NCBI RefSeq assembly: GCF_000830885.1
Contig: NZ_CP006951.1
Location: 744,001 to 808,000 of the forward strand
DNA from: Dehalococcoides mccartyi CG5
Lineage (GTDB): Bacteria; Chloroflexota; Dehalococcoidia; Dehalococcoidales; Dehalococcoidaceae
Length of the DNA: 64,000 nucleotides
Direction: 5' to 3'
Shown: piece after piece, positions 1 through 64,000 of the stretch
Layout: each line of letters opens with the position of its first letter
Numbering within the stretch: the stretch's first letter is position 1
Notes under the pieces: model-generated
Seen by the model: only the letters and a program-made list of their open reading frames with translations
The model's database searches: none
What the model was told of the DNA's origin: nothing
Program-made: the position numbers and the translations under genes

Positions 1-1282
1 ACTTGCGTTCGTCCAGCATAAGTTTTGTTTCGTTTGCCAGAACACTTGCAGGTACAAATTCTATGTGGTCTGCTTTTAAAAGACACCTGTCCTGAAATTT
101 TTTATTCAGTTCATCAGACAGCTTTTTAGCATCAAATTCCTTCTCATCATGCACACAGACAAACGTCAGTTCATCCCTGTTTGCCGGGCGGTTTATTTTT
201 ATCTGGTAACGGACTATTTCAGGAAAAAGCTTAAAGACATCTTCGGTCTGCTTGCCAACCACAAACATGCCCCGTACTTTTACTGCATCACCTACCCGCC
301 CTATTATGCCGCTGAGTTTATATGCAGTACGTCCGCAGCTGCATTTCTCTTTTTTCAAACAGGACAAATCACCGGTGCCAAAACGCATCAATCCCCAGGT
401 CTTGTTATTCACCGGAGTAACCACCACTTCACCAACTTCCCCTTCGGGCAGTTGTTTACCTGTTTTGGGGTCTACTATTTCCACTACATATTCATCAGAC
501 ATAAGGTGCAGGCCGTTTTTTTCTTCGCACTCATAGGCTAGACAACCGCCGGTTTCGGTCACTCCGTACGCCTGAAAAGTCTCTAAACCATAATCTTTTT
601 CAAGCGTCTTTCGGGTGGAAGATGTAAGCATCTCGCCCGTAAACCAAGCACGTTTAAGATTCAAGTCCTTTTTAACATCCAATCCCATCTCTTCGGCCTT
701 GCCCAGAAGGCTCAGCAGATAGCTGGGAGTACCTACAAATGCGGTTACTTTCAGCTCCTGAATTGTTTTAATCTGCATCTCGGTATGGCCTGTGCCGGAA
801 GCAATGGGGGTAGCCCCGCAGTCACGCAATCCTTCGTGGAAAAGTATGCCTGCCGGAGACAGGTGATAGGTAAAGGTGTTTATAACTATATCAGCCTTGC
901 GGAAACCGGCTGCCCAGAAAGAACGCCCAAACCAGTGAATAGTGCTGGTGTGCAGTGGTTCATAAACAGGACCGGGTGAAATAAATATGCGTTCAATATT
1001 ATCTTCAGGTATCATCAGAAAACCGCCATAAGGCAGGTTTTGTTTCTGCATCTCAATAAGGTCTGCTTTACGAATAATGGGCAACCTCTCCAGATCTTCC
1101 ACTTTGCGTATCAAATCCGGTTTAAGCCCGGCCTTTTGGAAAATCGCTTTGGTTGCTGCCGAATTTTCATATGCGTAGACAGTAGTTTCCTTCAGTCTGT
1201 TATTCAGAAATTCAACCCTTTCGTCAAGCCCCATCGCCTCCAGCTTGTCAAAGTGGTTGTTCTTGCCATTTTCTAAAGCCAT
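1..1282 (-). CDS. Phenylacetate-CoA ligase-like adenylate-forming enzyme (3' end cut by window)
   Basis: About 427 residues are visible, near the usual full length of PaaK-type ligases, so only the last few residues should lie beyond position 1. The family joins aryl acetates to CoA with ATP. The fold is recognisable: a YGVTETGG stretch near residue 250 (acyl-adenylate motif), GTGD near 325, a CSCGRT zinc-knuckle-like stretch near 340, and a C-terminal LDERK. The usual Ser/Thr/Gly-rich P-loop near residue 100 reads ISPGPVYEP instead of SSGTTGxPT, so activity is not assured. The ATG at 1280-1282 overlaps the end of livF by 10 nt, so the gene is translationally coupled to the Liv operon. Identification as a PaaK relative is firm; the substrate is unknown. 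Confidence 0.85.
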   Translation of the reverse strand, partial: MALENGKNNHFDKLEAMGLDERVEFLNNRLKETTVYAYENSAATKAIFQKAGLKPDLIRKVEDLERLPIIRKADLIEMQKQNLPYGGFLMIPEDNIERIFISPGPVYEPLHTSTIHWFGRSFWAAGFRKADIVINTFTYHLSPAGILFHEGLRDCGATPIASGTGHTEMQIKTIQELKVTAFVGTPSYLLSLLGKAEEMGLDVKKDLNLKRAWFTGEMLTSSTRKTLEKDYGLETFQAYGVTETGGCLAYECEEKNGLHLMSDEYVVEIVDPKTGKQLPEGEVGEVVVTPVNNKTWGLMRFGTGDLSCLKKEKCSCGRTAYKLSGIIGRVGDAVKVRGMFVVGKQTEDVFKLFPEIVRYQIKINRPANRDELTFVCVHDEKEFDAKKLSDELNKKFQDRCLLKADHIEFVPASVLANETKLMLDERK

Positions 1283-2064
1283 CTTTTACGCCTCTTGTAA
1301 TGTTTGACCTCACGATAGCTTTTTTTAGCGCCCACCGTGGAAAGCCCCATATAAAATTCCTTAACATCCTCGTTATTGGTTAAAAACGAAGTATCCCCAT
1401 CCAGCACTATTCGCCCGTTTTCCAGCACGTAGCCATAATGGGCAATGGATAGGGCAACTTTTACATTTTGCTCAACCAGTAGTACGGACGTGCCCTGTTC
1501 TTCGTTAAATCTTTTGATAATGCCGAATATCTCTTTGACCATAAGCGGTGCCAAACCAAGTGAAGGCTCATCCAGCATCATCAGTTTGGGGCGTGCCATC
1601 ATGGCACGCCCGATAACCAACATTTGCTGTTCCCCGCCGGAAAGATATCCGGCTGTATTATGCTGAACATGTTTCAGGCGGGGGAAATATTCATATACCA
1701 TAGATAAATCCGGTTTAATATTCTGCCGATCTTTCCGGTTAAAAGCCCCTACAATCAGGTTCTCCTCGGTGGTAAGGTGCTCAAAAACATGTCGGCCTTC
1801 CAAAGCCTGAACTATACCCAGCTTGCCGATAGCTTCCGGATTTTTTTTCTCAATCCGCGTGCCGTCCCACTCTATATTGCCGTCTGTGACCAGCCCTTCT
1901 TCAGTGTGCAGCAGGCCGGAAATAGCTTTGAGTGTGGTGGTTTTACCGGCACCGTTGCCACCCAGCAAAGCCACAATAGACTTCTCCGGCACTTCCAGCG
2001 AAACACCGTGAAGCACCTTGATAACGTTCAGGTAGGTAACCTCTATGTTATTTACTTTGAGCAT
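1273..2064 (-). CDS. livF: Branched-chain amino acid ABC transporter ATP-binding protein LivF
   Basis: This 263-residue cytoplasmic ATPase energises a Liv-type (HAAT family) importer. Walker A GGNGAGKTT lies near residue 35, the ABC signature LSGGEQQ near 141, and Walker B LMMLDEPS near 161, followed by a switch His region (LLVEQNV). Length and the N-terminal LKVNNIEV are typical of LivF rather than LivG, which carries an extra insertion. It lies 20 nt downstream of the first LivK gene in the minus-strand operon and overlaps the following ligase gene. No LivG is visible in the window; it may lie beyond position 1 or elsewhere. Confidence 0.93.
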   Translation of the reverse strand: MLKVNNIEVTYLNVIKVLHGVSLEVPEKSIVALLGGNGAGKTTTLKAISGLLHTEEGLVTDGNIEWDGTRIEKKNPEAIGKLGIVQALEGRHVFEHLTTEENLIVGAFNRKDRQNIKPDLSMVYEYFPRLKHVQHNTAGYLSGGEQQMLVIGRAMMARPKLMMLDEPSLGLAPLMVKEIFGIIKRFNEEQGTSVLLVEQNVKVALSIAHYGYVLENGRIVLDGDTSFLTNNEDVKEFYMGLSTVGAKKSYREVKHYKRRKRWL

Positions 2065-2084
2065 AGATAAAATATTACCTTTCG

Positions 2085-3371
2085 CTATTTGCCAAACCAG
2101 TCAAAATTTTCATAAGCAATACTGGGTGTTTCTATCCAGCCGCTTATTACCTTAAGCTGACCATCTTCAATTTTGAAAACCCGAACAGATTTTACCAAGC
2201 GGTTATCTCCGACCGAGTACGAAACAGGACCATGCAGCCCTCCCACGTCATACCCGTTCAACCTTTTTATGCCGAATTCTTCAATAATCTGAGGTGTCAG
2301 GGAATTAACGCCGCCGGGTGAATTCTCTATGGCCAGACGCAATATTTCAGCAATTATCAAACCCTCTGACCATGAAACGATATAATCCATGTTGCCATAA
2401 TTTTCAGGGTGGTATTTCAGACAGTATTCCTTCATTTTGGCCATGGCTGGAACATTTTCATCCCAACTCACAGTAGGATATACACCCAGTATCCCTTCAG
2501 CTTTGTCTGCTCCTAACAGCTCTACCAATGATTGGGTAAAGCCGCCATGACCACATCCTATCTGGACACCGGGGTAAATACCCAGCTCAATCATTTGCTT
2601 GACTATAACGGATGTCGGCTGAGGAGTGCTGGAGATGTATACTATGTCAGGATTCTGGTTTTTCATGTTTAACAGATTTGCGGTATCGTCATTAATAGTG
2701 GTGGAATGTTCGTATATACCTACTATTTCTACTCCCAGTTCCGCAGCCATAGCGGTTGCGGCATCACGCGCACCGTAACCGGTGGGATTTTGAAGTATCA
2801 TCAGGGCTACCTTTGGTTTACCCTCACCCTGCCAGATATTTTCCATATAATACTTCATAAAGGCTACCCAATCATCACCATAATCCGGCAGCTGGGAATA
2901 TATATGCTGGGGCGGATGGGTCAGAGAGGGTGAACTGAAAGTGGTAAAACCCGGAAAACCCGCTCGGTTGGCTATTTCCATGGATGCCTGCATATCTTTT
3001 GAGGAGTTGGTGGTAAAGAAAAGGCATTCTGAAGAAATAAACTCATTTATTACGGTTACCGCTATGGCAGTGTCATATTTGGTATCACGGAATATAGGCT
3101 CAATTTTATATCCATTTACCCCGCCTAGTTCATCATTAATATACTTTATAGCATCCAGTTTGGCATTACCCTGAGGTGTGCCTTTTTCAGCAGCCGGGCC
3201 GGTATAGCACACGCTAAGACCAACTTTTAGGGTTTTATTGGTCACCAAAGGGTCATTATTGTTATTACCGGTGATATTATCCAGATTACATCCGCTTAAA
3301 ACCACGGGTACAAGGGTAAGCACCAAAGCCATAAATATTCTAAAGCCGATTTCAGATTTTCCTAGTCTCAT
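2085..3371 (-). CDS. livK: Liv-type substrate-binding lipoprotein (paralogue 1)
   Basis: A 428-residue periplasmic-binding-protein family 6 (Leu/Ile/Val-binding-like) protein. It starts with a basic n-region and hydrophobic h-region ending in a lipobox, LSGC, at about residue 28, so it is probably an outer-face membrane-anchored lipoprotein that delivers ligand to LivHM. The type I binding fold is recognisable from LKVGLSVCYTGPAAEKG near residue 48. It is highly similar along its whole length to the gene at 3460-4752 (shared YIYSQLPDYGDDW/YAQLPDYGDSW, GYGARDAA, IGCGHGGFT blocks), so the two are a tandem duplication. The ligand cannot be told from sequence: amino acids, amides or aromatic acids are all bound by this family. 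Confidence 0.9.
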   Translation of the reverse strand: MRLGKSEIGFRIFMALVLTLVPVVLSGCNLDNITGNNNNDPLVTNKTLKVGLSVCYTGPAAEKGTPQGNAKLDAIKYINDELGGVNGYKIEPIFRDTKYDTAIAVTVINEFISSECLFFTTNSSKDMQASMEIANRAGFPGFTTFSSPSLTHPPQHIYSQLPDYGDDWVAFMKYYMENIWQGEGKPKVALMILQNPTGYGARDAATAMAAELGVEIVGIYEHSTTINDDTANLLNMKNQNPDIVYISSTPQPTSVIVKQMIELGIYPGVQIGCGHGGFTQSLVELLGADKAEGILGVYPTVSWDENVPAMAKMKEYCLKYHPENYGNMDYIVSWSEGLIIAEILRLAIENSPGGVNSLTPQIIEEFGIKRLNGYDVGGLHGPVSYSVGDNRLVKSVRVFKIEDGQLKVISGWIETPSIAYENFDWFGK

Positions 3372-3459
3372 CAGATCCCTCCTTTGAGGCTATATTATCT
3401 ATTATTAAGCTTCGCAACACAACTCCCCGCAGATCCCCCTGTACCCGTTTACAGCTGGT

Positions 3460-4752
3460 TTAGCTCCCAAACCAGCTAAAATCCTCGTATCTGATAAGCG
3501 GTGCTTCCACCCAGTCACTCAAGACCTGCATAACACCACCTGATATCTGGAATACCCGAACAGCTTTTGCCAGGCGGTTATCTCCGCTTGAGTATGAAAC
3601 AGGTCCTTGCAGACCACCCACGGCATAACCGTTAAGTTTCTTTATTCCGTATTCTTCAATAGCCTGAGGAGTCAGATTATCTATGCCTCCGGGGGTATTT
3701 ATAAGTGCCAAACGAAGTATTTCCGCCACCATCAAACCCTCAGACCATGAGGCGATATAATCCATATTGCCATAGTTGTCAGGGTGATATTTCAGGCAGT
3801 ATTCCTTCATTTTAGCCATTCCCGGCACATCTTCATCCCAGTTTACGGTGGGATAAACACCATAAATCCCTTCGGTATTGGTCACTCCGGCCAAATCTAT
3901 CAGGGCTTTGGTGAATCCCCCATGACCACAGCCTATAGTCACTCCGGGATAAATATCCATCTGGTTCATCTGTTTGATAATAACAGACGTGGGTTGAGGA
4001 GTGCTGGAAATAAAGACTACATCAGGGTTTTGCCCCTTGAGGTTTATCAGATTAGCCGTATCATCAGTGATAGTGGCAGAGTGTTCGTAAACACCCACTA
4101 TTTCTATACCTAAATCAGCAGCCAAAGCGTTTGCCGCATCACGAGCACCGTAACCGGTAGGATTCTGGAGTATCATAAGAGCCATCTTGGGAGTACCCTC
4201 TCCCTGCCAGATATTCTCCATGTAATATTTGGCAAAAGATGCCCAGCTGTCACCGTAATCCGGAAGCTGTGCATATATATGCTTCGGCGGATGGGTGCAA
4301 ACAGGCGAACTGAAGACAGTAAAACCGGGGAAATTTGCCCTGTTGGCAATCTCCATAGAGGCCTGCATTTCTTTTGAGGCGCAGGTGGTGAAGAATAAAC
4401 ATTCTTTATCCATCATTTCCTGCACAATAGTAGCCGCCAGTGAAGAATCATATTTGGTATCCCGCCAAAGGACTTCTATCTGGTATCCGTTTACGCCGCC
4501 CAATTCCTCATTTATGTATTTGATTGCATCCAGTTTGGCATTCCCCATCACAGAGCCTTTTTCAGCCGCAGGACCGGTATAAGGTATGGAAAAACCGACT
4601 TTTAAAGTGGGTTTTACAGTTCCGTCAGGATTATTGACATCAGTCTCGCTTGTGCCGCATCCCCCCGCCGCCACCGAAAAAAGCAAAAGGAGCATACTAA
4701 AAAAGGATAAAGCTCCCCTCTTTATCAATTGTTTACGGTTTTGCCCTAACAT
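3460..4752 (-). CDS. livK: Liv-type substrate-binding lipoprotein (paralogue 2)
   Basis: A 430-residue paralogue of the adjacent binding protein, with an AGGC lipobox near residue 32 after a hydrophobic stretch. The mature domain opens with LKVGFSIPYTGPAAEKG. Most conserved blocks are identical to paralogue 1; differences cluster in the N-terminal linker and in short loops (for example VTNTEG versus ADKAEG). This suggests a duplication kept for different ligand range or dosage. It sits 42 nt after livM and 88 nt before paralogue 1 in the same operon. The second gene has its own good RBS region (GGAG upstream). Confidence 0.9.
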   Translation of the reverse strand: MLGQNRKQLIKRGALSFFSMLLLLFSVAAGGCGTSETDVNNPDGTVKPTLKVGFSIPYTGPAAEKGSVMGNAKLDAIKYINEELGGVNGYQIEVLWRDTKYDSSLAATIVQEMMDKECLFFTTCASKEMQASMEIANRANFPGFTVFSSPVCTHPPKHIYAQLPDYGDSWASFAKYYMENIWQGEGTPKMALMILQNPTGYGARDAANALAADLGIEIVGVYEHSATITDDTANLINLKGQNPDVVFISSTPQPTSVIIKQMNQMDIYPGVTIGCGHGGFTKALIDLAGVTNTEGIYGVYPTVNWDEDVPGMAKMKEYCLKYHPDNYGNMDYIASWSEGLMVAEILRLALINTPGGIDNLTPQAIEEYGIKKLNGYAVGGLQGPVSYSSGDNRLAKAVRVFQISGGVMQVLSDWVEAPLIRYEDFSWFGS

Positions 4753-4794
4753 GATTTATGCTCCTCCTTCTTTTCTAATTTCCTATTTTTTCGC

Positions 4795-5847
4795 CTAATA
4801 CGAGAAAGGCCAATACCGGTAAGATGACTTGAACAACTGCCAGCGATGGGCGAGGCCCCTTGGTTCAAGCACCAGGAACAAGACGATTGCCAGACCGAAG
4901 ACCATAGGCCCAAGCCCGGCTGCAAACCCGGATGGCAACTGCGGAAAAGCAGAGCCCATAAGGGGAGATACATATTGCACTCCCTGTTGAAGCAGGCGGA
5001 TAAACAGTGTCCCTAATATAGGGCCTACCCCTGTACCCAATCCGCCGATAATCACAATACCTACATACAAAATAGAATCTGACAGAGTGAAGTTTTCAGC
5101 CGTCAAATAACCTATCCAGTGAGCCATGAGCGAACCTGCCACACCAGCCAGAAAACATCCGATGAAAAATGCCAGAAGCTTGTATCTAAATACATTTATA
5201 CCCATAACCTCGGCCGCCAAATCATTATCCCGTATGGCTACAAATGCCCGTCCTATACGGGTGCGGGCAATATTTTTCATAAAGAAGATAGCCAAAACCG
5301 CCACCAGCATAATGATGAAAAACTGGCTGCCCTGAGTAGTAAAGTCAAAGTTAAAAAGGTTGATTGGAGGTATCACAATGCCGTTGAAACCGCCGGTCAG
5401 ACCTGACCAGTGGTTTATTACCCAGATAATAATGAACTGGGCGGCAATGGTAGAAATGGCCAGATAAAACCCTTTTACCCGCAGGGAAGGCAACCCGAAC
5501 AAAACACCTACCAGCCCGGCCATAATGCCTGAGGCTATCATATCAAAGGGGAAAGGCACACCCAGCTTATTTGCCAAAATAGCGGTGGTGTATGCCCCTA
5601 CTGCAATAAAGCCGGCATGACCTACCGAAAGCTGGCCGCAATATCCCATCAATATATTTAAGCCGGCGGCGGCAATAACTGTAATGCCTATGAGGTTTAA
5701 TATCCCCAGCCAGTAACTGTTGATATTGAAAGGCAGGCTGAACAGGAGTATCAAAAAACCTATAAGCATGGCCCAGTGGGTTTTGGTACGGAAAATTGCC
5801 ATATCCGTCTTATAGCTAAAATTACGCGTTCCGCAAGGTAAATCCAT
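4795..5847 (-). CDS. livM: Branched-chain amino acid ABC transporter permease LivM
   Basis: A 350-residue integral membrane permease of the HAAT family, with around ten hydrophobic helices. LivM hallmarks include the glycine-rich start GLNILMGYCGQLSVGHAGF near residue 65, a cytoplasmic EAA-like loop GRAFVAIRDNDLAAEVMGI near 190, and GGLGTGVGPILGT near 270. The first ATG is preceded by GAGAGG inside the end of livH, so it is preferred; a second ATG at residue 16 is possible. It pairs with LivH (2-nt gap) to form the membrane channel. The C-terminus (ALAHRWQLFK-like) is typical. Confidence 0.92.
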   Translation of the reverse strand: MDLPCGTRNFSYKTDMAIFRTKTHWAMLIGFLILLFSLPFNINSYWLGILNLIGITVIAAAGLNILMGYCGQLSVGHAGFIAVGAYTTAILANKLGVPFPFDMIASGIMAGLVGVLFGLPSLRVKGFYLAISTIAAQFIIIWVINHWSGLTGGFNGIVIPPINLFNFDFTTQGSQFFIIMLVAVLAIFFMKNIARTRIGRAFVAIRDNDLAAEVMGINVFRYKLLAFFIGCFLAGVAGSLMAHWIGYLTAENFTLSDSILYVGIVIIGGLGTGVGPILGTLFIRLLQQGVQYVSPLMGSAFPQLPSGFAAGLGPMVFGLAIVLFLVLEPRGLAHRWQLFKSSYRYWPFSY

Positions 5848-5849
5848 GG

Positions 5850-6734
5850 CTATATCCTCTCGATGCGTTCCTGCCCAAACAGGCCATACGGCTTGATGAA
5901 CATTACTATGATAATGATGATAAAGGGTATCACTTCCTTGACACCCGGCCAGGTAAGGGCAGTGAGATAACCGCCTCCCAGATTTTCAGCCAAACCGATT
6001 ATAGGTCCGGCTATCATGGCACCCAGGAACGAATCAAGTCCGCCCAGTATCACCACTGAAAAGGCCTTGATACCGGTTTCCACCAGCCCCAGAGTGATAC
6101 CGCCGATACTGGACATTAATACCCCGCCCACTGCCGCTAAAACTATGGCCAGCATCCATGACAGTGAGAATATACGGGTTACGGGTATGCCGCAGGCCTG
6201 AACTGCCTGTTGGTCATCAGCAGTAGCCCTCATGGCTACACCCATTTTGTGATATTTGAAAAAGATGGTCAGCAGGGCAAAAAGCAGTAAAGATATGCCG
6301 GCCGCCCACACATATTCCTGCGAGATAACAGCTGAACCGATATGGATAGGCGTTTCGGGGAATATTTTCGGCATAGCTGCCACGCTCTGCGGCCAGACAA
6401 AACTGACTACACCCTCAAGGAAAAATCCCACCCCCAGTGTCACTGTAACCAATGAAAGAATAGGTTGGCCGATAAGCGGTCTGAGGATAATTCTTTCCAT
6501 CAGCCAGCCCAAAGCCAGTGCAAATAAAACCACACAGATAAATCCCAGCCAAAGGGGCATGCCTACCTGTGCCAGCATACTGTAGGTAAACCACGAGCAT
6601 ATAAGAACCATCTGCCCCAGTGCCAGATTGGCTACCGATGAGGATTTCCAGATAAGGGTAAAACCCAGAGCAATCAGAGAGTATACCAGACCGACTGTAA
6701 TGCCGGTTATTATATATTGTAATAAATCTGCCAT
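5850..6734 (-). CDS. livH: Branched-chain amino acid ABC transporter permease LivH
   Basis: A 294-residue membrane permease, the partner of LivM. It shows the LivH pattern: LVYSLIALGFTLIWKSSSVANLALGQM near residues 16-42, a cytoplasmic EAA-type loop MRATADDQQAVQACGI near 175, and VILGGLDSFLGAMIAGPIIG near 228. Length matches the family. It is the first transporter gene after the acyl-CoA synthetase, with a 9-nt gap, so both genes share one mRNA. Confidence 0.92.
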   Translation of the reverse strand: MADLLQYIITGITVGLVYSLIALGFTLIWKSSSVANLALGQMVLICSWFTYSMLAQVGMPLWLGFICVVLFALALGWLMERIILRPLIGQPILSLVTVTLGVGFFLEGVVSFVWPQSVAAMPKIFPETPIHIGSAVISQEYVWAAGISLLLFALLTIFFKYHKMGVAMRATADDQQAVQACGIPVTRIFSLSWMLAIVLAAVGGVLMSSIGGITLGLVETGIKAFSVVILGGLDSFLGAMIAGPIIGLAENLGGGYLTALTWPGVKEVIPFIIIIIVMFIKPYGLFGQERIERI

Positions 6735-6743
6735 AATCTCCGC

Positions 6744-8636
6744 CTACAAAGACCTTACTTTTATACTGGTAGTTACCACACCCTTGCGTCCGTCCCGATA
6801 GGTTACCGCCGCTTCCACCTTTACTTCCTTATTCAGATGGTACATGGCATCTATCAGGTCTTTATATCTTTCGGATACAAATCCCCGCCGAAGTTTTCGG
6901 GTACGGGTAAGTTCAGCTTCATCGGGGTCAAACTCTTTATGCAGCAAAACAAATTTCCTTACCCTAGAGCCTTCCGGCAAATAACTGTTTACCCTCATAA
7001 GGTCTTTGGCCACTAAATCAGCTATTTCATTTTTCTGGGAAAGATCTACAAAGGTAGTGAAATTCAAACGGTTTTTCTGTGCCCATTTGCTTACCATAGT
7101 GAAATCAATATTTATAATAGCGGTTACATATTCCTTGTCTTCACCGCCAACTACCATGGCATCTTTTATATAAGGGCTGAAACGCAAGCGTCCTTCAATA
7201 TACTGAGGGGCATATTTTATCCCGTTTGCCAGCACTCCCAAATCCTTAAGGCGGTCAAGGAATATCAGGTGACCCTTTTCGTTTATATTTACAGCATCAC
7301 CGGTAGCAAACCAGCCATCCCGAAAACTTTGGGCAGTTCTCTCAGGATCTTTGTAATAGCCGCTGAACATACAGTCACTGCGGATAAGGAGTTCACCTTC
7401 ATCTGTCAGGCGTACCTCAGTACCAAGCGCCGGCCGTCCCACACTTTCAAAGCTTATATCACCCTTCCCATGGGAAGAAATAAACCCGGCTTCAGTTGAA
7501 GCATAATTCTGCCTTAGCTCAATACCCATGGAATGTATCATTTTAAAAGTATCCAGCGAAAGCACCGAACTTCCGGTAACCCCGAATCTTACCTTGCTGA
7601 CTCCAAGTTTATCTTTCAAAGGATGAAACAGCAGAGCGTCTGCTATTTTATGGCCTACCATGAGAGGCAAACCGGGCTTGCCTCCGGTGAGAGTTTTTTC
7701 GGCCATTTTATATCCCACGGGTGAAAGCACTTTATAAGCCAAACGTTTCAAGGGGTGGGCGTCCATTATTTTTACCTGTATCTCACTTACCAGACTCTCC
7801 CACTGACGCGGGCCGTATATGACGAAATTAGGCCCAATCTCACGGGTATCTTCGGCTACCGTTTCCGGTTCTTCAGGAAAATTCAGGCGTGCCCCGGAGA
7901 GAATGTGGGGTATAGTGGCAAAAAAACTGTCCCCCACCCATGAGGCAGGGAAATTGGAAATAAGATCGTCTTTATAACTCAGCGGGTAACGGGCAACAAA
8001 ACCCTTTGCAGTAGTAATAAGGGAACGGTGGCTGAGCATAGCCCCTTTTTGCAGGCCGGTAGTACCTGAAGTGTAATAAACAAAGGCTATATCATCTGGT
8101 TTGGTAGTATCTAGCAGTCGCTCAAATAAATCTAGGTTGGCTTTTTCGTATTCCCTGCCCAGCTTTATTACTTCTTTAAAGCTTACAAGCATGGGGTCAT
8201 CGTAGTTTTTAAGCCCTTTGGGATCCCAGTAAATAATCTTAATTAAGTTTGGCAATTCGGGCAGCAGCTCAAGAAATTTGTCTGCCTGTTCTTGGTCATT
8301 TACCACTGCCACTCTTACTTCAGCATGGCTGGCAATATATTTAACCTCGTCAGGTATGGAATCAACGTATATACCGGTAGGAATTGCACCAATAGACTGG
8401 GCGGCAAATTCCGCCCAAAACCATTCGGGTTCATTATCGCCTATAATAGCCACCCGGTCGGAAGGTTTGGTACCCAGGCTAAGCAAACCCAAACCGAAAT
8501 ATTTTACGGTTTGATAATAATCACTCCAGGTATATTTTTGCCATATACCCAGATTTTTCATACACATGGCAGGCTTATCGCCCCATTGCTCGGCGTTATG
8601 TTTTACCAGTTTGGGTATCGTGTCTACTTCAGCCAT
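6744..8636 (-). CDS. AMP-dependent long-chain-type acyl-CoA synthetase
   Basis: A 630-residue adenylate-forming ligase that makes acyl-CoA from a carboxylic acid, ATP and CoA. The P-loop YYTSGTTGLQKG lies near residue 187, an A5-like NYASTEAG near 377, TGDAV near 445 and DRLKDLGVLANGIKYAP near 458. Length and the C-terminal RTRKLRRG agree with FadD/FACL-like enzymes rather than acetyl-CoA synthetase. It is the promoter-proximal gene of the Liv operon, after a leader of about 180 nt. Such synthetases are often linked to HAAT transporters. The acid substrate cannot be read from sequence; branched or aromatic acids fit the neighbourhood. Confidence 0.87.
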   Translation of the reverse strand: MAEVDTIPKLVKHNAEQWGDKPAMCMKNLGIWQKYTWSDYYQTVKYFGLGLLSLGTKPSDRVAIIGDNEPEWFWAEFAAQSIGAIPTGIYVDSIPDEVKYIASHAEVRVAVVNDQEQADKFLELLPELPNLIKIIYWDPKGLKNYDDPMLVSFKEVIKLGREYEKANLDLFERLLDTTKPDDIAFVYYTSGTTGLQKGAMLSHRSLITTAKGFVARYPLSYKDDLISNFPASWVGDSFFATIPHILSGARLNFPEEPETVAEDTREIGPNFVIYGPRQWESLVSEIQVKIMDAHPLKRLAYKVLSPVGYKMAEKTLTGGKPGLPLMVGHKIADALLFHPLKDKLGVSKVRFGVTGSSVLSLDTFKMIHSMGIELRQNYASTEAGFISSHGKGDISFESVGRPALGTEVRLTDEGELLIRSDCMFSGYYKDPERTAQSFRDGWFATGDAVNINEKGHLIFLDRLKDLGVLANGIKYAPQYIEGRLRFSPYIKDAMVVGGEDKEYVTAIINIDFTMVSKWAQKNRLNFTTFVDLSQKNEIADLVAKDLMRVNSYLPEGSRVRKFVLLHKEFDPDEAELTRTRKLRRGFVSERYKDLIDAMYHLNKEVKVEAAVTYRDGRKGVVTTSIKVRSL

Positions 8637-8818
8637 AACAACCCTCTTTATTTATCTGCCTAAAAAACTTCACCTCCCGCGTGGGGGAGGTGAGTCTGTA
8701 AAACACTGTTACCTATAAATCGGTTTACCTATTTTTACTCATCAGCTACCCCCGAAAGCGCACACAGGGTGCGCCCGGTAAACATGAAGCAAAAATAAGT
8801 GTAGCCTGCGTATTTCAT
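8637..8818 (-). promoter_or_regulatory. Structured 5' leader with terminator/attenuator hairpin before the acyl-CoA synthetase-Liv operon
   Basis: Transcription from the promoter at 8825-8853 would give a leader of about 180 nt. It contains a perfect 6-bp hairpin (8758-8763 with 8769-8774). Closer to the gene is a perfect 8-bp GC-rich stem (8671-8678 with 8685-8692) followed on the minus strand by a six-T run, a good intrinsic terminator before the first gene. A G5 tract (complement of 8749-8753) could instead pair with the C5 tract in the terminator arm (complement of 8683-8687), a possible antiterminator. No known riboswitch or T-box core was recognised. Confidence 0.6.
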
Positions 8819-8824
8819 TGGCGT

Positions 8825-8853
8825 AGTGTAACACAGGAACAAATAGGTGTCAA
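8825..8853 (-). promoter_or_regulatory. Sigma-70-type promoter of the acyl-CoA synthetase-Liv operon
   Basis: On the minus strand there is TTGACA (8848-8853), a 17-nt spacer and TACACT (8825-8830). The -35 is consensus and the spacing ideal. It diverges from the iorA promoter at 8908-8936. Confidence 0.8.
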
Positions 8854-8907
8854 ACAATATTCTTTTATATTCTAATAGTTGGTCAGTAGCGTATAAATAC
8901 TGCCTGA

Positions 8908-8936
8908 TTGACAAGCCGAAAGCTATTGATTATTCT
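8908..8936 (+). promoter_or_regulatory. Sigma-70-type promoter of iorAB
   Basis: TTGACA (8908-8913), 17-nt spacer, TATTCT (8931-8936). The predicted transcript starts near 8943, about 24 nt before the TTG start codon chosen for iorA, which excludes the longer in-frame start at 8847. Confidence 0.75.
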
Positions 8937-8966
8937 AGAACTATTATCCAACGGGAGAACAAGGTC

Positions 8967-10763
8967 TTGAAAAAGCTATTATCCGGCAATGAAGCTTTAG
9001 CCTTAGGTGCGTATGACGCAGGTCTTAAACTGGCCGCTGCCTATCCCGGCACTCCCAGTACCGAAATAATGGAAAATCTGGCTAAATTTCCAGATATACA
9101 TACCCAGTGGTCATCTAACGAAGCCGTAGCCGTAGAAGTAGCTACCGGTGCATCGTACACCGGGGTACGGGCACTGGCTGCCATGAAACACGTAGGCCTC
9201 AATGTAGCCGCCGATGCGTTTATGGCTGTTTCCACCACCGGTGTAAAGGGTGGATTAGTCATAATAGTAGCGGATGACCCCGGCATACATTCATCCCAGA
9301 ACGAACAGGATACCCGCCACTATGCACATCTTTCAAAAATGCCGGTGCTTGAGCCGTCAAACAGCCAGGAGGCTTATGATTATATGGCTCTGGCATTTGA
9401 GCTAAGCGAACATTTTGACACTCCGGTAATTCTGCGCAGTACTACCCGTGTTTCCCATTCCAGTTCTCTGGTAGAAACCCTCTCCGAAAGACAGGTACCT
9501 ACCCTGCCAAGCTTCAAACACGACGCCTCTAAACTGGTTATGGTACCCACCGCTGCCCGCATGCAGTGGCCGAAGGTACTTAAACGGGAAGAACTGATAG
9601 GCGAATATGCCGAAACCTGCCCCTTTAACAAATACATACCCGGAAATGCCAAACTGGGTATTATAAGCAGCGGCATTGCTTTTCAGTATGCCAGAGAAGT
9701 TTTCCCTGAAGCTTCTTTCCTGAAGCTGGGTATGACTTTCCCTTTGCCAAAAAACCTTATAAAAGAATTCAGCCAGAGTGTTGAAACTATATTTGTTGTA
9801 GAGGAACTGGATTCAGTTATTGAAGATGCTCTCTGCCGCATGGGTATTTCGGCAATAGGCAAAAAATATGTACCCCGCAGCGGCGAACTGAACCCGGATA
9901 TCATCCGTGCTTCTGCCGTAAAGGCAGGCATACTACCTGAACCAAAAGATATTCTGTTTAAACCTGCCACTTCAGACTTTCCCAAGCGGCCGCCGCTTTT
10001 ATGTGCCGGTTGCCCGCATACCGGCGTATTTTTTACCCTTAGCACACTGGGGCAGCGTTCGGCTCTGCCCGGCAAACCCAAACGTGAGCCCAAGCTGGTA
10101 CTTGCAGGTGACATAGGCTGTTACACTCTGGGTGCTTACCCCCCGCTTTCAGCTATGGATACCTGTGGCTGCATGGGCGGAAGCATCAGCCAGGCGGTAG
10201 GTATGGAAAAATCGGGCCTGACCGAGCCAGTTATAGCCATTATAGGTGACTCCACCTTTATGCATTCCGGTATAAATGGTCTAATTAATGCGGTTTATAA
10301 CCAGTCACGGATAACCATACTTATACTGGATAACCGCACCACCGCCATGACCGGCCATCAGGGAAACCCCGGTTGCGGTATTGCCGCAAGTGGTCAAACA
10401 GTTACCGAAGTGAATCTGGAAGAACTGGTAAAGGGAGCGGGCATAAAAAACCTCCAAATTATCCCTGCTTTTGACCTGAAATCCCTAAGAAACGGGCTGA
10501 AGAATGCGATATCCAGCGGGGAACTGAATGTGATAATTGTACGCGGGGAATGCAATGTAATCTGCCGTAAACGTTCCTTGCCCAATATTATAGACACCGG
10601 CCTGTGCAACCGCTGTGACGCCTGTCTTCTTTTAGGCTGTCCGGCTATCCAGCGTGAGGGTGATAAGCTATTTATAGACCAGGGTCTTTGTACCGGCAAT
10701 AACTGCAACCTGTGCCATCAGGTCTGCCCCAAAAAAGCCATTAAAACCAATGAGGCGGCGTAA
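8967..10763 (+). CDS. iorA: Indolepyruvate ferredoxin oxidoreductase, alpha subunit
   Basis: This subunit of the thiamine-diphosphate enzyme oxidatively decarboxylates aryl pyruvates to aryl-acetyl-CoA and reduces ferredoxin. From the TTG at 8967 (RBS GGGAG nine nt upstream) it has 598 residues. N-terminal pyrimidine-binding domain: YPGTPSTEI near residue 24. C-terminal ThDP/Mg domain: GDIGCYTLGAYPP near 382 and GDSTFMHSG near 425. The C-terminus carries two 4Fe-4S motifs, C-x2-C-x2-C-x4-C-P and C-x4-C-x2-C-x3-C-P. A longer in-frame reading from 8847 would run through the promoter, so the short start is preferred. iorB follows after 4 nt. Confidence 0.93.
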   Translation: MKKLLSGNEALALGAYDAGLKLAAAYPGTPSTEIMENLAKFPDIHTQWSSNEAVAVEVATGASYTGVRALAAMKHVGLNVAADAFMAVSTTGVKGGLVIIVADDPGIHSSQNEQDTRHYAHLSKMPVLEPSNSQEAYDYMALAFELSEHFDTPVILRSTTRVSHSSSLVETLSERQVPTLPSFKHDASKLVMVPTAARMQWPKVLKREELIGEYAETCPFNKYIPGNAKLGIISSGIAFQYAREVFPEASFLKLGMTFPLPKNLIKEFSQSVETIFVVEELDSVIEDALCRMGISAIGKKYVPRSGELNPDIIRASAVKAGILPEPKDILFKPATSDFPKRPPLLCAGCPHTGVFFTLSTLGQRSALPGKPKREPKLVLAGDIGCYTLGAYPPLSAMDTCGCMGGSISQAVGMEKSGLTEPVIAIIGDSTFMHSGINGLINAVYNQSRITILILDNRTTAMTGHQGNPGCGIAASGQTVTEVNLEELVKGAGIKNLQIIPAFDLKSLRNGLKNAISSGELNVIIVRGECNVICRKRSLPNIIDTGLCNRCDACLLLGCPAIQREGDKLFIDQGLCTGNNCNLCHQVCPKKAIKTNEAA

Positions 10764-10767
10764 GTTT

Positions 10768-11361
10768 ATGAAAAAGTTTGATATATTGATTGTGGGCGTG
10801 GGGGGACAGGGAGTCATACTGGCAAGTAATGTGCTGTGCGATGCGGCTATGGCCGCCGGCTATGATGTCAAAAAGACTGATACGCTCGGCATGGCTCAAC
10901 GCGGAGGAAGTGTAGTCAGCCACCTCCGTTTTGCTAAGGAAGTCCGCTCTCCCCTTATTTCAAAAGGGCAAACAGACCTTATTATTGCCTTTGAAAAACT
11001 GGAGTCTGCCCGCTATATGGAGTATCTGGGTTCACAAACCAAAGCGGTTATAAATGATATGGCCATGCCTCCGGCTTCCATAAGTCTGGGCCTGTCAAAA
11101 TACCCTTCAGATGCCGAAATACTGGACGGATATACCCGCTTAGGTATAAAAGTGGATTTTATAGCCGCAAATCAGGCAGTCAAAGAGCTGGGCAATCCTA
11201 AAATGCTGAATATATACCTTCTGGGATATGCCGCCCGTTATCTGCCCTTTGATTTTGAAATACTAACCGAGGCTATAAAGAAACGCCTTCCGCCAAAGTT
11301 ACTTGAGGCAAATTTGAAAGCATTTTCAGCGGGATACACAGCGTCCGCTAAGCAAAGCTAA
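10768..11361 (+). CDS. iorB: Indolepyruvate ferredoxin oxidoreductase, beta subunit
   Basis: A 197-residue gamma-type 2-oxoacid oxidoreductase subunit. The N-terminal nucleotide-like loop ILIVGVGGQGVILAS at about residues 5-19 and TDTLGMAQRGGSVVSH near 42 are hallmarks of IorB/PorG proteins. Start ATG at 10768 lies 4 nt after iorA; an in-frame start at 10750 would overlap iorA and is less likely. With IorA it forms the complete two-gene enzyme. Its tail overlaps by 4 nt the stop end of the convergent CBS gene. Confidence 0.92.
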   Translation: MKKFDILIVGVGGQGVILASNVLCDAAMAAGYDVKKTDTLGMAQRGGSVVSHLRFAKEVRSPLISKGQTDLIIAFEKLESARYMEYLGSQTKAVINDMAMPPASISLGLSKYPSDAEILDGYTRLGIKVDFIAANQAVKELGNPKMLNIYLLGYAARYLPFDFEILTEAIKKRLPPKLLEANLKAFSAGYTASAKQS

Positions 11362-11846
11362 CTCAGGGAGCAAGTATTATCAGATTCGGCAGATGCAATA
11401 TCTACCAAAAGCTTTGAAAGCAAGTCTGAAATTCTCAGTTCACCCACCAGTTTGCCTGCATCATCTATTACCGGCATTTCTACCATTTCCTTGTCTGCCA
11501 TCAGGTTTATGGCATGAGCAATGGCATCGGTTTGTTTGACGCTGATAATTTCGGAAGTTATTTCTTTAATAGTGCATGACTGGCTGAGTCGCAGTACTTC
11601 AAAAGCATCCGAACGGGTCACGATATGTTTTTCAGACACAATATTCAGCTTCACTTTTACCCATTCAAGCAGCTGTTTAAGTTTAACAACCCCGGTCAAA
11701 ATGCCATCTTTATTTACCACGAAAAGGACGTGGGTGTGCGTATGAGCAGCAAAAGCCTTTATGGCATATTCAATACCCATATCATCTTTAACCATCCGCT
11801 TGTCGGATATCTTTTCACACAGTTCACTGACGATAACGTTTTCCAA
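11358..11846 (-). CDS. CBS-pair domain protein
   Basis: A 162-residue soluble protein made of two CBS motifs, residues about 10-70 (VKDDMGIEYAIKAFA ... ILTGVVKLKQLLEW) and 85-150 (VKQTDAIAHAINLMADKEMVEMPVID). CBS pairs bind adenosyl nucleotides and sense energy state. No effector domain is attached, so it is a stand-alone sensor. It is the last gene of a NifU-like, zinc-ribbon, CBS operon, 14 nt after the zinc ribbon. The partner it regulates is unknown. Confidence 0.85.
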   Translation of the reverse strand: MENVIVSELCEKISDKRMVKDDMGIEYAIKAFAAHTHTHVLFVVNKDGILTGVVKLKQLLEWVKVKLNIVSEKHIVTRSDAFEVLRLSQSCTIKEITSEIISVKQTDAIAHAINLMADKEMVEMPVIDDAGKLVGELRISDLLSKLLVDIASAESDNTCSLS

Positions 11847-11860
11847 AATCCCTCACCCGT

Positions 11861-12061
11861 CTATTTTTCTTTTTGTACAGTTATCTCTGCCTGGCAATGG
11901 GGGCAACAGGATTCTCCCCGTCCAAACAACCCACCGCAAGCGGGGCAATAAAAAAGTGACAGCTTGCAGGCTTTGCAGAAAGGCATGCGTGCTTCAGTTT
12001 CAGTAGTAATATCACAATATGGGCAAGCAGCAGGATTTTTACCGGAATTTGAGTGTGTCAT
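11861..12061 (-). CDS. Small double zinc-ribbon protein
   Basis: A 66-residue protein with four CxxC pairs (CPYC, CKAC, CPAC, CPHC), enough for two zinc ribbons of the kind found in zinc-ribbon or rubredoxin-like adaptors. The ATG at 12059-12061 begins one nt after the stop of the NifU-like gene, with an AGAGG RBS inside that gene; a longer in-frame start inside the upstream gene is unlikely. No enzymatic motif is visible. Position between an Fe-S scaffold and a CBS sensor is the only clue to its role. Confidence 0.75.
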   Translation of the reverse strand: MTHSNSGKNPAACPYCDITTETEARMPFCKACKLSLFYCPACGGLFGRGESCCPHCQAEITVQKEK

Positions 12062-12062
12062 A

Positions 12063-12446
12063 TTAACCTCTGGCCTGAACTTTGATTTTATAGTCGGCAA
12101 TAGCGCTGTGCAAGGCTTGTGGCCCCATTTGGGAACAATGGTTACGGTTCTGGGGCAACCCCTTTATTTCAGCCTCTACTGCCTTGTTATCAATCTTCAT
12201 GGCTTCTTCAATTGTCTTGCCGGTAGCCATCAGGCTTACCAAACTGGATATAGCTACAGCCGCCCCGCAGCCATAAGTTTTAAACTTAACTTCTACCAAA
12301 CGGTTATCTTTAACCCTTATGTAAAATTCAGTAACATCGCCACAAACGGCATTGCCGGCCCTGCCTATCCCGTCAGGATTTTCCATTTCACCTGAATTAA
12401 GAGGATTAACGAAATATTCCATAACCTTTTCAAAGTACAAAGTCAT
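12063..12446 (-). CDS. NifU/IscU-like iron-sulfur cluster scaffold protein
   Basis: A 127-residue NifU N-terminal-domain protein. The three ligand cysteines of the scaffold are present: AVCGD (residue 35), KTYGCGAA (60) and HCSQMGP (104). These proteins assemble transient 2Fe-2S/4Fe-4S clusters from a cysteine desulfurase and pass them to apoproteins. No iscS/nifS or other isc gene is adjacent here. RBS AAGGGG lies about 8 nt upstream. Fe-S delivery is essential in this organism, with its many ferredoxin-type enzymes. Confidence 0.88.
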   Translation of the reverse strand: MTLYFEKVMEYFVNPLNSGEMENPDGIGRAGNAVCGDVTEFYIRVKDNRLVEVKFKTYGCGAAVAISSLVSLMATGKTIEEAMKIDNKAVEAEIKGLPQNRNHCSQMGPQALHSAIADYKIKVQARG

Positions 12447-12575
12447 ATCACATCCCCTTTTCCCCGGATACTATTAGGATAACAATAGAAAAACCAAAAA
12501 GCAAAACTTAACTCTTATATAATTTTAACACATACTTTTTAAGCTTAACAGTCAAACCTTAAACCATATCTTGTG

Positions 12576-12584
12576 TGCTATAAT
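12576..12584 (+). promoter_or_regulatory. Extended -10 promoter of the SHOCT-copper ATPase operon
   Basis: TGC followed directly by a perfect TATAAT (12579-12584) forms an extended -10 element; no convincing -35 is seen. It lies 30 nt before the ATG at 12615. Confidence 0.65.
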
Positions 12585-12614
12585 ATTACAAAATATGCCG
12601 AGGAGGCCAAAACC

Positions 12615-12869
12615 ATGATGTTTGATTGGTCAAGTGCTGGCTGGGGCTGGATGATTTTTGGCGGTATCTTCATGGTCATTTTCTGGTGTGCTATTATCGG
12701 AGTAATTATCTGGGGCATTATCCACCTTACTAAAAAAGGGCAGACTGCATCTTCCGTTTCATCTGCAACCAATAAAACCCATTACATGGAAATATTGAAA
12801 GAACGCTATGCAAAGGGCGAGATAACCAAGGAAGAATTTGATCAAATGAAAAAAGACCTCTTGTCTTAG
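12615..12869 (+). CDS. Small membrane protein with C-terminal SHOCT domain
   Basis: An 84-residue protein. One hydrophobic helix (about residues 12-36) follows a tryptophan-rich N-terminus, and the C-terminal 30 residues form a SHOCT motif (LKERYAKGEITKEEFDQMKKDL). SHOCT domains are short oligomerisation or regulatory tails. The ATG at 12615 has a strong AGGAGG RBS. The gene is 9 nt upstream of the copper ATPase and shares its promoter. Such small SHOCT membrane proteins commonly accompany copper ATPases, so a copper-response accessory role is likely but unproven. Confidence 0.8.
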   Translation: MMFDWSSAGWGWMIFGGIFMVIFWCAIIGVIIWGIIHLTKKGQTASSVSSATNKTHYMEILKERYAKGEITKEEFDQMKKDLLS

Positions 12870-12878
12870 CCCAAAGCA

Positions 12879-15365
12879 ATGCCTGAAAATAACCTGACAG
12901 ATACTCTGCCCAAGATAATTACAGGTATAAGCGGCATGTCATGTACCAGATGTGCCGCCGGTATAGAAGGCCGTTTGTCAAAAACAGCCGGGGTAATAAA
13001 CCCCAAACTGAATTTCGCCTCCGGCAAGCTTATATTTAATTATGATCCTTCCATTATCAATCTGGCAGATATCAAGTCAATTATCACTGATTTGGGTTAT
13101 GGCATTATCAGCCGCAAATCCATTTTCCCCATAAAAGGCCTCCACTGTGCATCCTGTGTAGCCAGGGCAGAAAAAGCTCTGAAGAATACCGTCGGCGTAA
13201 TTAATGCCAGTGTCAATCTGGCTAACCAGACTGCCAGTGTAGAATATCTGGACTCCATTACTTTCCGCGAACTCAGCCAGTCTATAAGCAATATGGGTTA
13301 TGAACTTTTGCCTGAAGAAACGCCTCAGGATGAACTTTCCCGATCAGAAGATGCCGAAACCCGTAAATTGAAACGGGAACTTTCCGTCGCTTTGCTACTT
13401 GGAATATGTCTTATGATAACCGGTTTCCTGCCTGCATTCAGCGGTAAGGAAATTTTAATGTTCCTGCTGGCAACGCCTGTTCAGTTTTGGGCAGGTATAC
13501 GTTTTTACAGGGGGGCATTTTCCGCCCTGAAAAACCGTACTACAGATATGAATACCCTTATAGCACTGGGTACTTCCGCAGCCTATCTGTACAGCCTGAT
13601 AGCTTTGCTATTTCCATCTTTATTTGATTCGCCCCTGCTGGAAAAACACCTGTACTTTGACACCTCCGCCATGATTATCGCCCTTATCCTGACCGGGCGT
13701 TTTTTGGAATCCCGTGCCAGAGGGCGTACCTCTGATGCCATTCGCCGTCTGATAGGTCTGCAGCCTAATACTGCCTCAGTTATCAAAGACGGAAAGGAGA
13801 TTTTGGTAAGCATCAGCCAAGTTATGGCAGGCGATAAGATTGTTATCCGCCCGGGTGAAAGACTGCCGGTAGACGGACTGATACTGGAGGGTTATTCCAG
13901 TCTGGATGAATCTATGATAACCGGCGAAAGTATTCCGTCTGAAAAAAAGACCGGTGATAATGTCATTGGCGGTACATTCAATCAAACCGGTGCGTTTACA
14001 TATGAAGCCCGAAAAGTTGGGGCAGATACCGCACTTGCCCGTATAATCCGTCTGGTTGAGGAAGCTCAGGGTAGCAAAGCCCCTATTCAGCGTCTGGCAG
14101 ATAAAATAGCCTCGGTCTTTGTGCCTGCGGTTATAGGAATAGCTATATTGATCTTTGTTTTCTGGCTGGCCTTAGGGCCTGAGCCATCTTTTACTTATGC
14201 ATTTTTGAACCTGATAGCAGTACTGATTATCGCCTGCCCGTGTGCTTTGGGGCTGGCCACACCTACAGCCCTGATTGTCGGCATGGGAAAAGGGGCTGAA
14301 AACGGGATACTTATTCGCAGTGCAGTAGCTCTTGAGAAAATGCATAAGCTGGATACTATTGTACTGGATAAAACAGGCACCCTTACCCGCGGCAAACCGG
14401 TACTGAGCAATCTGGTAAGCCACCGTCTGGATAAAGATGCCTTTTTAACTTTGACTGCTTCTGCCGAACAGTTTTCCGAGCACCCGCTGGCCAAAGCTAT
14501 CTTGAAAGAAGCTGTACGCAAAAAACTTGAACTTTCAAACCCGTCGGAATTTTCCGCTTTGCCGGGCGCAGGGCTAAAAGCTACCATAAACGGCGCCCAA
14601 ATACTCATTGGCAACGCCAACCTGATGCAGTCCAATAATATATCACTGGGTGCATATCAAGCTGAAGCTGATAAACTCTGGGAAGCGGGGGAAAGCCTTA
14701 TTTTCGTAGCTGTAGATGGCAAACCTGAGGGTATTGTGGCCATCAGGGATATTTTGAAACGCGAATCTGCTGCGGTTATTGCCGAACTGAAAGCAAACAA
14801 ACTTAATCCGATTATGCTCACAGGTGACAACCACCGGGCAGCCAAACGTATTGCAGATGAGTTGGGTATAGACCAATATATAGCTGAGGTCAAACCCGAA
14901 GACAAGTCTAATCTGATAAAAGACCTTCAGGCAAAAGGTCACTTTGTAGCGATGGTGGGGGACGGTATCAATGATGCCCCGGCACTGGCTAAGGCAGATG
15001 TAGGCATAGCCATTGGCACCGGCACTGATATAGCTATGGAAACTGGTGATATCACCCTTATTTCAGGTGATCTTTTCGGCATTACCAAAGCTATTCGTTT
15101 GAGCAAGGCAACTTTAAATACTATCCGCCAGAACCTTTTCTGGGCGTTCTTCTATAATATTATTCTGATTCCGGTAGCAGCCGGTGTACTCTACCTGTTT
15201 TTCAGCCAGAATGGCGTGCCTCAACCCCTGCGGTTCTTTCTGGGGGAATACGGCTTTTTAAACCCCATACTGGCGGCTCTGGCCATGGCTATCAGCTCTC
15301 TGACCGTAGTCGGCAACTCTCTCCGCTTGCGAAGTCTAAAACTAAGTAGCTATCCGAAGCAATAA
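12879..15365 (+). CDS. copA: Cu+-translocating P1B-type ATPase
   Basis: An 828-residue copper-exporting P-type ATPase. Two N-terminal heavy-metal-associated domains carry MSCTRC (C22/C25) and LHCASC (C90/C93). Membrane helices surround the CPC ion-binding motif (about residue 452). The actuator TGES, phosphorylation DKTGT (about 495), HPLAKA and hinge GDGINDAP (about 693) motifs are all intact. Two metal-binding domains and CPC indicate Cu+ (or Ag+) specificity. The start codon has only a weak RBS and probably depends on coupling to the SHOCT gene 9 nt upstream. Confidence 0.95.
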
Positions 15366-15392
15366 TACATACGTTATAAGTAGTGATACGTA

Positions 15393-15421
15393 TTGAGACA
15401 TTTTTGCCTGCGTGTCATACT
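15393..15421 (+). promoter_or_regulatory. Putative promoter of the Hsp20 gene
   Basis: TTGAGA (15393-15398), 17-nt spacer, CATACT (15416-15421), 41 nt before the ATG. A short dyad TACGT...ACGTA (15370-15374/15388-15392) overlaps its upstream edge and could be an operator; it is not a CIRCE element. Confidence 0.5.
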
Positions 15422-15462
15422 TTTTATATGGATAATGAGCGGGCATAAAAGGAGGTATGATT

Positions 15463-15951
15463 ATGACTCTGGAAAGATGGCAACCCGGTTGGTCACTTCG
15501 CCCCTGGCGTCCTTTCCGAGAAGTACTCAGTCCCGGCCTCTGGAACATGCTTACTAATGAACGTGACTGGCTGCCGGCAACCGAAATGGTAGAACTCAAA
15601 GACAAATATCTGATAAAAGCAGAAATGCCCGGAATAAACGAAGAGGATATTGAAGTCTCGGTATCTGATAACGTTCTCAGCATAAAAGGTGAAAAAAAGT
15701 GCGATTGCGAAATATCAGAAGAGAACTATTATTTCAGTGAGAGGAGTTACGGCAGTTTCTCACGCTCTATGACCCTGCCCAATAATACCGACCCTCAGAA
15801 TATTGCTGCCACTCTGGATAATGGCATTCTGGAAATTACCATACCCAAGTCATCTGAGGCCAAACCCAAAAAAGTTTCGGTAATCAAGGCCGCCAAACCC
15901 AAAAAAACTGACCTTAATACCCAATCCATAAAACCTAAAGCCCAATCCTGA
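15463..15951 (+). CDS. Hsp20/alpha-crystallin small heat-shock protein
   Basis: A 162-residue small heat-shock chaperone that holds unfolding proteins. The alpha-crystallin domain covers about residues 40-130 (PATEMVELKDKYLIKAEMPG, IEVSVSDNVLSIKGEK, TLDNGILEITIPK). The C-terminus is lysine-rich. The ATG at 15463 stands 7 nt after GGAGG, a better fit than the ATG at 15457, which is only 1 nt from it. It begins the stress-protein set with ferritin-like and superoxide dismutase genes. Confidence 0.92.
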   Translation: MTLERWQPGWSLRPWRPFREVLSPGLWNMLTNERDWLPATEMVELKDKYLIKAEMPGINEEDIEVSVSDNVLSIKGEKKCDCEISEENYYFSERSYGSFSRSMTLPNNTDPQNIAATLDNGILEITIPKSSEAKPKKVSVIKAAKPKKTDLNTQSIKPKAQS

Positions 15952-16003
15952 CAATGGCTATACACTGCCCGCTCTAAATAATCCAAATAGAGAAAGGACT
16001 CCA

Positions 16004-16831
16004 ATGGAAAAATCAAAAACCATAGAGCTACTCACAAAAGATATGGAAGATGAGCATGGAGCCATTATCCAATATCTGGGTCATGCATATGCTATCGGCG
16101 AAGGTGAGGTAGCTTGTGAAATAGAAGCCATTGCCCGTGAAGAAATGCGCCATCTGGACTGGCTTGCAGAAGCTATCACAACTTTGGGCGGCGAACTGAG
16201 TTTTAAACGCGGCATGATGGATATGACCGGTAAGACTGTATCTGAATGGATGCAGGCTAATGTGGGGCTTGAGAATGGGGCCATTACCCAATACCGCGAG
16301 CATATAAAACTCATTGATGACCCCAAGATTAAGCGCTTGTTAGAACGCATACTCGCAGATGAAGAATCCCATCAGGGTGATTTCAAGCATTTTGTTGAAA
16401 AAACCCTGCGCGAAAAAATGGTGGACCGCCGCGGAGATACATCTAATATTACCACTGAAAACCTGAGTTGGGGCATAAAACACGAATACACTGTTATCAT
16501 CCAGTATCTGCTTCAATCTTACTCAGCTAAAAACGAAGAAACCCGAAAAGAACTTCAGGATCAGGCTATAAACGAAATGCAGCACATGGGCTGGCTGTCA
16601 GAAAAAATGATAGATAAAAAAGGCCACCCCCATCTGGAACATGATAAATTTGAAAAAACCCGTGATCATACCAAAATGCTCAAGGCAGACATAGAGTTAG
16701 AACACAAGGTAGCCGATAAATATGACCAATCTGCTGCCCAAACAAACGAAAGTGATGTCAAAGAACTTTTCCAGAAGCTGGCAACCCACGAACGTTACCA
16801 CGCTGAAATATTCAAAGACCTTTTGGAATAA
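16004..16831 (+). CDS. Double ferritin-like (bacterioferritin/DUF2202-like) di-iron protein
   Basis: A 275-residue, almost wholly helical protein made of two ferritin-like four-helix bundles. Domain 1 (about 1-135) has EDEHGAIIQY, AREEMRHLDW and DEESHQGDF; domain 2 (about 150-275) has KHEYTVIIQYLL, INEMQHMGW and THERYHAEIF. The repeated Glu and ExxH pattern is that of di-iron sites. Likely roles are iron storage or peroxide removal. The tandem doubling is notable because most ferritin-like proteins carry one bundle per chain. RBS AAAGGA precedes the ATG. It sits between Hsp20 and superoxide dismutase. Confidence 0.85.
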   Translation: MEKSKTIELLTKDMEDEHGAIIQYLGHAYAIGEGEVACEIEAIAREEMRHLDWLAEAITTLGGELSFKRGMMDMTGKTVSEWMQANVGLENGAITQYREHIKLIDDPKIKRLLERILADEESHQGDFKHFVEKTLREKMVDRRGDTSNITTENLSWGIKHEYTVIIQYLLQSYSAKNEETRKELQDQAINEMQHMGWLSEKMIDKKGHPHLEHDKFEKTRDHTKMLKADIELEHKVADKYDQSAAQTNESDVKELFQKLATHERYHAEIFKDLLE

Positions 16832-16860
16832 AAATATATTACACTTCGGAGGAACAGGCT

Positions 16861-17439
16861 ATGTACACTGCACGTGACTATTCTGCCCTGACTGGTATTG
16901 AAGGGTTTTCTGATACCCTGCTTAAAAACCATTTTACTTTATACCAAGGTTATGTAAACAACACCAACAAACTTGCGGATACTTTAAAGGCCATGCTTGA
17001 GGAAGGTAAAACAGCTACGCCGGAATATGCTGAGCTCAAACGCCGTTTCGGGTTTGAATTTGACGGTATGCGTTTGCACGAATACTATTTTTCTAACCTT
17101 GGAAAATCTGTACCCCTATCAGAAACGGGCAAATTCTACCAGGCACTGGCAGCAGAATTCGGTAGTTACCAGCTCTGGGAAGCAGACTTTAAAGCTACCT
17201 CCGCTATGCGGGGCATAGGCTGGGTAATACTCTATAAAGACCCTCAGACCGGACGCCTGTTTAACCAGTGGATAAACGAGCATGAAGCCGGGCATCTGGC
17301 AGGTGCCACCCCGATACTGGTAATAGACGTATTTGAACATGCCTTCCTGACAGATTACGGGCTGAAACGAGCAGAATACATTGCTGCCTTTATAAAAAAT
17401 ATAAACTGGTCTGAGGTGGAAAAACGTTTCCTGATATAA
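16861..17439 (+). CDS. sodA: Iron/manganese superoxide dismutase
   Basis: A 192-residue Fe/Mn superoxide dismutase. Metal-ligand positions appear in LLKNHFTLYQGYVNN (first His, about residue 25), LHEYYFSN (second His, about 71), and VIDVFEHAF (Asp and His, about 155-159). The C-terminal domain has the GIGWVILY and INEHEAGH-like stretches. Strict anaerobes often keep such an enzyme for transient oxygen exposure. RBS GGAGG is 7 nt before the ATG. The iron versus manganese preference cannot be judged from what is visible. Confidence 0.93.
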   Translation: MYTARDYSALTGIEGFSDTLLKNHFTLYQGYVNNTNKLADTLKAMLEEGKTATPEYAELKRRFGFEFDGMRLHEYYFSNLGKSVPLSETGKFYQALAAEFGSYQLWEADFKATSAMRGIGWVILYKDPQTGRLFNQWINEHEAGHLAGATPILVIDVFEHAFLTDYGLKRAEYIAAFIKNINWSEVEKRFLI

Positions 17440-17463
17440 ACTTATTCTTAATATCCCAAAAAA

Positions 17464-17493
17464 CCAAAGGGCAGTAGAAATACTGCCCTTTGG
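17464..17493 (-). terminator. Perfect 13-bp hairpin terminator
   Basis: Arms 17464-17476 and 17481-17493 are exact complements around a GAAA (minus: TTTC) loop. On the minus strand it is followed by TTTTTT, so it terminates the zinc-ribbon membrane gene at 17537-18307. It also stands 24 nt after the superoxide dismutase stop and may serve both convergent genes. Confidence 0.85.
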
Positions 17494-17536
17494 CATACAC
17501 TTCTGGTATATTTTGAAACCCTAAAACGGTTATAAG

Positions 17537-18307
17537 TTAGTCAACCGGTATATCAGTCATATAGGATTGCACGATACCGGTTTCAGGAAACCAATAATAG
17601 ACTGTTGTCCCTACCATAGCTTCGCATAGTATATAAGAATATCCATCTGCATGCCCCCATGAAATACAGGCAGATACCAGATATCCGTCTTCCATAGCCG
17701 CTTTTTGTACTCTCAGAGCAGTAGCATATTGGTCATCAGCGTAACTATATTCAGTTTGTTTATGGCTGCTTGCCCACAGTTGTAGTTTATTAAGAGACTC
17801 AAAATTTCTAAGCGGATATTTTGCCTGAATGGCTGAAAGCTCATCTTCGGTAGTTGCTAATTGCGCTTCAGATAAACTAAGCTGGTTGTTTACATCCTGA
17901 ATAGTACTCTGGGCAGCAGCAAGGTCTGACTGCAATCCGGTCTTATCTGCATTAAGCCCGCTAATAGTTTCTTGCTGGGTATCAATAGTATTACTGTCAT
18001 CTATATACTTATAGCCTAAAAACCCAGTGCTTATGATAGCTAATGCCAAGAAAGCCGAAAGCAGTGTAACCGGCATGTTGGTTTTTTTCTTTTGGGGTGC
18101 AGGGCTCCATACGGAAGCACCATTTGAAAATGATGATACACCTGTTTCACCCATGGGTGTTTTTGGGGCAATTTGCTCAACTGCCGCCGGCTGGGTTATT
18201 ACAGTTTTGTCTTCAGTCAGTTGCATTTTCTCCTGTTTTGCACCGCATGATTTACAAAATAAATCATCATCAGACATGGCGTTTCCGCATTTTGGACAAT
18301 ACGACAT
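17537..18307 (-). CDS. Zinc-ribbon, single-TM, coiled-coil protein of unknown function
   Basis: Not recognised as a named family. The 256-residue protein begins with a zinc ribbon (C4, C7, C18, C21: CPKC and CKSC), then a Pro/Ser-rich linker. One transmembrane helix spans about 79-100, a coiled coil 108-165 (ETISGLNADKTGLQSDL), and a soluble C-terminal domain of about 90 residues (SLNKLQLWASSHKQTEY onward). The architecture places the zinc ribbon in the cytoplasm and the C-terminal domain outside. Similar layouts occur in small-molecule- or envelope-sensing proteins, but no function can be assigned. Confidence 0.75.
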   Translation of the reverse strand: MSYCPKCGNAMSDDDLFCKSCGAKQEKMQLTEDKTVITQPAAVEQIAPKTPMGETGVSSFSNGASVWSPAPQKKKTNMPVTLLSAFLALAIISTGFLGYKYIDDSNTIDTQQETISGLNADKTGLQSDLAAAQSTIQDVNNQLSLSEAQLATTEDELSAIQAKYPLRNFESLNKLQLWASSHKQTEYSYADDQYATALRVQKAAMEDGYLVSACISWGHADGYSYILCEAMVGTTVYYWFPETGIVQSYMTDIPVD

Positions 18308-18454
18308 CTTCTAACCTCTCATATTTGGATACCTTGGGTATTATAGTCTTGCGTTAGCTATAGCTGTCAAGATATTCATAATGAATATTTTCAGACCAAA
18401 CCAATACTTAAATCTATAAATATATATTTGCCATTAGTTATAGCAACAACAAAA

Positions 18455-18484
18455 AAGCCCCCAGCATTTTAGTGCCAGGGGCTT
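18455..18484 (-). terminator. Terminator after tRNA-Arg/tRNA-His
   Basis: Outer stem 18455-18461/18478-18484 (AAGCCCC with GGGGCTT) has a small inner stem. On the minus strand a six-T run follows. It ends the two-tRNA transcript. Confidence 0.8.
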
Positions 18485-18504
18485 AAATTTAGCTTTAATT
18501 TTGG

Positions 18505-18577
18505 CGCGCCTAGAGGGATTCGAACCCACGACCCTCGGTTCCGAAGACCGATGCTCTATCCACTGAGCTATAGGCGC
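18505..18577 (-). tRNA. tRNA-Arg (anticodon TCG)
   Basis: The cloverleaf folds on the minus strand: acceptor GCGCCTA/TAGGCGC, D-arm AGCTCAGTGGATAGAGC, anticodon stem TCGGT/ACCGA with loop CTTCGGA, giving TCG (reads CGA, and probably other CGN codons if modified), and T-arm GGTTCGAATCC. The 73-nt gene does not encode CCA. It lies 18 nt after tRNA-His in the same transcript. Confidence 0.95.
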
Positions 18578-18595
18578 AGGCCGCTTTGAAAATGG

Positions 18596-18668
18596 GGTGA
18601 GTGATGGGACTTGAACCCACGATCTCCAGGGCCACAACCTGGTGCCTTAACCGCTAGGCCACACTCAC
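18596..18668 (-). tRNA. tRNA-His (anticodon GTG)
   Basis: The cloverleaf on the minus strand has acceptor GTGAGTG/CACTCAC, anticodon stem CCAGG/CCTGG with loop TTGTGGC (GTG), and T-arm GGTTCAAGTCC. Position 18669 supplies the extra G-1 expected of tRNA-His and the discriminator is C. CCA is not encoded. Confidence 0.95.
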
Positions 18669-18681
18669 CAAAACCACCCGT

Positions 18682-18711
18682 ATTATAGCCAAAACTGGCC
18701 TATCATTTCAA
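18682..18711 (-). promoter_or_regulatory. Promoter of the tRNA-His/tRNA-Arg transcript
   Basis: On the minus strand there is TTGAAA (18706-18711), an 18-nt spacer and perfect TATAAT (18682-18687), directly upstream of tRNA-His. Confidence 0.8.
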
Positions 18712-18739
18712 TTTATTCTTGAAACTGGCAAATTTAGCT

Positions 18740-19048
18740 TTAACGCCTTTCCAGATAAGCGATAGTTACGCCCGAACCGCCCTCTCCATACTCTCCTAAA
18801 CGGTAAGACTGAACAAGCGAATGCCCTTTTAGTTCATCCCAAACCAGCCCGCGGATTACACCGCCGCTTTTTCCGTGTATAATTTTTATAACCATATGCC
18901 CTGCCATGAACGCATCATTTAAGTATTGTTTAAAGGCCGGCAAGGCCTCATCAACAGTCAGGTGACGCAGGCTTATTTCATTGGGAACGTTGTCAGGGCG
19001 GCTTCGCTTCAAATTATATGGCATAAGATATCTTAGCATCATGCCCAT
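18740..19048 (-). CDS. Smr-domain DNA/RNA nuclease-like protein
   Basis: A 102-residue protein consisting mainly of one Smr domain, the small MutS-related fold found at the end of MutS2 and as stand-alone endonuclease-like proteins. Visible motifs are ISLRHLTVDEALPAF (the DLH-like strand) and HGKSGGVIRG near residue 59, the typical HGxGxGxLR loop. Several ATGs lie within the first nine residues, so the exact start is open. A dyad matching the one in front of nrpR lies 14 nt upstream of the first ATG (19062-19079). Confidence 0.8.
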   Translation of the reverse strand: MGMMLRYLMPYNLKRSRPDNVPNEISLRHLTVDEALPAFKQYLNDAFMAGHMVIKIIHGKSGGVIRGLVWDELKGHSLVQSYRLGEYGEGGSGVTIAYLERR

Positions 19049-19061
19049 GTGCGGGCAATAT

Positions 19062-19079
19062 TACGGTAATGTTGCCGTA
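19062..19079. promoter_or_regulatory. Palindromic putative operator (site 1, smr/hisF intergenic)
   Basis: TACGGTAA-TG-TTGCCGTA is a near-perfect dyad, flanked by AT-rich repeats. Read on the minus strand it contains TACGGCAAC, the same nine bases as site 2 before nrpR. On the minus strand a -10-like TAATAT lies at its upstream edge, so it could block the smr promoter. Which protein binds is inferred (NrpR). Confidence 0.55.
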
Positions 19080-19197
19080 TATTATCAAGTAACCGCCTTT
19101 ACTTTAAACCTTCAAATGACATACTATTCCCTTATGGGTTAATAAATATACCTGCATTGAAATACTTTGCCCTAAAATAATACATATTGGTGACAAG

Positions 19198-20004
19198 TTG
19201 AAACCGATAAAAATTATCCCCTGTTTAGATGTCAAAGATGGCCGCGTGGTCAAAGAAATCAAGTTTACAGATATGGCCGATGCCAGAGACCCGGCTGAAG
19301 CGGCTTTTGTTTATTCCAAACAAGGGGCAGATGAGTTGGCTTTTCTGGATATAACAGCCACTATTGAAAATAGTTCTATCCATACGGATTGGGTAAAAAA
19401 GATTATATCCAAAACAAGTTTGCCCTTAATTGCGGGCGGGGGCATCAGAAACCTTCAGGATATTGAAAATCTGTTTACTCTGGGCGTAAGCAAAGTAGCG
19501 TTAAATACCATTACTCCCCAAAATCAAGAATTTATTCGTAAGGCGGTAGCCAGATTCGGCAGTGAACGGATAATAGTAGCTATAGACGGTATCAAAAATC
19601 CACCGGGAAACGGACACTCCCGTCTTGAAACTGTTATGCCGAATGGTGATGATACACACAATCTGGAACTGGTGGACTGGGCAAAACAGGTGGAAGCATT
19701 GGGGGCAGGTGCTATTTTGCTTACCAGCAAGGATACAGACGGAACCAAAGACGGTTTTGACCTGGAAATGATTAGAGCTGTAACCCGGGCAGTAAGCATA
19801 CCGGTAATAGCTTCCGGGGGCGCCGGCAAGCTGGAGGATATGTATGCTGCCATAATCGAAGGCAAGGCTCAGGCTGTGCTGGCGGCTTCAGTATTTCATT
19901 CCGGCATCATAAACATATCGGAACTGAAAACATATTTGCATTCAAAAGGTATTCCGGTAAATATACCGCACAAAAAATATACATCCCCTTCTAAAAGCAA
20001 ATAG
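19198..20004 (+). CDS. hisF: HisF-like imidazole glycerol phosphate synthase cyclase subunit
   Basis: A 268-residue (beta/alpha)8 protein. HisF cyclises PRFAR with ammonia from HisH to imidazole glycerol phosphate and AICAR. Catalytic aspartates are in place: CLDVKDG (D11) and IVAIDG (about D130). Phosphate-binding LIAGGGIR (about 79) and PVIASGGAG (about 201) are intact. It begins with TTG, preceded by GGTGA, and is a single gene rather than part of a his operon. Several usually constant residues after strand 1 differ (VKEIKFTDM instead of VKGVKF). It may be an ordinary HisF that has drifted or a paralogue with another substrate. Confidence 0.82.
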   Translation: MKPIKIIPCLDVKDGRVVKEIKFTDMADARDPAEAAFVYSKQGADELAFLDITATIENSSIHTDWVKKIISKTSLPLIAGGGIRNLQDIENLFTLGVSKVALNTITPQNQEFIRKAVARFGSERIIVAIDGIKNPPGNGHSRLETVMPNGDDTHNLELVDWAKQVEALGAGAILLTSKDTDGTKDGFDLEMIRAVTRAVSIPVIASGGAGKLEDMYAAIIEGKAQAVLAASVFHSGIINISELKTYLHSKGIPVNIPHKKYTSPSKSK

Positions 20005-20010
20005 TATAAT
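20005..20010 (+). promoter_or_regulatory. -10 element of the nrpR promoter
   Basis: A perfect TATAAT begins right at the hisF stop; the -35 would lie in hisF and is weak. The dyad at 20024-20043 falls at or just after the predicted transcription start, a typical repression position. Confidence 0.55.
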
Positions 20011-20023
20011 ATTTATAAGACAT

Positions 20024-20043
20024 TACGGCAACCTGTTGCCGAA
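20024..20043. promoter_or_regulatory. Palindromic putative operator (site 2, upstream of nrpR)
   Basis: TACGGCAA-CCTG-TTGCCGAA is a dyad whose left half equals that of site 1 (19062-19079, minus strand). Position between the -10 and the start codon suggests autoregulation by NrpR. Archaeal NrpR proteins also bind short GG...CC dyads, which is consistent but not proof. Confidence 0.55.
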
Positions 20044-20062
20044 GATAACGGGCGCTGTTACA

Positions 20063-21115
20063 ATGAATAAAAACCTTACACCGAGGATGAATTTGATAAA
20101 ACAAGACGGGCGCGAAGTAGAACGTGAAAAATTAGCCATTTTACGTGTTTTGGCCAGTTGCCAGACTCCTGTTGGCAGCAAGATTATTGCCCGCCGACTG
20201 AAGAATGAATACGGTATTGACCTTTCAGAGCGGGCAGTCCGTTATCACCTGATATTGCTTGATGAAAGAAATATGAGCTGCAAAATAAGCCGCCGTGACG
20301 GCAGAAGCATTACCCAGCTTGGTCTTGAGGAACTGGGGAATGCCATGGTCACTGACAAAGTAGGTTTTGTAATCGACAAGATTGAACGTCTGGCCTATAT
20401 GACGGATTTTGATTTAGACAACCTTAGCGGTATGGTGCCGGTGAATATATCCTTCTTTGCCAAGGACCAATTCAAACCGGCACTTCGGGCTATGGCACAG
20501 GCATACAAAGCCAATTTATGTGTAAGTGATCTGGTTTGCATTGCACATGAAGGGGACAAGATTTCGGATATTACCGTCCCCGAAGGACAGGTTGCCTTTG
20601 CTACTGTCTGTTCCATTGTAATAAACGGCACGCTTCTCAAGGCCGGTATCCCTATGGATTCACGTTTCGGGGGCACTCTGCAGTTCCATCAGCACAAACC
20701 CTGGCGCTTTACAGACATGATTTATTATACAGGGTCATCGCTGGACCCGTCTGAAATATTTATTGCCAGCCGAATGACCAGTGTTTCAGAGGTAGCCCGA
20801 AGGGGTGAGGGTAAAGTATTATGTAATTTCCGTGAAATACCCGCCGTAAGCCTGCCGCTGGCTGAAAAGATAATAGCCAAGCTGAAAAATGCGGGGATTA
20901 ACGGGGTATTGGTGATAGGTGAAGCCGGTAAATCCATCTGTGAGATGCCGGTAGGCCTGAACAAGGTGGGTATGATAATGATGGGCGGGCTTAACCCGGT
21001 AGCCTCGGCGGTAGAAAGTAATATACCGGCCGCCAGCCATGCCATGAGCGGCTTGGTACCTTACAGCAGTTTTACAAGCTACTGGGAGGCGGCGGGGCTT
21101 AAGAAACCTGTTTAA
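20063..21115 (+). CDS. nrpR: NrpR-type nitrogen regulator (winged helix plus DUF128 domain)
   Basis: A protein of about 350 residues from the ATG at 20063. An N-terminal winged helix-turn-helix (REKLAILRVLASCQTPVGSK ... GIDLSERAVRYHLILLDE) is followed by a long NrpR/DUF128 domain (VGFVIDKIERLAY, VPVNISFFAKDQF, MPVGLNKVGMIMMGGLNPVASA). In methanogens NrpR represses nif and glnA genes and senses 2-oxoglutarate. It is rare in bacteria, so this gene probably has an archaeal origin; that is inference. Most archaeal forms have two NrpR domains or partner proteins, whereas here there is one. A TTG/ATG slightly further downstream is also a possible start. Confidence 0.85.
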   Translation: MNKNLTPRMNLIKQDGREVEREKLAILRVLASCQTPVGSKIIARRLKNEYGIDLSERAVRYHLILLDERNMSCKISRRDGRSITQLGLEELGNAMVTDKVGFVIDKIERLAYMTDFDLDNLSGMVPVNISFFAKDQFKPALRAMAQAYKANLCVSDLVCIAHEGDKISDITVPEGQVAFATVCSIVINGTLLKAGIPMDSRFGGTLQFHQHKPWRFTDMIYYTGSSLDPSEIFIASRMTSVSEVARRGEGKVLCNFREIPAVSLPLAEKIIAKLKNAGINGVLVIGEAGKSICEMPVGLNKVGMIMMGGLNPVASAVESNIPAASHAMSGLVPYSSFTSYWEAAGLKKPV

Positions 21116-21168
21116 ACAAACACTATCTGTAAGGGTACTGTTTTTATAAATACAACCCGTTTACAGCA

Positions 21169-22422
21169 CTAAACCTGTGAAGCTATTTCACTGGATAGTA
21201 CCCCGTCAGCATATACTTTAGCCAGCTTCACTCGCGAAATAGTATTAGTCGGCTTTTCTGTAAATTTGCCATATACCCGTATATAGTCAGGGGTATAGCC
21301 AAACCAAAGACCATCTTTCATTTTGTTCTCCCAGAGTACTTCCTTTTCCAAATCCCTGCTCTGGTGACGATACTCCAAACTGGCATTTTTGGCCGCAAGC
21401 ATCATCCCAGACAGACGTGTTTTTATTACCACAGGGTCTACTTTATCCGTCAGCTGTGATGCCATTGTACCCGGACGCTCGGAATACGGGAAAGGATGCA
21501 CCCGTGCAAAACCTGCCTGCTCCACATATTTCAAGCTACATGCAAAATCTTCATCGGTTTCTCCAGGAAAACCTACTATCATATCGGTAGTGACAGCCAC
21601 ATCCGGAATCTGCCTGCGGATAGCTTCCAATGTACGGGTATAGTCCGTCAGACTGTAAGGGCGATTCATTAAACCCAGGATGCGGTCACTGCCGCTTTGC
21701 AGAGCCATATGAAAATGGTTACACAATCTCCGGTTTTTCCAGAGAGCTAAAAGCGGAAGGGTTATTTCGTTTGGCTGAAGAGAAGACAACCGCAGGCGAG
21801 GTATTCTGGTACGTTCCAGTATAGCTTCAATCAGCCCTGCCAGATTAAACCCGCTGGATGTATACTCACCTATTTCCGTGCCGGTAAGCACAATTTCTTG
21901 ATACCCTTCAGCCTGTCTCAAGTTTATTTCGCTGATTATGTCATCCACCCCGCGGCAGTTTTTATACCGCCTTACAAAAGGTACTATGCAGTATGTACAA
22001 AAGTTATCACACCCGTCCTGTATCTTTATAAAACTGCGGGTTCTGCCTTTTTCATATAAAGCCGAAGCGCTGTTTTCAAGAGGGAAAAGCCTGATAATAT
22101 TATTAACAATATCCGTTTTCTGCCGGTTATCCAGTATCAGATTAGCATCAGGGCAACTTATTTCATTTCCCCCATTTTCAGCATAACAGCCTGTCAGGCA
22201 AATAAAGCCGCTTGGATTGTGACGGCGGGCAATCCGCATCTGATAGCGGGCCTTTCGGTCTGCCACATGGGTGACTGTACAGGTATTCAAGATATAAATA
22301 TCCCAATTATCCTGCGGGCTTACCAAATGGTAACCCGCCTGTGCGAATTCACGCCCCATAGCCTCTGTTTCGGCCTGATTAAGTTTACACCCCAGCGTAT
22401 CTAAAGCTATATTAAACATCAA
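21169..22422 (-). CDS. mtaB: MiaB-like tRNA methylthiotransferase (MtaB family)
   Basis: A 417-residue radical-SAM enzyme of the MiaB/RimO/MtaB family. The N-terminal UPF0004 domain has cysteines in TLGCKLN, LNTCTVT and LTGCYAE (ligands of the second 4Fe-4S cluster). The radical-SAM motif CDNFCTYC lies near residue 137. A C-terminal TRAM-like domain is partly present. The GCKLNQAETE start and CDNFCTYCIVP signature suit MtaB, which makes ms2t6A37 in tRNAs, better than RimO. Its promoter region is shared divergently with fabF. Confidence 0.88.
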   Translation of the reverse strand: MMFNIALDTLGCKLNQAETEAMGREFAQAGYHLVSPQDNWDIYILNTCTVTHVADRKARYQMRIARRHNPSGFICLTGCYAENGGNEISCPDANLILDNRQKTDIVNNIIRLFPLENSASALYEKGRTRSFIKIQDGCDNFCTYCIVPFVRRYKNCRGVDDIISEINLRQAEGYQEIVLTGTEIGEYTSSGFNLAGLIEAILERTRIPRLRLSSLQPNEITLPLLALWKNRRLCNHFHMALQSGSDRILGLMNRPYSLTDYTRTLEAIRRQIPDVAVTTDMIVGFPGETDEDFACSLKYVEQAGFARVHPFPYSERPGTMASQLTDKVDPVVIKTRLSGMMLAAKNASLEYRHQSRDLEKEVLWENKMKDGLWFGYTPDYIRVYGKFTEKPTNTISRVKLAKVYADGVLSSEIASQV

Positions 22423-22450
22423 ACCAGATTATACCAAAGCCTTTCTAAAC

Positions 22451-22479
22451 TTGCAGTTAAAATATGCCTGTGTTATAAA
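22451..22479 (+). promoter_or_regulatory. Promoter of the fabF operon
   Basis: TTGCAG (22451-22456), 17-nt spacer, TATAAA (22474-22479), 29 nt before the fabF ATG. It excludes the longer in-frame start at 22451. Confidence 0.75.
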
Positions 22480-22507
22480 TAGCCAACTTAACAACCGAGG
22501 TGAACAG

Positions 22508-23776
22508 ATGACTGATAACCAGCCCCAAAACAGGGTTGTCATAACCGGTATCGGTATTGTCAGCCCTCTTGGACTTGATACCCAAACCACCTGGGAAGGC
22601 CTGATAAACGGGCGTTCAGGTATAGACCATATCAGCCTTTTTGACGCATCAAATTTGGCTGTCCGCTTTGGCGGAGAGGTAAAGGATTTTGACCCGGCAA
22701 ACTATATATCCCGCAAGGATATCCGCCGGATGGACCGTTTTGCTCAGCTGGCCGTAGCTGCCGGTAAACAGGCACTGGAAAATTCAGGCTTAACCGTAGA
22801 CGAAAGCACCAGTCAGGATATTGGCGTAATTGTCGGCAGCGGCATAGGCGGGCTTTCGGTTCTCTTTGAACAGATTAAAGTATTTCTGGAACAGGGGCCG
22901 GACAGAGTCAGCCCCTTTTTAGTACCGATGATGATTGCAGACATGGCCGGTGCCCAAGTGTCTATCCAGCTGGGTCTTAAAGGGTCTAATTTCTGTACCA
23001 CATCTGCCTGTTCTTCCGGTTCAGATGCCATAGGTACAGCTTTTGAAAAAATACGTTTCGGTTCTGCCAAAATCGTTCTGGCAGGCGGCGCCGAATCCAT
23101 AATGAACCCGGTAGGTTTTGCCGGTTTCTCAGCTCTAAAAGCCCTTTCCACCCGCAATGAAGACCCCCAGACAGCTTCACGCCCGTTTGATGCCAACCGT
23201 GACGGGTTTGTTATTTCGGAGGGTGCGGCTATTCTGGTACTGGAAGAGTTGCAGACCGCTAAGGCCCGCGGGGCAAATATTATTGCCGAGATAATAGGCT
23301 ACGGCGGTTCATCAGACGCTTTTCATATCACCCAGCCGGTGGAATCCGGAGTTGAAGCCGCACGCGCCATAAATATCGCCCTTAAAACAGCCGGTATCAA
23401 GCCGGAGGCGGTGGATTATATTAATGCCCACGGCACTTCCACCCCGCTTAATGACAAGATGGAAACCAATGCTATAAAGGTGGCTTTCGGAGAACATGCC
23501 CGAAAACTTGCCATCAGTTCCACAAAATCCATGCTGGGGCATCTTATCGGCGGGGCAGGTGCTATCGAAGCATCCATATGCGCCCTGACTATCAAAAACG
23601 GCATTATCCCTCCAACTATAAACTACACCACGCCTGATCCGGAATGTGATCTGGATTACACTCCCAACACCGCCCGTAAAGCTAAAGTAAAGGTTGCCCT
23701 TAATAATTCCTTTGGTTTCGGCGGGCATAATTCAGTGCTTATCCTCAGGGAAATGGGCAATGAAAATATTGGCTAA
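22508..23776 (+). CDS. fabF: 3-oxoacyl-ACP synthase II
   Basis: A 422-residue beta-ketoacyl-ACP synthase that elongates acyl-ACP with malonyl-ACP. The catalytic triad is visible: active cysteine in TTSACSSG (about residue 170), histidine in NAHGTSTPLND (about 310), and histidine in SMLGHLIGGAGAIE (about 346). The ATG at 22508 has RBS GAGGTG. It starts an apparent operon fabF-recJ-plsY; other fab genes are not nearby. FabF and PlsY both act in phospholipid synthesis. Confidence 0.95.
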   Translation: MTDNQPQNRVVITGIGIVSPLGLDTQTTWEGLINGRSGIDHISLFDASNLAVRFGGEVKDFDPANYISRKDIRRMDRFAQLAVAAGKQALENSGLTVDESTSQDIGVIVGSGIGGLSVLFEQIKVFLEQGPDRVSPFLVPMMIADMAGAQVSIQLGLKGSNFCTTSACSSGSDAIGTAFEKIRFGSAKIVLAGGAESIMNPVGFAGFSALKALSTRNEDPQTASRPFDANRDGFVISEGAAILVLEELQTAKARGANIIAEIIGYGGSSDAFHITQPVESGVEAARAINIALKTAGIKPEAVDYINAHGTSTPLNDKMETNAIKVAFGEHARKLAISSTKSMLGHLIGGAGAIEASICALTIKNGIIPPTINYTTPDPECDLDYTPNTARKAKVKVALNNSFGFGGHNSVLILREMGNENIG

Positions 23777-25460
23777 TTGCCTCTGGAAGCTAAAACCGGC
23801 TCTTCCGGAGGAAACTGGCCAGAACTTTCCTTATCCGCCCCTGATTAGCCGTTTGCTTTATAACCGGGGCATTACAACCATTGAAGCGGCTGACCTGTTT
23901 CTTTCGCCAGACAAGCGTTTAAATCATGACCCGTTTTTATTTCCTGATATGGAAATGGCTGTCAGCCGCATTTACAAAGCCTTGCTGGCAGGCGAAAAGA
24001 TAGTAGTCTATGGGGATTTTGATGCTGACGGGCTGACGGCTACGGCAGTTTTAACTACCGGCATTGCCCGTTTGGGCGGAAATGTAACACCATATATACC
24101 CCACCGCATTACCGAGGGTTACGGCTTAAAAATATCCGCCCTTGAGAAACACCGCGCAGAAGGTGTTTCTCTTGTTATCAGCACTGACTGCGGCATTACC
24201 GCCATACCTGAAATCAAACGAGCAAACAAAATAGGGCTGGACGTGATAGTCACAGACCACCACACCCCGCTGGACGAACTGCCGCCTGCATATGCCATTA
24301 TAAACCCCAAAATGCCCTGCTCAACCTACCCCTGTAAAGAGCTTGCCGGAGTTGGGGTGGCTTATAAACTTATACAGGCTTTGTACCGCAACCTAGGGCG
24401 GGAGGATGAAGCCAAAGATTTACTGGATTTGGTAGCCATAGGCACGGTTGCGGATATTGTACCCATTCTGGATGAAAACCGTTATCTGGTAAAGGAGGGG
24501 GTAAAACTTCTGAATGCAGAACCCCGCCCCGGCCTAATAGAAATGGCCCAGCTTAGCCGCTTGCATCTGGGGGAAATAGAGCCGGAAAGCATTTCATGGA
24601 TAATGGCACCCCGCCTGAATGCGGCCGGACGGCTGGAACACGCTATGGCCGGATACAAACTGCTTACCGCCACTACTATAAGTGATTCTCAGGAACTGGC
24701 ACTCTGGCTGGAAAACAAAAATACCGAACGCCAGCAACTAACCGTTCGTTTTGTAGAAAAAGCCAGAGCTATGCTTGATACCCAGTTCCCGCCTGCTCTG
24801 CTCATATTCAGTGATGCCGAATGCCCTCAAGGTATCAGCGGACTGGTGGCAGGCAGGCTTTCAGATGAATACTACCGCCCGTCTATTGTCATCAAGACCA
24901 ATGCTGATTCTGCTACCGGCAGTTGCCGCAGCATACCGGATTTCAATATTATTCAGGCGCTCAACCACTTTGCCCACCTGTTCAGCCATTTTGGCGGACA
25001 TGCCCAAGCGGCAGGTTTCACATTGCCCATAGAAAATCTGGATGCGTTTGTACAAGGCATTTCCGCTTACGCCGAAGAAATCCTTAGCGGTATGGAATTA
25101 AAGCCGTTTATAGATATTGATATTGACACAGACTTAAGCCTGCTCTGCCCGGCCACTTTGCGCGAACTTGAGCGTCTGGCTCCATTCGGAGAGGCAAACC
25201 CGAAGCCTGTTTTCCTCAGCCGCGGGCTGAATATTACTGATTACCGGTCAATGGGCAGTAATAACGAACACCTAAAACTACGTATAAAACACAAAGGCCG
25301 TTTCTGGGACGGGGTGGCATTCCGCCAAGCCAAAGAACTAAGCAGTTTTCTCCAATCCCCGGTGGATATAGTGTATAATCTTGAACTGGATAAATGGTGC
25401 GGAACAGACACCCTCCGCCTGAAGATAATTGACATGGCACCCTCAGGTACCAAGATTTAG
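23760..25460 (+). CDS. recJ: Single-strand DNA exonuclease RecJ
   Basis: A 566-residue DHH-family 5'-3' exonuclease. The DHH domain shows GDFDADGLTAT (about residue 79), STDCGIT (about 140) and VTDHHTP (about 160), the manganese-binding DHH motif; the DHHA1 domain has the GGHAQAAGF glycine-rich stretch (about 415). From the ATG at 23760 it overlaps fabF by 17 nt; a longer in-frame start at 23694 would lie deep in fabF and is rejected. The length is typical of RecJ. Confidence 0.93.
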   Translation: MKILANCLWKLKPALPEETGQNFPYPPLISRLLYNRGITTIEAADLFLSPDKRLNHDPFLFPDMEMAVSRIYKALLAGEKIVVYGDFDADGLTATAVLTTGIARLGGNVTPYIPHRITEGYGLKISALEKHRAEGVSLVISTDCGITAIPEIKRANKIGLDVIVTDHHTPLDELPPAYAIINPKMPCSTYPCKELAGVGVAYKLIQALYRNLGREDEAKDLLDLVAIGTVADIVPILDENRYLVKEGVKLLNAEPRPGLIEMAQLSRLHLGEIEPESISWIMAPRLNAAGRLEHAMAGYKLLTATTISDSQELALWLENKNTERQQLTVRFVEKARAMLDTQFPPALLIFSDAECPQGISGLVAGRLSDEYYRPSIVIKTNADSATGSCRSIPDFNIIQALNHFAHLFSHFGGHAQAAGFTLPIENLDAFVQGISAYAEEILSGMELKPFIDIDIDTDLSLLCPATLRELERLAPFGEANPKPVFLSRGLNITDYRSMGSNNEHLKLRIKHKGRFWDGVAFRQAKELSSFLQSPVDIVYNLELDKWCGTDTLRLKIIDMAPSGTKI

Positions 25461-25475
25461 TAAAAAGGTGAGCAA

Positions 25476-26108
25476 ATGAACAGCTTGATAATGGTTATAA
25501 TTGCACTCATTGCCGCATATTTTATCGGCTCTACGCCTGCCCCGTATCTGGCAGGACGGATTTTTAAAAAAATAGATATCCGCACCGTAGGCTCAAAAAA
25601 CATGGGCTCTATGAACGTTTTTTATAATGTGGGTTTCTGGCCGGGTATTCTGGTACTGACAACGGATATCGGCAAAGGTGCTCTGGCTATGGCTGTTGCC
25701 AACTGGCTGGGTGAAGGATTGGGTATCCAGATGCTATGTGCTCTGATGGCCATTGCAGGGCACAATTACCCTGTCTGGCTTAAATTCAAGGGCGGCAAGG
25801 GTGGAGCAACCGCTATCGGTATTCTAGCCTACATGATGCCTGAGGGCATTCCCATATATATAGCCTGTTTTCTTATCCTGATGGCTATTACCCGTTTCCC
25901 CACCCTGAGTTACGGCATCTCTTTTATCAGCTTTATACTGGTGGCATGGCTGGGGCAACATGATATGGGCAAAGTACTTTTCTCCCTACTGGTAGTTATG
26001 ATACCCATACTCATGTACATACCCCGCATGAAAGAGATAAAAAACAAGGCCGGCTCCGGCAATGCCAAGCGGGCTATCTTTCGCAGAAACCTTAAAGAGA
26101 GACTTTAG
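25476..26108 (+). CDS. plsY: Acyl-phosphate glycerol-3-phosphate acyltransferase PlsY
   Basis: A 210-residue membrane acyltransferase that starts phospholipid synthesis from acyl phosphate and glycerol-3-phosphate. PlsY motifs are present: IGSTPAPYL near residue 17, GSKNMGSMNVFYNVG near 39 (motif 2; usually GSGNxGATN), and HNYPVWLKFKGGKGGAT near 90 (motif 3). About six membrane helices are seen. The motif 1 and 2 departures (STPAPYL, GSMNVF) are mild. RBS AAAAGGTGAG precedes the ATG. Confidence 0.9.
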   Translation: MNSLIMVIIALIAAYFIGSTPAPYLAGRIFKKIDIRTVGSKNMGSMNVFYNVGFWPGILVLTTDIGKGALAMAVANWLGEGLGIQMLCALMAIAGHNYPVWLKFKGGKGGATAIGILAYMMPEGIPIYIACFLILMAITRFPTLSYGISFISFILVAWLGQHDMGKVLFSLLVVMIPILMYIPRMKEIKNKAGSGNAKRAIFRRNLKERL

Positions 26109-26204
26109 TTTAGTCTTCCACAAGACAGCTGAAGCAAATGAAGAATATTCCGCTTTTATTAATGAATATTCTGAAAAAGCGAAGATAATACCAAGAGTAA
26201 TAAA

Positions 26205-26241
26205 AACCTTGCAGACGCATTTCAATCAAATCTGCAAGGTT
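26205..26241 (-). terminator. Hairpin terminator of lgt
   Basis: Perfect 11-bp stem 26205-26215/26231-26241 with a 15-nt loop. On the minus strand it is followed by TTTTTATT, so it fits the end of lgt; it also lies 97 nt after plsY. Confidence 0.7.
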
Positions 26242-26287
26242 AATTTATCAAAGCAGTTTAGACTTGGGTTACCCCGAATGCCTCGGT

Positions 26288-27070
26288 TTAAGTTATTTTA
26301 TCCGTTTGTTTTTGCTTTCTAAGGCGGTAAATAAAAAGCGGAACGGCTACGGCCATAAGTATCAGACCCACTACCTGAGCCTGTTCCAGACCTAAAGCAA
26401 AATCATCATTCACCCGTACAAAACCAATAGCAACTCTCCATGCGGCATACAGGCTGATATAAAGCAGGAAAAGCTGGCCGTCAGGCCGCAATTTCTTGGC
26501 GATGAACAAACTGAAGGTAAGAAGACACAACAAAAAGATAATTTCATAAGCTTGGGTAGGTGCTACCTCCACCCCGTAAGGGGCGGCCGTGGCGGGGTTG
26601 GTATAAATTACGCTGCAACCAGTACCACCAAATTCCCCGTAACAGCAACCATTCAGCAAACATCCCACTCTGCCTATAGCCTGCCCCAGCAGTATGCCGG
26701 GTACAGCCACATCCAGCAAATAACCCAGATTGAAGTGAGAATATCTACTGTAAATCCACAGGCCTATTGTGGCACCTATAATAGCTCCGAATATGGTCAG
26801 ACCTTCGCCGCTAAATATAGCTCCGGGATTAAGGCTGTAATATTCCCAAGCATCTATAACATGCAGAAGCTTTGCAAAGACAATGCCGGAAGGAATAGCG
26901 ATAATAGCCGCAGTCAGCACGGTATCATACGAAATATTCGCCCCGCGTTTAATCCGCCAGAATATCCATGAAACCAGTGCCACCACACCCAGTGCCATCA
27001 TGATGCCATACCACTTAACCACCAGCGAACCTATGCTGAAGGCTACCGGGTCTACATTTATTTCAAACAT
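26288..27070 (-). CDS. lgt: Prolipoprotein diacylglyceryl transferase
   Basis: A 260-residue seven-helix membrane enzyme that moves diacylglycerol from phosphatidylglycerol to the lipobox cysteine of prolipoproteins. The signature QAIGRVGCLLNGCCYGEFGG spans about residues 130-149, and the N-terminal VKWYGIMMALG at about 18 is typical. It is consistent with the lipobox proteins at 2085-4752. The gene stands alone on the minus strand. Confidence 0.94.
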   Translation of the reverse strand: MFEINVDPVAFSIGSLVVKWYGIMMALGVVALVSWIFWRIKRGANISYDTVLTAAIIAIPSGIVFAKLLHVIDAWEYYSLNPGAIFSGEGLTIFGAIIGATIGLWIYSRYSHFNLGYLLDVAVPGILLGQAIGRVGCLLNGCCYGEFGGTGCSVIYTNPATAAPYGVEVAPTQAYEIIFLLCLLTFSLFIAKKLRPDGQLFLLYISLYAAWRVAIGFVRVNDDFALGLEQAQVVGLILMAVAVPLFIYRLRKQKQTDKIT

Positions 27071-27140
27071 AATTACCTGTCCTGTTTCAATTTAAAAAGA
27101 GGCGTGACCTAATTAAAATTATACCTTAACAAATTCGTCA

Positions 27141-29435
27141 TCACAAACAGGTTTTGCCAAGGCATCTTTCCAGCACTGTTTTTGCCCCGTTTTTATCCAG
27201 CGGTTTATTGTTATTTCCGCATTTGGGGGACTGGACACAGCTGGGGCAGCCATCTACGCAGGTACATTTATCAATAAGGTTACGGGCAGTTTCCCAAAGC
27301 TGGTCAATAATCTCGTACCCTTTTTCGGCAATGCCCACCCCGCCGGGATGCCCGTCATAGATGAATATTGCCGAAGTACCCGTATCCGGGTGAAGGGGGG
27401 TGGAAACACCCCCGATATCACTGCGGTCACACAAGGCAAACAAAGGCAAAAGCCCAATAAGGGCATGTTCGGCAGCGTGGATAGCCCCGTGAAAATCCAT
27501 TTTATATTTTTCCATAATACGGACTGTTTCAGCCGGCAGTTTAAACCAAACCGCTATAGTGGGAAAGGTTTGAGGCGGCAAATCCAGCTGCTCTTCACTC
27601 AATATCTGCTCGGTAAACTGGGCTTTGCGTCTGTAACCTGTTACCGTTAGAGTAACGTCTACTTTGCCCAGATATACACTGATATCCCCCACCAGTTTGT
27701 TTTTCAACACTTCACGTATACTTATTTCGGTAAGGTCATGGGTAACCGTATAGTATTCCAGTTTTTTCTTCTCCAGCAAGGCTACCTGTGAATTCAGATC
27801 AAAACTGCTTACCAGATAGCTTTCACCCTGATGCAGGTAAACTGCCCCCGGATAGGTCTGCAGAAAGGCTGTTTGGTAGTCCAGCGTTTCAATAATTTGT
27901 CCGCTCTGCGCATCTACCAGACAAAAATCCTTGCCCGAAGCTGAACGGATACTGACATCTCTGGCAGGATAAGAAATATCTGCTGATATATAATAATTGC
28001 CCCGCCGCTTGTTAAGTACTCTTTCTTCGGAGAGTATTTCCAGTTCTTCAGCCAGATTTTCTCCGAAAATATCTGTTTCGGATTCATTTAAGGGCATTTC
28101 CCAAGCAGCACATAACAGGTGGGCTTTATATATATACGGATTTTCAGGATTTATAAAAGTACTTTCAAAACCGCTGTTAAACAACCTTTCAGGGTTATTC
28201 ATATAGTACTGGTCAAGCGGGTTATCCAGCCCCAGCAAAAATGAAAGAGAGTGGCCGCACCTTCTGCCGCTGCGCCCCGCCTGCTGGAAAGTGCTGGAAA
28301 TACTGCCCGGAAAACCGGTCAGTATGCTAGCCCCAAGGTCACCGATATCCACCCCCAGTTCCAGTGCATTGGTGGAAACCGCCCCCAGCAATTTACCTGA
28401 GAAAAGTTCTTTTTCTATTTTGCGGCGGTCTTCGGCAGTATATCCTCCCCGATATGGCTTGATAAGGTCGGCAAATTCGGGTTTTATGGCTATCAGGCGG
28501 TCACGCGAATATTTATAAATAAGCTCGGTAAGCCGTTTAGTACGAGCAAAATCCAGCGTGCGGATTTCGTGGCTGACCAACTCACTTAAAAGAAACGCGG
28601 ACTCCGAGTTGGCACTATGACGCATCCCGTTAGCGGGGTCAATAATAGGCGGATTCCAAAAAATAAAATCCTTTTCTGCTCTGGGAGCACCGTCATTATC
28701 CACCACTGAAAAAGGCAGTCCGGTCAAACTTTGGGCGTGAGTGCCGGGACTGGCAATAGTAGCTGAACTGAGAATAAACTTCGGTGAACTGCCATAGTAA
28801 CTGCAAATACGCCGAAGCCGCCTTATGATATTTGCCAGATGCGAACCAAATACCCCACGGTAGATGTGGGCTTCGTCTATAACCACATATTCCAGATGAC
28901 GTAAAAAACGGCTCCATTTCTGGTGGGACGGCAATATGGACACATGAAGCATATCCGGGTTGGAAAGTATAATCCTTGCCTGCAAACGGATATCCGAACG
29001 GTTACGGTTCGGGGTATCACCGTCATACACATCCATCTCTTCAGCCAAAAGCAGCGATGGCACCGCAAATGATTTCAGGCTTCGCAACTGGTCCTGCGCC
29101 AAAGCCTTTGTGGGGTAAAGATATAGGGCTCTGGCATTCGGGTCCGATACCAGTTTTTCAAGTACCGGCAGGTTATAGCACAAACTTTTGCCGCTGGCCG
29201 CCGGGGTAGCCACAATTATGTTTTTACCCTGCCGGCAAAGATTTACTGCGGTTGCCTGGTGGGTATATAACGGCAAAATTCGTTTTTTCCTAAGGCGGGC
29301 ATCTATCTGGGGTAAAAGCGGGGCATCTGGTTTAGCATATTCCGCCGGGCGGTATGGCAAGCGTTCAATGTGGGCTATCTGCTCCTGATAATCAGGCAGA
29401 GATGCAATATAGGCCAAAAACTCGGTAGTTTCCAA
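27141..29435 (-). CDS. DEAD/DEAH-box helicase with DUF1998 zinc domain (MrfA/YprA type)
   Basis: A 764-residue superfamily 2 helicase. Motif I is ATPAASGKSL (about residue 75), motif II VIDEAHIYRG (about 185), and the helicase C domain has SGRRCGHS. The C-terminal DUF1998 domain carries four cysteines in CTCVDGCPSCVQSPKCG (about 725-741). MrfA helicases of this build act in repair of mitomycin-type DNA crosslinks; that function is known for Bacillus MrfA and is inferred here. The motif I sequence (AASGKS) is the family form of the Walker A loop. Confidence 0.9.
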   Translation of the reverse strand: METTEFLAYIASLPDYQEQIAHIERLPYRPAEYAKPDAPLLPQIDARLRKKRILPLYTHQATAVNLCRQGKNIIVATPAASGKSLCYNLPVLEKLVSDPNARALYLYPTKALAQDQLRSLKSFAVPSLLLAEEMDVYDGDTPNRNRSDIRLQARIILSNPDMLHVSILPSHQKWSRFLRHLEYVVIDEAHIYRGVFGSHLANIIRRLRRICSYYGSSPKFILSSATIASPGTHAQSLTGLPFSVVDNDGAPRAEKDFIFWNPPIIDPANGMRHSANSESAFLLSELVSHEIRTLDFARTKRLTELIYKYSRDRLIAIKPEFADLIKPYRGGYTAEDRRKIEKELFSGKLLGAVSTNALELGVDIGDLGASILTGFPGSISSTFQQAGRSGRRCGHSLSFLLGLDNPLDQYYMNNPERLFNSGFESTFINPENPYIYKAHLLCAAWEMPLNESETDIFGENLAEELEILSEERVLNKRRGNYYISADISYPARDVSIRSASGKDFCLVDAQSGQIIETLDYQTAFLQTYPGAVYLHQGESYLVSSFDLNSQVALLEKKKLEYYTVTHDLTEISIREVLKNKLVGDISVYLGKVDVTLTVTGYRRKAQFTEQILSEEQLDLPPQTFPTIAVWFKLPAETVRIMEKYKMDFHGAIHAAEHALIGLLPLFALCDRSDIGGVSTPLHPDTGTSAIFIYDGHPGGVGIAEKGYEIIDQLWETARNLIDKCTCVDGCPSCVQSPKCGNNNKPLDKNGAKTVLERCLGKTCL

Positions 29436-29446
29436 GAGATATCACC

Positions 29447-29737
29447 TTAAACTGCCATTATTTCAATCTCAAAATCACGGATAACCACATCAAATCCGCC
29501 ATCGGTTACAAAAGCCAAAGCTTTATTTAGTAACTGGTCGGCTACTATGGCACTGTTACTTATGCAGCTTATACCTATAACCGCCGTCTTCCAGCTATCC
29601 ATCTCTTCTACTTCGGCTACGGAAATATTAAAACGGCTTCGCAACTGCCTGATCAGGGGTTGAACAAGCTGGCGTTTACCCTTCAGAGAGGTGTTTTCTG
29701 GCAGATCCAGCCATAATCTGAGTATACCTGAGTGCAA
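29447..29737 (-). CDS. DUF503 family protein (YlxP-like)
   Basis: A 96-residue ferredoxin-fold-like protein of the DUF503 family. The conserved RLWLDLPENTSLKGKRQLVQPLI stretch (about 6-28) and RFNISVAEVEEMD (about 35-47) identify it. In many bacteria this gene sits beside rbfA in the nusA-infB operon; here it follows nothing but precedes the MrfA-type helicase (gap 11 nt). It is probably involved in ribosome or RNA metabolism, but function is unknown. Confidence 0.85.
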   Translation of the reverse strand: MHSGILRLWLDLPENTSLKGKRQLVQPLIRQLRSRFNISVAEVEEMDSWKTAVIGISCISNSAIVADQLLNKALAFVTDGGFDVVIRDFEIEIMAV

Positions 29738-29851
29738 GCTAAAGAACTCCTTTTTACAAGGCTCTCAAATGAATATACCCTGCCCACTATATTACGTCAA
29801 GTAAATGCTTGCCGAAATGTGGTATATTATACCTAAATATAGTGCATTTGT

Positions 29852-29880
29852 TTTACAATATAGCCACGCTGTGATATAAT
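29852..29880 (+). promoter_or_regulatory. Promoter of the rpsO-pnp-dap operon
   Basis: TTTACA (29852-29857), 17-nt spacer, perfect TATAAT (29875-29880), 41 nt before the TTG start of rpsO. Confidence 0.8.
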
Positions 29881-29921
29881 TTTGACTTTGAATTAAGTAG
29901 AATAATATAAGGGGAATAAGT

Positions 29922-30185
29922 TTGGACAAACAGGAAAAATCTCTGATCATTAATGAATTCAAGAAGAGCGAATCCGATACTGGCTCTACTGAAGTGCAGG
30001 TAGCTTTGCTCACTGCCCGTATCCACCAGTTAACCACCCATATGATAGCCAATAAACACGATTTTCATACCAAGAGAAGCCTGCTTACTCTGGTTGGCCG
30101 CCGCCGCCGCTTGCTTTCATACATGCGCAACAGCAATGGGGCCGGTTATCAGGAGCTTATTGCCAATCTTGGCCTTAGAAAATAG
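29922..30185 (+). CDS. rpsO: 30S ribosomal protein S15
   Basis: An 87-residue S15 that binds 16S rRNA at the h20-h22 junction. The whole sequence is canonical (DTGSTEVQVALLTARIHQLTTH, RRLLSYM). Translation begins at TTG with RBS AAGGGG. It is followed by pnp, the common rpsO-pnp pairing. A short hairpin (TTTGCC-AAA-GGCAAA, 30188-30202) in the intergenic gap may be a processing or autoregulatory site. Confidence 0.96.
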   Translation: MDKQEKSLIINEFKKSESDTGSTEVQVALLTARIHQLTTHMIANKHDFHTKRSLLTLVGRRRRLLSYMRNSNGAGYQELIANLGLRK

Positions 30186-30226
30186 TTTTTGCCAAAGGCA
30201 AATAACCCCGTAAGGAGATTACGTTA

Positions 30227-32389
30227 TTGATAACTGCCAACTCATTTGAACGAACTATCGGCGGCAGGAAACTTGTTATTGAGAGCGGGAAACTTGCCCG
30301 TCTTGCAGATGCCGCGATTACTATCCGCTATGCGGATACTGAATTACTGGTAACACTTTGTTCTGCCAAGAAACCTCGCGAAGGGGTAGATTTTCTCCCC
30401 CTGACTATAGATTACGAAGAGCGGATGTATGCCGCCGGCAAAATCCCCGGCGGGTTTATCCGCCGTGAAGGCCGCCCCAGTGAACAGGCTATTTTGGCTG
30501 GGCGACTGACTGACAGACCTCTTCGCCCTCTTCTCCCCAAAGAGTGGCGCAATGATCTTCAGATTATTATTACCGTAATTGCTTCAGACAAGGAAAATGA
30601 CGCTGATATCTGGGGCGTAGTGGGTGCTTCCACAGTTCTGGCCATGTCTGAAATACCATATGAAGGTCCGGTCGGAGCCAGCCGTATTGGATATATAAAC
30701 GGTGAATTTGTGCTTAATCCCACTTTTGCCCAGTTGGAATCAAGCCAGCTGGATCTGGTGGTAGTCAGCACCCGCAAAGCGGTGGTGATGATTGAAGCCG
30801 GTTCCAAAGAAATTCCTGAAGACATTATGATTAACGCTATTGAGTTTGCCCATAAGGCAAATCAAGAGCTTATTGACCTCCAGGATGAAATCCGTGCCAA
30901 GCTCGGCAAAGAAAAGCTACCCGTGCCGGTGCTTGAAATACCCGAAGAAGTCAAAACGGCTGTTGCCGCTTTTGTAAAAGGACGGGTAAATGAAGCCCTT
31001 AGCCACCAAGATAAAACCGCCCGTGAAAATGCGGTTGAAGGCCTTCAGGCTGAACTGGTTGCGGCTTTATCAGAAACATTCGCCGAAGGTGATATCCTGG
31101 CCGCTTATGACAAAGAAATCAAGAAAGCTATCCGCTCTACTATACTTGAGAAGGATATCCGGGTAAACGGACGGGGTATCAAACAGCTTCGCCAGCTGGA
31201 TGCTGAAACAGGGCTTTTGCCCCGCGTCCATGGCTCTGCTTTATTCACCCGCGGTGATACCCAGGTCATGGCTATAACCACCCTTGGTTCTTTACAGGAA
31301 TCCCAACAGCTGGATGGCTTAAGTGCCGAAGATACCAAGCGTTTTATGCTTCACTACAACTTTGCCCCCTTCTCTACCGGTGAAGTAAAACGTTCCGGTT
31401 CTCCCGGACGGCGTGAAATCGGTCATGGCGCTTTGGCCGAACGTGCCTTAGTGCCTGTCCTGCCCACTCCGGAAGAATTCCCCTATACCATTCGTCTGGT
31501 AGCTGACGTGGTTGGCTCATCAGGCTCTACCTCTATGGGCAGTGTCTGTTCGTCCAGCCTGTCACTTATGGATGCAGGCGTACCGGTCAAAAAAGCTGTC
31601 GCAGGAATCTCCATCGGCCTTATTACCGGTGAAAATGATACCTACTGCACCATTACTGATATTGAAGGCATCGAAGATAACTACGGCGATATGGACTTTA
31701 AAGTTGCCGGTACCCGTGACGGCATAACCGCCATACAGGTGGATATGAAGGTCAAGGGTATCAGTTTTGATATTATCCGTGATGCCATATACCAGGCAAA
31801 AGAAGCCCGCTATAACATACTGGACGTAATGGACAAAGCTCTTGCCCAGCCTAAAACAGAGCTTAGCCCTTATGCCCCCAGAATGTACAAGATAAATATT
31901 GACCCCTCCAAGATTGGCAGTGTTATCGGCAGCGGCGGCAAAACTATCCGCTCTATTATTGAGCAAACCAATACTACCGTTGACATTGAAAATGACGGCA
32001 CAGTGGTTATTGGTGCTACTGACGAGGCTTCGGCTAAAAAGGCCATCAAGATAATTGAAGACCTGACTAAAGACATCGAAGCCGGCAGTATTTATACCGG
32101 TAAGGTCACCCGTATAATGACCTTCGGTGCTTTTGTTGAAATCCTGCCCGGAAAAGAAGGCATGGTACACATAAGCGAACTGGCCGACCATAGAGTTGAA
32201 AAAGTGGAAGATATAGTCAAGGTGGGTGATGATATAACGGTTAAGGTTATAGAGATTGATAACCAGGGCAGGGTAAACCTGTCACACAGGGTTATTCTCA
32301 ACCCGAACGCTGTACCCATTTCACGCAACCGTGATTCTCAGCCGCGTCGTCCCGGTCCTTTCCGCCCTTCTGACCGGTCTAACTCATAA
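30227..32389 (+). CDS. pnp: Polyribonucleotide nucleotidyltransferase
   Basis: A 720-residue phosphorolytic 3'-5' exoribonuclease. Two RNase PH domains (about 10-220 and 310-540, the second with GEVKRSGSPGRREIGHGALAER) are followed by a KH domain (about 560-615, IGSVIGSGGKTIR) and an S1 domain (about 625-695, GKVTRIMTFGAFVEILPGKEG). Translation begins at TTG with RBS AAGGAG. It acts in mRNA decay with the upstream S15 gene. Confidence 0.96.
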   Translation: MITANSFERTIGGRKLVIESGKLARLADAAITIRYADTELLVTLCSAKKPREGVDFLPLTIDYEERMYAAGKIPGGFIRREGRPSEQAILAGRLTDRPLRPLLPKEWRNDLQIIITVIASDKENDADIWGVVGASTVLAMSEIPYEGPVGASRIGYINGEFVLNPTFAQLESSQLDLVVVSTRKAVVMIEAGSKEIPEDIMINAIEFAHKANQELIDLQDEIRAKLGKEKLPVPVLEIPEEVKTAVAAFVKGRVNEALSHQDKTARENAVEGLQAELVAALSETFAEGDILAAYDKEIKKAIRSTILEKDIRVNGRGIKQLRQLDAETGLLPRVHGSALFTRGDTQVMAITTLGSLQESQQLDGLSAEDTKRFMLHYNFAPFSTGEVKRSGSPGRREIGHGALAERALVPVLPTPEEFPYTIRLVADVVGSSGSTSMGSVCSSSLSLMDAGVPVKKAVAGISIGLITGENDTYCTITDIEGIEDNYGDMDFKVAGTRDGITAIQVDMKVKGISFDIIRDAIYQAKEARYNILDVMDKALAQPKTELSPYAPRMYKINIDPSKIGSVIGSGGKTIRSIIEQTNTTVDIENDGTVVIGATDEASAKKAIKIIEDLTKDIEAGSIYTGKVTRIMTFGAFVEILPGKEGMVHISELADHRVEKVEDIVKVGDDITVKVIEIDNQGRVNLSHRVILNPNAVPISRNRDSQPRRPGPFRPSDRSNS

Positions 32390-32405
32390 TATATTAGGAG
32401 GCGCT

Positions 32406-33197
32406 ATGACACCTATAAAGGTTGTAGTTCACGGTGCCTCAGGCAAAATGGGCCAGGAGGTCTTAAAGACCCTGTGCCAGGAAAATAACTTTCATCCGGT
32501 GGGAGCAGTGGATATACGGGCGGAAAACCCTGCCATGGCTCTGCCGGATGGCAGCGGTTCTATCCCCTACTCGGCAGACCTTTCTTCCATTCTTTCGCAG
32601 ACCAAGCCTGACGTAATGGTAGATTTTACTGTTGCCAAGGCTTCCATGCCTGCCGTCCGTATTGCCGCCGCCCACAAGGTTAATCTGGTCATAGGCACTA
32701 CCGGCTTTTCACCTGAGGAAATATCTGAAATTGAACAGTTAGCCAAAACCAATGATATTGGAATTATACTTGCACCCAACTTTGCCCTTGGTGCTATAAT
32801 AATGGTTCATTTGGCACAGGTTGCTTCGCGCTTCCTTTCCAGTGCTGAGGTGATAGAACTGCATCATGATAAGAAACTGGACTCACCTTCCGGCACCGCT
32901 CTGGTCACAGTAGCGTCCATGCTGGAAGCCAGGGGTGAAGCTTTTAACAAACCACCCAAGGAAAATCTTACAGATGCCCGCGGACAGGAACACGATGGCA
33001 TACGAGTACATAGTGTACGCCTGCCGGGTCTGCTGGCACATCAGGAAGTTATTTTTGGTGCGGCCGGTCAAACACTGACTATTAGGCATGATGCCTTTAG
33101 CCGTGAATGCTATATGCCGGGTGTTTTACTGGCGATAAAAGAAATAGTCCATACCAAAGGTTTTGTTTTTGGTCTGGACAAACTGCTTAAGCTTTAG
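32406..33197 (+). CDS. dapB: 4-hydroxy-tetrahydrodipicolinate reductase
   Basis: A 263-residue enzyme of the diaminopimelate/lysine pathway. The N-terminal dinucleotide-binding VHGASGKMGQE (about residue 7) and the catalytic HHDKKLDSPSGTAL (about 155) motifs are intact. The ATG at 32406 has RBS TAGGAGG; an in-frame start at 32331 lies in pnp and is rejected. It is first in the dapB-asd-dapA block. As no murein genes are visible, DAP here probably serves lysine synthesis. Confidence 0.95.
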   Translation: MTPIKVVVHGASGKMGQEVLKTLCQENNFHPVGAVDIRAENPAMALPDGSGSIPYSADLSSILSQTKPDVMVDFTVAKASMPAVRIAAAHKVNLVIGTTGFSPEEISEIEQLAKTNDIGIILAPNFALGAIIMVHLAQVASRFLSSAEVIELHHDKKLDSPSGTALVTVASMLEARGEAFNKPPKENLTDARGQEHDGIRVHSVRLPGLLAHQEVIFGAAGQTLTIRHDAFSRECYMPGVLLAIKEIVHTKGFVFGLDKLLKL

Positions 33198-33207
33198 GAG
33201 GCAGTCC

Positions 33208-34224
33208 ATGGGTTACAGAGTGGCCATAGTAGGTGCTACCGGAATGGTAGGTCAGGAATTTATAAAAGTACTGGAAAAACGGGATTTTCCTATGGATTCC
33301 GTTTCACTCCTGGCGTCTGACCGCTCTGCGGGCAAGATAATAACTGTAAAAGGCGAGGCAATAGAGGTCAAAGAAACTGCCTATGACTCATTTAACGATG
33401 TAGATATTGCCTTGTTTTCTGCCGGCGCGGATATTTCCCGCCATTTTGCCCCTATTGCTGCCCAGCACAAAGCCATAGTGGTAGACAACAGTGCCGCATT
33501 CCGTATGGATCCTAAAGTACCGCTGGTAGTGCCTGAGGTAAATATTGAAGACATTACCAAGCATAAAGGGATAATTGCCAACCCCAACTGTTCCACAATT
33601 CAGATGGTTGTTGCCCTGTACCCCCTGCATCAGGTAAACCCGATTAAACGTATTGTGGTAACTACTTTTCAGGCCGTTTCCGGTACAGGCATAAACGCAG
33701 TGGACGAGCTTCGAACCCAAACCCGCCAGCTGCTTGACGGTCAAAAAGCGGTTGCACATGTATATTCCCACCAGATTGCTTTTAATGTCCTGCCGGAGAT
33801 TGATGTCTTTCTGGACAGCGGTTACACCAAGGAAGAATGGAAAATGCTGGAAGAAACCCGCAAGATTATGCATGCGGACAATATACAAGTTTCGGCTACC
33901 TGCGTCAGGGTGCCGGTCTTTACCGGCCATTCGGAAGCTATTACTGTAGAATTTGAACGCCCCATGGAACCGGAGCAGGCACGCGATATACTCCTGCGGT
34001 CACCCGGCATCAAAGTACTGGACGAAACTGCTGTCAAACTCTATCCCCACCCGTGGTTGGCCACCGGCACAGACGAGGTCTTTGTGGGGCGGATACGTAA
34101 AGATATATCTAGTCCCAATGGTTTGGTTATGTGGGTAGTGGCTGATAACGTCAGAAAAGGTGCTGCTCTAAATGCAGTCCAGATTGCCGAAGAACTGGTT
34201 AACCGCGGCATGATAGGAGGTTAG
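33208..34224 (+). CDS. asd: Aspartate-semialdehyde dehydrogenase
   Basis: A 338-residue enzyme that makes aspartate semialdehyde for lysine, threonine and methionine synthesis. It shows the NADP loop VGATGMVGQE (about residue 8), catalytic cysteine in NPNCSTIQM (about 130), and VSGTGINAVDEL (about 157) typical of this class, with the substrate-binding HSEAITVEFERPM (about 242). ATG at 33208 has RBS AGGAGG. It fits between dapB and dapA. Confidence 0.95.
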   Translation: MGYRVAIVGATGMVGQEFIKVLEKRDFPMDSVSLLASDRSAGKIITVKGEAIEVKETAYDSFNDVDIALFSAGADISRHFAPIAAQHKAIVVDNSAAFRMDPKVPLVVPEVNIEDITKHKGIIANPNCSTIQMVVALYPLHQVNPIKRIVVTTFQAVSGTGINAVDELRTQTRQLLDGQKAVAHVYSHQIAFNVLPEIDVFLDSGYTKEEWKMLEETRKIMHADNIQVSATCVRVPVFTGHSEAITVEFERPMEPEQARDILLRSPGIKVLDETAVKLYPHPWLATGTDEVFVGRIRKDISSPNGLVMWVVADNVRKGAALNAVQIAEELVNRGMIGG

Positions 34225-34226
34225 AA

Positions 34227-35120
34227 ATGAAAGAATTAGGCAGACTTATTACCGCCATGGTAACCCCGTTTAAAACAGACGGGACAGTAGATTATGCTCA
34301 GGCTCAGAAACTGGCTCTGGGGCTGTTAGATTCAGGCAGTGACGGGCTGGTAGTAGTTGGCACCACAGGTGAATCTCCCACCGTTACCTGGGAAGAAGAA
34401 CACGCCCTGTTTGCAGCCGTAAAATCGGCTGTCGGCAACAGGGGCAAGGTTATTGCCGGTACGGGTGCCAATAGCACTCAGGAAGCATTGGAAAACACTC
34501 TCAAAGCCGAAAAGATAGGGGTAGATGCCTGTTTGCTGGTAGTGCCCTATTATAACAAGCCTACCCAAGAGGGTTTGTATCTCCATTTCAAGACCATTGC
34601 AGAGGCTACCAAGCTTCCCTGCATACTTTACAATGTACCCTCACGGACTATTACCCATATGAACCCGGAAACAGTAATCCGCTTGAGCCAGATACCCAAT
34701 ATTGTGGGTATCAAAGAAGCCAGCGGCAAACTGGATGATATCGCCCAAATAATAAACAATGTCCGCCCTGATTTTACCGTCTGGAGCGGAAATGATAGTG
34801 ATACCCTGCCCATGCTGGCAATGGGTTCTTACGGGGTAATCTCGGTAGCATCACATCTGGTAGGCAACCAGATAAAAGACATGATAACCAGCTTTGTCTC
34901 AGGCAATACGGAGCATGCGGCTGCTATCCACCGCCACCTGACGCCGCTGATACGCTCACTCTTTGTAGTATCCAACCCCATACCTATCAAATATGCCCTG
35001 AATTATCTGGGGTTTGAAGTGGGCGGGCTGAGACTGCCCATGACCGAAGCAGATGAGAAAACTGCTGCCCTTATACGCGAAAGCCTTAGGGGCTATACTA
35101 TTGACCTGCCCATAAAATAA
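34227..35120 (+). CDS. dapA: 4-hydroxy-tetrahydrodipicolinate synthase
   Basis: A 297-residue aldolase-type enzyme joining pyruvate and aspartate semialdehyde. GTTGESPTV (about residue 47), the catalytic tyrosine in LYNVPSRT (about 136) and Schiff-base lysine in VGIKEASG (about 164) are present. It follows asd after a 2-nt gap, and its product is the substrate of DapB encoded earlier in the operon. Confidence 0.95.
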   Translation: MKELGRLITAMVTPFKTDGTVDYAQAQKLALGLLDSGSDGLVVVGTTGESPTVTWEEEHALFAAVKSAVGNRGKVIAGTGANSTQEALENTLKAEKIGVDACLLVVPYYNKPTQEGLYLHFKTIAEATKLPCILYNVPSRTITHMNPETVIRLSQIPNIVGIKEASGKLDDIAQIINNVRPDFTVWSGNDSDTLPMLAMGSYGVISVASHLVGNQIKDMITSFVSGNTEHAAAIHRHLTPLIRSLFVVSNPIPIKYALNYLGFEVGGLRLPMTEADEKTAALIRESLRGYTIDLPIK

Positions 35121-35121
35121 A

Positions 35122-35787
35122 ATGATACAGTCCGACAATGGTCTATACCGTTTGGAAAAAACGGACATAAAACATCTTGCAAGGGTAGCTGCCGAGGCTT
35201 TCAGGGATGATCCGCTCACTGTATATCTTCTGCAGGGAGATATCCAAAAAGCTAAGCGGTTACCGATAGTTTTTGAGTATTATGCCGCACTGGGCATAAA
35301 ATACGGGCAGGCATATGCTTCCTCACCCGATATGGAAGCGGTTTCCATTTGGTTTGATACTCCGGTTCGTATATCCCTCTGGCAACTTATCAGTTGCGGT
35401 TTTCCCTTGAAAAACCTGTGGTGCGGTTTTAATTACTTCCAGAGGGATATGCAACTAAACAACCTGTGTGACAAAATGAGAGACCAGCTGTACCCTTTTA
35501 GTAACAAATACCTTGCCTTGCTGGCTGTAGCTCCTAAATACCGTATGCAGGGATTCGCCAGCAAAGTTATCCGCCCTATTCTGGCGGAACTAGACCGGAG
35601 TAATGTAACATCTTACCTTGAAACCCAAAACTTGCAGAATGTAAATATGTACCGCCGCTGGGGGTATGAAGAAATAGGCCAATTTAATTTGCCCTTAAGC
35701 AATATCTCACTTCATGCCATGCTCAGAAAAATCAGAAAGGACTACCATGGAGGAAATTCCTCTTCAATATCTCTACAAGCTGAATAA
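35122..35787 (+). CDS. GNAT-family N-acetyltransferase (tandem copy 1)
   Basis: A 221-residue GNAT protein. The acetyl-CoA-binding motif A is LLAVAPKYRMQGFASKVIRPIL (about 133-154), and the C-terminal YLETQNLQNVNMYRRWGYEE (about 172) is motif B. It begins one nt after dapA, so it is translationally coupled. It is a clear paralogue of the next gene (shared D-I-K..A.VAAEAFRDDP / A.VCARAFHDDP opening). The acceptor substrate is not predictable. Confidence 0.82.
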   Translation: MIQSDNGLYRLEKTDIKHLARVAAEAFRDDPLTVYLLQGDIQKAKRLPIVFEYYAALGIKYGQAYASSPDMEAVSIWFDTPVRISLWQLISCGFPLKNLWCGFNYFQRDMQLNNLCDKMRDQLYPFSNKYLALLAVAPKYRMQGFASKVIRPILAELDRSNVTSYLETQNLQNVNMYRRWGYEEIGQFNLPLSNISLHAMLRKIRKDYHGGNSSSISLQAE

Positions 35788-36376
35788 ATCAGATATACCC
35801 AAAGCCGCCGGAGTCTGTGCCCGTGCTTTCCATGATGACCCTGTAATGCAGGAAATTTCTAAAGAAGAAGCGAGGATAGATGCTCTTTACCAGATTTTTG
35901 AATATATTTTAAAAACCGGTATGGATAGCGGGCAGGCATATGCCAGTTCCGCCAATCTTGAGGGAATAGCCCTTTGGGAACCGAATAATGTCCGCAAAAC
36001 ATTTAACCAGCGTCTCAGGCACTTGTTTTACTTATTTCAGGTACGAAACCAACTGCCTCTTCTGACTGAAATGTCTAGAGTAGATAAAATCAGTCAGACA
36101 CTACGCAATAAACATGCCCCGGCTATATACTTTCATTTGGCGCTTTTGGCGGTTGACCCCGAATATCAGGGCAACGGAATAGCCGGACATCTGGTACGCC
36201 CCATGCTGGACTTTATGAACGAAACCGGTATACCGTGTTATCTGGAAACTCAAAGTTCTCAAAATGTATCCATGTATGAGCATCTGGGTTTCAAACTGCT
36301 AGCCAGTCAGGTGATTACAGGTACCAGCCAAACCATATATGGCATGCTGAAAAACCCGGACCGTAAAGTATCCTAA
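35747..36376 (+). CDS. GNAT-family N-acetyltransferase (tandem copy 2)
   Basis: A 209-residue paralogue of the previous gene, with acetyl-CoA motif LLAVDPEYQGNGIAGHLVRPML (about 133-154) and CYLETQSSQNVSMYEHLGFK (about 164-183). The ATG at 35747 (GGAGG lies just downstream; upstream RBS AAAGGA) lies 41 nt inside copy 1. Both copies probably arose by local duplication. They close the rpsO-dapA transcript, ahead of a strong terminator. Confidence 0.82.
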   Translation: MEEIPLQYLYKLNKSDIPKAAGVCARAFHDDPVMQEISKEEARIDALYQIFEYILKTGMDSGQAYASSANLEGIALWEPNNVRKTFNQRLRHLFYLFQVRNQLPLLTEMSRVDKISQTLRNKHAPAIYFHLALLAVDPEYQGNGIAGHLVRPMLDFMNETGIPCYLETQSSQNVSMYEHLGFKLLASQVITGTSQTIYGMLKNPDRKVS

Positions 36377-36438
36377 GTATTTGCAGTTCAGCCATTTAAG
36401 CCGTAAAACCGGCATACCGAATATATAAAACGTAAAAT

Positions 36439-36482
36439 CAGAATATAAAGAGGGGGCTTTAAAACCCCCTCTTTATATTCTG
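36439..36482. terminator. 18-bp perfect bidirectional terminator hairpin
   Basis: Arms 36439-36456 and 36465-36482 are exact complements of 18 bp around an 8-nt loop; a G5/C5 clamp is at the top. It lies between the GNAT pair (plus) and purA (minus), convergent. The arms end in T-rich sequence on both strands. Confidence 0.85.
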
Positions 36483-36495
36483 ACCAACAACATGT

Positions 36496-37767
36496 CTATT
36501 TATATATAGTTTGTTCGCGAGAAGGGCCGATACAAACGGCACTCATCTGGCAGCCGATAAGCTTTTCAATGCGGCAAATATAGGCTTTTGCTGCCTCCGG
36601 CAGGTCATCGTAATTTCTAACTTCTTTGGTAGAACAAAGCCAGCCGGGCATCTCCTCATAAATAGGCTTGCATTTGGCAAGCTCACCCGAATTTGCAGGG
36701 AAATATTTTATTATCTTGCCATTAAGCTCATAAGCCGTACAAATAGATATTTTGGGCAGAATATCCATAATATCCAAACGGGTCATTATGGCGGTAGTCA
36801 TACCGTTTATCTGGCAGCTGAACCGCCCTGCCACCGCATCAAACCAACCTATCCGTCTGGGACGCCCTGTAGTTGTACCATATTCATGGGCTTCATTACG
36901 TATGGTATCTCCTGTTTTATCCAGAAGCTCGGTGGGCATTGGGCCTCCGCCAACTCTGGTACTATAAGCTTTGAAAACACCCAGTGTGGCACTGACTGAA
37001 GCCGGTCCGATACCTATCCCCAAACAACCGCCAGCCGCCAAAGGCGAACTGGAAGTTCCGTAAGGGTAAGTACCGAAATCAGGGTCAAGCAAAGCTCCCT
37101 GAGCGCCTTCCATTATTATCTTTTTGTCTTGGCTGATAGCCTCTTCAATAATATGGGTAGTTTCTCTTATATTAGGGGCTAGTTCTTTACCCCATTTAAG
37201 GCAGGTTTCATAAATCTCATCCAGAGAAATGGGGGCCGCATCATAGACTTTGGTAAGTATCTGGTTTTTGCACTCCAGCACATACTCCAGCCGTTCACGC
37301 AGGTACTCAGGCAACAGCAAATCACCCACCCGTATGCCCATACGGGCATATTTATCCACGAAGGCAGGCCCTATGCCCCTTCGGGTAGTCCCCAGTGATT
37401 TATTGCCTCTGGCCTCTTCTTCAAGCCCGTCTAGTAGTATATGGTAGGGCAAAACCAGATGCGCACGGTCACTGATAAAAACGTTGCTCACATTTACACC
37501 GCGGCTGATAAGCTCATTGCGTTCGCGGATAAATACATCAGGGTTTATAACCACCCCGTTACCGATAATGCATTTTACACCGGGATAAAAAACACCTGAA
37601 GGAATGATATGAAGTTTAAACTCACCCATAGGGTTTATAACAGTATGACCGGCATTATCACCGCCGGAAAAGCGTACTACGTAATCAGCCTCCTGGGCCA
37701 GCATATCTACAACTTTACCCTTACCTTCATCTCCCCACTGTCCACCAACTATTGCTGTAACAGGCAT
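36496..37767 (-). CDS. purA: Adenylosuccinate synthetase
   Basis: A 423-residue enzyme making adenylosuccinate from IMP, aspartate and GTP. GGQWGDEGKGK (about residue 7) is the GTP-binding loop and catalytic Asp; GTTRRGIGPAF (about 125), TGRPRRIGWFD (about 300) and the later active-site stretches are intact. The ATG at 37767, with RBS GGGGGAG, gives the canonical MPVTAIVGGQWG start; a longer in-frame start at 37794 adds nine residues and is less likely. It is last in the run that begins with inositol-phosphate synthase. Confidence 0.94.
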   Translation of the reverse strand: MPVTAIVGGQWGDEGKGKVVDMLAQEADYVVRFSGGDNAGHTVINPMGEFKLHIIPSGVFYPGVKCIIGNGVVINPDVFIRERNELISRGVNVSNVFISDRAHLVLPYHILLDGLEEEARGNKSLGTTRRGIGPAFVDKYARMGIRVGDLLLPEYLRERLEYVLECKNQILTKVYDAAPISLDEIYETCLKWGKELAPNIRETTHIIEEAISQDKKIIMEGAQGALLDPDFGTYPYGTSSSPLAAGGCLGIGIGPASVSATLGVFKAYSTRVGGGPMPTELLDKTGDTIRNEAHEYGTTTGRPRRIGWFDAVAGRFSCQINGMTTAIMTRLDIMDILPKISICTAYELNGKIIKYFPANSGELAKCKPIYEEMPGWLCSTKEVRNYDDLPEAAKAYICRIEKLIGCQMSAVCIGPSREQTIYK

Positions 37768-37872
37768 AACTCCCCCAATTTCGGCTTTAAACATATTTTA
37801 TCCCCTCACCCAACTACTAGTTGCCGAGGGGAAACCGATAAAGTTTAACAGATTAGGCTGATAAAGTCACTA

Positions 37873-38454
37873 TCATTTGGTCTGTCGGTAAACATTTGCA
37901 AGCCGTTGAATAACAGTTATCAAACTGAGAACACTTACCAAGACCAATACTGGAACGAGTATATTCAGCATCATGCCTATAGCCAGTGCAACCACCCGTT
38001 CAGGTCTGGTAAAAAATCCTTCTTTTCCTTCAAGCCCCATGGCTTCGGCTCTAGCCCGTATATAACTGACCAGCAAAGAAAGTGTGAGGGTAATTACCGC
38101 CAGCACTACCTCAGTTGTCTGCCCGTTTTGGGAATAAAAAGCGCATACCCCGATAAGAATTGCAGCTTCCGAGACCCTGTCTAAAGTAGAATCAAGCACT
38201 GCCCCGAAGCGGGTAACCCTGCCGGTCCGGCGGGCAAGTGCCCCGTCCAGCATGTCAAATACACCTGCCAGCAACATAACTATTCCCGCTAAAAGCAGGT
38301 TCCCATTAACTATGATTACAGCCGCCACCAGAGTAATAACAAAACCGATTATCGTAACCATATTTGGGGTAAGACCGGTTTTAGCTAAAAGATTTATGAC
38401 GGGGTTTGTAATTTTAAGGGCAATTTCTTTACGCCAACTTGCCATACCAGACAT
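37873..38454 (-). CDS. CDP-alcohol phosphatidyltransferase (phosphatidylinositol-phosphate synthase-like)
   Basis: A 193-residue membrane enzyme with about six helices. The catalytic signature D-x2-DG-x2-AR-x8-G-x3-D-x3-D is intact (DMLDGALARR ... FGAVLDSTLD, about residues 66-91). The family joins a CDP-lipid to an alcohol phosphate. Directly upstream in the operon are a PimA-like glycosyltransferase and inositol-phosphate synthase, so inositol-1-phosphate is the likely acceptor, giving an inositol phospholipid. PgsA (glycerol phosphate) is an alternative. The start could be the ATG three codons downstream. Confidence 0.85.
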   Translation of the reverse strand: MSGMASWRKEIALKITNPVINLLAKTGLTPNMVTIIGFVITLVAAVIIVNGNLLLAGIVMLLAGVFDMLDGALARRTGRVTRFGAVLDSTLDRVSEAAILIGVCAFYSQNGQTTEVVLAVITLTLSLLVSYIRARAEAMGLEGKEGFFTRPERVVALAIGMMLNILVPVLVLVSVLSLITVIQRLANVYRQTK

Positions 38455-38499
38455 TTTATTCAGACTCTTTTCTGCCCTGACCTAAAGGCAATAGTCTAA

Positions 38500-39648
38500 C
38501 TATTTACCTTCCGGCCCGTGGTGATTTTTACTTAACACCAAATGGTAGTACTCTTCTACTTTTTTAGCAACCCTTTTCCAGCTATATTGCTGGACTGTCT
38601 TTAATCCTTCGGCACTCAGCTCAGATCGCATATCAGGGTGGGTTATGAGTTTTATCAAGGTTTTTGCCAGTTCATCAGCATTTTTAGGAGGAACGAAAAG
38701 CCCCTCTTTGTTATCCGTCAGCACACACTGGTATCCTTCAATTCGCGAAGCAACAATAGGCACGCCCAAAGCCATAGCCTCCAAAAGTACAATGCCGAAA
38801 CTTTCCTGACCGGTAGCCGGAGAACAGTAAATATGGGCTGTCTTATAGTAACGCGGTAAATCATGACAGGAAACCCCGCCTACAAATACCACATCAGAAA
38901 GTCCGTGTCTTTTTACCATATTGCGATAATGGCTAATTTGCCGGGGTGTACCCGGCCCTACTATCAGAAGCCTTGTCTGGGGGCACAGGGGCTTAATCTG
39001 GGCGTAAGCATCAATAAGATAGCCCAATCCCTTGCGGCTTTCCATTCGCCCCACAAAAAGGATATTAAGCTTGTCATCTATATATTCTGAAAAAGGCTGC
39101 ACTTCTGTATGGTATAAATCCAGATCTATACCGTTTGGCACAATGGTATATTCACCGGGTATATATTTGGAGGCAAAACGCAAAGCCGCATTTGAAACCG
39201 CCATATGACCATGAAGGTTTCGTCTCCGCCGCCGCAGGAAGATTCGGGTAAAAGGCCACCCCAGATTATAACCGGGTTTCCCCTGACTGGCATGGAAGGT
39301 AGCCACATTACAGGTTTTGGAGAATCTGAGCATAGCACTGCATAGCATTATCATAAATGGCTCATGCAGATGGATAACATCAAACTTTTCTTCGGCCAGA
39401 ACTCTCTTTATGCGGTTTTTTAGATTGACCGAAAGGCTGATACGAACAACTGTTCCAGAGGTAGCTAAGGGGCGGGGCTTGCCGACTTGAATAAAATCCG
39501 TGCCGTATTCCGCCAGAGACTTTGATGCTGGGGCAATGATGCGAACATCATGCCCCAGCATTTTAAGTTCTTTATAAAGCGAGTTAACGTGGTTAACTAC
39601 GCCACCCGGATAAGCAAAATCATAAGGACATACTAAAGCTATTTTCAC
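38500..39648 (-). CDS. PimA-like GT4 glycosyltransferase
   Basis: A 382-residue GT-B fold glycosyltransferase. The N-terminal YDFAYPGGVVNHV (about residue 9) is typical of PimA-type phosphatidylinositol mannosyltransferases. The donor-binding region shows VGRMESRKGLGYLIDAY (about 195-211) and SFGIVLLEAMALGVPIVASR (about 288-307), with the E-x7-E motif. The neighbouring inositol-phosphate synthase and CDP-alcohol transferase suggest glycosylation of an inositol lipid. It could be a different GT4 enzyme; the acceptor is inferred only from the context. Confidence 0.83.
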   Translation of the reverse strand: MKIALVCPYDFAYPGGVVNHVNSLYKELKMLGHDVRIIAPASKSLAEYGTDFIQVGKPRPLATSGTVVRISLSVNLKNRIKRVLAEEKFDVIHLHEPFMIMLCSAMLRFSKTCNVATFHASQGKPGYNLGWPFTRIFLRRRRRNLHGHMAVSNAALRFASKYIPGEYTIVPNGIDLDLYHTEVQPFSEYIDDKLNILFVGRMESRKGLGYLIDAYAQIKPLCPQTRLLIVGPGTPRQISHYRNMVKRHGLSDVVFVGGVSCHDLPRYYKTAHIYCSPATGQESFGIVLLEAMALGVPIVASRIEGYQCVLTDNKEGLFVPPKNADELAKTLIKLITHPDMRSELSAEGLKTVQQYSWKRVAKKVEEYYHLVLSKNHHGPEGK

Positions 39649-39692
39649 TGTTAACCGCCAACTAACCTATAGTATCACTAAGGAAGTTCGGG

Positions 39693-40805
39693 TTATTTCT
39701 CTGCCTTCTTCTCAAGCCCCGCCACTTTTTTGGCAGAAGTCTTTTTAATGAACTCAGCGGTCATAAGATGCGCGGCATCATCGGTATACTGAACCGGAGG
39801 TGACTTCATGAAATATGAAGAGGGTTCGTTCAGTGAACCAGACATGCCATTATCCATGGCCAACTTACAGCAACGAACAGCGTCAATAACTACACCGGCA
39901 GAGTTAGGGCTGTCCCAAACTTCCAGCTTCATTTCCAGATTCAAAGGAACATCACCGAAGGTTCGGCCTTCCATGCGGATATGGCAGAACTTGCGGTCTT
40001 CAAGCCACGGCACGTAATCACTGGGACCTACATGGACACAGTCGGGATCCAGCTTGTAGTCAAGCTGTGAAGTAACAGCATTGGTCTTGGAAATTTTCTT
40101 GGATTCCAGCCGTTCGCGTTCAAGCATATTCAGGAAGTCAGTGTTACCGCCGAAGTTCAGCTGATAAGTCTTTTCCAGCTTAACACCCCGGTCACAGAAA
40201 AGTCTGGTCAGTACGCGGTGGGTAATAGTAGCACCCACCTGTGACTTGATATCATCGCCGATAATAGGTACACCGGCAGTTACAAAACGCTGCTGCCAGT
40301 ACTTTTCACGGGCAATAAATACCGGTATGCAGTTAACCATACCGCAACCGGCTTCCAAAATCTGTTCCACATACCATTTGGTGGCTTCCTCTGAACCAAC
40401 GGGCAGATAGTTGATAACAACGTCTGTTTTGGTTTCTTTGAGGATTTTCACAATATCAGCAGTAGAGCCAGGAGCCTTCTGAATAATCTGGGAAAGATAC
40501 TTGCCCAGACCGTCATGGGTCATGCCGCGCTCAACCTTGATACCCATTTCGGGCACGTCAGTGAATTTGAAGGTATTGTTAGGCTTGGTAAAAATAGCTT
40601 CACTAAGGTCTTTGCCGACTTTGTTCTTGTCAATATCAAAGGCAGCAGTAAAGTTAATGTCGCTAACGTGATAACCGCCAAGATTAACATGCATCAGACC
40701 TGGAACGAATTCAGTGTCCTTTGCTTTCCGGTAATAGTGAACACCCTGTACTAAGGACGAAGCACAGTTACCAACACCGATAATGGCAACGTTGATTTTA
40801 CCCAA
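39693..40805 (-). CDS. ino1: Myo-inositol-1-phosphate synthase
   Basis: A 370-residue NAD-dependent enzyme that turns glucose-6-phosphate into inositol phosphate. Motifs: NAD loop [16 protein letters not shown] (about residues 6-21), [12 protein letters not shown] (about 160), [18 protein letters not shown] (about 182-199) and [11 protein letters not shown] (about 218), all characteristic of the archaeal/actinobacterial short form. It heads the inositol-lipid cassette. The product may also serve the MshA-like enzyme at 55540-56757. Confidence 0.94.
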
Positions 40806-40948
40806 TTTTTTCCGTTCTCTCCTTCCAACAGAAGAGGCTATCCTGAAACGTCATTAACCCTTCAGAAGATAACCTCTGAATAATTTGATACCATCTTTAA
40901 GCCCATACGGGCGTTTTTAAAGCCACCTTTAAAGACAAACTAAGTAAC

Positions 40949-41086
40949 TTAGCCTATCCTAAAAACCTTCCCGCCACAAACTGGGCAGGTACCTTGCCAG
41001 GCTCCGCGACCATTTTTCAGAGTAACTCTCTTGGCATCTTTGACGTCAATCTTCTTGCGATCCTTGACACAATAAGCCTGTACCAT
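40949..41086 (-). CDS. 45-residue zinc-ribbon protein (DUF5679-like)
   Basis: A small protein, read directly: MVQAYCVKDRKKI at the N-terminus and CPVCGGKVFRIG at the C-terminus. One Cys near the N-terminus plus a CxxC hints at a zinc site. The start has RBS GGAG and a good promoter upstream. It resembles small conserved proteins annotated DUF5679, sometimes with RNA-binding-like Lys/Arg-rich centre (KRVTLKNGRG). Its function is unknown. It lies 143 nt before ino1 and could be cotranscribed. Confidence 0.7.
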   Translation of the reverse strand: MVQAYCVKDRKKIDVKDAKRVTLKNGRGAWQGTCPVCGGKVFRIG

Positions 41087-41127
41087 GGCCGGTCTCCTTT
41101 CGGGTATTTTGGAATATATCATCTACT

Positions 41128-41155
41128 ATTATAGGCGTATTGTCAAGCATTACAA
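41128..41155 (-). promoter_or_regulatory. Putative promoter of the 45-residue zinc-ribbon gene
   Basis: On the minus strand there is TTGTAA (41150-41155), a 16-nt spacer and perfect TATAAT (41128-41133). A TTGACA also occurs 7 nt upstream of the -10, too close to be its -35. Confidence 0.6.
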
Positions 41156-41168
41156 GTATAATTTTAAG

Positions 41169-42071
41169 CTAATTTGCATCCGGTTTCGGGCTTTGTCTTA
41201 TGAAGACTTTAGCCGGATGCCAAGTACCGTCAGTCTCCGGCTGGATTATAGCAACGAAACTGTTTTCAGCATTGTATACGGCCACAGCCTCAGGTTTGTC
41301 AATCCTATCCAGTGTTATCTCCAGACCATTTACCAAGCGGGTTATATTCTCTTCATCAAGGGAAACTCTTGGCAGATGCCCTATGGCTGTCTCCAGCGGG
41401 AGGAGAATACCTGCCAGTTTCACGTCACATTTTGCGGCCTCAAGGTCAGCAAAATCCAGAGAGTTTGCCAGATTAAACTGGCCATATGCCTCTCTTACCA
41501 GAGATTTCAGATACGCCCCGCAACCCAGTTTTCTACCCAAGTCAAAGGCCAGAGAACGAATATATGTGCCGTGTCCGCATTCTATCCGTACACGCAGTAC
41601 CGGTGAAGTGTAGTTAAGCAGTTCAATGCCATAAATTGTGGCTACCCGGGGAATTCTTTCAACCTCTATCCCTTGCCTTGCCAGATTGTAAAGACGCATC
41701 CCGCGGTGTTTTACGGCACTATACATAGGGGGAATTTGGATTATCTCACCCTGAAAATCCATCAAAGTTTTATATATCATTTCACGGGTAACATAGTCAC
41801 AGGTTTTGCGGAAAGTGATTTCGCCTTCGCTGTCATAGCTATCCGTCTCCACTCCCAGCTCTATTTCAGCCAGATATGTCTTGCTGACGGAGGAAAGATA
41901 CTCTATAAGACGGGTAGATCTTCCCAAAAACACCGGAATTACTCCGGTTGCATACGGGTCAAGAGTACCCCCATGCCCTACCCTTTTTTGGGAATAAATA
42001 CGCCTGACTTTTGCAACTACATCAAACGAGGTTATCCCGAAAGGTTTGTTGATATTCAGGATGCCGTCCAT
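41169..42071 (-). CDS. truB: tRNA pseudouridine-55 synthase
   Basis: A 300-residue pseudouridine synthase making psi55 in the T-loop of tRNAs. The catalytic region VGHGGTLDPYATGVIPV (about residues 33-49) has the Asp; YSAVKHRGMRLYNLAR (about 117-132) and RIECGHGTYIRSLAFDLG (about 161-178) match TruB. It is the last gene of the nusA-infB transcription-translation operon, a standard order. Confidence 0.95.
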   Translation of the reverse strand: MDGILNINKPFGITSFDVVAKVRRIYSQKRVGHGGTLDPYATGVIPVFLGRSTRLIEYLSSVSKTYLAEIELGVETDSYDSEGEITFRKTCDYVTREMIYKTLMDFQGEIIQIPPMYSAVKHRGMRLYNLARQGIEVERIPRVATIYGIELLNYTSPVLRVRIECGHGTYIRSLAFDLGRKLGCGAYLKSLVREAYGQFNLANSLDFADLEAAKCDVKLAGILLPLETAIGHLPRVSLDEENITRLVNGLEITLDRIDKPEAVAVYNAENSFVAIIQPETDGTWHPAKVFIRQSPKPDAN

Positions 42072-42073
42072 GG

Positions 42074-42430
42074 CTAATCTTCAGGCTGGTGGTGAATGAC
42101 CTGGTCTATAAGGGTATTCAGGCGAACACCCCTTTCAATGGTAATGTCCCATACAAAATGGAAAACCGGCATATAGCGTATATCAGTCTTTTTGGCTATT
42201 TCAGTACGGAAAAATCCGGCCGCTGCATTCAAAGCGGCCAGTATTTCATCTTTGTGTTCATCACCTGCCAGATGGCTCACATACACATTGGCATGGCGCA
42301 TATCTTCAGATATGTCTACTTCATTTACAGACAACAGCGTGTCCAGACGCGGGTCACGAATCTCTTTTTGCAGGAGGGCGCTTATATCCGCCCTGAACAG
42401 CTGGTTAAGTTTCTTTATTCGCCGTGACAT
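42074..42430 (-). CDS. rbfA: 30S ribosome-binding factor A
   Basis: A 118-residue KH-like 30S maturation factor. The family's LLQKEIRDPRLDTLLSVNEVDIS (about 18-41) and the VWDITIERGVRLNTLI (about 95-111) stretches are visible. It starts with an overlapping TAATG after infB and ends 2 nt before truB. Confidence 0.94.
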   Translation of the reverse strand: MSRRIKKLNQLFRADISALLQKEIRDPRLDTLLSVNEVDISEDMRHANVYVSHLAGDEHKDEILAALNAAAGFFRTEIAKKTDIRYMPVFHFVWDITIERGVRLNTLIDQVIHHQPED

Positions 42431-44211
42431 TATCGTGATTTTTCCTTGTGATAAAATTCTAAAATATCACTCTTCTGGAACTCATTGAAATCTTTCAGGC
42501 CTACGCCGCATTCATAGCCGGCCACTACTTCTTTAACATCTTCCTTAAAGCGGCGAAGACTGTTGCTGGGGGCGTCTACTATGACTTCACCACCCCGCAG
42601 AAGCCTTACCTGAGAGTTCTTTACCAGTTTGCCTTCCAGTACCATACAACCGGCAATAGAGAGCTTTTTGGTGCTTTCAAAGACTGCCCGCACTTCGGCC
42701 CGGCCGTCAATAACTTCTTTGATGGTAGGTTCAAGCAAACCTTGCAGGGCCTTGTCCACATCTTCTATCAGCTTGTAGATAATATCATAATGCCGAATAT
42801 CAATGTCTTCGGCATCAGCCAAACGCTGGGCATTAGTTTCTATACCGGTGCTAAAGCCGATAATCAAACCGCCTGAAGCCATAGCCAGCATAACGTCACT
42901 CTCGGTAACGTTACCGGCGCCGCTGCGATTAATATTTATCTTTATCTTGTCAGTGCTAAGTTTTTCTAAAGAATCTTTAATGGGCTCAAGACTGCCCTGA
43001 ACATCGGTCTTGAGTATTATGTTAAGTTCCTTTATGTTACCTTGGCTAACCTGATCATAAACATTAGTAAGGCTGACTGCGTTTGTTTTACGGGTGCTCT
43101 GGCTATTTTCATTAACCATATCCCGGGCCTGCTTTTCAGTGGCCACAGCTATAATCTTATCACCCACCTGAGGCACACTCTCCATACCCAACAGAGCTAC
43201 CGGAGTGGAAGGTTCAGCCTTTTTGATGCGTTTGCCCACATCGTTAAACATAGCTTTGACCCGCCCCCAAGTATTGCCGGCAACCACAGTATCACCCAGT
43301 TTAAGGGTACCGCTTTGCACCAGTACTGTAGCCATCGGGCCTTTGGTTTTATCCATTTCAGCCTCAATAACTACACCGCTGGCAGGTTGATTGGGATCAG
43401 CTCTTAGATCTTCAAGTTCTGCTATAAGCAAAACTGCTTCCAGCAGTTCGTTAATGCCTTTGTTTTCACGGGCAGATGTCGGGATTGCCAGCGTGTCACC
43501 GCCCCACTCCTCCACCACCAGCCCGACTTCAGCCAGCTGTTGTTTAACCCTGTCAGGATTGGCTTCGGGTTTATCCATCTTGTTTATAGCTAAAATAATG
43601 GGAACACCGGCCGCCTTGGCATGATCCAAGGCTTCCAGAGTCTGGGGCATAACACCATCATCAGCAGCAACTACCAGAATAGTAATATCGGTAGCCTGAG
43701 CACCTCTGGCACGCATGGCAGTAAAAGCTTCGTGACCGGGGGTATCCAGAAAAGTTATCTTATGGCCCTTTATTTCCACCTGATAAGCACCAATATGCTG
43801 GGTAATACCGCCTACTTCTTTTTCCATGACGTTAGTAGAGCGTATGGCATCAAGCAAACGGGTTTTACCATGGTCTACATGACCCATTATCGTTACTACC
43901 GGCGGGCGAAGAGGGAAGTTGCTCAGTTTTTCTTTGGCAGGTGAAGCTTTTTTAGCGGCACTCTTTTTCAGAATCTTAAGCTTGGCCTCAAAACCAGCCG
44001 CCTCTATCACACCTTTGGCTATATCAAAATCTATAACCTGATTTATATTAGCCATAATGCCTTTACGCATCAGGGCTTTGATAACTTCGACAGGGTTTGT
44101 TTCCAGGCTATCAGCCAGTTCTTTTACCGATACCGCTGCCCCAAGTTCAATAATCTTGACCGGAGGTGCAACTTCAGTTTTGGCGCTTGGTTTACTTGTC
44201 TTCTCTACCAT
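42430..44211 (-). CDS. infB: Translation initiation factor IF-2
   Basis: A 593-residue GTPase that places initiator tRNA on the 30S subunit. The N-terminal IF2-N-like domain (about 25-90) is short, giving a compact protein compared with the 850-950 of many bacteria. G1 is [12 protein letters not shown] (about 112-123), G3 DTPGHEAF (about 157) and G4 NKMD (about 212). Domains II-IV follow to [18 protein letters not shown] at the C-terminus. It lies between ylxR and rbfA and overlaps both slightly. Confidence 0.95.
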
Positions 44212-44506
44212 TTTCTTTCACCTCACACACTTCGCGCCCATATTTTAACAGTTCTTCGCAATTTTCCGGTGTTATGGCAATCTTTAAAGCATGGGTAATA
44301 TAACTGCCTTTTAAACCGGATTCCCAGCAGGCCATATCTCTGCACAAGTAAGCACCTCGTCCTTCCAGACGACCGCTATGGTCTACCCTTACGTCATTAT
44401 CTTCTGTTCTCACCAGCCGCACAAGGTCTGCTTTAGCTTTCTCGGTACGGCAGGCGATACAGGTCCGCATGGGCACAAATTTAGAAGTCAATTTCCTCTG
44501 ATTCAT
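44192..44506 (-). CDS. ylxR: YlxR family RNA-binding protein
   Basis: A 104-residue DUF448 protein. PMRTCIACR (about residue 12-20) and [14 protein letters not shown] (about 49-62) are the family hallmarks. YlxR affects RNA binding and transcription in its well-studied relatives. The start at 44506 overlaps the end of nusA by 26 nt; the [13 protein letters not shown] spacing fits the family, so it is preferred to the ATG at 44470. The gene order nusA-ylxR-infB is conserved. Confidence 0.9.
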
Positions 44507-45956
44507 ATTCCGTTACATTCCGCCGTTTTTTGCCCTTAAGCTTGATACCATCTTCAGCGGTATCTTTACCTTTGACAGTCTTTTTCTTGTTCTTGCTTTT
44601 GTTCTTATCGTCAATGACAACTTCACGTCTGGGAAGCAAGTCTTCGGCAAAACGCAGTTTGACCGAATCACCCCCGGCCGCTTTATCAAGCACATTCAAA
44701 GGCACTACCACACCCTGCTCTTCGGGCACAGATTCAGCCTTCGCAGGTGTTTCTTTAGCCACAGGTTCTATTATTGTATCGGCAGGTAACACCTTTTCAA
44801 CAGGTACGGTTTCGGTCTTTGAAACAGCTGCTATTACAGGTTGTTTTTCAACAACTTTTTCAGTTATTTTGGACTTTGAAATTTCTTCTTGCTGGCGGGC
44901 TGCCACTTCAGCCCGTTCAACATCTTCATCAGAAGCACTCTTTATGTCAATCCGCCAACCAGTCAGCTTAACTGCCAGACGTACATTCTGACCCTCTTTA
45001 CCGATACCTAAACTAAGCTGGCGGTCAGGTATGACCACAATGGCAGATCTTTCAGCTTCATTCAGGATAACCTTGGTCACCTGGGCAGGGCTGAGTGAAT
45101 TGGCAATAAAAGAAGCTATTTCGCTACTCCATGCAACCACATCTATCTTTTCGCCGTTTAACTCGCTGACAATATTCTGGATACGAATACCACGTAAACC
45201 CACACAACAACCCACCGGGTCAATTCCGGGTTGAAGGGCACCTACAGCCACTTTAGAGCGTGAGCCTGCCTCGCGGGCAACAGCCTTTATCTCTACCAGC
45301 TGATTAAAAACTTCAGGAACTTCCATTTCAAATAAACGGCGTACCAGACCGGGATGAGAACGTGAGACAATAACTGAAGGCCCTTTGGCTGTTTTTGCCA
45401 CGTCCACCACGTAAACCTTTATCCTCTGTCCGGCACGATACCTTTCGCCATAGGCCTGTTCATTAGCAGGCATTATAGCCTCTACTCGGCCGATATCCAC
45501 CGTAATTTGTTTGGGTTCTATACGCTGTACCACACCAACCAGAGTATCTCCCGCCTTGGAGGCATATTCATCAAAAATAGCGGTGTTTTCAGCCTCATGC
45601 AGACGCTGGAGAATAACCTGTTTGGCTGTTTGGGCGGCAATGCGCCCGGCATCAGCCGGAGTATCTTCAACCATCATCAAGTCACCTATCTTGGCGTCAG
45701 CTTTGAGCCTTTTGGCCTCAAGCAAACGCATTTCCTGGCGGCTATCTATCACTTTTTCAACTACTTGCTTTTCGGCCATGACTTTTACTTTGCCGGTAAG
45801 CTGGTCTATCTTCACCGTGATATTCTGGTTTGGAGCAAAGCTCTCTTTACGATAAGCCGATACCAATGCCGACTCAACGGTAGCAAGTACTACTTCTTTT
45901 GGCAGATTCTTTTCTGCCGAGAGCTGGGTGATAGCGAGCAAAAAGTCGCTTTTCAT
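44481..45956 (-). CDS. nusA: Transcription termination/antitermination factor NusA
   Basis: A 491-residue transcription elongation factor. The N-terminal polymerase-binding domain (to about 125) is followed by S1 (about 130-200, DTLVGVVQRIEPKQITVDIG) and two KH domains (about 225-345, GCCVGLRGIRIQNIVSELNGEKIDV, IGKEGQNVRLAVKLTGWRIDI). The C-terminal 145 residues (from about 345) are Lys/Glu/Val-rich low complexity, not the acidic repeats of enterobacterial NusA. The usual rimP partner is missing upstream: the next plus-strand gene is comM. A leader hairpin precedes the gene. Confidence 0.93.
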   Translation of the reverse strand: MKSDFLLAITQLSAEKNLPKEVVLATVESALVSAYRKESFAPNQNITVKIDQLTGKVKVMAEKQVVEKVIDSRQEMRLLEAKRLKADAKIGDLMMVEDTPADAGRIAAQTAKQVILQRLHEAENTAIFDEYASKAGDTLVGVVQRIEPKQITVDIGRVEAIMPANEQAYGERYRAGQRIKVYVVDVAKTAKGPSVIVSRSHPGLVRRLFEMEVPEVFNQLVEIKAVAREAGSRSKVAVGALQPGIDPVGCCVGLRGIRIQNIVSELNGEKIDVVAWSSEIASFIANSLSPAQVTKVILNEAERSAIVVIPDRQLSLGIGKEGQNVRLAVKLTGWRIDIKSASDEDVERAEVAARQQEEISKSKITEKVVEKQPVIAAVSKTETVPVEKVLPADTIIEPVAKETPAKAESVPEEQGVVVPLNVLDKAAGGDSVKLRFAEDLLPRREVVIDDKNKSKNKKKTVKGKDTAEDGIKLKGKKRRNVTEYESEEIDF

Positions 45957-45994
45957 CTCGGTTCTGTATCCTCCTCAGTTTATCCCGATACAAC

Positions 45995-46016
45995 AAAAAA
46001 GTGGGTTTGAACCCAC
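45995..46016 (-). terminator. Attenuator-like hairpin in the nusA leader
   Basis: GTGGGT/ACCCAC (46001-46006/46011-46016) forms a 6-bp stem with a TCAA loop on the minus strand and is followed there by a T6 run (45995-46000). It lies between the nusA promoter and the nusA start, so it may serve as an intrinsic attenuator for nusA autoregulation. Confidence 0.65.
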
Positions 46017-46044
46017 CTCAACAACGCGATTTAGCTTTTGCAGT

Positions 46045-46073
46045 AGTATAACACAAACCCTATATATTGGCAA
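46045..46073 (-). promoter_or_regulatory. Promoter of the nusA-infB operon
   Basis: On the minus strand there is TTGCCA (46068-46073), a 17-nt spacer and TATACT (46045-46050). Confidence 0.8.
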
Positions 46074-46108
46074 CATACAAGGCCTTAAAACCAGTTAAAT
46101 ATATCCCG

Positions 46109-46137
46109 TTGACACCCTTTAGGCTTGCCTGTAACAT
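46109..46137 (+). promoter_or_regulatory. Promoter of comM
   Basis: TTGACA (46109-46114), 17-nt spacer, TAACAT (46132-46137). The ATG at 46146 begins only 9 nt after the -10, so the transcript is predicted to be leaderless or nearly so. Confidence 0.65.
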
Positions 46138-46145
46138 TAACTATT

Positions 46146-47666
46146 ATGCTCGCAAAAGTATCAAGTTGCGCTCTTATAGGACTGGAAGGCACTATTGTTG
46201 AGGTAGAAGCCGATATCTCTGCCGGATTGCCCTCATTTACCATTGTAGGGCTGCCGGATACCGCTATTCAGGAAGCCCGCGAGCGGGTAAGGGTTGCTAT
46301 ACGAAACTCCGGATTCACTTTTCCTGTTAAACGTATTGTAGCCAATCTGGCACCGGCTGATTTTAAAAAAGCCGGCCCTGCTTATGACCTTTCCATAGCT
46401 TTAGCGATTCTTATAAGTTCCGAACAGCTAAAGGCTGATACCAGTCAGACACTTTTTCTGGGAGAACTTTCCCTGGATGGTAGTCTTCGCCATACCAGCG
46501 GCATTTTGCCTATGGTCGCTTTGGCTTACCAGAAAGGTTACACCAATATCATTGTGCCCGCTTGTGATGCCCGCGAAGCCTCACTGGTAGAGGGTGCCAG
46601 TATATTGCCTTTTACAACCCTGAAGGAAATAACGGAATACCTTCAGGGTGACCGTGCTGCCCCCAAGCTAAGCGAATTTAAAGAAGAATTAAAAGGTACC
46701 CCCCCTGCGAATTATGTGGATTTAGCATATATAAAAGGGCAGGAGAATGTAAAACGGGCGCTGGAAGTAGCCGCTGCCGGCGGACACAATATGGTAATGA
46801 CCGGCCCTCCCGGAAGCGGGAAAACAATGCTGGCACGGGCTTTGGTCTCTATTCTCCCCACTATGACCAGTGCTGAAGCTTTGGAGGTTACCAAGCTATA
46901 CAGTATTGCCGGTCTGTTACCGCCAAATATTTCGCTTATACATAGCCGCCCTTTACGCGCCCCACATTACACTATTTCCTCTGCCGGGCTGGTAGGTGGA
47001 GGCACTTTTCCTAAACCGGGAGAAATCAGCTTAAGCCACCGCGGTGTCCTTTTTCTGGATGAATTGCCGGAATTCGGTCACAGCCTGCTGGAACTTCTGC
47101 GTCAGCCGCTTGAAGATAAAACCGTAACTATAAGCCGGGCACAGGGCAGCGTCAGCTTTCCGGCTAACTTTATGCTAGTAGGTGCTATGAATCCCTGCCC
47201 TTGCGGATTTTATGGTGACAATGTTAAACGGTGTACCTGCCCGCCGGGTTTGGTAACGCGTTATCAAAGGCGAATAAGCGGCCCGTTTTTAGACAGGGTA
47301 GATATAGTCATAGATGTGCCCCGCATAGAATACGAAAAACTTTCCAGTGACCGGCTTGGGGAATCATCAGAAATCGTCAGCCGAAGGGTGGAAAATTGCC
47401 GCAATATCCAGCTGGAACGTTTTGCCAAGTACAAAATATTGTCTAACGCGGAGATGACACCGGCAGAAATACGTCAGTTTTGCACTATGGAAGATACCGC
47501 CCAGAATTTGCTGCGTTCGGCTACCAAACAGCTTTTCCTGTCTGCCAGAGCCTATCACCGCATACTGAAATTATCCCGCACCATTGCTGACCTTGAAAAT
47601 AATGATATAATCAAAGCACATCACTTGGCCGAAGCTATACAATACAGGCCACGCTGGCAGGTATAA
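46146..47666 (+). CDS. comM: Mg-chelatase-like AAA+ protein ComM/YifB
   Basis: A 506-residue helicase-like AAA+ protein; ComM promotes branch migration during natural transformation in its best-known relatives. The N-terminal domain (MLAKVSSCALIGLEG start) precedes Walker A TGPPGSGKTMLAR (about residue 219), Walker B LFLDELPEFG (about 302) and a Cys cluster CPCGFYGDNVKRCTCPP (about 351). The ATG at 46146 fits the family start; the in-frame TTG seven codons upstream lies in the -10 region. No competence operon is near. Confidence 0.92.
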   Translation: MLAKVSSCALIGLEGTIVEVEADISAGLPSFTIVGLPDTAIQEARERVRVAIRNSGFTFPVKRIVANLAPADFKKAGPAYDLSIALAILISSEQLKADTSQTLFLGELSLDGSLRHTSGILPMVALAYQKGYTNIIVPACDAREASLVEGASILPFTTLKEITEYLQGDRAAPKLSEFKEELKGTPPANYVDLAYIKGQENVKRALEVAAAGGHNMVMTGPPGSGKTMLARALVSILPTMTSAEALEVTKLYSIAGLLPPNISLIHSRPLRAPHYTISSAGLVGGGTFPKPGEISLSHRGVLFLDELPEFGHSLLELLRQPLEDKTVTISRAQGSVSFPANFMLVGAMNPCPCGFYGDNVKRCTCPPGLVTRYQRRISGPFLDRVDIVIDVPRIEYEKLSSDRLGESSEIVSRRVENCRNIQLERFAKYKILSNAEMTPAEIRQFCTMEDTAQNLLRSATKQLFLSARAYHRILKLSRTIADLENNDIIKAHHLAEAIQYRPRWQV

Positions 47667-47667
47667 A

Positions 47668-48543
47668 ATGAAGGAACCACTAATTCTTCAAACACCCCGC
47701 CTGGAATTGGTCCCGGCAAATGCCGAAATGCTGAATTGCGAAATTCAGGGACAGAAAGAGTTGGGGCAATTACTGGGAGCCGAAATTCCGGCCAACTGGC
47801 CGCCGGAAGGCTATGGCTGCGAAACTTTAAAACGGTTATTGACAAAATATGAAGCAAGCAGGTTCAAGACCGGTTATCTCAATTGGTATATCATCCTGAA
47901 CCCGTCCGGTACTCACCGGGAGCTTATCGGGCAGGCAGGGTTCAAAGGGGAACCCACCCCCGAAGGCCGCATGGAAATTGATTATTCCATACTGGAGCAT
48001 TATCAGCACCACGGGTACGCCATGGAAGCTGTTCACAGCCTAATAGGCTGGATACTGCAGGACCCAAGTGTCAAAGAGATTATAGCCCAGACTTATCCGG
48101 AATCTATTGCCGCCCAGAAACTTCTGGTAAAAATAGGGTTCAGCGCTTCGGGTAAAGGCCTTGAACAAGGCACAATACTTTTTGTACTTCCCCGTGAAGA
48201 CTATAAAACCGATCTGCCTGTAATGGCTGAAGGAGAAAAAACCGTGAAAGAAGACCTCAAAGCTAATTCCCGTAAAGCTGCTGAGAGTTTTGGTGAAATG
48301 CTGGCCGCCTTCGGAAGCGCCGTTAGCGAGATATTCAATGACCCTTCTTTAAAAGACAAGGCCAAAGAATTTGGCAAGAGTGTTTCAAGTTCGGCGGAAG
48401 CAGTAACTGACCGTTTTAAAGATGAGGAGATAAAGGTAAAGTTTAAAGAAGTGGGTGATGCTGCCCAGAGTTTCGGCAAGAACGTGAGCAATATTTTCAA
48501 GGACGATAAAAAAGAACCCAAAAAGTCTGACAAAGAGGAGTAG
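47668..48543 (+). CDS. RimJ/RimL-type GNAT acetyltransferase with helical C-terminal extension
   Basis: A 291-residue protein in two parts. Residues about 1-175 form a RimJ/RimL GNAT domain (TPRLELVPA near 10, MEIDYSILEHYQHHGYAMEAVHSLI near 102, IAQKLLVKIGFSASG near 149). Residues about 190-291 are an amphipathic helical, Lys/Glu/Ser-rich stretch with repeated FGK-like blocks (EFGKSVSSSAEAV, AQSFGKNVSNIF). An internal GTG at 48244 has a convincing AAGGAG RBS 7 nt upstream, so the tail may also be made as a separate protein of about 99 residues. The substrate is unknown. It starts one nt after comM. Confidence 0.8.
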   Translation: MKEPLILQTPRLELVPANAEMLNCEIQGQKELGQLLGAEIPANWPPEGYGCETLKRLLTKYEASRFKTGYLNWYIILNPSGTHRELIGQAGFKGEPTPEGRMEIDYSILEHYQHHGYAMEAVHSLIGWILQDPSVKEIIAQTYPESIAAQKLLVKIGFSASGKGLEQGTILFVLPREDYKTDLPVMAEGEKTVKEDLKANSRKAAESFGEMLAAFGSAVSEIFNDPSLKDKAKEFGKSVSSSAEAVTDRFKDEEIKVKFKEVGDAAQSFGKNVSNIFKDDKKEPKKSDKEE

Positions 48544-48587
48544 TTTATCGGCCGTATTCTTTACAAATAATACTTAACGGAAGCATT

Positions 48588-48974
48588 TTACAGGCGTAAA
48601 TGCATTCTGGTATGTTGTATGCCGTCTTCTATAAAGGTCTCCCCGTTAGGAACATACCCTAAACTGGCATAGAAACCTGCCGCACCGGTTTGAGCATGAA
48701 ATACCACCCCGTCCACATTTTCTGTTTTCAGCAAGCTTGCGGCATAGTTCATAATCTCACGTCCCAAACCAGATTTGCGATAATCTATATCCACCGCCAC
48801 TCTTTCAATCTTGGCAAGGGCTTCATCAGGCATTCGTATACGGCAACAAGCTAGAGCCCGTTCTTCATTATGGATAACTAAATGACGCGCAGTATTATCA
48901 TGCAAATCATATTCAATCTCAGGGTCAATCCCTTGTTCAGTAACAAATACCCTGTACCTGAGATCAAAAACCCT
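48588..48974 (-). pseudogene. GNAT acetyltransferase with broken 5' end
   Basis: The open frame reads a good ElaA/YjcF-type GNAT domain: VFDLRYRVFVTEQG, RVAVDIDYRKSGLGREIM, HAQTGAAGFYASLGY. But the conserved N-terminal VFDLRYRVF codons lie upstream of any start codon: the frame is closed by TAA at 48975-48977, and no ATG, GTG or TTG occurs before the TTG at 48903-48905. Adding one base near 48970-48973 would join this frame to an upstream reading that also lacks an ATG. A TTG-initiated shortened protein of 105 residues is possible. A recent frameshift or a sequencing error is more likely. Confidence 0.65.
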
Positions 48975-49123
48975 TTAAAATATTTTTGCTCTTCACCAAA
49001 CAAATCTAATACATAATCATGGTATTATATTTTAACTATAGTTGGCATTCTAACCCCAAGTAATATATTCCGGTTGCTTTTACTGCTAAAATATAAAAAC
49101 CATATTCTTTCCGGAGGTCAAAT

Positions 49124-49768
49124 ATGTCACCATCAAATAACCCACCACTAAAAATACTGCGAAACCGTTTTTTAACAGGGCTTGCCTTTGTCTTACCTAT
49201 CGGAGCGGCTTTAGGACTGCTGATTTGGGTATTTAATATTGTAGACGGTATGCTAAAACCAATTATAGAGTTGTTCTTTAACTGGTATTTTCCGGGCGTG
49301 GGTCTTTTAGTAACACTGCTCCTGATATACTTGGTAGGACTGGTATTAAGCAACTATTTCGGTAAACAAATATTGAGCTGGATTGACAAACTACTGGCCA
49401 AAGTACCCATTTTCAACCAGATATATAACAGCGCCAAACAGGTTATACAGACACTAGGTGTGGGCAATAAAGTCTCTTTTAAAGAGGCCGTGATGGTAGA
49501 ATTTCCCCGCGTGGGCATGCACAGTCTGGCATTTATCACAAATGAAACCACCAATTCCAGCGGTGAAAAACTGTATCTGGTGTATGTGCCGGGCTCTCCC
49601 AACCCAACCAGCGGTTTTTTAGAGCTGCTCAGGGAAAATCAGATTGAGCGGGTAAATATTTCGGTTGAAGATGCCATGAAAACTCTTATCTCCTGCGGCT
49701 TGGTATTTCCGGAAACTGTCCAAAGTATTGAGATTGGACATGGGGATGCACACCCCAATAAACTCTAA
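49124..49768 (+). CDS. DUF502 family integral membrane protein
   Basis: A 214-residue protein of the DUF502 family, conserved across bacteria. The N-terminal RNRFLTGLAFVLPIGAALGLLIWVF (membrane helix about 14-38), a second helix (VGLLVTLLLIYLVGLVL, about 65-81) and the following RxLGxxxxF-like part VLVxxxGVGNKVSFKEAVMVEFPRVGM region agree with the family. The C-terminal domain (about 115-200) is soluble (YVPGSPNPTSGFL). Function is unknown. It is followed directly by a strong terminator. Confidence 0.88.
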   Translation: MSPSNNPPLKILRNRFLTGLAFVLPIGAALGLLIWVFNIVDGMLKPIIELFFNWYFPGVGLLVTLLLIYLVGLVLSNYFGKQILSWIDKLLAKVPIFNQIYNSAKQVIQTLGVGNKVSFKEAVMVEFPRVGMHSLAFITNETTNSSGEKLYLVYVPGSPNPTSGFLELLRENQIERVNISVEDAMKTLISCGLVFPETVQSIEIGHGDAHPNKL

Positions 49769-49794
49769 TACATCAATATTCTAGACATAAGGAA

Positions 49795-49830
49795 GGGCGG
49801 GGACTTAAAGTCCCCGCCCCCTTTGTTTTT
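49795..49830 (+). terminator. GC-rich terminator after the DUF502 gene
   Basis: A 10-bp perfect stem GGGCGGGGAC/GTCCCCGCCC (49795-49804/49810-49819), 5-nt loop, is followed by a T-rich tract ending in TTTTT (49826-49830). It may also serve the convergent rplL. Confidence 0.85.
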
Positions 49831-49850
49831 ACTTTTAGCCTAACCGAGGT

Positions 49851-50222
49851 TTATTTAATTTCTACAGTAGCGCCAGCGGCCTCAAGAGCCTTCTTGGCGG
49901 CATCAGCTTCTTCTTTGCTGACATTCTCTTTAACAGCCTTGGGAGCAGCTTCAACCATATCCTTGGCTTCTTTAAGACCCAAGCTGGTGAGCTCACGAAC
50001 AGCCTTGATTACGTTAATCTTGTTGGCACCGACATCCTTCAGGATTACATTGAATTCAGTCTTTTCCTCTACAGCAGCAGCGGCTGCAGCACCACCGGCA
50101 GTGGGAGCGGCTACGGCTACAGCAGCACTTACACCAAATTCCTTTTCGAGGGCCTTTACCAGTTCGGACAGCTCAATAACGGTCATGCCCTTAATGGCAC
50201 TCATCATTTCATCAATAGTCAT
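49851..50222 (-). CDS. rplL: 50S ribosomal protein L7/L12
   Basis: A 123-residue stalk protein that recruits translation factors. N-terminal dimer domain, alanine-rich hinge ([21 protein letters not shown]), and the factor-binding C-terminal domain ([38 protein letters not shown]) are all standard. It is the last gene of the rplKAJL run. Confidence 0.97.
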
Positions 50223-50255
50223 GAAAATACTCCTTATTATATTTTTATTATTTAT

Positions 50256-50786
50256 TTAGCCTTCAAGCTGTTTAATACGGGCTTGAAGTACAATGGCCAA
50301 ACCACGGGCAGGACCATTGAGTACCATCGCCAAACCGGTAATGGGACTCTGCATACCAGCCAAAATCTTGCTGATAAGCACTTCGCGAGACGGTAACTTG
50401 GCAAGCTCGGCTACTTCTTCAACAGAAATAAGCTTGTTGCTGAGATAACCACCGGTTACTTTCAAATTTGACTTGGAGCTGGAAATATAGTCCATCAGGA
50501 CTCTGGCCGGGGCAACCACGTCATTTGAAGAGTAAGCCATAGCCACCGGACCTTCAAATGCACCCTTGATATTTGAATGGTCAGTGTTGTCAGCAGCACG
50601 CCGAGCCAGGGTATTTTTAAGTACCCGGTAACCAACACCAGCTTCACGCAGTTTCACACGTATAGTGGTCAACTCTGATGTATTGATACCGCGGTAATCA
50701 GTAAAAACCGCAGACTGGGCAACAGCTAGAGCATCAGTTAACTCATCAACTGCTATCTTCTTTTTTATACGTATCTTTTTTACCAA
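50256..50786 (-). CDS. rplJ: 50S ribosomal protein L10
   Basis: A 176-residue stalk base protein. [39 protein letters not shown] (about 28-66) is the typical L10 N-terminal region; the C-terminal helix [16 protein letters not shown] binds L7/L12 dimers. It is preceded by a 151-nt leader (50787-50937) with an attenuator-like hairpin. Confidence 0.96.
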
Positions 50787-50937
50787 ACCGCACCTCCTTT
50801 TCTAAAAAAATAAAGTCCTTATGCCAAAGCACAAGGACTTAGAAAACCCTTAAAAAGTCTTGTATCCTCGGCAGGCAATGCATTAAGCCAAACGGCACCC
50901 ACGTCTCAGGAAATATTCAATTATAAATACGGCTGCT
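50787..50937 (-). promoter_or_regulatory. L10-type leader with terminator-like hairpin
   Basis: Between rplA and rplJ. An 8-bp stem (50813-50820/50833-50840, AAGTCCTT/AAGGACTT) is followed on the minus strand by a run of T's (50802-50810, one A inside). L10 leaders normally bind L10-L12 and control rplJL; here partial termination may set the rplJ/rplL ratio. The function is inferred from position and structure. Confidence 0.65.
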
Positions 50938-51651
50938 TTATACGCCGCCCATAGCGGAAACAGCCCTAAGATCAAGCCTTACACCAGGTCCCATTGTAGT
51001 TGCCAAATAAGCACTCTTAATATACTGCCCTTTGGCACCAGTGGGCTTGGAACGGATAATAGCATCTACTACCGAAGTCATATTCTCCAGAAGCATCTGC
51101 CCTTCGAAACTGGCCTTGCCCAATATAATATGGACAATGCCTGAACGGTCCAGCTTAAATTCCACCCGCCCCTTGCGGGCTTCTTCAATAACTTTTTTGA
51201 AATCTTCAGCCGGTACTACGGTGCCGCTCTTGGGGTTAGGCATAAGACCGCGCCGACCAAGAACTTTACCCAGCTTACCAACCTTGCTCATCATGTCAGG
51301 GGTGGATATAGCAACGTCAAAATCAAGGAAACCGGCTTCTATCTTCTTTATAAGTTCATCACCGCCGTATACATCAGCACCAGCCACCTGAGCAGCTTTT
51401 TCAGCTTCGCCTTGAGCAAACACCAATACCCGTACAGTTTTACCCAAACCATGGGGCAATACGGCCACGCCGCGCAACTGCTGGGTAGCATTTTTGGGAT
51501 CAAGGCCCATCTTCAGATGCATTTCAACGGTCTCATCAAACTTGGCGGCACTCATTTTCTTGGCCAAATCAATAGCCTCAGCCGGAGCATAAGCGACACT
51601 CTGGTCAAGCAGTTTTATTGCGTCTTGATATTTCTTACCGTGTGTTACCAT
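50938..51651 (-). CDS. rplA: 50S ribosomal protein L1
   Basis: A 237-residue L1 that binds 23S rRNA and moves with the E-site tRNA. GKVLGRRGLMPNPKSGTVV (about 128-146) is the hallmark, with N-terminal GKKYQDAIKLL and C-terminal KGQYIKSAYLATTMGPGVRLDL. Gene order rplK-rplA-rplJ-rplL is standard. Confidence 0.96.
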   Translation of the reverse strand: MVTHGKKYQDAIKLLDQSVAYAPAEAIDLAKKMSAAKFDETVEMHLKMGLDPKNATQQLRGVAVLPHGLGKTVRVLVFAQGEAEKAAQVAGADVYGGDELIKKIEAGFLDFDVAISTPDMMSKVGKLGKVLGRRGLMPNPKSGTVVPAEDFKKVIEEARKGRVEFKLDRSGIVHIILGKASFEGQMLLENMTSVVDAIIRSKPTGAKGQYIKSAYLATTMGPGVRLDLRAVSAMGGV

Positions 51652-51654
51652 CTG

Positions 51655-52077
51655 TTATTCCACCTTAATGCCCATGCTGCGGGCAGTACCTTCAATAATT
51701 CTCTCAGCACCCTCAATATTAACTGCGTTCAGATCTTTCATCTTGACTGAAGCAATTTCCCTGAGTTGACCCTTTGAGATAACAGCAACTACGCTCTTGC
51801 TGGGGGTGCCAGAACCCGAAGTAACACCAGCCGCCTTTTTCAGGAGGTCAGCCGCCGGAGGGGTCTTGGTGATAAATGTAAAAGAGCGATCATCATAAAT
51901 GGTTATCTCTGCAGGTACAATAGTGCCCACCATAGAGGCTGTGCGTTCATTATATTCTTTACAGAAACCCATAATATTGATACCGTGCTGACCCAGCGCC
52001 GGACCAATGGGAGGTGCAGGATTAGCTTTACCTGCAGGTATCTGTAATTTTACAATTGCCTTTACTTTTTTTGCCAC
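51655..52077 (-). CDS. rplK: 50S ribosomal protein L11
   Basis: A 140-residue L11, part of the GTPase-associated centre. [33 protein letters not shown] (about 12-44) and [21 protein letters not shown] (about 74-94) are hallmark stretches. It is followed by rplA after 3 nt. Confidence 0.97.
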
Positions 52078-52095
52078 GTATGTCTCCTAAAGCCT

Positions 52096-52629
52096 CTAGA
52101 GCTTTTCGACCTGCAAAAAGTCAAGTTCAACAGGTGTTTCCCGCCCGAACAGGGAAAGAAGCACCTTGACCTTGCCTTTTTCAGTGTTAATTTCGTCTAC
52201 CATGCCAATAAAATCAACGAACGGTCCGTCAATAACCCTGACACTCTGTCCTTTGCGGAAACCCACCTTAACCCTTGGTGATTCAGCTTCCATTTGGTCC
52301 AGAATACGGCTGACTTCTTCGGGCGGCAAATTGGTGGGTTTGCCCTCAGAGCCTACAAAACCGGTAACGCCAGGAGTATTGCGGACTATAGCCCAGCTTT
52401 TATCGTTCATGTTCATCTGCACCAGCACATAGCCGGGCAGTATTTTTTTCCGGATAGTTCGCCGCTGACCGTTTTTGACTTCAACTTCTTCTTCGGTAGG
52501 CAGTACAACCCGCTCTATATCATCCTCGGCATCCATGGATTTAATCCGTTCTTCAAGACCTTTACGGACTCTTTCCTCATGCCCTGAATAGGTATGCACC
52601 ACATACCAGTTCTTCTGTTTAACAGTCAT
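52096..52629 (-). CDS. nusG: Transcription antitermination factor NusG
   Basis: A 177-residue elongation factor. NGN domain: KNWYVVHTYSGHEERVRKGLEERI and KKILPGYVLVQMNMND (about 5-75); KOW domain: FRKGQSVRVIDGPFVDFIGMVDEIN (about 124-148). It is preceded by secE, the usual arrangement, and lies 18 nt before rplK. Confidence 0.96.
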   Translation of the reverse strand: MTVKQKNWYVVHTYSGHEERVRKGLEERIKSMDAEDDIERVVLPTEEEVEVKNGQRRTIRKKILPGYVLVQMNMNDKSWAIVRNTPGVTGFVGSEGKPTNLPPEEVSRILDQMEAESPRVKVGFRKGQSVRVIDGPFVDFIGMVDEINTEKGKVKVLLSLFGRETPVELDFLQVEKL

Positions 52630-52675
52630 AAAATCTCACCCTGTCAGTTGCCAACCCGCTACATTTCCAAACGCA

Positions 52676-52894
52676 TTATTTAACAAATACGTTATCAATA
52701 AACCAGCTAAAGCCGTAATCTACAACGCCCAGTACAATACCGACTGTTATAGCAACCACCAAAACCATAGTGGTAAGCTTTATCACGTCCGGCCGAGTTG
52801 GCCAGACTACTTTTTTAAGTTCGGCAATAAGGTTGGAAAAGAAACCAGGTTTCTTACCAGCCGCCTTGGCAGTTTGCTGTGCGGAAGGACACAT
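52676..52894 (-). CDS. secE: Preprotein translocase subunit SecE
   Basis: A 72-residue single-helix SecE. The cytoplasmic amphipathic part LIAELKKVVWPTRPDVIKLT (about 23-42) and membrane helix TMVLVVAITVGIVLGVVDYG (about 42-61) match SecE; it joins SecY in the protein-conducting channel. RBS GGAGG is well placed. Confidence 0.95.
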   Translation of the reverse strand: MCPSAQQTAKAAGKKPGFFSNLIAELKKVVWPTRPDVIKLTTMVLVVAITVGIVLGVVDYGFSWFIDNVFVK

Positions 52895-52917
52895 ATTACC
52901 TAGTTCTCCTCCATCAG

Positions 52918-53085
52918 TTACTTGGTCTCGCGATGTACCTTTGCCTCACGGCATCGCGGACAATACTTGCTCAGCTCAATACGCCGAGGATCATTGCGCT
53001 TGTTCTTTTCTGTAGTGTAATTTCTTTCACCACAGTCAGTACAAGCCATATTTATCACAATTCTCGTGTCAGTTTTTTTGGCCAT
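52918..53085 (-). CDS. rpmG: 50S ribosomal protein L33 (zinc form)
   Basis: A 55-residue protein, read from the minus strand: [20 protein letters not shown] and [15 protein letters not shown] flank the [17 protein letters not shown] core. Two CxxC pairs (CTDC and CPRC) make it the zinc-binding L33 form. It starts one nt after tuf and precedes secE, the normal tuf-rpmG-secE-nusG order. Confidence 0.95.
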
Positions 53086-53086
53086 T

Positions 53087-54289
53087 TTACGCTAATACCT
53101 GAGAGATGGCACCCGCACCAACGGTCTTACCGCCTTCACGGATGGCAAAACGCATACCCTTTTCCATAGCTACAGGATAGATAGTAGATATCTTCATCTT
53201 TACATGGTCACCGGGCACAACCATTTCAACGCCTTCGGGGAGATGAATCTCACCGGTAACATCAGTAGTACCAAAGAAGAACTGGGGTTTGTAGCCATTG
53301 AAGAAAGGAGTATGGCGACCACCTTCGTCCTTGCTGAGTACATAAACTTCAGCTTCGGCATTAACATGAGGTTTGATGGAGCCGGGTTTGGCAAGTACCA
53401 TACCACGCTCAATATCTTCACGCTCAACACCACGGAGAAGCAACCCGACAGCATCGCCAGGTTCAGCAGTGTCAAGAATCTTATGGAACATTTCCAAACT
53501 GGTAACAACAATCTTGCGGGGCTCATGATGCAGACCGACCAGGTCAACTTCATCGCCACCTTTGATAACACCGCGTTCAACACGGCCGGTAGCAACAGTA
53601 CCGCGACCCTTGATGCTGAAGACATCTTCAACCTTCATCAAGAACGGCTTGTCAACGGGGCGGGGAGGAATGGGAATGTAAGTATCAACAGCATCCATCA
53701 GTTTCCAGATTCTACCACACCATTCACATTCGCGTTTGCCACAGCCACACTCAAGGGCTTTAATGGCACTAACCCGAACTACCGGGATTTCGTCACCGGG
53801 GAATGAATTTTTGGTGAGAAGTTCACGAACCTCAAGCTCAACCAGCTCAAGCAGTTCTTCGTCATCCATCATATCGCATTTGTTAAGGGCTACTACTACA
53901 GCAGGTACTTCTACCTGATGAATCAGCAGTACATGTTCGCGGGTCTGAGGCATAGGGCCGTCAGGCGCGGAAACTACCAGAATAGCACCGTCCATCTGGG
54001 CAGCACCGGTAATCATGTTCTTGATATAGTCGGCATGTCCAGGACAGTCAATATGGGCATAATGCCTGGTTTCGGTCTGATATTCAATATGAGAAATAGC
54101 AATTGTCAGACCTCTAGCTTTTTCCTCAGGAGCATTGTCAATCTGGTCATAGGCGCGGAAATCAGCCCAACCCTTGGTTGAAAGGGTCTTGGTGATAGCC
54201 GCAGTCAGGGTAGTTTTGCCATGGTCTACGTGTCCGATAGTGCCTACATTACAATGAGGCTTAGAGCGGTCAAACTTTTGCTTTGCCAT
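53087..54289 (-). CDS. tuf: Elongation factor Tu
   Basis: A 400-residue GTPase that brings aminoacyl-tRNA to the ribosome. G1 GHVDHGKTT (about 19-27), G3 DCPGHADY (about 81-88) and G4 NKCD (about 136-139) are intact. A feature to note is a loop near residues 180-192 that reads [15 protein letters not shown], where the usual short loop lies; it holds four cysteines (C181, C183, C188, C191) in a C-x-C-x4-C-x2-C spacing, as in zinc sites. Downstream are rpmG-secE-nusG. Confidence 0.96.
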
Positions 54290-54320
54290 TTCTTTTAATT
54301 ATTCCCCCTTATTATTATGG

Positions 54321-54393
54321 AGCCCACAATCAGATTCGAACTGATGACCCCGTTCTTACCAAGAACGTGCTCTACCTACTGAGCTATGTGGGC
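54321..54393 (-). tRNA. tRNA-Thr (anticodon GGT)
   Basis: The cloverleaf on the minus strand has acceptor GCCCACA/TGTGGGC, anticodon stem CGTTC/GAACG with loop TTGGTAA (GGT), and T-arm AGTTCGAATCT. The 73-nt gene lacks CCA. It lies 31 nt before tuf. Confidence 0.95.
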
Positions 54394-54455
54394 AACGCTT
54401 ACATTATATTTATTTTAACACCCACTGTCCAGCCCGACGGGGTTATAAAATACTC

Positions 54456-54539
54456 TGGAGAGGGCAGGGTTCGAACCTGCGTAGCCCTTAGGGCGGCAGA
54501 TTTACAGTCTGCTCCGATTAACCACTCCGGCACCTCTCC
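54456..54539 (-). tRNA. tRNA-Tyr (anticodon GTA)
   Basis: A type II tRNA with a long variable arm (CGCCCTAAGGGCT). Acceptor GGAGAGG/CCTCTCC, anticodon stem GCAGA/TCTGC, loop CTGTAAA (GTA). 84 nt without encoded CCA. Confidence 0.95.
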
Positions 54540-54578
54540 ATGATGCTGGTAAAAAAGCCCAAAAAAAATTAGCGGCTC

Positions 54579-54651
54579 AGCCCGAGAGGGGATTCGAACC
54601 CGCTAACCTACCGATTACAAGTCGGTTGCGCTTCCTTTGCGCCACTCGGGC
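54579..54651 (-). tRNA. tRNA-Thr (anticodon TGT)
   Basis: The cloverleaf on the minus strand has acceptor GCCCGAG/CTCGGGC, anticodon stem ACCGA/TCGGT with loop CTTGTAA (TGT), and T-arm GGTTCGAATCC. It is the first gene after the promoter at 54699-54727. The 73-nt gene lacks CCA. Confidence 0.95.
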
Positions 54652-54698
54652 AATATTTTTATCACTTTTCAGGCTGATTGTCAAACAATCAAAGTGAG

Positions 54699-54727
54699 AT
54701 TATACGTAAACAAAGCCCCAAAGTCAA
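54699..54727 (-). promoter_or_regulatory. Promoter of the tRNA-tuf-ribosomal protein operon
   Basis: On the minus strand there is TTGACT (54722-54727), a 17-nt spacer and perfect TATAAT (54699-54704), consistent with high expression. Confidence 0.85.
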
Positions 54728-54813
54728 GCAGAATCAACTGTTTTCGTATCTATTTTGTAAGCAGGGCATATCTGATGGATATTTGCCTGAGCTGGATGAA
54801 AATATCAGGTAAT

Positions 54814-55527
54814 TTACCACCACATATCCACCCGGTGGAAGGATTCGGTCTTAACATATTTTTCAGCATCAGGGTATATCTCTGTGTATTTTCCCAGATC
54901 TCCCATTTCACTCATAGCCGAAATAACTTCGTCCATTCTGCCGCCGCCCTGGCTTTTATGGCAGGAAATAGATTTTAGTTTTAATATTGCGGTCTGGCTG
55001 ATATCTACCTGATAATTCGGCTCTTGCGGGTTCGAAAGCAGAAGCTCGGTAACTTTATGAGGTTCAAGCCCTTCGGATATAAGGTCCGGATAAGCCAGAT
55101 GATCACGCGAATACGGGAAAATAGCATCCATAACAGCTTCTCCGCACTGGCGGTGGTCTCTATGCCACCAGAGATACCGTTGGTACGGGTCTGTAGTAAT
55201 AACGGTAAATGGTTTGAAAGTGCGTATCTGACGTACCAGCTCCTTACGCAGTTCGGGCGTATTTTCAAGCCCCTGGTCAGGTTTGCCCAAAAAAACCACC
55301 CGGCTGACACCCAGCACACCTGCCGCCTGCCGCTGTTCTTCTTCTCGTATTTTTACCAGTTCAGACGGTATCATATTGCGGTCAGAAGTGCCTTTATCCC
55401 CATTGGTACATACCACATAAGCCACTTTTTTACCCTCGGCGGTCATTTTGGCAATAGTTCCGCCCGCACCAAATTCGGCATCATCCGGGTGAGGCATGAT
55501 AACCAATACATCTGCTTTGAAAGACAT
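54814..55527 (-). CDS. PIG-L/MshB-like N-acetylglucosamine deacetylase
   Basis: A 237-residue zinc deacetylase of the PIG-L/LmbE family. The zinc motif MPHPDDAEFGAGG (about 11-23) and WWHRDHRQCGEAV (about 119-131) show the catalytic HPDD and distal HRDH. It is last in an operon with a MshA-like glycosyltransferase (12 nt away) and a FemAB/CelD-like protein. In mycothiol synthesis MshB deacetylates GlcNAc-inositol; in bacillithiol BshB does a similar job. The substrate is inferred from context only. Confidence 0.88.
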   Translation of the reverse strand: MSFKADVLVIMPHPDDAEFGAGGTIAKMTAEGKKVAYVVCTNGDKGTSDRNMIPSELVKIREEEQRQAAGVLGVSRVVFLGKPDQGLENTPELRKELVRQIRTFKPFTVITTDPYQRYLWWHRDHRQCGEAVMDAIFPYSRDHLAYPDLISEGLEPHKVTELLLSNPQEPNYQVDISQTAILKLKSISCHKSQGGGRMDEVISAMSEMGDLGKYTEIYPDAEKYVKTESFHRVDMWW

Positions 55528-55539
55528 CTCTCCTCCGTT

Positions 55540-56757
55540 CTATAGAACCCCTGCTGTTTCAGGGTCTAAAATACCATAATATACAGACTCTATTTGAGCG
55601 GACACAGACTGCCATGTATATTCTTCTGCTATTTTACGTATAGCCTTATGGTTAGCGATTTTTTGGTAAAGCCATTCCTTCAGGCAGAGTGCCAGTTGTT
55701 CGGGTTGATTACCGGGGATAAGGCAACCGTTTATACCCGGACGAATGATATCAGGAGCAACCCCTACTCTGCCGCTGATAACCGGAGTACCACAAGCCAT
55801 AGCTTCCAGTATAACCATGCCAAAGCTTTCATAATACGATGGGATTATACAAACTTTGGCGGCATTATAATATTTTGCCAGGACGTCCTGTTTGACCGAC
55901 CCGTAAAATTTCACTTTATCTGAAATAGCCAGCTCTTCCGCCACTTTTTCCAGCCTGTTTCTTTCACCTTGGCTATATTCATCACCGCCAACCACCAGAA
56001 GCTCCATATCAGCCTCAATCAGTGAAACCGCCTTGAGCAGATTATCCAGCCCCTTAAGTTTCTCCAGCCTCCCCACAAATAACGCTTTGGGGGCGGCGGA
56101 AAGCCCCAATTCTGCCTCAGCCTCAGCCCGGTCAGTGATGGAAAAAAGCCTTGTATTTACCCCGCATGGGATTACCCTTATTTTATCTGGTTCAGCCTGA
56201 TATAGAGATATCAGGTCATTTTTTTCATTTTGAGTAGCGGCTATTATCAAGTCTGTTTCGTGTACTATATTTTGTTCGGCATCCAGCCGAAGCTGGGGGT
56301 CAACCTGTGCCTGCATCAAACGGTTTTTAACCTTTCCCAGCGTGTGAAACATAACCAGATGGGGCACTTCCCAGAGTTTGCTTAACGCCAGCCCTGCTCT
56401 GGCAGACAGCCAGTAATGACTGTGGATGAGATCATATTTAATACCTTCAGCCTTACGGAATGCCTCCAGCCCGCAAACAAAGCTTTCCAGATGCTCATAC
56501 TGAGCCAGCTTTCCCATATCTTCTACCGGCCCGGCCTGAATGTGAATAAGCCGAACATTGGGGGCTAAAAACTCCCAAACGTCATCACGGGGGTCATGGG
56601 CACGGGTATAAATATCAACCTGGTAACCGCTATTTCCCAAAGAACGCGCCAACTCGCAGATATACACATTCATACCGCCGGTATCCCGTCCTCCGGGTTG
56701 CCCCAGAGGACAGCTGTGCAGGCTGACAAGGGCAATATTTAATTTCTTTTTAGCCAA
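55540..56757 (-). CDS. MshA-like inositol-phosphate or malate N-acetylglucosaminyltransferase (GT4)
   Basis: A 405-residue GT4 enzyme. The N-terminal HSCPLGQPGGRDTGGMNVY (about 14-32) is the distinctive MshA pattern (GGMNVY, LGQPG), which suggests an inositol-phosphate acceptor. The donor site has VGRLEKLKGLDNLLKAV (about 227-243) and SFGMVILEAMACGTPVI (about 315-331). Sequence similarity to the bacillithiol enzyme BshA is also part of this family. The next gene encodes PIG-L, the expected next step. The genome segment also carries ino1, which could supply the acceptor. Confidence 0.85.
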   Translation of the reverse strand: MAKKKLNIALVSLHSCPLGQPGGRDTGGMNVYICELARSLGNSGYQVDIYTRAHDPRDDVWEFLAPNVRLIHIQAGPVEDMGKLAQYEHLESFVCGLEAFRKAEGIKYDLIHSHYWLSARAGLALSKLWEVPHLVMFHTLGKVKNRLMQAQVDPQLRLDAEQNIVHETDLIIAATQNEKNDLISLYQAEPDKIRVIPCGVNTRLFSITDRAEAEAELGLSAAPKALFVGRLEKLKGLDNLLKAVSLIEADMELLVVGGDEYSQGERNRLEKVAEELAISDKVKFYGSVKQDVLAKYYNAAKVCIIPSYYESFGMVILEAMACGTPVISGRVGVAPDIIRPGINGCLIPGNQPEQLALCLKEWLYQKIANHKAIRKIAEEYTWQSVSAQIESVYYGILDPETAGVL

Positions 56758-57739
56758 CAGTTTGCACCTGATTATTCAAATTTATTTGGCATTTGTAAAC
56801 CGGCTGGGATTTTCCGCCCAGATGAAATTTGTACTTCTCTTCCCCCCGCAGAAAATCAAAGGCATCATATCCTTTTTCTATAGCATCTTTGACAGCCAGC
56901 ATTTTTGATAGCACGCCCACGCTCAGGTGGGAATATTCAGGACGATACCCGCTATTATACAAATACCTTATATTATTATAGTCAAAGCAAAACAGACTGG
57001 CCAGAGTGGTATCTGCTGTCTTCAGAAATACCAAACGCAGATATCCCTGACCGGCAAGCCAGTGTGCCAGTTGCCTGAAATAACAACGCATTTCAGGGCT
57101 GAGGAAAAGTGCCTTTTCGGGGTGGCTTTGTTCCATCTGCTCAAGCAAGATTTCTACACTTTCAGGGTTGGTATTTATTTCCAGCCTTGGCGTCAAGGCT
57201 TCATCAAGACGGCGCAGCTTACGTTTCAGTTCGTGGCGCTGGTGCGGCTCCAGCATAGACATATACTTGTCAAAGTCAGCTGGCAGATCCAGCAGAGGCG
57301 AGACATCTGCCTGTTCGCAGATTATCTGAAAACCTTTTTCTTTGGCCATAGGCAACAGGTAGTTATAAGCTTCGGAACGGGAAGTCAAACTTTCCAGTTC
57401 CAATATCTCAACCTGCTTCTGCTTCAGCAGTTTCATCAGCAGTTCAAAATATCCCAGCTGGTGACCGGGCTTAACCATGAAATCCAGATAATCAAAAACG
57501 CTTCCGTCAGCTATAAAACGGGCAACTCCGTTATTTATACGCAAGGCTATCAACCCTATGGTTTCAGTTTCACTAGTAACCAACCCGCAGATTTGCCGGT
57601 CTGACGGTGAAAAACACTTCTGCCAGACAGACTGCCAGCCCGGGTGGATAAACGGGTTGGCAACATTCAACCCGTTTTGGCTGGCATCAAAATTACGGCT
57701 TAATTCCTCAAGTCCCAGTTCTTTAAAAATATATACCAC
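56750..57739 (-). CDS. FemAB/CelD-type GNAT-6 acyltransferase
   Basis: A 329-residue protein of two GNAT-like halves (BioF2/CelD/FemX-like). The C-terminal half has SLFCFDYNNIRYLYNSGYRPEYSHLSVGVLSKMLAVKDAIEKGYDAFDFLRGEEKYKFHLGG-type features: Y-x-Y-x-SG (about 270), HLSVG (near 277) and FLRGEEKYK (about 303), the marks of the family. It starts at GTG and overlaps the next gene by 8 nt. Such enzymes add aminoacyl or acyl groups, often in capsule or peptidoglycan synthesis. Here it may act on the product of the MshA-like and PIG-L enzymes. Confidence 0.8.
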   Translation of the reverse strand: MVYIFKELGLEELSRNFDASQNGLNVANPFIHPGWQSVWQKCFSPSDRQICGLVTSETETIGLIALRINNGVARFIADGSVFDYLDFMVKPGHQLGYFELLMKLLKQKQVEILELESLTSRSEAYNYLLPMAKEKGFQIICEQADVSPLLDLPADFDKYMSMLEPHQRHELKRKLRRLDEALTPRLEINTNPESVEILLEQMEQSHPEKALFLSPEMRCYFRQLAHWLAGQGYLRLVFLKTADTTLASLFCFDYNNIRYLYNSGYRPEYSHLSVGVLSKMLAVKDAIEKGYDAFDFLRGEEKYKFHLGGKSQPVYKCQINLNNQVQTVG

Positions 57740-57839
57740 TTTAAAAGCATATCACCTGCCCGCTTTTAAGACAATTTTCGGCGGCGTTAATGCCAAAGAC
57801 ATATTTGACATTACGGTATTGCAGCTTTATTATATTCTT

Positions 57840-57859
57840 ATATGCTAATATACGCATAT
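57840..57859. promoter_or_regulatory. Dyad operator of the arsR operon
   Basis: ATATGC (57840-57845), TAATATAC, GCATAT (57854-57859): an inverted repeat with an 8-nt spacer, as in ArsR/SmtB sites. It lies 9 nt before the arsR ATG, overlapping the likely promoter. Confidence 0.6.
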
Positions 57860-57868
57860 GGGGGTTTT

Positions 57869-58207
57869 ATGGAAAACTACGTTAATATATTTAAATCATT
57901 GGCAGACGAATACCGCCTGAGGATACTCAGTTTGTTGTTCAAACAGGAGTGTTGCGTTTGTGAAATCCAGCAGGCTCTGGGCATAAGCCAAACTTCTGCC
58001 TCCCGTCACCTTCAAAACCTGCATCAGGCCGGGCTGATAAAGCTCCGTCGTGACGGGTTGTGGGCACTTTATTCGGTGGATTATGGCGAATTTCCGTCTG
58101 ACATTAGAAAACTAATGCAGTATACAAAGGAAATGCTGGCACAAAACCCGCAAGCCTTGCAGGATTTTAGCCGGCTGAAGGCCAGTTGCCGGAGAGGTAA
58201 CGTCTGA
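57869..58207 (+). CDS. arsR: ArsR-family metalloregulator
   Basis: A 112-residue winged-helix repressor. The metal-sensing site in helix alpha-3 shows ECCVCEIQ (about residues 27-34) in place of the ELCVCDL of ArsR, so arsenite or antimonite sensing is likely. The recognition helix reads SQTSASRHLQNL. The ATG at 57869 is preferred over an in-frame ATG nine codons upstream, which would fall in the operator. The next gene begins by overlap (TGATG), as expected for an operon repressor. Confidence 0.85.
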   Translation: MENYVNIFKSLADEYRLRILSLLFKQECCVCEIQQALGISQTSASRHLQNLHQAGLIKLRRDGLWALYSVDYGEFPSDIRKLMQYTKEMLAQNPQALQDFSRLKASCRRGNV

Positions 58208-59238
58208 TGGATTTTATTTTTAACCTGCTGGCGGGCGGTTTTTCTGCCCTGTTGGAATACCTTTCGGCCCATGTTATAGCTTGTCTGGTGCCGGCGTTTT
58301 TTATTGCCGGGGCTATTTCGGTTTTTCTTAATCCGGCTATAGTTACCAAATATTTCGGCAGTAAAGTAAACCCCTTTGTCTCATACAGTATCGCCTCTGT
58401 TTCAGGGTTTATACTGGCTGTGTGTTCGTGTACGGTTTTACCCCTGTTTGCCGGCATCTACAAACGGGGCGGGGGTATCGGTCCAGCAGTCACATTCCTG
58501 TATTCAGGCCCGGCTATAAGTATTTTAGCGGTTTCTTTGTCAGCCGGAGTACTGGGCTACGATATCGGCATTGCCAGAGCCATTTTTGCCATCATTTTTG
58601 CCATATTGATAGGATTTATTATGGCTTACCTGTTCCGCAAAGATAAATCAGATACCCCACAGCCACTGGCCAATTTGCCTGCTGATACTGCCAATGAACG
58701 TCCCATGTACCAAACTCTTATCTATTTTGGCAGCCTTGTTGCCATACTGATATTCGCATCTGCCAAGAATATACCCGTATTCCTGCTGGCTCTTTTGGTA
58801 TTGTTATTCAGCCTGTGGCGGTTTTTCAAAATGGCTCAAATAAAAGAATGGCTTTCGGAAACATGGCGGTTTGTAAAGCTTATTTTCCCATGGCTGATAG
58901 GCGGCATTTTTATAGCCGGAGTTTTGAAAACCCTGATTCCGGCTGAATTTATAACCACCTATGTAGGTAGCAATAATCCGGTTTCAAACCTGATAGCTTC
59001 ACTTTCGGGTGCCTTGCTATATTTTGCAACTCTTACCGAAGTACCCATAGTCAAGGCATTTATGGACCTTGGTATGGCCAAAGGCCCGGCTCTGGCACTG
59101 CTGCTGGCAGGACCGGCAGTTTCCCTGCCCAGTTTCTTGGTTATCCGAAAAATATTGGGCAATACAAAAGCCCTTACTTATATTGGGCTGGTGATACTCA
59201 GCTCAAGCATGGCCGGGTTTATATTCGGCATATTTTAA
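58207..59238 (+). CDS. ArsP-type permease (DUF318)
   Basis: A 343-residue permease with about ten helices in two halves. The VCSCTVLPLFAGIYKRGGGIGPAVTFLYSGPAIS stretch (about 78-111) is the DUF318 hallmark, and its echo LTEVPIVKAFMDLGMAKGPALALLLAGPAVSLPSF (about 278-312) is the second repeat. Members such as ArsP export trivalent organoarsenicals. It overlaps arsR and precedes a thioredoxin-like protein, which could reduce pentavalent arsenicals or recycle the metal. The exact substrate is not proven. Confidence 0.83.
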   Translation: MDFIFNLLAGGFSALLEYLSAHVIACLVPAFFIAGAISVFLNPAIVTKYFGSKVNPFVSYSIASVSGFILAVCSCTVLPLFAGIYKRGGGIGPAVTFLYSGPAISILAVSLSAGVLGYDIGIARAIFAIIFAILIGFIMAYLFRKDKSDTPQPLANLPADTANERPMYQTLIYFGSLVAILIFASAKNIPVFLLALLVLLFSLWRFFKMAQIKEWLSETWRFVKLIFPWLIGGIFIAGVLKTLIPAEFITTYVGSNNPVSNLIASLSGALLYFATLTEVPIVKAFMDLGMAKGPALALLLAGPAVSLPSFLVIRKILGNTKALTYIGLVILSSSMAGFIFGIF

Positions 59239-59255
59239 ATCAAAGGAGAGCAGAA

Positions 59256-59498
59256 ATGATAATCAAAGTGTTAGGTACAGGCTGTGCCAAGTGCAATAAA
59301 CTGGAAGAAATGACCAAAGAAGCAGTCATAGAACTGGGTTTAGCTGCTCAGATTGTAAAGATAAAAGAGGTAGATAAGATATCTGCTTATCCTATATTGA
59401 TGACTCCAGCTCTGGTAATAGATGAAGAAGTGGTAATATCCGGCAAGATACCCACCAAAGACGAAATGCTGAAGCTTATCTTGTCCAAATCCAAATAG
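59256..59498 (+). CDS. Thioredoxin-like redox-active disulfide protein
   Basis: An 80-residue minimal thioredoxin-fold protein (redox-active disulfide protein 2). The CxxC active site is in GTGCAKCNKLEE (about residues 7-18), and the cis-Pro stretch is MTPALVIDEEVVISGKIP (about 50-67). These proteins commonly follow DUF318 permeases, and probably supply reducing power for the arsenic system. RBS AAAGGAGAG. Confidence 0.88.
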   Translation: MIIKVLGTGCAKCNKLEEMTKEAVIELGLAAQIVKIKEVDKISAYPILMTPALVIDEEVVISGKIPTKDEMLKLILSKSK

Positions 59499-59511
59499 AC
59501 TCTAATAATAA

Positions 59512-59555
59512 GGCCGGCACATTCGAGGGTTAAAACCCCTTCAGGTGTGCCGGCC
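59512..59555. terminator. Two-tier hairpin terminator
   Basis: Outer 10-bp stem 59512-59521/59546-59555 (GGCCGGCACA/TGTGCCGGCC) encloses an inner GGGTT/AACCC hairpin. It separates the arsR operon from the convergent coiled-coil gene. Confidence 0.75.
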
Positions 59556-59571
59556 ACTCCCTTATAATGCC

Positions 59572-60384
59572 TTACTTAACAACGCTTGCTACCAGAGATA
59601 TCTCGTATTTACGCCGCACAATTCCGCTTCCGTTCGGGCTGGCCGGAATTTCATTTACCTTGCCTACCATGCTCAATTTTTTAAGTACATCCAGCAGGCT
59701 GTTGGGTTTATTTTCATACACAATAATTACCGGATGATTGGGGCGGGGTATCAGCTCCACCACTTCTACCTCGCTGGCATTTTCCAGTTGATCCATGATT
59801 TTGGTAATCTTGACAGCATCTACCGGAGGCAATATTTCCAACTCTATTTCTTTATCCCGTATAACCAGTTCCTGGGTAGTAGATTCCATAATATCCGAAT
59901 TGGCTACCGCTTTCGCCATAAAATCATCTTTAGCTCTGACTGGGGTTTCTTTAACTGCGGCGGGTATTACGGGCTCAATCGCAGGTTTTTCGCCTTCAGT
60001 ATTAAAGTCAAAATCTTTATCCAAATTATTTACCTGTTGTTTCAGGGTATTTAGCTGGCGGTAAATCTGTTCGTAAACTTTTTTGGCCTTTTCCTCAGCC
60101 TTTGCCAGTAAACTGTCAGACTCTTCTTTTGCTTTAGTAATAGCTTCTTCCTTAAGGGTAGCCGCCAGTTTATCAGCCTCTATAATAGTTGTATCCGCCA
60201 GCCTCTTTAAAGACTCCAGATGTTCAGCCTGTTCCTTGAGTTTGCTAAGCTCCGCAGTAAGACTGCCATTTTCTTCAATCAGCTTTCCCACAAAAGACTT
60301 TACCTGTTCTGGGTCCAGTCCTTTTGGGATTATATTAAATTCATTATCATTTATGTTAAATATATTGGGGTTATTTCCTGCCAT
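59572..60384 (-). CDS. DivIVA-like coiled-coil protein
   Basis: A 270-residue cytoplasmic protein. The N-terminus reads EFNIIPKGLDPEQVKSFVGKL (about 15-35), resembling the DivIVA/GpsB lipid-binding pattern. A coiled coil covers about 38-130 (ELSKLKEQAEHLESLKRLADTTI onward), followed by an acidic-proline linker (about 140-170) and a C-terminal folded domain (about 190-270). The ATG at 60384 has RBS GGAGG 8 nt upstream; the TTG five codons earlier overlaps that RBS. DivIVA in this wall-less lineage would be unusual; function is not known. Confidence 0.65.
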   Translation of the reverse strand: MAGNNPNIFNINDNEFNIIPKGLDPEQVKSFVGKLIEENGSLTAELSKLKEQAEHLESLKRLADTTIIEADKLAATLKEEAITKAKEESDSLLAKAEEKAKKVYEQIYRQLNTLKQQVNNLDKDFDFNTEGEKPAIEPVIPAAVKETPVRAKDDFMAKAVANSDIMESTTQELVIRDKEIELEILPPVDAVKITKIMDQLENASEVEVVELIPRPNHPVIIVYENKPNSLLDVLKKLSMVGKVNEIPASPNGSGIVRRKYEISLVASVVK

Positions 60385-60414
60385 CTTCGTATCCTCCAAT
60401 CAGTCTGCCCTAAC

Positions 60415-60443
60415 AGGATAGTTGTTTATCTGCGTATAGTTAA
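60415..60443 (-). promoter_or_regulatory. Putative promoter of the coiled-coil gene
   Basis: On the minus strand there is TTAACT (60438-60443), a 17-nt spacer and TATCCT (60415-60420), 31 nt before the ATG. Confidence 0.5.
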
Positions 60444-60707
60444 ATAGCCAATTAGTAACTTTTAGATAGTTACCTAAGTACCATAAATATTCAGTTCATA
60501 ATCCTGAACAACTTAAGTAAACACGAATCCCAAGGTGTGCTTAAACATAAATATATATTTCAGCACACTTAATTATACTACTTTAACTACTGTATCTATA
60601 CTTTAAATATATCAAACCATAGTACGGGCTTCGTAAGTCCTTTAATCATCTCAGGGAACGAGTGAAATCTGCATTAGAAATCAAAGCGGCAGTATTGAGA
60701 CGTGTTG
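60444..60707. other. AT-rich intergenic region with hairpins
   Basis: No gene was found. It holds a 7-bp stem GTGTGCT/AGCACAC (60535-60541/60562-60568) around a near-palindromic AT tract, and a smaller GTTCA/TGAAC hairpin near 60494-60510. The first could be a terminator or binding site. It lacks an obvious T tract on either strand. Confidence 0.4.
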
Positions 60708-62036
60708 CTAATAGCGGCTTAGAGACTGGCCGTTAAGGCTGACTGTTTTGCGCACCACTCTCCCCCAGATATAAAAGCCCACAGCCGACATTACTGCCAG
60801 AGCCGCCAGTGTGCCCCAAACCGACAAAGAACTATCAGGGTGAGCATCCAGCAAAGCACCGCCTACCATAGGGCCAAGCGAAAAGCCCAGCATCTCGGAA
60901 AAACCATAAAATCCCATATACCGTCCCCGTTGCTGGGGAGGGGAAAGATCCCCCACTACTGCCAAAGTGGTAGGTGCAAATACTATTTCTCCCATAGTAA
61001 TAACACTCATAGCCAGAAAGGCCATACCCAAATTGGTCGTCCAGGCAAACATCAAGTACCCGACTGCATAAATCAGGCTGCCCATGACCACCACATGTGA
61101 CTTGGAAACATTGTGCAAAATCCGGGTAACAGGGTACTGGAGGGCAAACACCATAAGCCCGTTCAGAGTGAGCAGCATACCGTAATCAGCCTCTGAAAAA
61201 TGCAGGCGGTCAACCGTGAAAACAGAAAGAGTACTGATAAACTGCCCCACTACTATGAACAAAAGTATGCTCAAAATTGTAAACCAGAGAAAAGCCCTGT
61301 CCTTGCCGGCCGAAAATATCTTGGTCAGGCTAACCCATTCCACCGAATTTGAAAGGGATTCATTTATATATTTTGCTGTTATGTATAGTGTTATCAGGCA
61401 GACAACCGCCCCCACCCCAAACAAGTAGGCATACGGAAGGCCGATAAGCAGAAATCCTCCCAGCATCGGCCCAATAGCCCACCCCAGATTATTCCCTATG
61501 CGTACCATGCCGTAAGTTTCAGTCAAGCGGTCTTTAGGGGTAAGGTCAGCTATCATGGCTTGCGAAGCCGGGCGGGTAGCTACCAGAGTGCACCGCAGTA
61601 ATACATAGCTTAGAATAATAAGCATAACGGGCATGTTGAATCCTATCAATACAGCCATAGCCCCGTAAATAACGGCACTGCCAACGGTAGTTAACAGCAT
61701 CACCGGCTTTCGCCCGTAAGTATCCGCCAAAGCCCCGGCAACCATCTGAACGATAGCTGAAACGAATCCGCTCAGCAGTATAACTAAACCCACCTGAGTC
61801 ATGGAAAGCCCCCGCTCCTGATACAGGTACAGAGAGATAAAGGGCAGGGACAGGGAGAAAGCGGCACTGTTTATCAGACCTATCAGGGTCAGCATCCAGA
61901 CCCCCCGGTCAAAGCGGTCTATCAAGCCCGTTTTTATACGGGCTTTCAGGTATGACGGGGAAAACCAAAGCAAATTCATCTCTAACTCTGGTGACAAAAT
62001 AACGAATGCCGGACACCCCACGTGCCCAGCATGCAT
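60708..62036 (-). CDS. MFS transporter
   Basis: A 442-residue major-facilitator protein with 12 predicted helices. The loop 2-3 motif GALADTYGRKPVM (about 105-117) is the DHA-type MFS signature. The ATG at residue 20 (61979) is an alternative start: the first 19 residues are not like the family and the first RBS is weak. Sequence resembles drug or metabolite exporters; the substrate cannot be told. The conserved charge in helix 1 of drug:H+ antiporters is not obvious. Confidence 0.85.
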   Translation of the reverse strand: MHAGHVGCPAFVILSPELEMNLLWFSPSYLKARIKTGLIDRFDRGVWMLTLIGLINSAAFSLSLPFISLYLYQERGLSMTQVGLVILLSGFVSAIVQMVAGALADTYGRKPVMLLTTVGSAVIYGAMAVLIGFNMPVMLIILSYVLLRCTLVATRPASQAMIADLTPKDRLTETYGMVRIGNNLGWAIGPMLGGFLLIGLPYAYLFGVGAVVCLITLYITAKYINESLSNSVEWVSLTKIFSAGKDRAFLWFTILSILLFIVVGQFISTLSVFTVDRLHFSEADYGMLLTLNGLMVFALQYPVTRILHNVSKSHVVVMGSLIYAVGYLMFAWTTNLGMAFLAMSVITMGEIVFAPTTLAVVGDLSPPQQRGRYMGFYGFSEMLGFSLGPMVGGALLDAHPDSSLSVWGTLAALAVMSAVGFYIWGRVVRKTVSLNGQSLSRY

Positions 62037-62149
62037 CTATACTTTACTACCATTTATAGGCATATTCAAATAGTCACTGTTCTTTTATTTCATATATTTC
62101 TTATAGTATTATGATAGCTTCATATATTATCCGGGATTTTTTATATACT
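62037..62149. other. AT-rich promoter region upstream of the structured leader
   Basis: About 113 nt, AT-rich, between the divergent MFS gene and the leader. A TATACT (62146-62151 region) could be the -10 for the leader; the -35 is weak. No gene was seen. Confidence 0.35.
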
Positions 62150-62332
62150 CCGCCCATGTGCCAAAGGCACTCTTCAGAGTGTTCTTTTGTATACCGGGGA
62201 AATTAAGGTCTATTCCTGGCATGTTGCCCAGACCTTCGGAAGCTTCAAACCCTGTGGCAAGGGACACTATAAGGCAGGTGCTTCAGGAGACTCCTGTTGG
62301 GGTTAGAAGCCAGCCCGATATGGGGGGCTTAG
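62150..62332 (+). ncRNA. Candidate structured RNA or riboswitch-like leader (unclassified)
   Basis: This roughly 180-nt stretch has a chain of strong hairpins: GTGCC-AAA-GGCAC and ACTC-TTCA-GAGT (about 62158-62182), AAGGTCT/AGACCTT (about 62205-62236, inner GGCA/TGCC), GAAGC/GCTTC enclosing CCCT/AGGG (about 62239-62284), CAGGAG-AC-TCCTG, and finally AAGCC/GGCTT (about 62308-62331), whose 3' arm contains the G6 run that is the only RBS candidate for the next gene. A leader controlling translation by hiding the RBS is a reasonable reading. I compared it by eye with cobalamin, SRP, tmRNA, 6S and T-box cores without a convincing match. Confidence 0.45.
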
Positions 62333-62572
62333 ATGAAGCAAGGGCTTAATGAAATTGCTATTAACAAGATGCTGAAATATCAGGATATGGCCAGCCGTAA
62401 AATAGTTTCTAATCTTAAGTCCGATAGGCTTGTTAGCGGCGAGAGACTAAGCAGGGATGAACTACTGCTGGCAAAGAGCATGCTTGGAGTAGAAGACCTT
62501 AACGCTCTGCGGGCTGAATTCGGCGCTGAGGCGGTAATCAAATTCTTTTATGGACTTAATCAGTTTGTTTAG
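62333..62572 (+). CDS. 79-residue orphan protein downstream of structured leader
   Basis: Not recognised. The helical, charged protein (NEIAINKMLKYQDMASRK, LSRDELLLAKSMLGVEDLNAL) has no membrane segment and no cysteines. The start ATG lies just after the G-rich arm of a hairpin. Its last 17 nt overlap the convergent membrane gene (62556-63038). No function can be assigned. Confidence 0.6.
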   Translation: MKQGLNEIAINKMLKYQDMASRKIVSNLKSDRLVSGERLSRDELLLAKSMLGVEDLNALRAEFGAEAVIKFFYGLNQFV

Positions 62573-63038
62573 GCCAGGTCAAGAGATAGGCTAAACCTGC
62601 AAAAAGAGGCCCGAACAATGCAAAGGCGGTAGCCCATGCGACTGCTCGGCGATTATGTCCCAAAGCATGAAAGTACATTCCCCACGCAATGCTTAAGGTC
62701 AGTCCGGTAATACTACTTAATAGCAGCACTATATCCCACTGTGGCTCATTCAGATTACTGTCTGACGGGAAAAAGCCTGAAAAAACCAGCATACCAATAA
62801 GCATTGAGGCAATAAAAATAAGCACGCCTACGAAAAGACGTGGACGTTTATCAAGATAATTGAGAACTGCATAGAACATTTGAAGTACCAAGATTGCAGT
62901 TAGTGTGATAGCCAGTATTACCATTATTGTTTGGGCCATTTTACTTGGGTCTTCAGATTGACTGAATAGTACTAGGCCGATGGAAATAGCACCAAGTGCC
63001 AACATGCTTATAACTAATATCAAATTCATTTTATTCAT
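62556..63038 (-). CDS. Small membrane protein of unknown function
   Basis: A 160-residue protein with about four hydrophobic helices (LILVISMLALGAISIGLVLF, MVILAITLTAILVLQMFYAVL, LFVGVLIFIASMLIGMLVF, and a C-terminal pair around AWATAFALFGPLFAGL). From the ATG at 63038 (AGGGAGG 6 nt upstream) it is preferred to the in-frame start at 63176, which adds an unsupported N-terminus. No family is recognised. Confidence 0.65.
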   Translation of the reverse strand: MNKMNLILVISMLALGAISIGLVLFSQSEDPSKMAQTIMVILAITLTAILVLQMFYAVLNYLDKRPRLFVGVLIFIASMLIGMLVFSGFFPSDSNLNEPQWDIVLLLSSITGLTLSIAWGMYFHALGHNRRAVAWATAFALFGPLFAGLAYLLTWPKQTD

Positions 63039-63095
63039 AAGCATCCTCCCTAGGGGAAAATTATCACATAAATTATTAGATTTCAAGAGGTGAAT

Positions 63096-63221
63096 ATGGC
63101 TAATCCCGAATACGGCAATTTGGTACCCTTTTCTGGGGCAGGATATTTTGCGGCTGGGTATACCCAACGGGGACACAGCAGAGTTTTATCTACCCCAAAA
63201 AATGGGCATAAAGGTAAATGA
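63096..63221 (+). CDS. Possible 41-residue ORF (unknown)
   Basis: ATG with RBS AGAGGTGA reads a 41-residue protein opening MANPEYGNLVPFSGAGYF. It lies just upstream of a decayed gene and may itself be a remnant; an overlapping frame is also open. No family was recognised. Confidence 0.3.
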   Translation: MANPEYGNLVPFSGAGYFAAGYTQRGHSRVLSTPKNGHKGK

Positions 63222-63250
63222 GAAGCTAAATCATTAGCTGGGTTTTATAA

Positions 63251-63730
63251 AATATATATTTTTTTGTCCTGATAGCCGCAGTGCTGGCAACCGGCACAAC
63301 CGCTTTTGCCCGGATAGATTCTTTTAAGGCCCTGCTAAACATTGACTTCACATGGTTAACCGGCATCAGTTTGGGCATAGTCCTGACTGGGTCTATCTAT
63401 ATATCCGGCTTCTGGTGCCGCTATTTTTGCCCTCTAGCGCATTTTTAGGGCTGGTGAGTAAAATATCGTATCCCAAACTAAGATTTGGCACATTCTGAAA
63501 CACTGCGGCATCTGCCATTAAACATACGGTGATTACGGAGTAATAAACTGCAGCGGCAAAGTGCTTAAACTGGATAATTCCGAATGTGTACACTGGGGAG
63601 AATGTTTAAAACACTGCCCGAAAATGCAGTTGAGATTGACCATATCCAGATTTCAGATATTCCTGTCAGTTCCAAACCACAGGTGGTCATTTCCAGAGGA
63701 GAATTCAGGCCAGATCTTTCAAAAAGCCCT
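63251..63730 (+). pseudogene. Decayed NapH-like membrane polyferredoxin
   Basis: Three frames each show part of one protein. Frame 1 (63251-63448) encodes a membrane stretch ending GFWCRYFCPLA, the NapH/NosR signature. A shift at about 63439 continues it as AFLGLVSKISYPKLRF up to TGA at 63496. A third frame (about 63531 onward) has INCSGKVLKLDNSECVHWGECLKHCPK, a ferredoxin motif in which the second cysteine is tryptophan. A further shift after CPK yields NAVEIDHIQIS. There is no start codon at the front. At least two frameshifts and one lost ligand make it a clear pseudogene. Confidence 0.8.
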
Positions 63731-64000
63731 TCATCCGGCTCTGAGCCATAGACAGTACCAGAGCACTGGTAACCACCGCAATAAACACCCCGGGACTAAA
63801 TCCGGTTATGGCCACACCCAGAGCTGTACCTGCAGCCGGAGCATGTTTCAGATTCATAACCACCATCAGGAAAATGCAGAGACCCACTGCCAAAGCATAA
63901 ATAAGGGCATCCGTCAGCATATGGTGGTGAGGTATCAAATTCACCAGACAGCCTATGCCAAAGCCCAGTAGATGCCCCCAGAAAATGCGTCGCGGCACTG
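63705..64000 (-). CDS. HPP-family integral membrane protein (5' end cut by window)
   Basis: About 97 residues of the C-terminal part. RRIFWGHLLGFGIG at the visible start and LKHAPAAGTALGVAITGFSPGVFIAVVTSALVL-type helices match the HPP family, which has three to four helices and sometimes nitrite/ion transport links. The PRRIFWGH element is internal in the family, so the true start lies beyond 64000. It converges on the decayed NapH-like gene, whose last frame overlaps its end. Confidence 0.7.
   Translation of the reverse strand, partial: VPRRIFWGHLLGFGIGCLVNLIPHHHMLTDALIYALAVGLCIFLMVVMNLKHAPAAGTALGVAITGFSPGVFIAVVTSALVLSMAQSRMKGFLKDLA

Follow-up and report, generated by a model that had tools for sequence, protein, structure and literature searches.

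Which molecule is made by three adjacent genes of Dehalococcoides mccartyi CG5 that resemble parts of a thiol pathway, and which enzyme would ligate cysteine in it, are the questions raised by this locus. The window, that is, the whole stretch of 64,000 nucleotides that was analysed (positions 744,001 to 808,000 of contig NZ_CP006951.1), carries on its minus strand the genes for a FemAB/GNAT protein, hereafter FEM (56750–57739; 329 aa, GTG start; PF13480 Acetyltransf_6, 8.5e-32), an MshA-like GT4 (55540–56757; 405 aa, TTG start; Glycos_transf_1, 5.3e-41) and a PIG-L family zinc deacetylase (54814–55527; 237 aa; PF02585, 2e-34).

The operon and its recurrence

The three genes form a tight minus-strand operon, in which the FEM and GT4 reading frames overlap by 8 bp and GT4 is separated by 12 nt from PIG-L, which is preceded by GGAGGAG. 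The order of the three, which an earlier note on this DNA had pointed out, was confirmed and recurs across Chloroflexota and beyond, including Desulfobacterota. When loci were scanned with FEM alone, GT4 was found less than 700 bp downstream in 73 of the 80 loci, Desulfobacterota included, indicating that the FEM-GT4 gene order is ancient. Just 4 of 87 genomes had FEM but no GT4. Each of the three families is large and versatile, so that three generic enzymes with unrelated roles might be neighbours by chance, but the overlap and the short gap, the order preserved across Chloroflexota and Desulfobacterota, and the rarity of FEM without GT4 make this extremely improbable. No family beyond the trio recurred in 40 Chloroflexota neighbourhoods, for which reason a larger conserved cluster was rejected, and MshD-like genes adjoin the trio in other taxa. 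A defence-island GT4 was also rejected, as PADLOC gave no match.

The GT4, the PIG-L protein and a possible source of inositol phosphate

The best family for the GT4 was NCBIfam MshA (343.6 bits, which is below the equivalog line set by the curated cut-off of 462.5). The next family was at 142 bits, and the scores were 118 bits with the SPS model (cut-off 576), 85 bits with BshA (cut-off 273.7) and 82 bits with the lipid glycosyltransferase model GlcN-PG synthase. The top PDB matches were the CgMshA structures 3c48 and 3c4q. Furthermore, the GT4 carries every residue of the acceptor (inositol-phosphate) pocket of MshA, numbered as in UniProt/3C4V, namely H9, GGMN 22–25, K78, Y110, T134 and R154. 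The sucrose-phosphate synthase Tll1590 departs from this pocket at M24, K78 and T134, and a sucrose-phosphate synthase function of the GT4 was rejected, since its pocket has GGMN/K/T as in MshA and not GGQN/R/S as in Tll1590. From these sequence features, we propose that the GT4 may be a UDP-GlcNAc:inositol-phosphate transferase, inositol phosphate being the probable acceptor.

The PIG-L protein (model score, 119 bits) has intact PHPDD and HxDH motifs, which are conserved across 18 aligned proteins. The best of these models was BshB1 (109 bits), and MshB gave 37 bits, both under cut-off; the PDB matches include diacetylchitobiose deacetylases and BshB. This protein is a candidate GlcNAc-inositol deacetylase, which would have the role of MshB. 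The mycothiol-like logic read earlier from the gene order, in which an MshA-like glycosyltransferase is followed by a PIG-L deacetylase, finds support in these sequences. Bacillithiol synthesis (BshA-BshB-BshC) shares the logic of a GT4 followed by a PIG-L deacetylase but differs in the low BshA score of the GT4 and in BshC. The earlier note had called for a genome search for MshC- and BshC-like ligases, and BshC was found in 0 of the 61 genomes of the order, that of CG5 included (controls, B. subtilis and the Thermus ring). The bacillithiol pathway was accordingly rejected.

Ino1, the myo-inositol-1-phosphate synthase that had been suggested as a source of inositol phosphate, is indeed in the window (39693–40805, minus strand; PF01658, 8e-38; NCBIfam mycothiol_INO1, 533.8 bits, cut-off 638) and could supply the trio, but it sits 14 kb away in another operon. 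The other genes there, outside the trio and given as context, encode a phosphatidylinositol-phosphate-synthase-like CDP-alcohol phosphatidyltransferase (37873–38454, minus strand; NF045883, 168.3 bits, cut-off 170) and, between it and Ino1, a second GT4 that is not MshA-like (38500–39648, minus strand; 88 bits). Because of these neighbours, the operon is of a phosphatidylinositol type, and lipid synthesis is the first explanation of Ino1. Co-occurrence with Ino1 was uninformative as a test of the acceptor, since 268 of 301 Chloroflexota genomes have it.

The same operon indicates inositol lipids and, together with the family name of PIG-L, favours a reading in which the role of the trio is the decoration of a lipid or of a polymer at the surface, with the GT4 acting on phosphatidylinositol or another lipid (a GPI-like conversion through GlcNAc-PI to GlcN-PI) and FEM modifying the amine. 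Acetyltransf_6 and FemAB_like proteins are, in addition, frequently annotated in polysaccharide pathways. However, the GT4 retains the MshA pocket for soluble inositol phosphate, lipid glycosyltransferase models score far lower on it, and the 40 trio neighbourhoods contain no other recurring lipid or surface gene family. We consider such a decoration improbable, and the lipid-anchor option raised earlier is disfavoured because of the conserved soluble-acceptor pocket.

FEM and its proposed place at the MshC step

The search for MshC in the CG5 genome gave a single strong CysRS-family match, which was the ordinary full-length CysRS, in agreement with the earlier remark that MshC was not seen. 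Of the 301 Chloroflexota genomes surveyed, 209, in 62 families, have this GT4 (GT4+) and 92 do not (GT4-). MshC-like proteins, meaning shortened CysRS paralogues, cluster with M. smegmatis MshC away from CysRS and extend for about 111–143 aa past KMSKS, compared with about 190–200 in CysRS; the one MshC-like protein tested had MshC as its best PDB match. FEM and the MshC-like paralogues were found to be nearly mutually exclusive. Among the 62 families, 27 had FEM only, 28 had the MshC-like protein only, 7 had both and none had neither. FEM was present in 83 of the 209 GT4+ genomes (8 also with an MshC-like protein, 1 unclear) and absent from 126, which consisted of 97 with an MshC-like protein, 22 scored unclear for MshC, which were placed on the tree by representatives only, and 7 with neither. 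FEM and MshC-like partners are interleaved across the tree of GT4 proteins, with 10 changes, and two families (f28 and f35) each contain both types.

An AlphaFold2 model of FEM (pLDDT 94) has a Fem-type double GNAT fold. The best folds were FemX 6snr (Z 20.5, with an rmsd of 4.4 across 293 residues), FemA and, with a Z of 19.9, the aminoacyl-tRNA-dependent ligases Sba18/Sbb17; the matched entries 9wqy and 4ii9 gave Z 19.9 (rmsd 3.4 over 271 residues) and Z 18.9 (rmsd 4.1 over 287 residues), respectively. FemX, FemA, Sba18 and FemXWv gave Z values of 18.2–20.5, compared with 14.3 for MshD (2c27), a ranking to be read with the caveat that CelD-type acyltransferases from the Pfam family of FEM might just not be represented in the PDB. 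Domain 2 starts with a basic helix, as in the FemABX and Orf11-Sba18 ligases, in which R168, R173 and K174 of FEM are invariant. Also invariant is Lys304 near the C terminus, which, by this location, is a putative equivalent of the catalytic Lys305 of FemXWv (PMC12945691). FEM differs from those ligases in belonging to Acetyltransf_6 and not to Pfam FemAB (PF02388), which gave weak matches (7 of 30 relatives, best E 0.055); FemAB_like PF04339 matched 22 of the 30, with 3.9e-7 at best. No significant match to solved structures in the PDB was obtained with the FEM sequence or its profile. The proposed acceptor and amino acid, GlcN-inositol and cysteine, are also different.

MshD, which acetylates with acetyl-CoA, is likewise a tandem GNAT in the same pathway context and appears in the fold list of FEM, and it might be supposed that FEM stands in for it while some other ligase adds cysteine. 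However, FemX, FemA and Sba18 are much nearer in fold, and the CoA motif R/Q-x-x-G-x-G/A is missing at the GNAT position from all 30 aligned FEM proteins, whereas it is present in separate MshD-like tandem GNATs that coexist with FEM at 34 of the 80 FEM loci, mostly convergent between GT4 and PIG-L. The best family of five such proteins tested was MshD (74–108 bits, cut-off 163). As FEM also anticorrelates with MshC, its acting as MshD is very unlikely, and the earlier view that the third gene is not MshD holds. FEM best fits the missing MshC step instead, because of the mutual exclusion with MshC-like paralogues and the FemX-type fold, and we propose that it may be a cysteine (aminoacyl-tRNA) transferase in place of MshC, with cysteine as its probable amino acid and tRNA as its probable donor. 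The idea of the earlier note would then be largely right, FEM being the missing MshC.

The exclusion does not prove that the two enzymes catalyse the same reaction, because lineages of differing lifestyle may make different products. FEM could add an acyl group, or an amino acid other than cysteine, to GlcN-inositol, giving a non-thiol conjugate, and the FEM-type and MshC-type lineages would then differ in what they make from a shared intermediate. The presence of both genes in 8 genomes and the possibility that FEM-only and MshC-only lineages differ in lifestyle are in line with this, as is the broad range of amino acids, Ala, Gly and Leu among them, that Fem-type ligases use; one such ligase, the Gly-tRNA-dependent Orf11, aminoacylates streptothrisamine (PMC12945691). 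On the other hand, FEM and MshC-like proteins replace one another as partners of a single GT4 family, at least one of them is present in every GT4+ family, and they swap inside the two families mentioned above. Moreover, FEM lacks the CoA motif, and MshD-like genes adjoin FEM clusters; known relatives of the MshD-like proteins acetylate Cys-GlcN-Ins. A non-thiol conjugate is, on balance, rather unlikely.

Proposed pathway and its implications

Taken together, we somewhat favour a mycothiol-type pathway in which a Fem-type ligase takes the place of MshC and attaches cysteine, with Cys-tRNA as the probable donor, to GlcN-inositol. The GT4 would transfer GlcNAc from UDP-GlcNAc to inositol phosphate, the product of Ino1; a phosphatase would then act, as in the known mycothiol pathway; PIG-L would deacetylate the product to GlcN-inositol; and FEM would put cysteine on the glucosamine amine, most likely drawing it from Cys-tRNA(Cys), which the one ordinary CysRS of the genome would charge. 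MshD had no match in the CG5 genome at E≤1e-8 (TIGR03448) or 1e-15 (a cluster-linked MshD-like model), nor was an MshD-like gene found in the family of the window; therefore, the pathway is predicted to end at the low-molecular-weight thiol Cys-GlcN-inositol (des-acetyl mycothiol). What counts against a mycothiol-type reading is that every score of the GT4, Ino1 and MshD-like proteins is under the curated MSH equivalog cut-offs.

The mycothiol system of Actinomycetota (MshA-MshA2-MshB-MshC-MshD) shares with CG5 an MshA-like GT4 with the same acceptor pocket, a PIG-L family deacetylase and Ino1, and with many relatives also an MshD-like tandem GNAT. It differs in that the trio has a Fem-type GNAT-fold ligase in the place of MshC, that CG5 has no detected MshD and that the hosts are anaerobic Chloroflexota and Desulfobacterota. 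DinB-type proteins include known mycothiol S-transferases; DinB_2 was present in 200 of 209 GT4+ and 46 of 92 GT4- Chloroflexota genomes, a difference confounded with genome size, and DinB-type proteins are absent from the CG5 genome, for which reasons DinB_2 was rejected as a thiol marker.

A 2018 survey placed complete mycothiol gene sets in Actinobacteria only (PMC6282198), and an unidentified thiol of Chloroflexus aurantiacus is still cited (PMC6336425); our literature search found nothing specific on mycothiol in Chloroflexi. The present data predict that most Chloroflexota, using either FEM or an MshC-like enzyme, and some bacteria related to sulfate reducers make a mycothiol-type thiol. 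It is a plausible but tentative extension that the Fem-type ligase with Cys-tRNA represents a second, non-homologous route for cysteine ligation, yielding Cys-GlcN-inositol in the strictly anaerobic Dehalococcoidales and, in other Chloroflexota and in Desulfobacterota, a mycothiol-type thiol that may or may not undergo acetylation of the MshD type. If this is true, MshC would not be the sole means of putting cysteine on GlcN-inositol, a CysRS-derived enzyme and a Cys-tRNA-consuming enzyme would be interchangeable, and genome searches for thiol pathways would have to change their method. Many anaerobes would contain an unrecognised cellular thiol, the main thiol of organohalide-respiring bacteria would become a named molecule, and an intermediate of translation, Cys-tRNA, would feed the main small thiol of the cell.

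Organization and conservation of the trio

The three open reading frames were found on the minus strand at exactly the coordinates given in the earlier note: the FemAB/GNAT-type gene (FEM, 56750-57739) comes first, the gene for the MshA-like glycosyltransferase (GT4, 55540-56757) overlaps it by 8 bp, and the PIG-L deacetylase gene (54814-55527), preceded by a strong Shine-Dalgarno sequence, begins 12 nt further on. The tuf-secE-nusG-rplKAJL region comes after the trio, and an EF-Tu-family gene neighbours the trio in just a few other loci. Consecutive genes for an arsR-like regulator, an ArsP-type permease and a thioredoxin-like protein of the MTH895/ArsE type (80 aa) lie divergent from FEM at 57842-59498, and this set did not recur beside the trio in other loci.

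The trio is an old unit. The FEM-GT4-PIG-L order was observed at GT4 matches in Chloroflexota families distant from the window and, as an independent test, FEM alone was used as the query against 84,980 species genomes. GT4 was located within 700 bp downstream of FEM in 73 of the 80 loci returned, the loci with both genes including Desulfobacterales, Desulfobia and other Desulfobacterota bins. A tandem-GNAT gene is present at 34/80 FEM loci, in most cases convergent between GT4 and PIG-L; for the five such proteins examined, the top NCBIfam model was MshD, at 74-108 bits against a cut-off of 163. Counterparts of MshA, MshB and MshD thus lie together with FEM, without MshC, in the neighbourhoods of many organisms.

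Distribution of FEM and MshC-like proteins

In their distribution, FEM and MshC replace each other. When the MshC model TIGR03447 was run on 301 Chloroflexota genomes, many were found to hold a second CysRS-family protein (350-416 bits). Such truncated paralogues were called MshC-like by a score threshold and a tree of representatives; those tested have about 111-143 residues after KMSKS, as MshC does (190-200 in CysRS), most cluster with M. smegmatis MshC, separate from CysRS, a pair from family f12 (family labels are the tool's own) branches beside the MshC/CysRS split, and the single protein compared with solved structures was closest to MshC. The same scan of the window's genome, which is complete (1.36 Mb), detected ordinary CysRS alone and no MshC-like paralogue, in agreement with the earlier note, in which MshC was not seen.

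FEM orthologues, scored by profile A3 with a clear gap (234 vs 187 bits), were present in 83 of the 209 GT4-carrying genomes and absent from 126. Among the former, 74 lacked an MshC-like protein, 8 had one and 1 was ambiguous; the latter comprised 97 with an MshC-like protein, 22 ambiguous ones (two or more CysRS-like matches per genome, outside the tree) and 7 with neither, which are 76-94% complete. By family, with ambiguous genomes taken as MshC-like and one family depending on a single ambiguous genome, 27 had FEM only, 28 MshC-like only, 7 both kinds and 0 neither (Fisher p about 3e-11 for the split, in a test that ignores phylogeny). Furthermore, families f28 and f35 each contain FEM-only and MshC-only genomes, and the two partner types are interleaved in the GT4 tree, requiring ~10 changes. 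FEM without GT4 occurred in just 4 of 87 genomes.

The economical interpretation assigns the MshC step to FEM, with a predicted transfer of cysteine to the amine of GlcN-inositol. The strongest rival is that FEM attaches another amino acid, because lifestyle could also yield the mutual exclusion of FEM and MshC; however, the swaps inside single families, the presence of FEM or an MshC-like protein in every GT4-carrying family and the MshD-like genes adjoining FEM weaken it.

Twelve Chloroflexota genomes (G008, G021, G040, G083, G099, G107 of family f29 and others) had a strong MshC-like match without an MshA-like GT4 at the threshold used. Locus L079 (G257:C31:55634-56458), an MshC within Chloroflexota, joins M. 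smegmatis MshC in the tree with full support, which suggests an origin by transfer or contamination. At G298:C80:10761-15916, within a FEM-carrying genome, CysRS lies ~3 kb from a truncated MshC-like paralogue.

Features of the three proteins

FEM matched the family Acetyltransf_6 alone, and its AlphaFold2 model was confident (pLDDT 94). Foldseek placed FemXWv structures on top and Sbb17/Sba18 just after, and the VIA-align 2 Z scores were 20.5 for FemX (6snr), 19.9 for FemA, 19.6-19.9 for Sbb17/Sba18 and 18.2-18.9 for FemXWv, followed by 15.5-17.7 for L-PGS/MprF and ~14-15 for CoA-dependent GNATs, including MshD (14.3). The CoA pyrophosphate-binding motif was missing at the GNAT position in 30/30 FEM proteins aligned, whereas the MshD-like neighbours carry it; the earlier statement that the third gene differs from MshD was thus borne out by both fold and motif. 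Invariant basic residues (R168, R173, K174) abound in the helix with which domain 2 of FEM starts, and Lys304 is also invariant; these may correspond to the positive helix and Lys305 used by FemXWv (PMC12945691). The best chemical precedents for FEM are the Fem-type enzyme Orf11, which depends on Gly-tRNA to aminoacylate streptothrisamine (PMC12945691), and Sbb17/Sba18, whose structures were solved with this acceptor.

Among NCBIfam models, GT4 scored highest with MshA, at 343.6 bits against a cut-off of 462.5; coryne-type glycogen synthase gave 142 bits and BshA 85. Among solved structures, C. glutamicum MshA came first and cyanobacterial sucrose-phosphate synthase second. GT4 has all the MshA inositol-phosphate residues (H9, G22-G23-M24-N25, K78, Y110, T134, R154; numbered as in UniProt and structure 3C4V), and these are nearly invariant among 29 Chloroflexota GT4 proteins; the sucrose-phosphate synthase, in contrast, has Q24, R78 and S134 in place of M24, K78 and T134.

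PIG-L retains the PHPDD/HPDD and HxDH motifs across the 18 proteins aligned. The sole other PIG-L of the window's genome (L002:1303-2136; G000:C1:170971) is distantly BshB-like (68 bits) and, judged by eye, has an apparent membrane or signal segment at its N-terminus. The bacillithiol pathway is disfavoured because BshC was absent, the genome search for BshC-like ligases proposed in the earlier note having returned none.

Possible inositol supply and the predicted product

Ino1 lies 14 kb from the trio, where it adjoins, on one strand (37873-40805), a GT4 gene and a CDP-alcohol phosphotransferase gene whose product scored 168.3 bits, near the cut-off of 170, with phosphatidylinositol-phosphate synthase. 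These genes are likely an inositol-lipid operon, and inositol lipid synthesis accounts for Ino1 without the trio because of this adjacency. Thus, the suggestion that Ino1 supplies inositol phosphate holds in that it can be a source for the trio, but it is remote and is explained by the inositol-lipid genes alone. Ino1 was also found in 268 of the 301 Chloroflexota genomes, including most without GT4, and that of D. mccartyi CBDB1 (CbdbA943) is expressed and acetylated (PMC7918482).

All functional statements on the trio, namely its acceptor, amino acid, donor and thiol, are predictions, and the acceptor could instead be a lipid. If FEM performs the MshC step, it would draw on Cys-tRNA, which the ordinary CysRS charges, for its cysteine, whereas MshC activates cysteine as Cys-AMP (PMC2922099; PMC9736012). 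Profile searches detected no MshD-like gene in this genome or in the genus and family to which it belongs, which is not odd because one survey found mshD in only 27% of mshC genomes (PMC6282198). Because of this absence, the end product in the organism is predicted to be Cys-GlcN-Ins.
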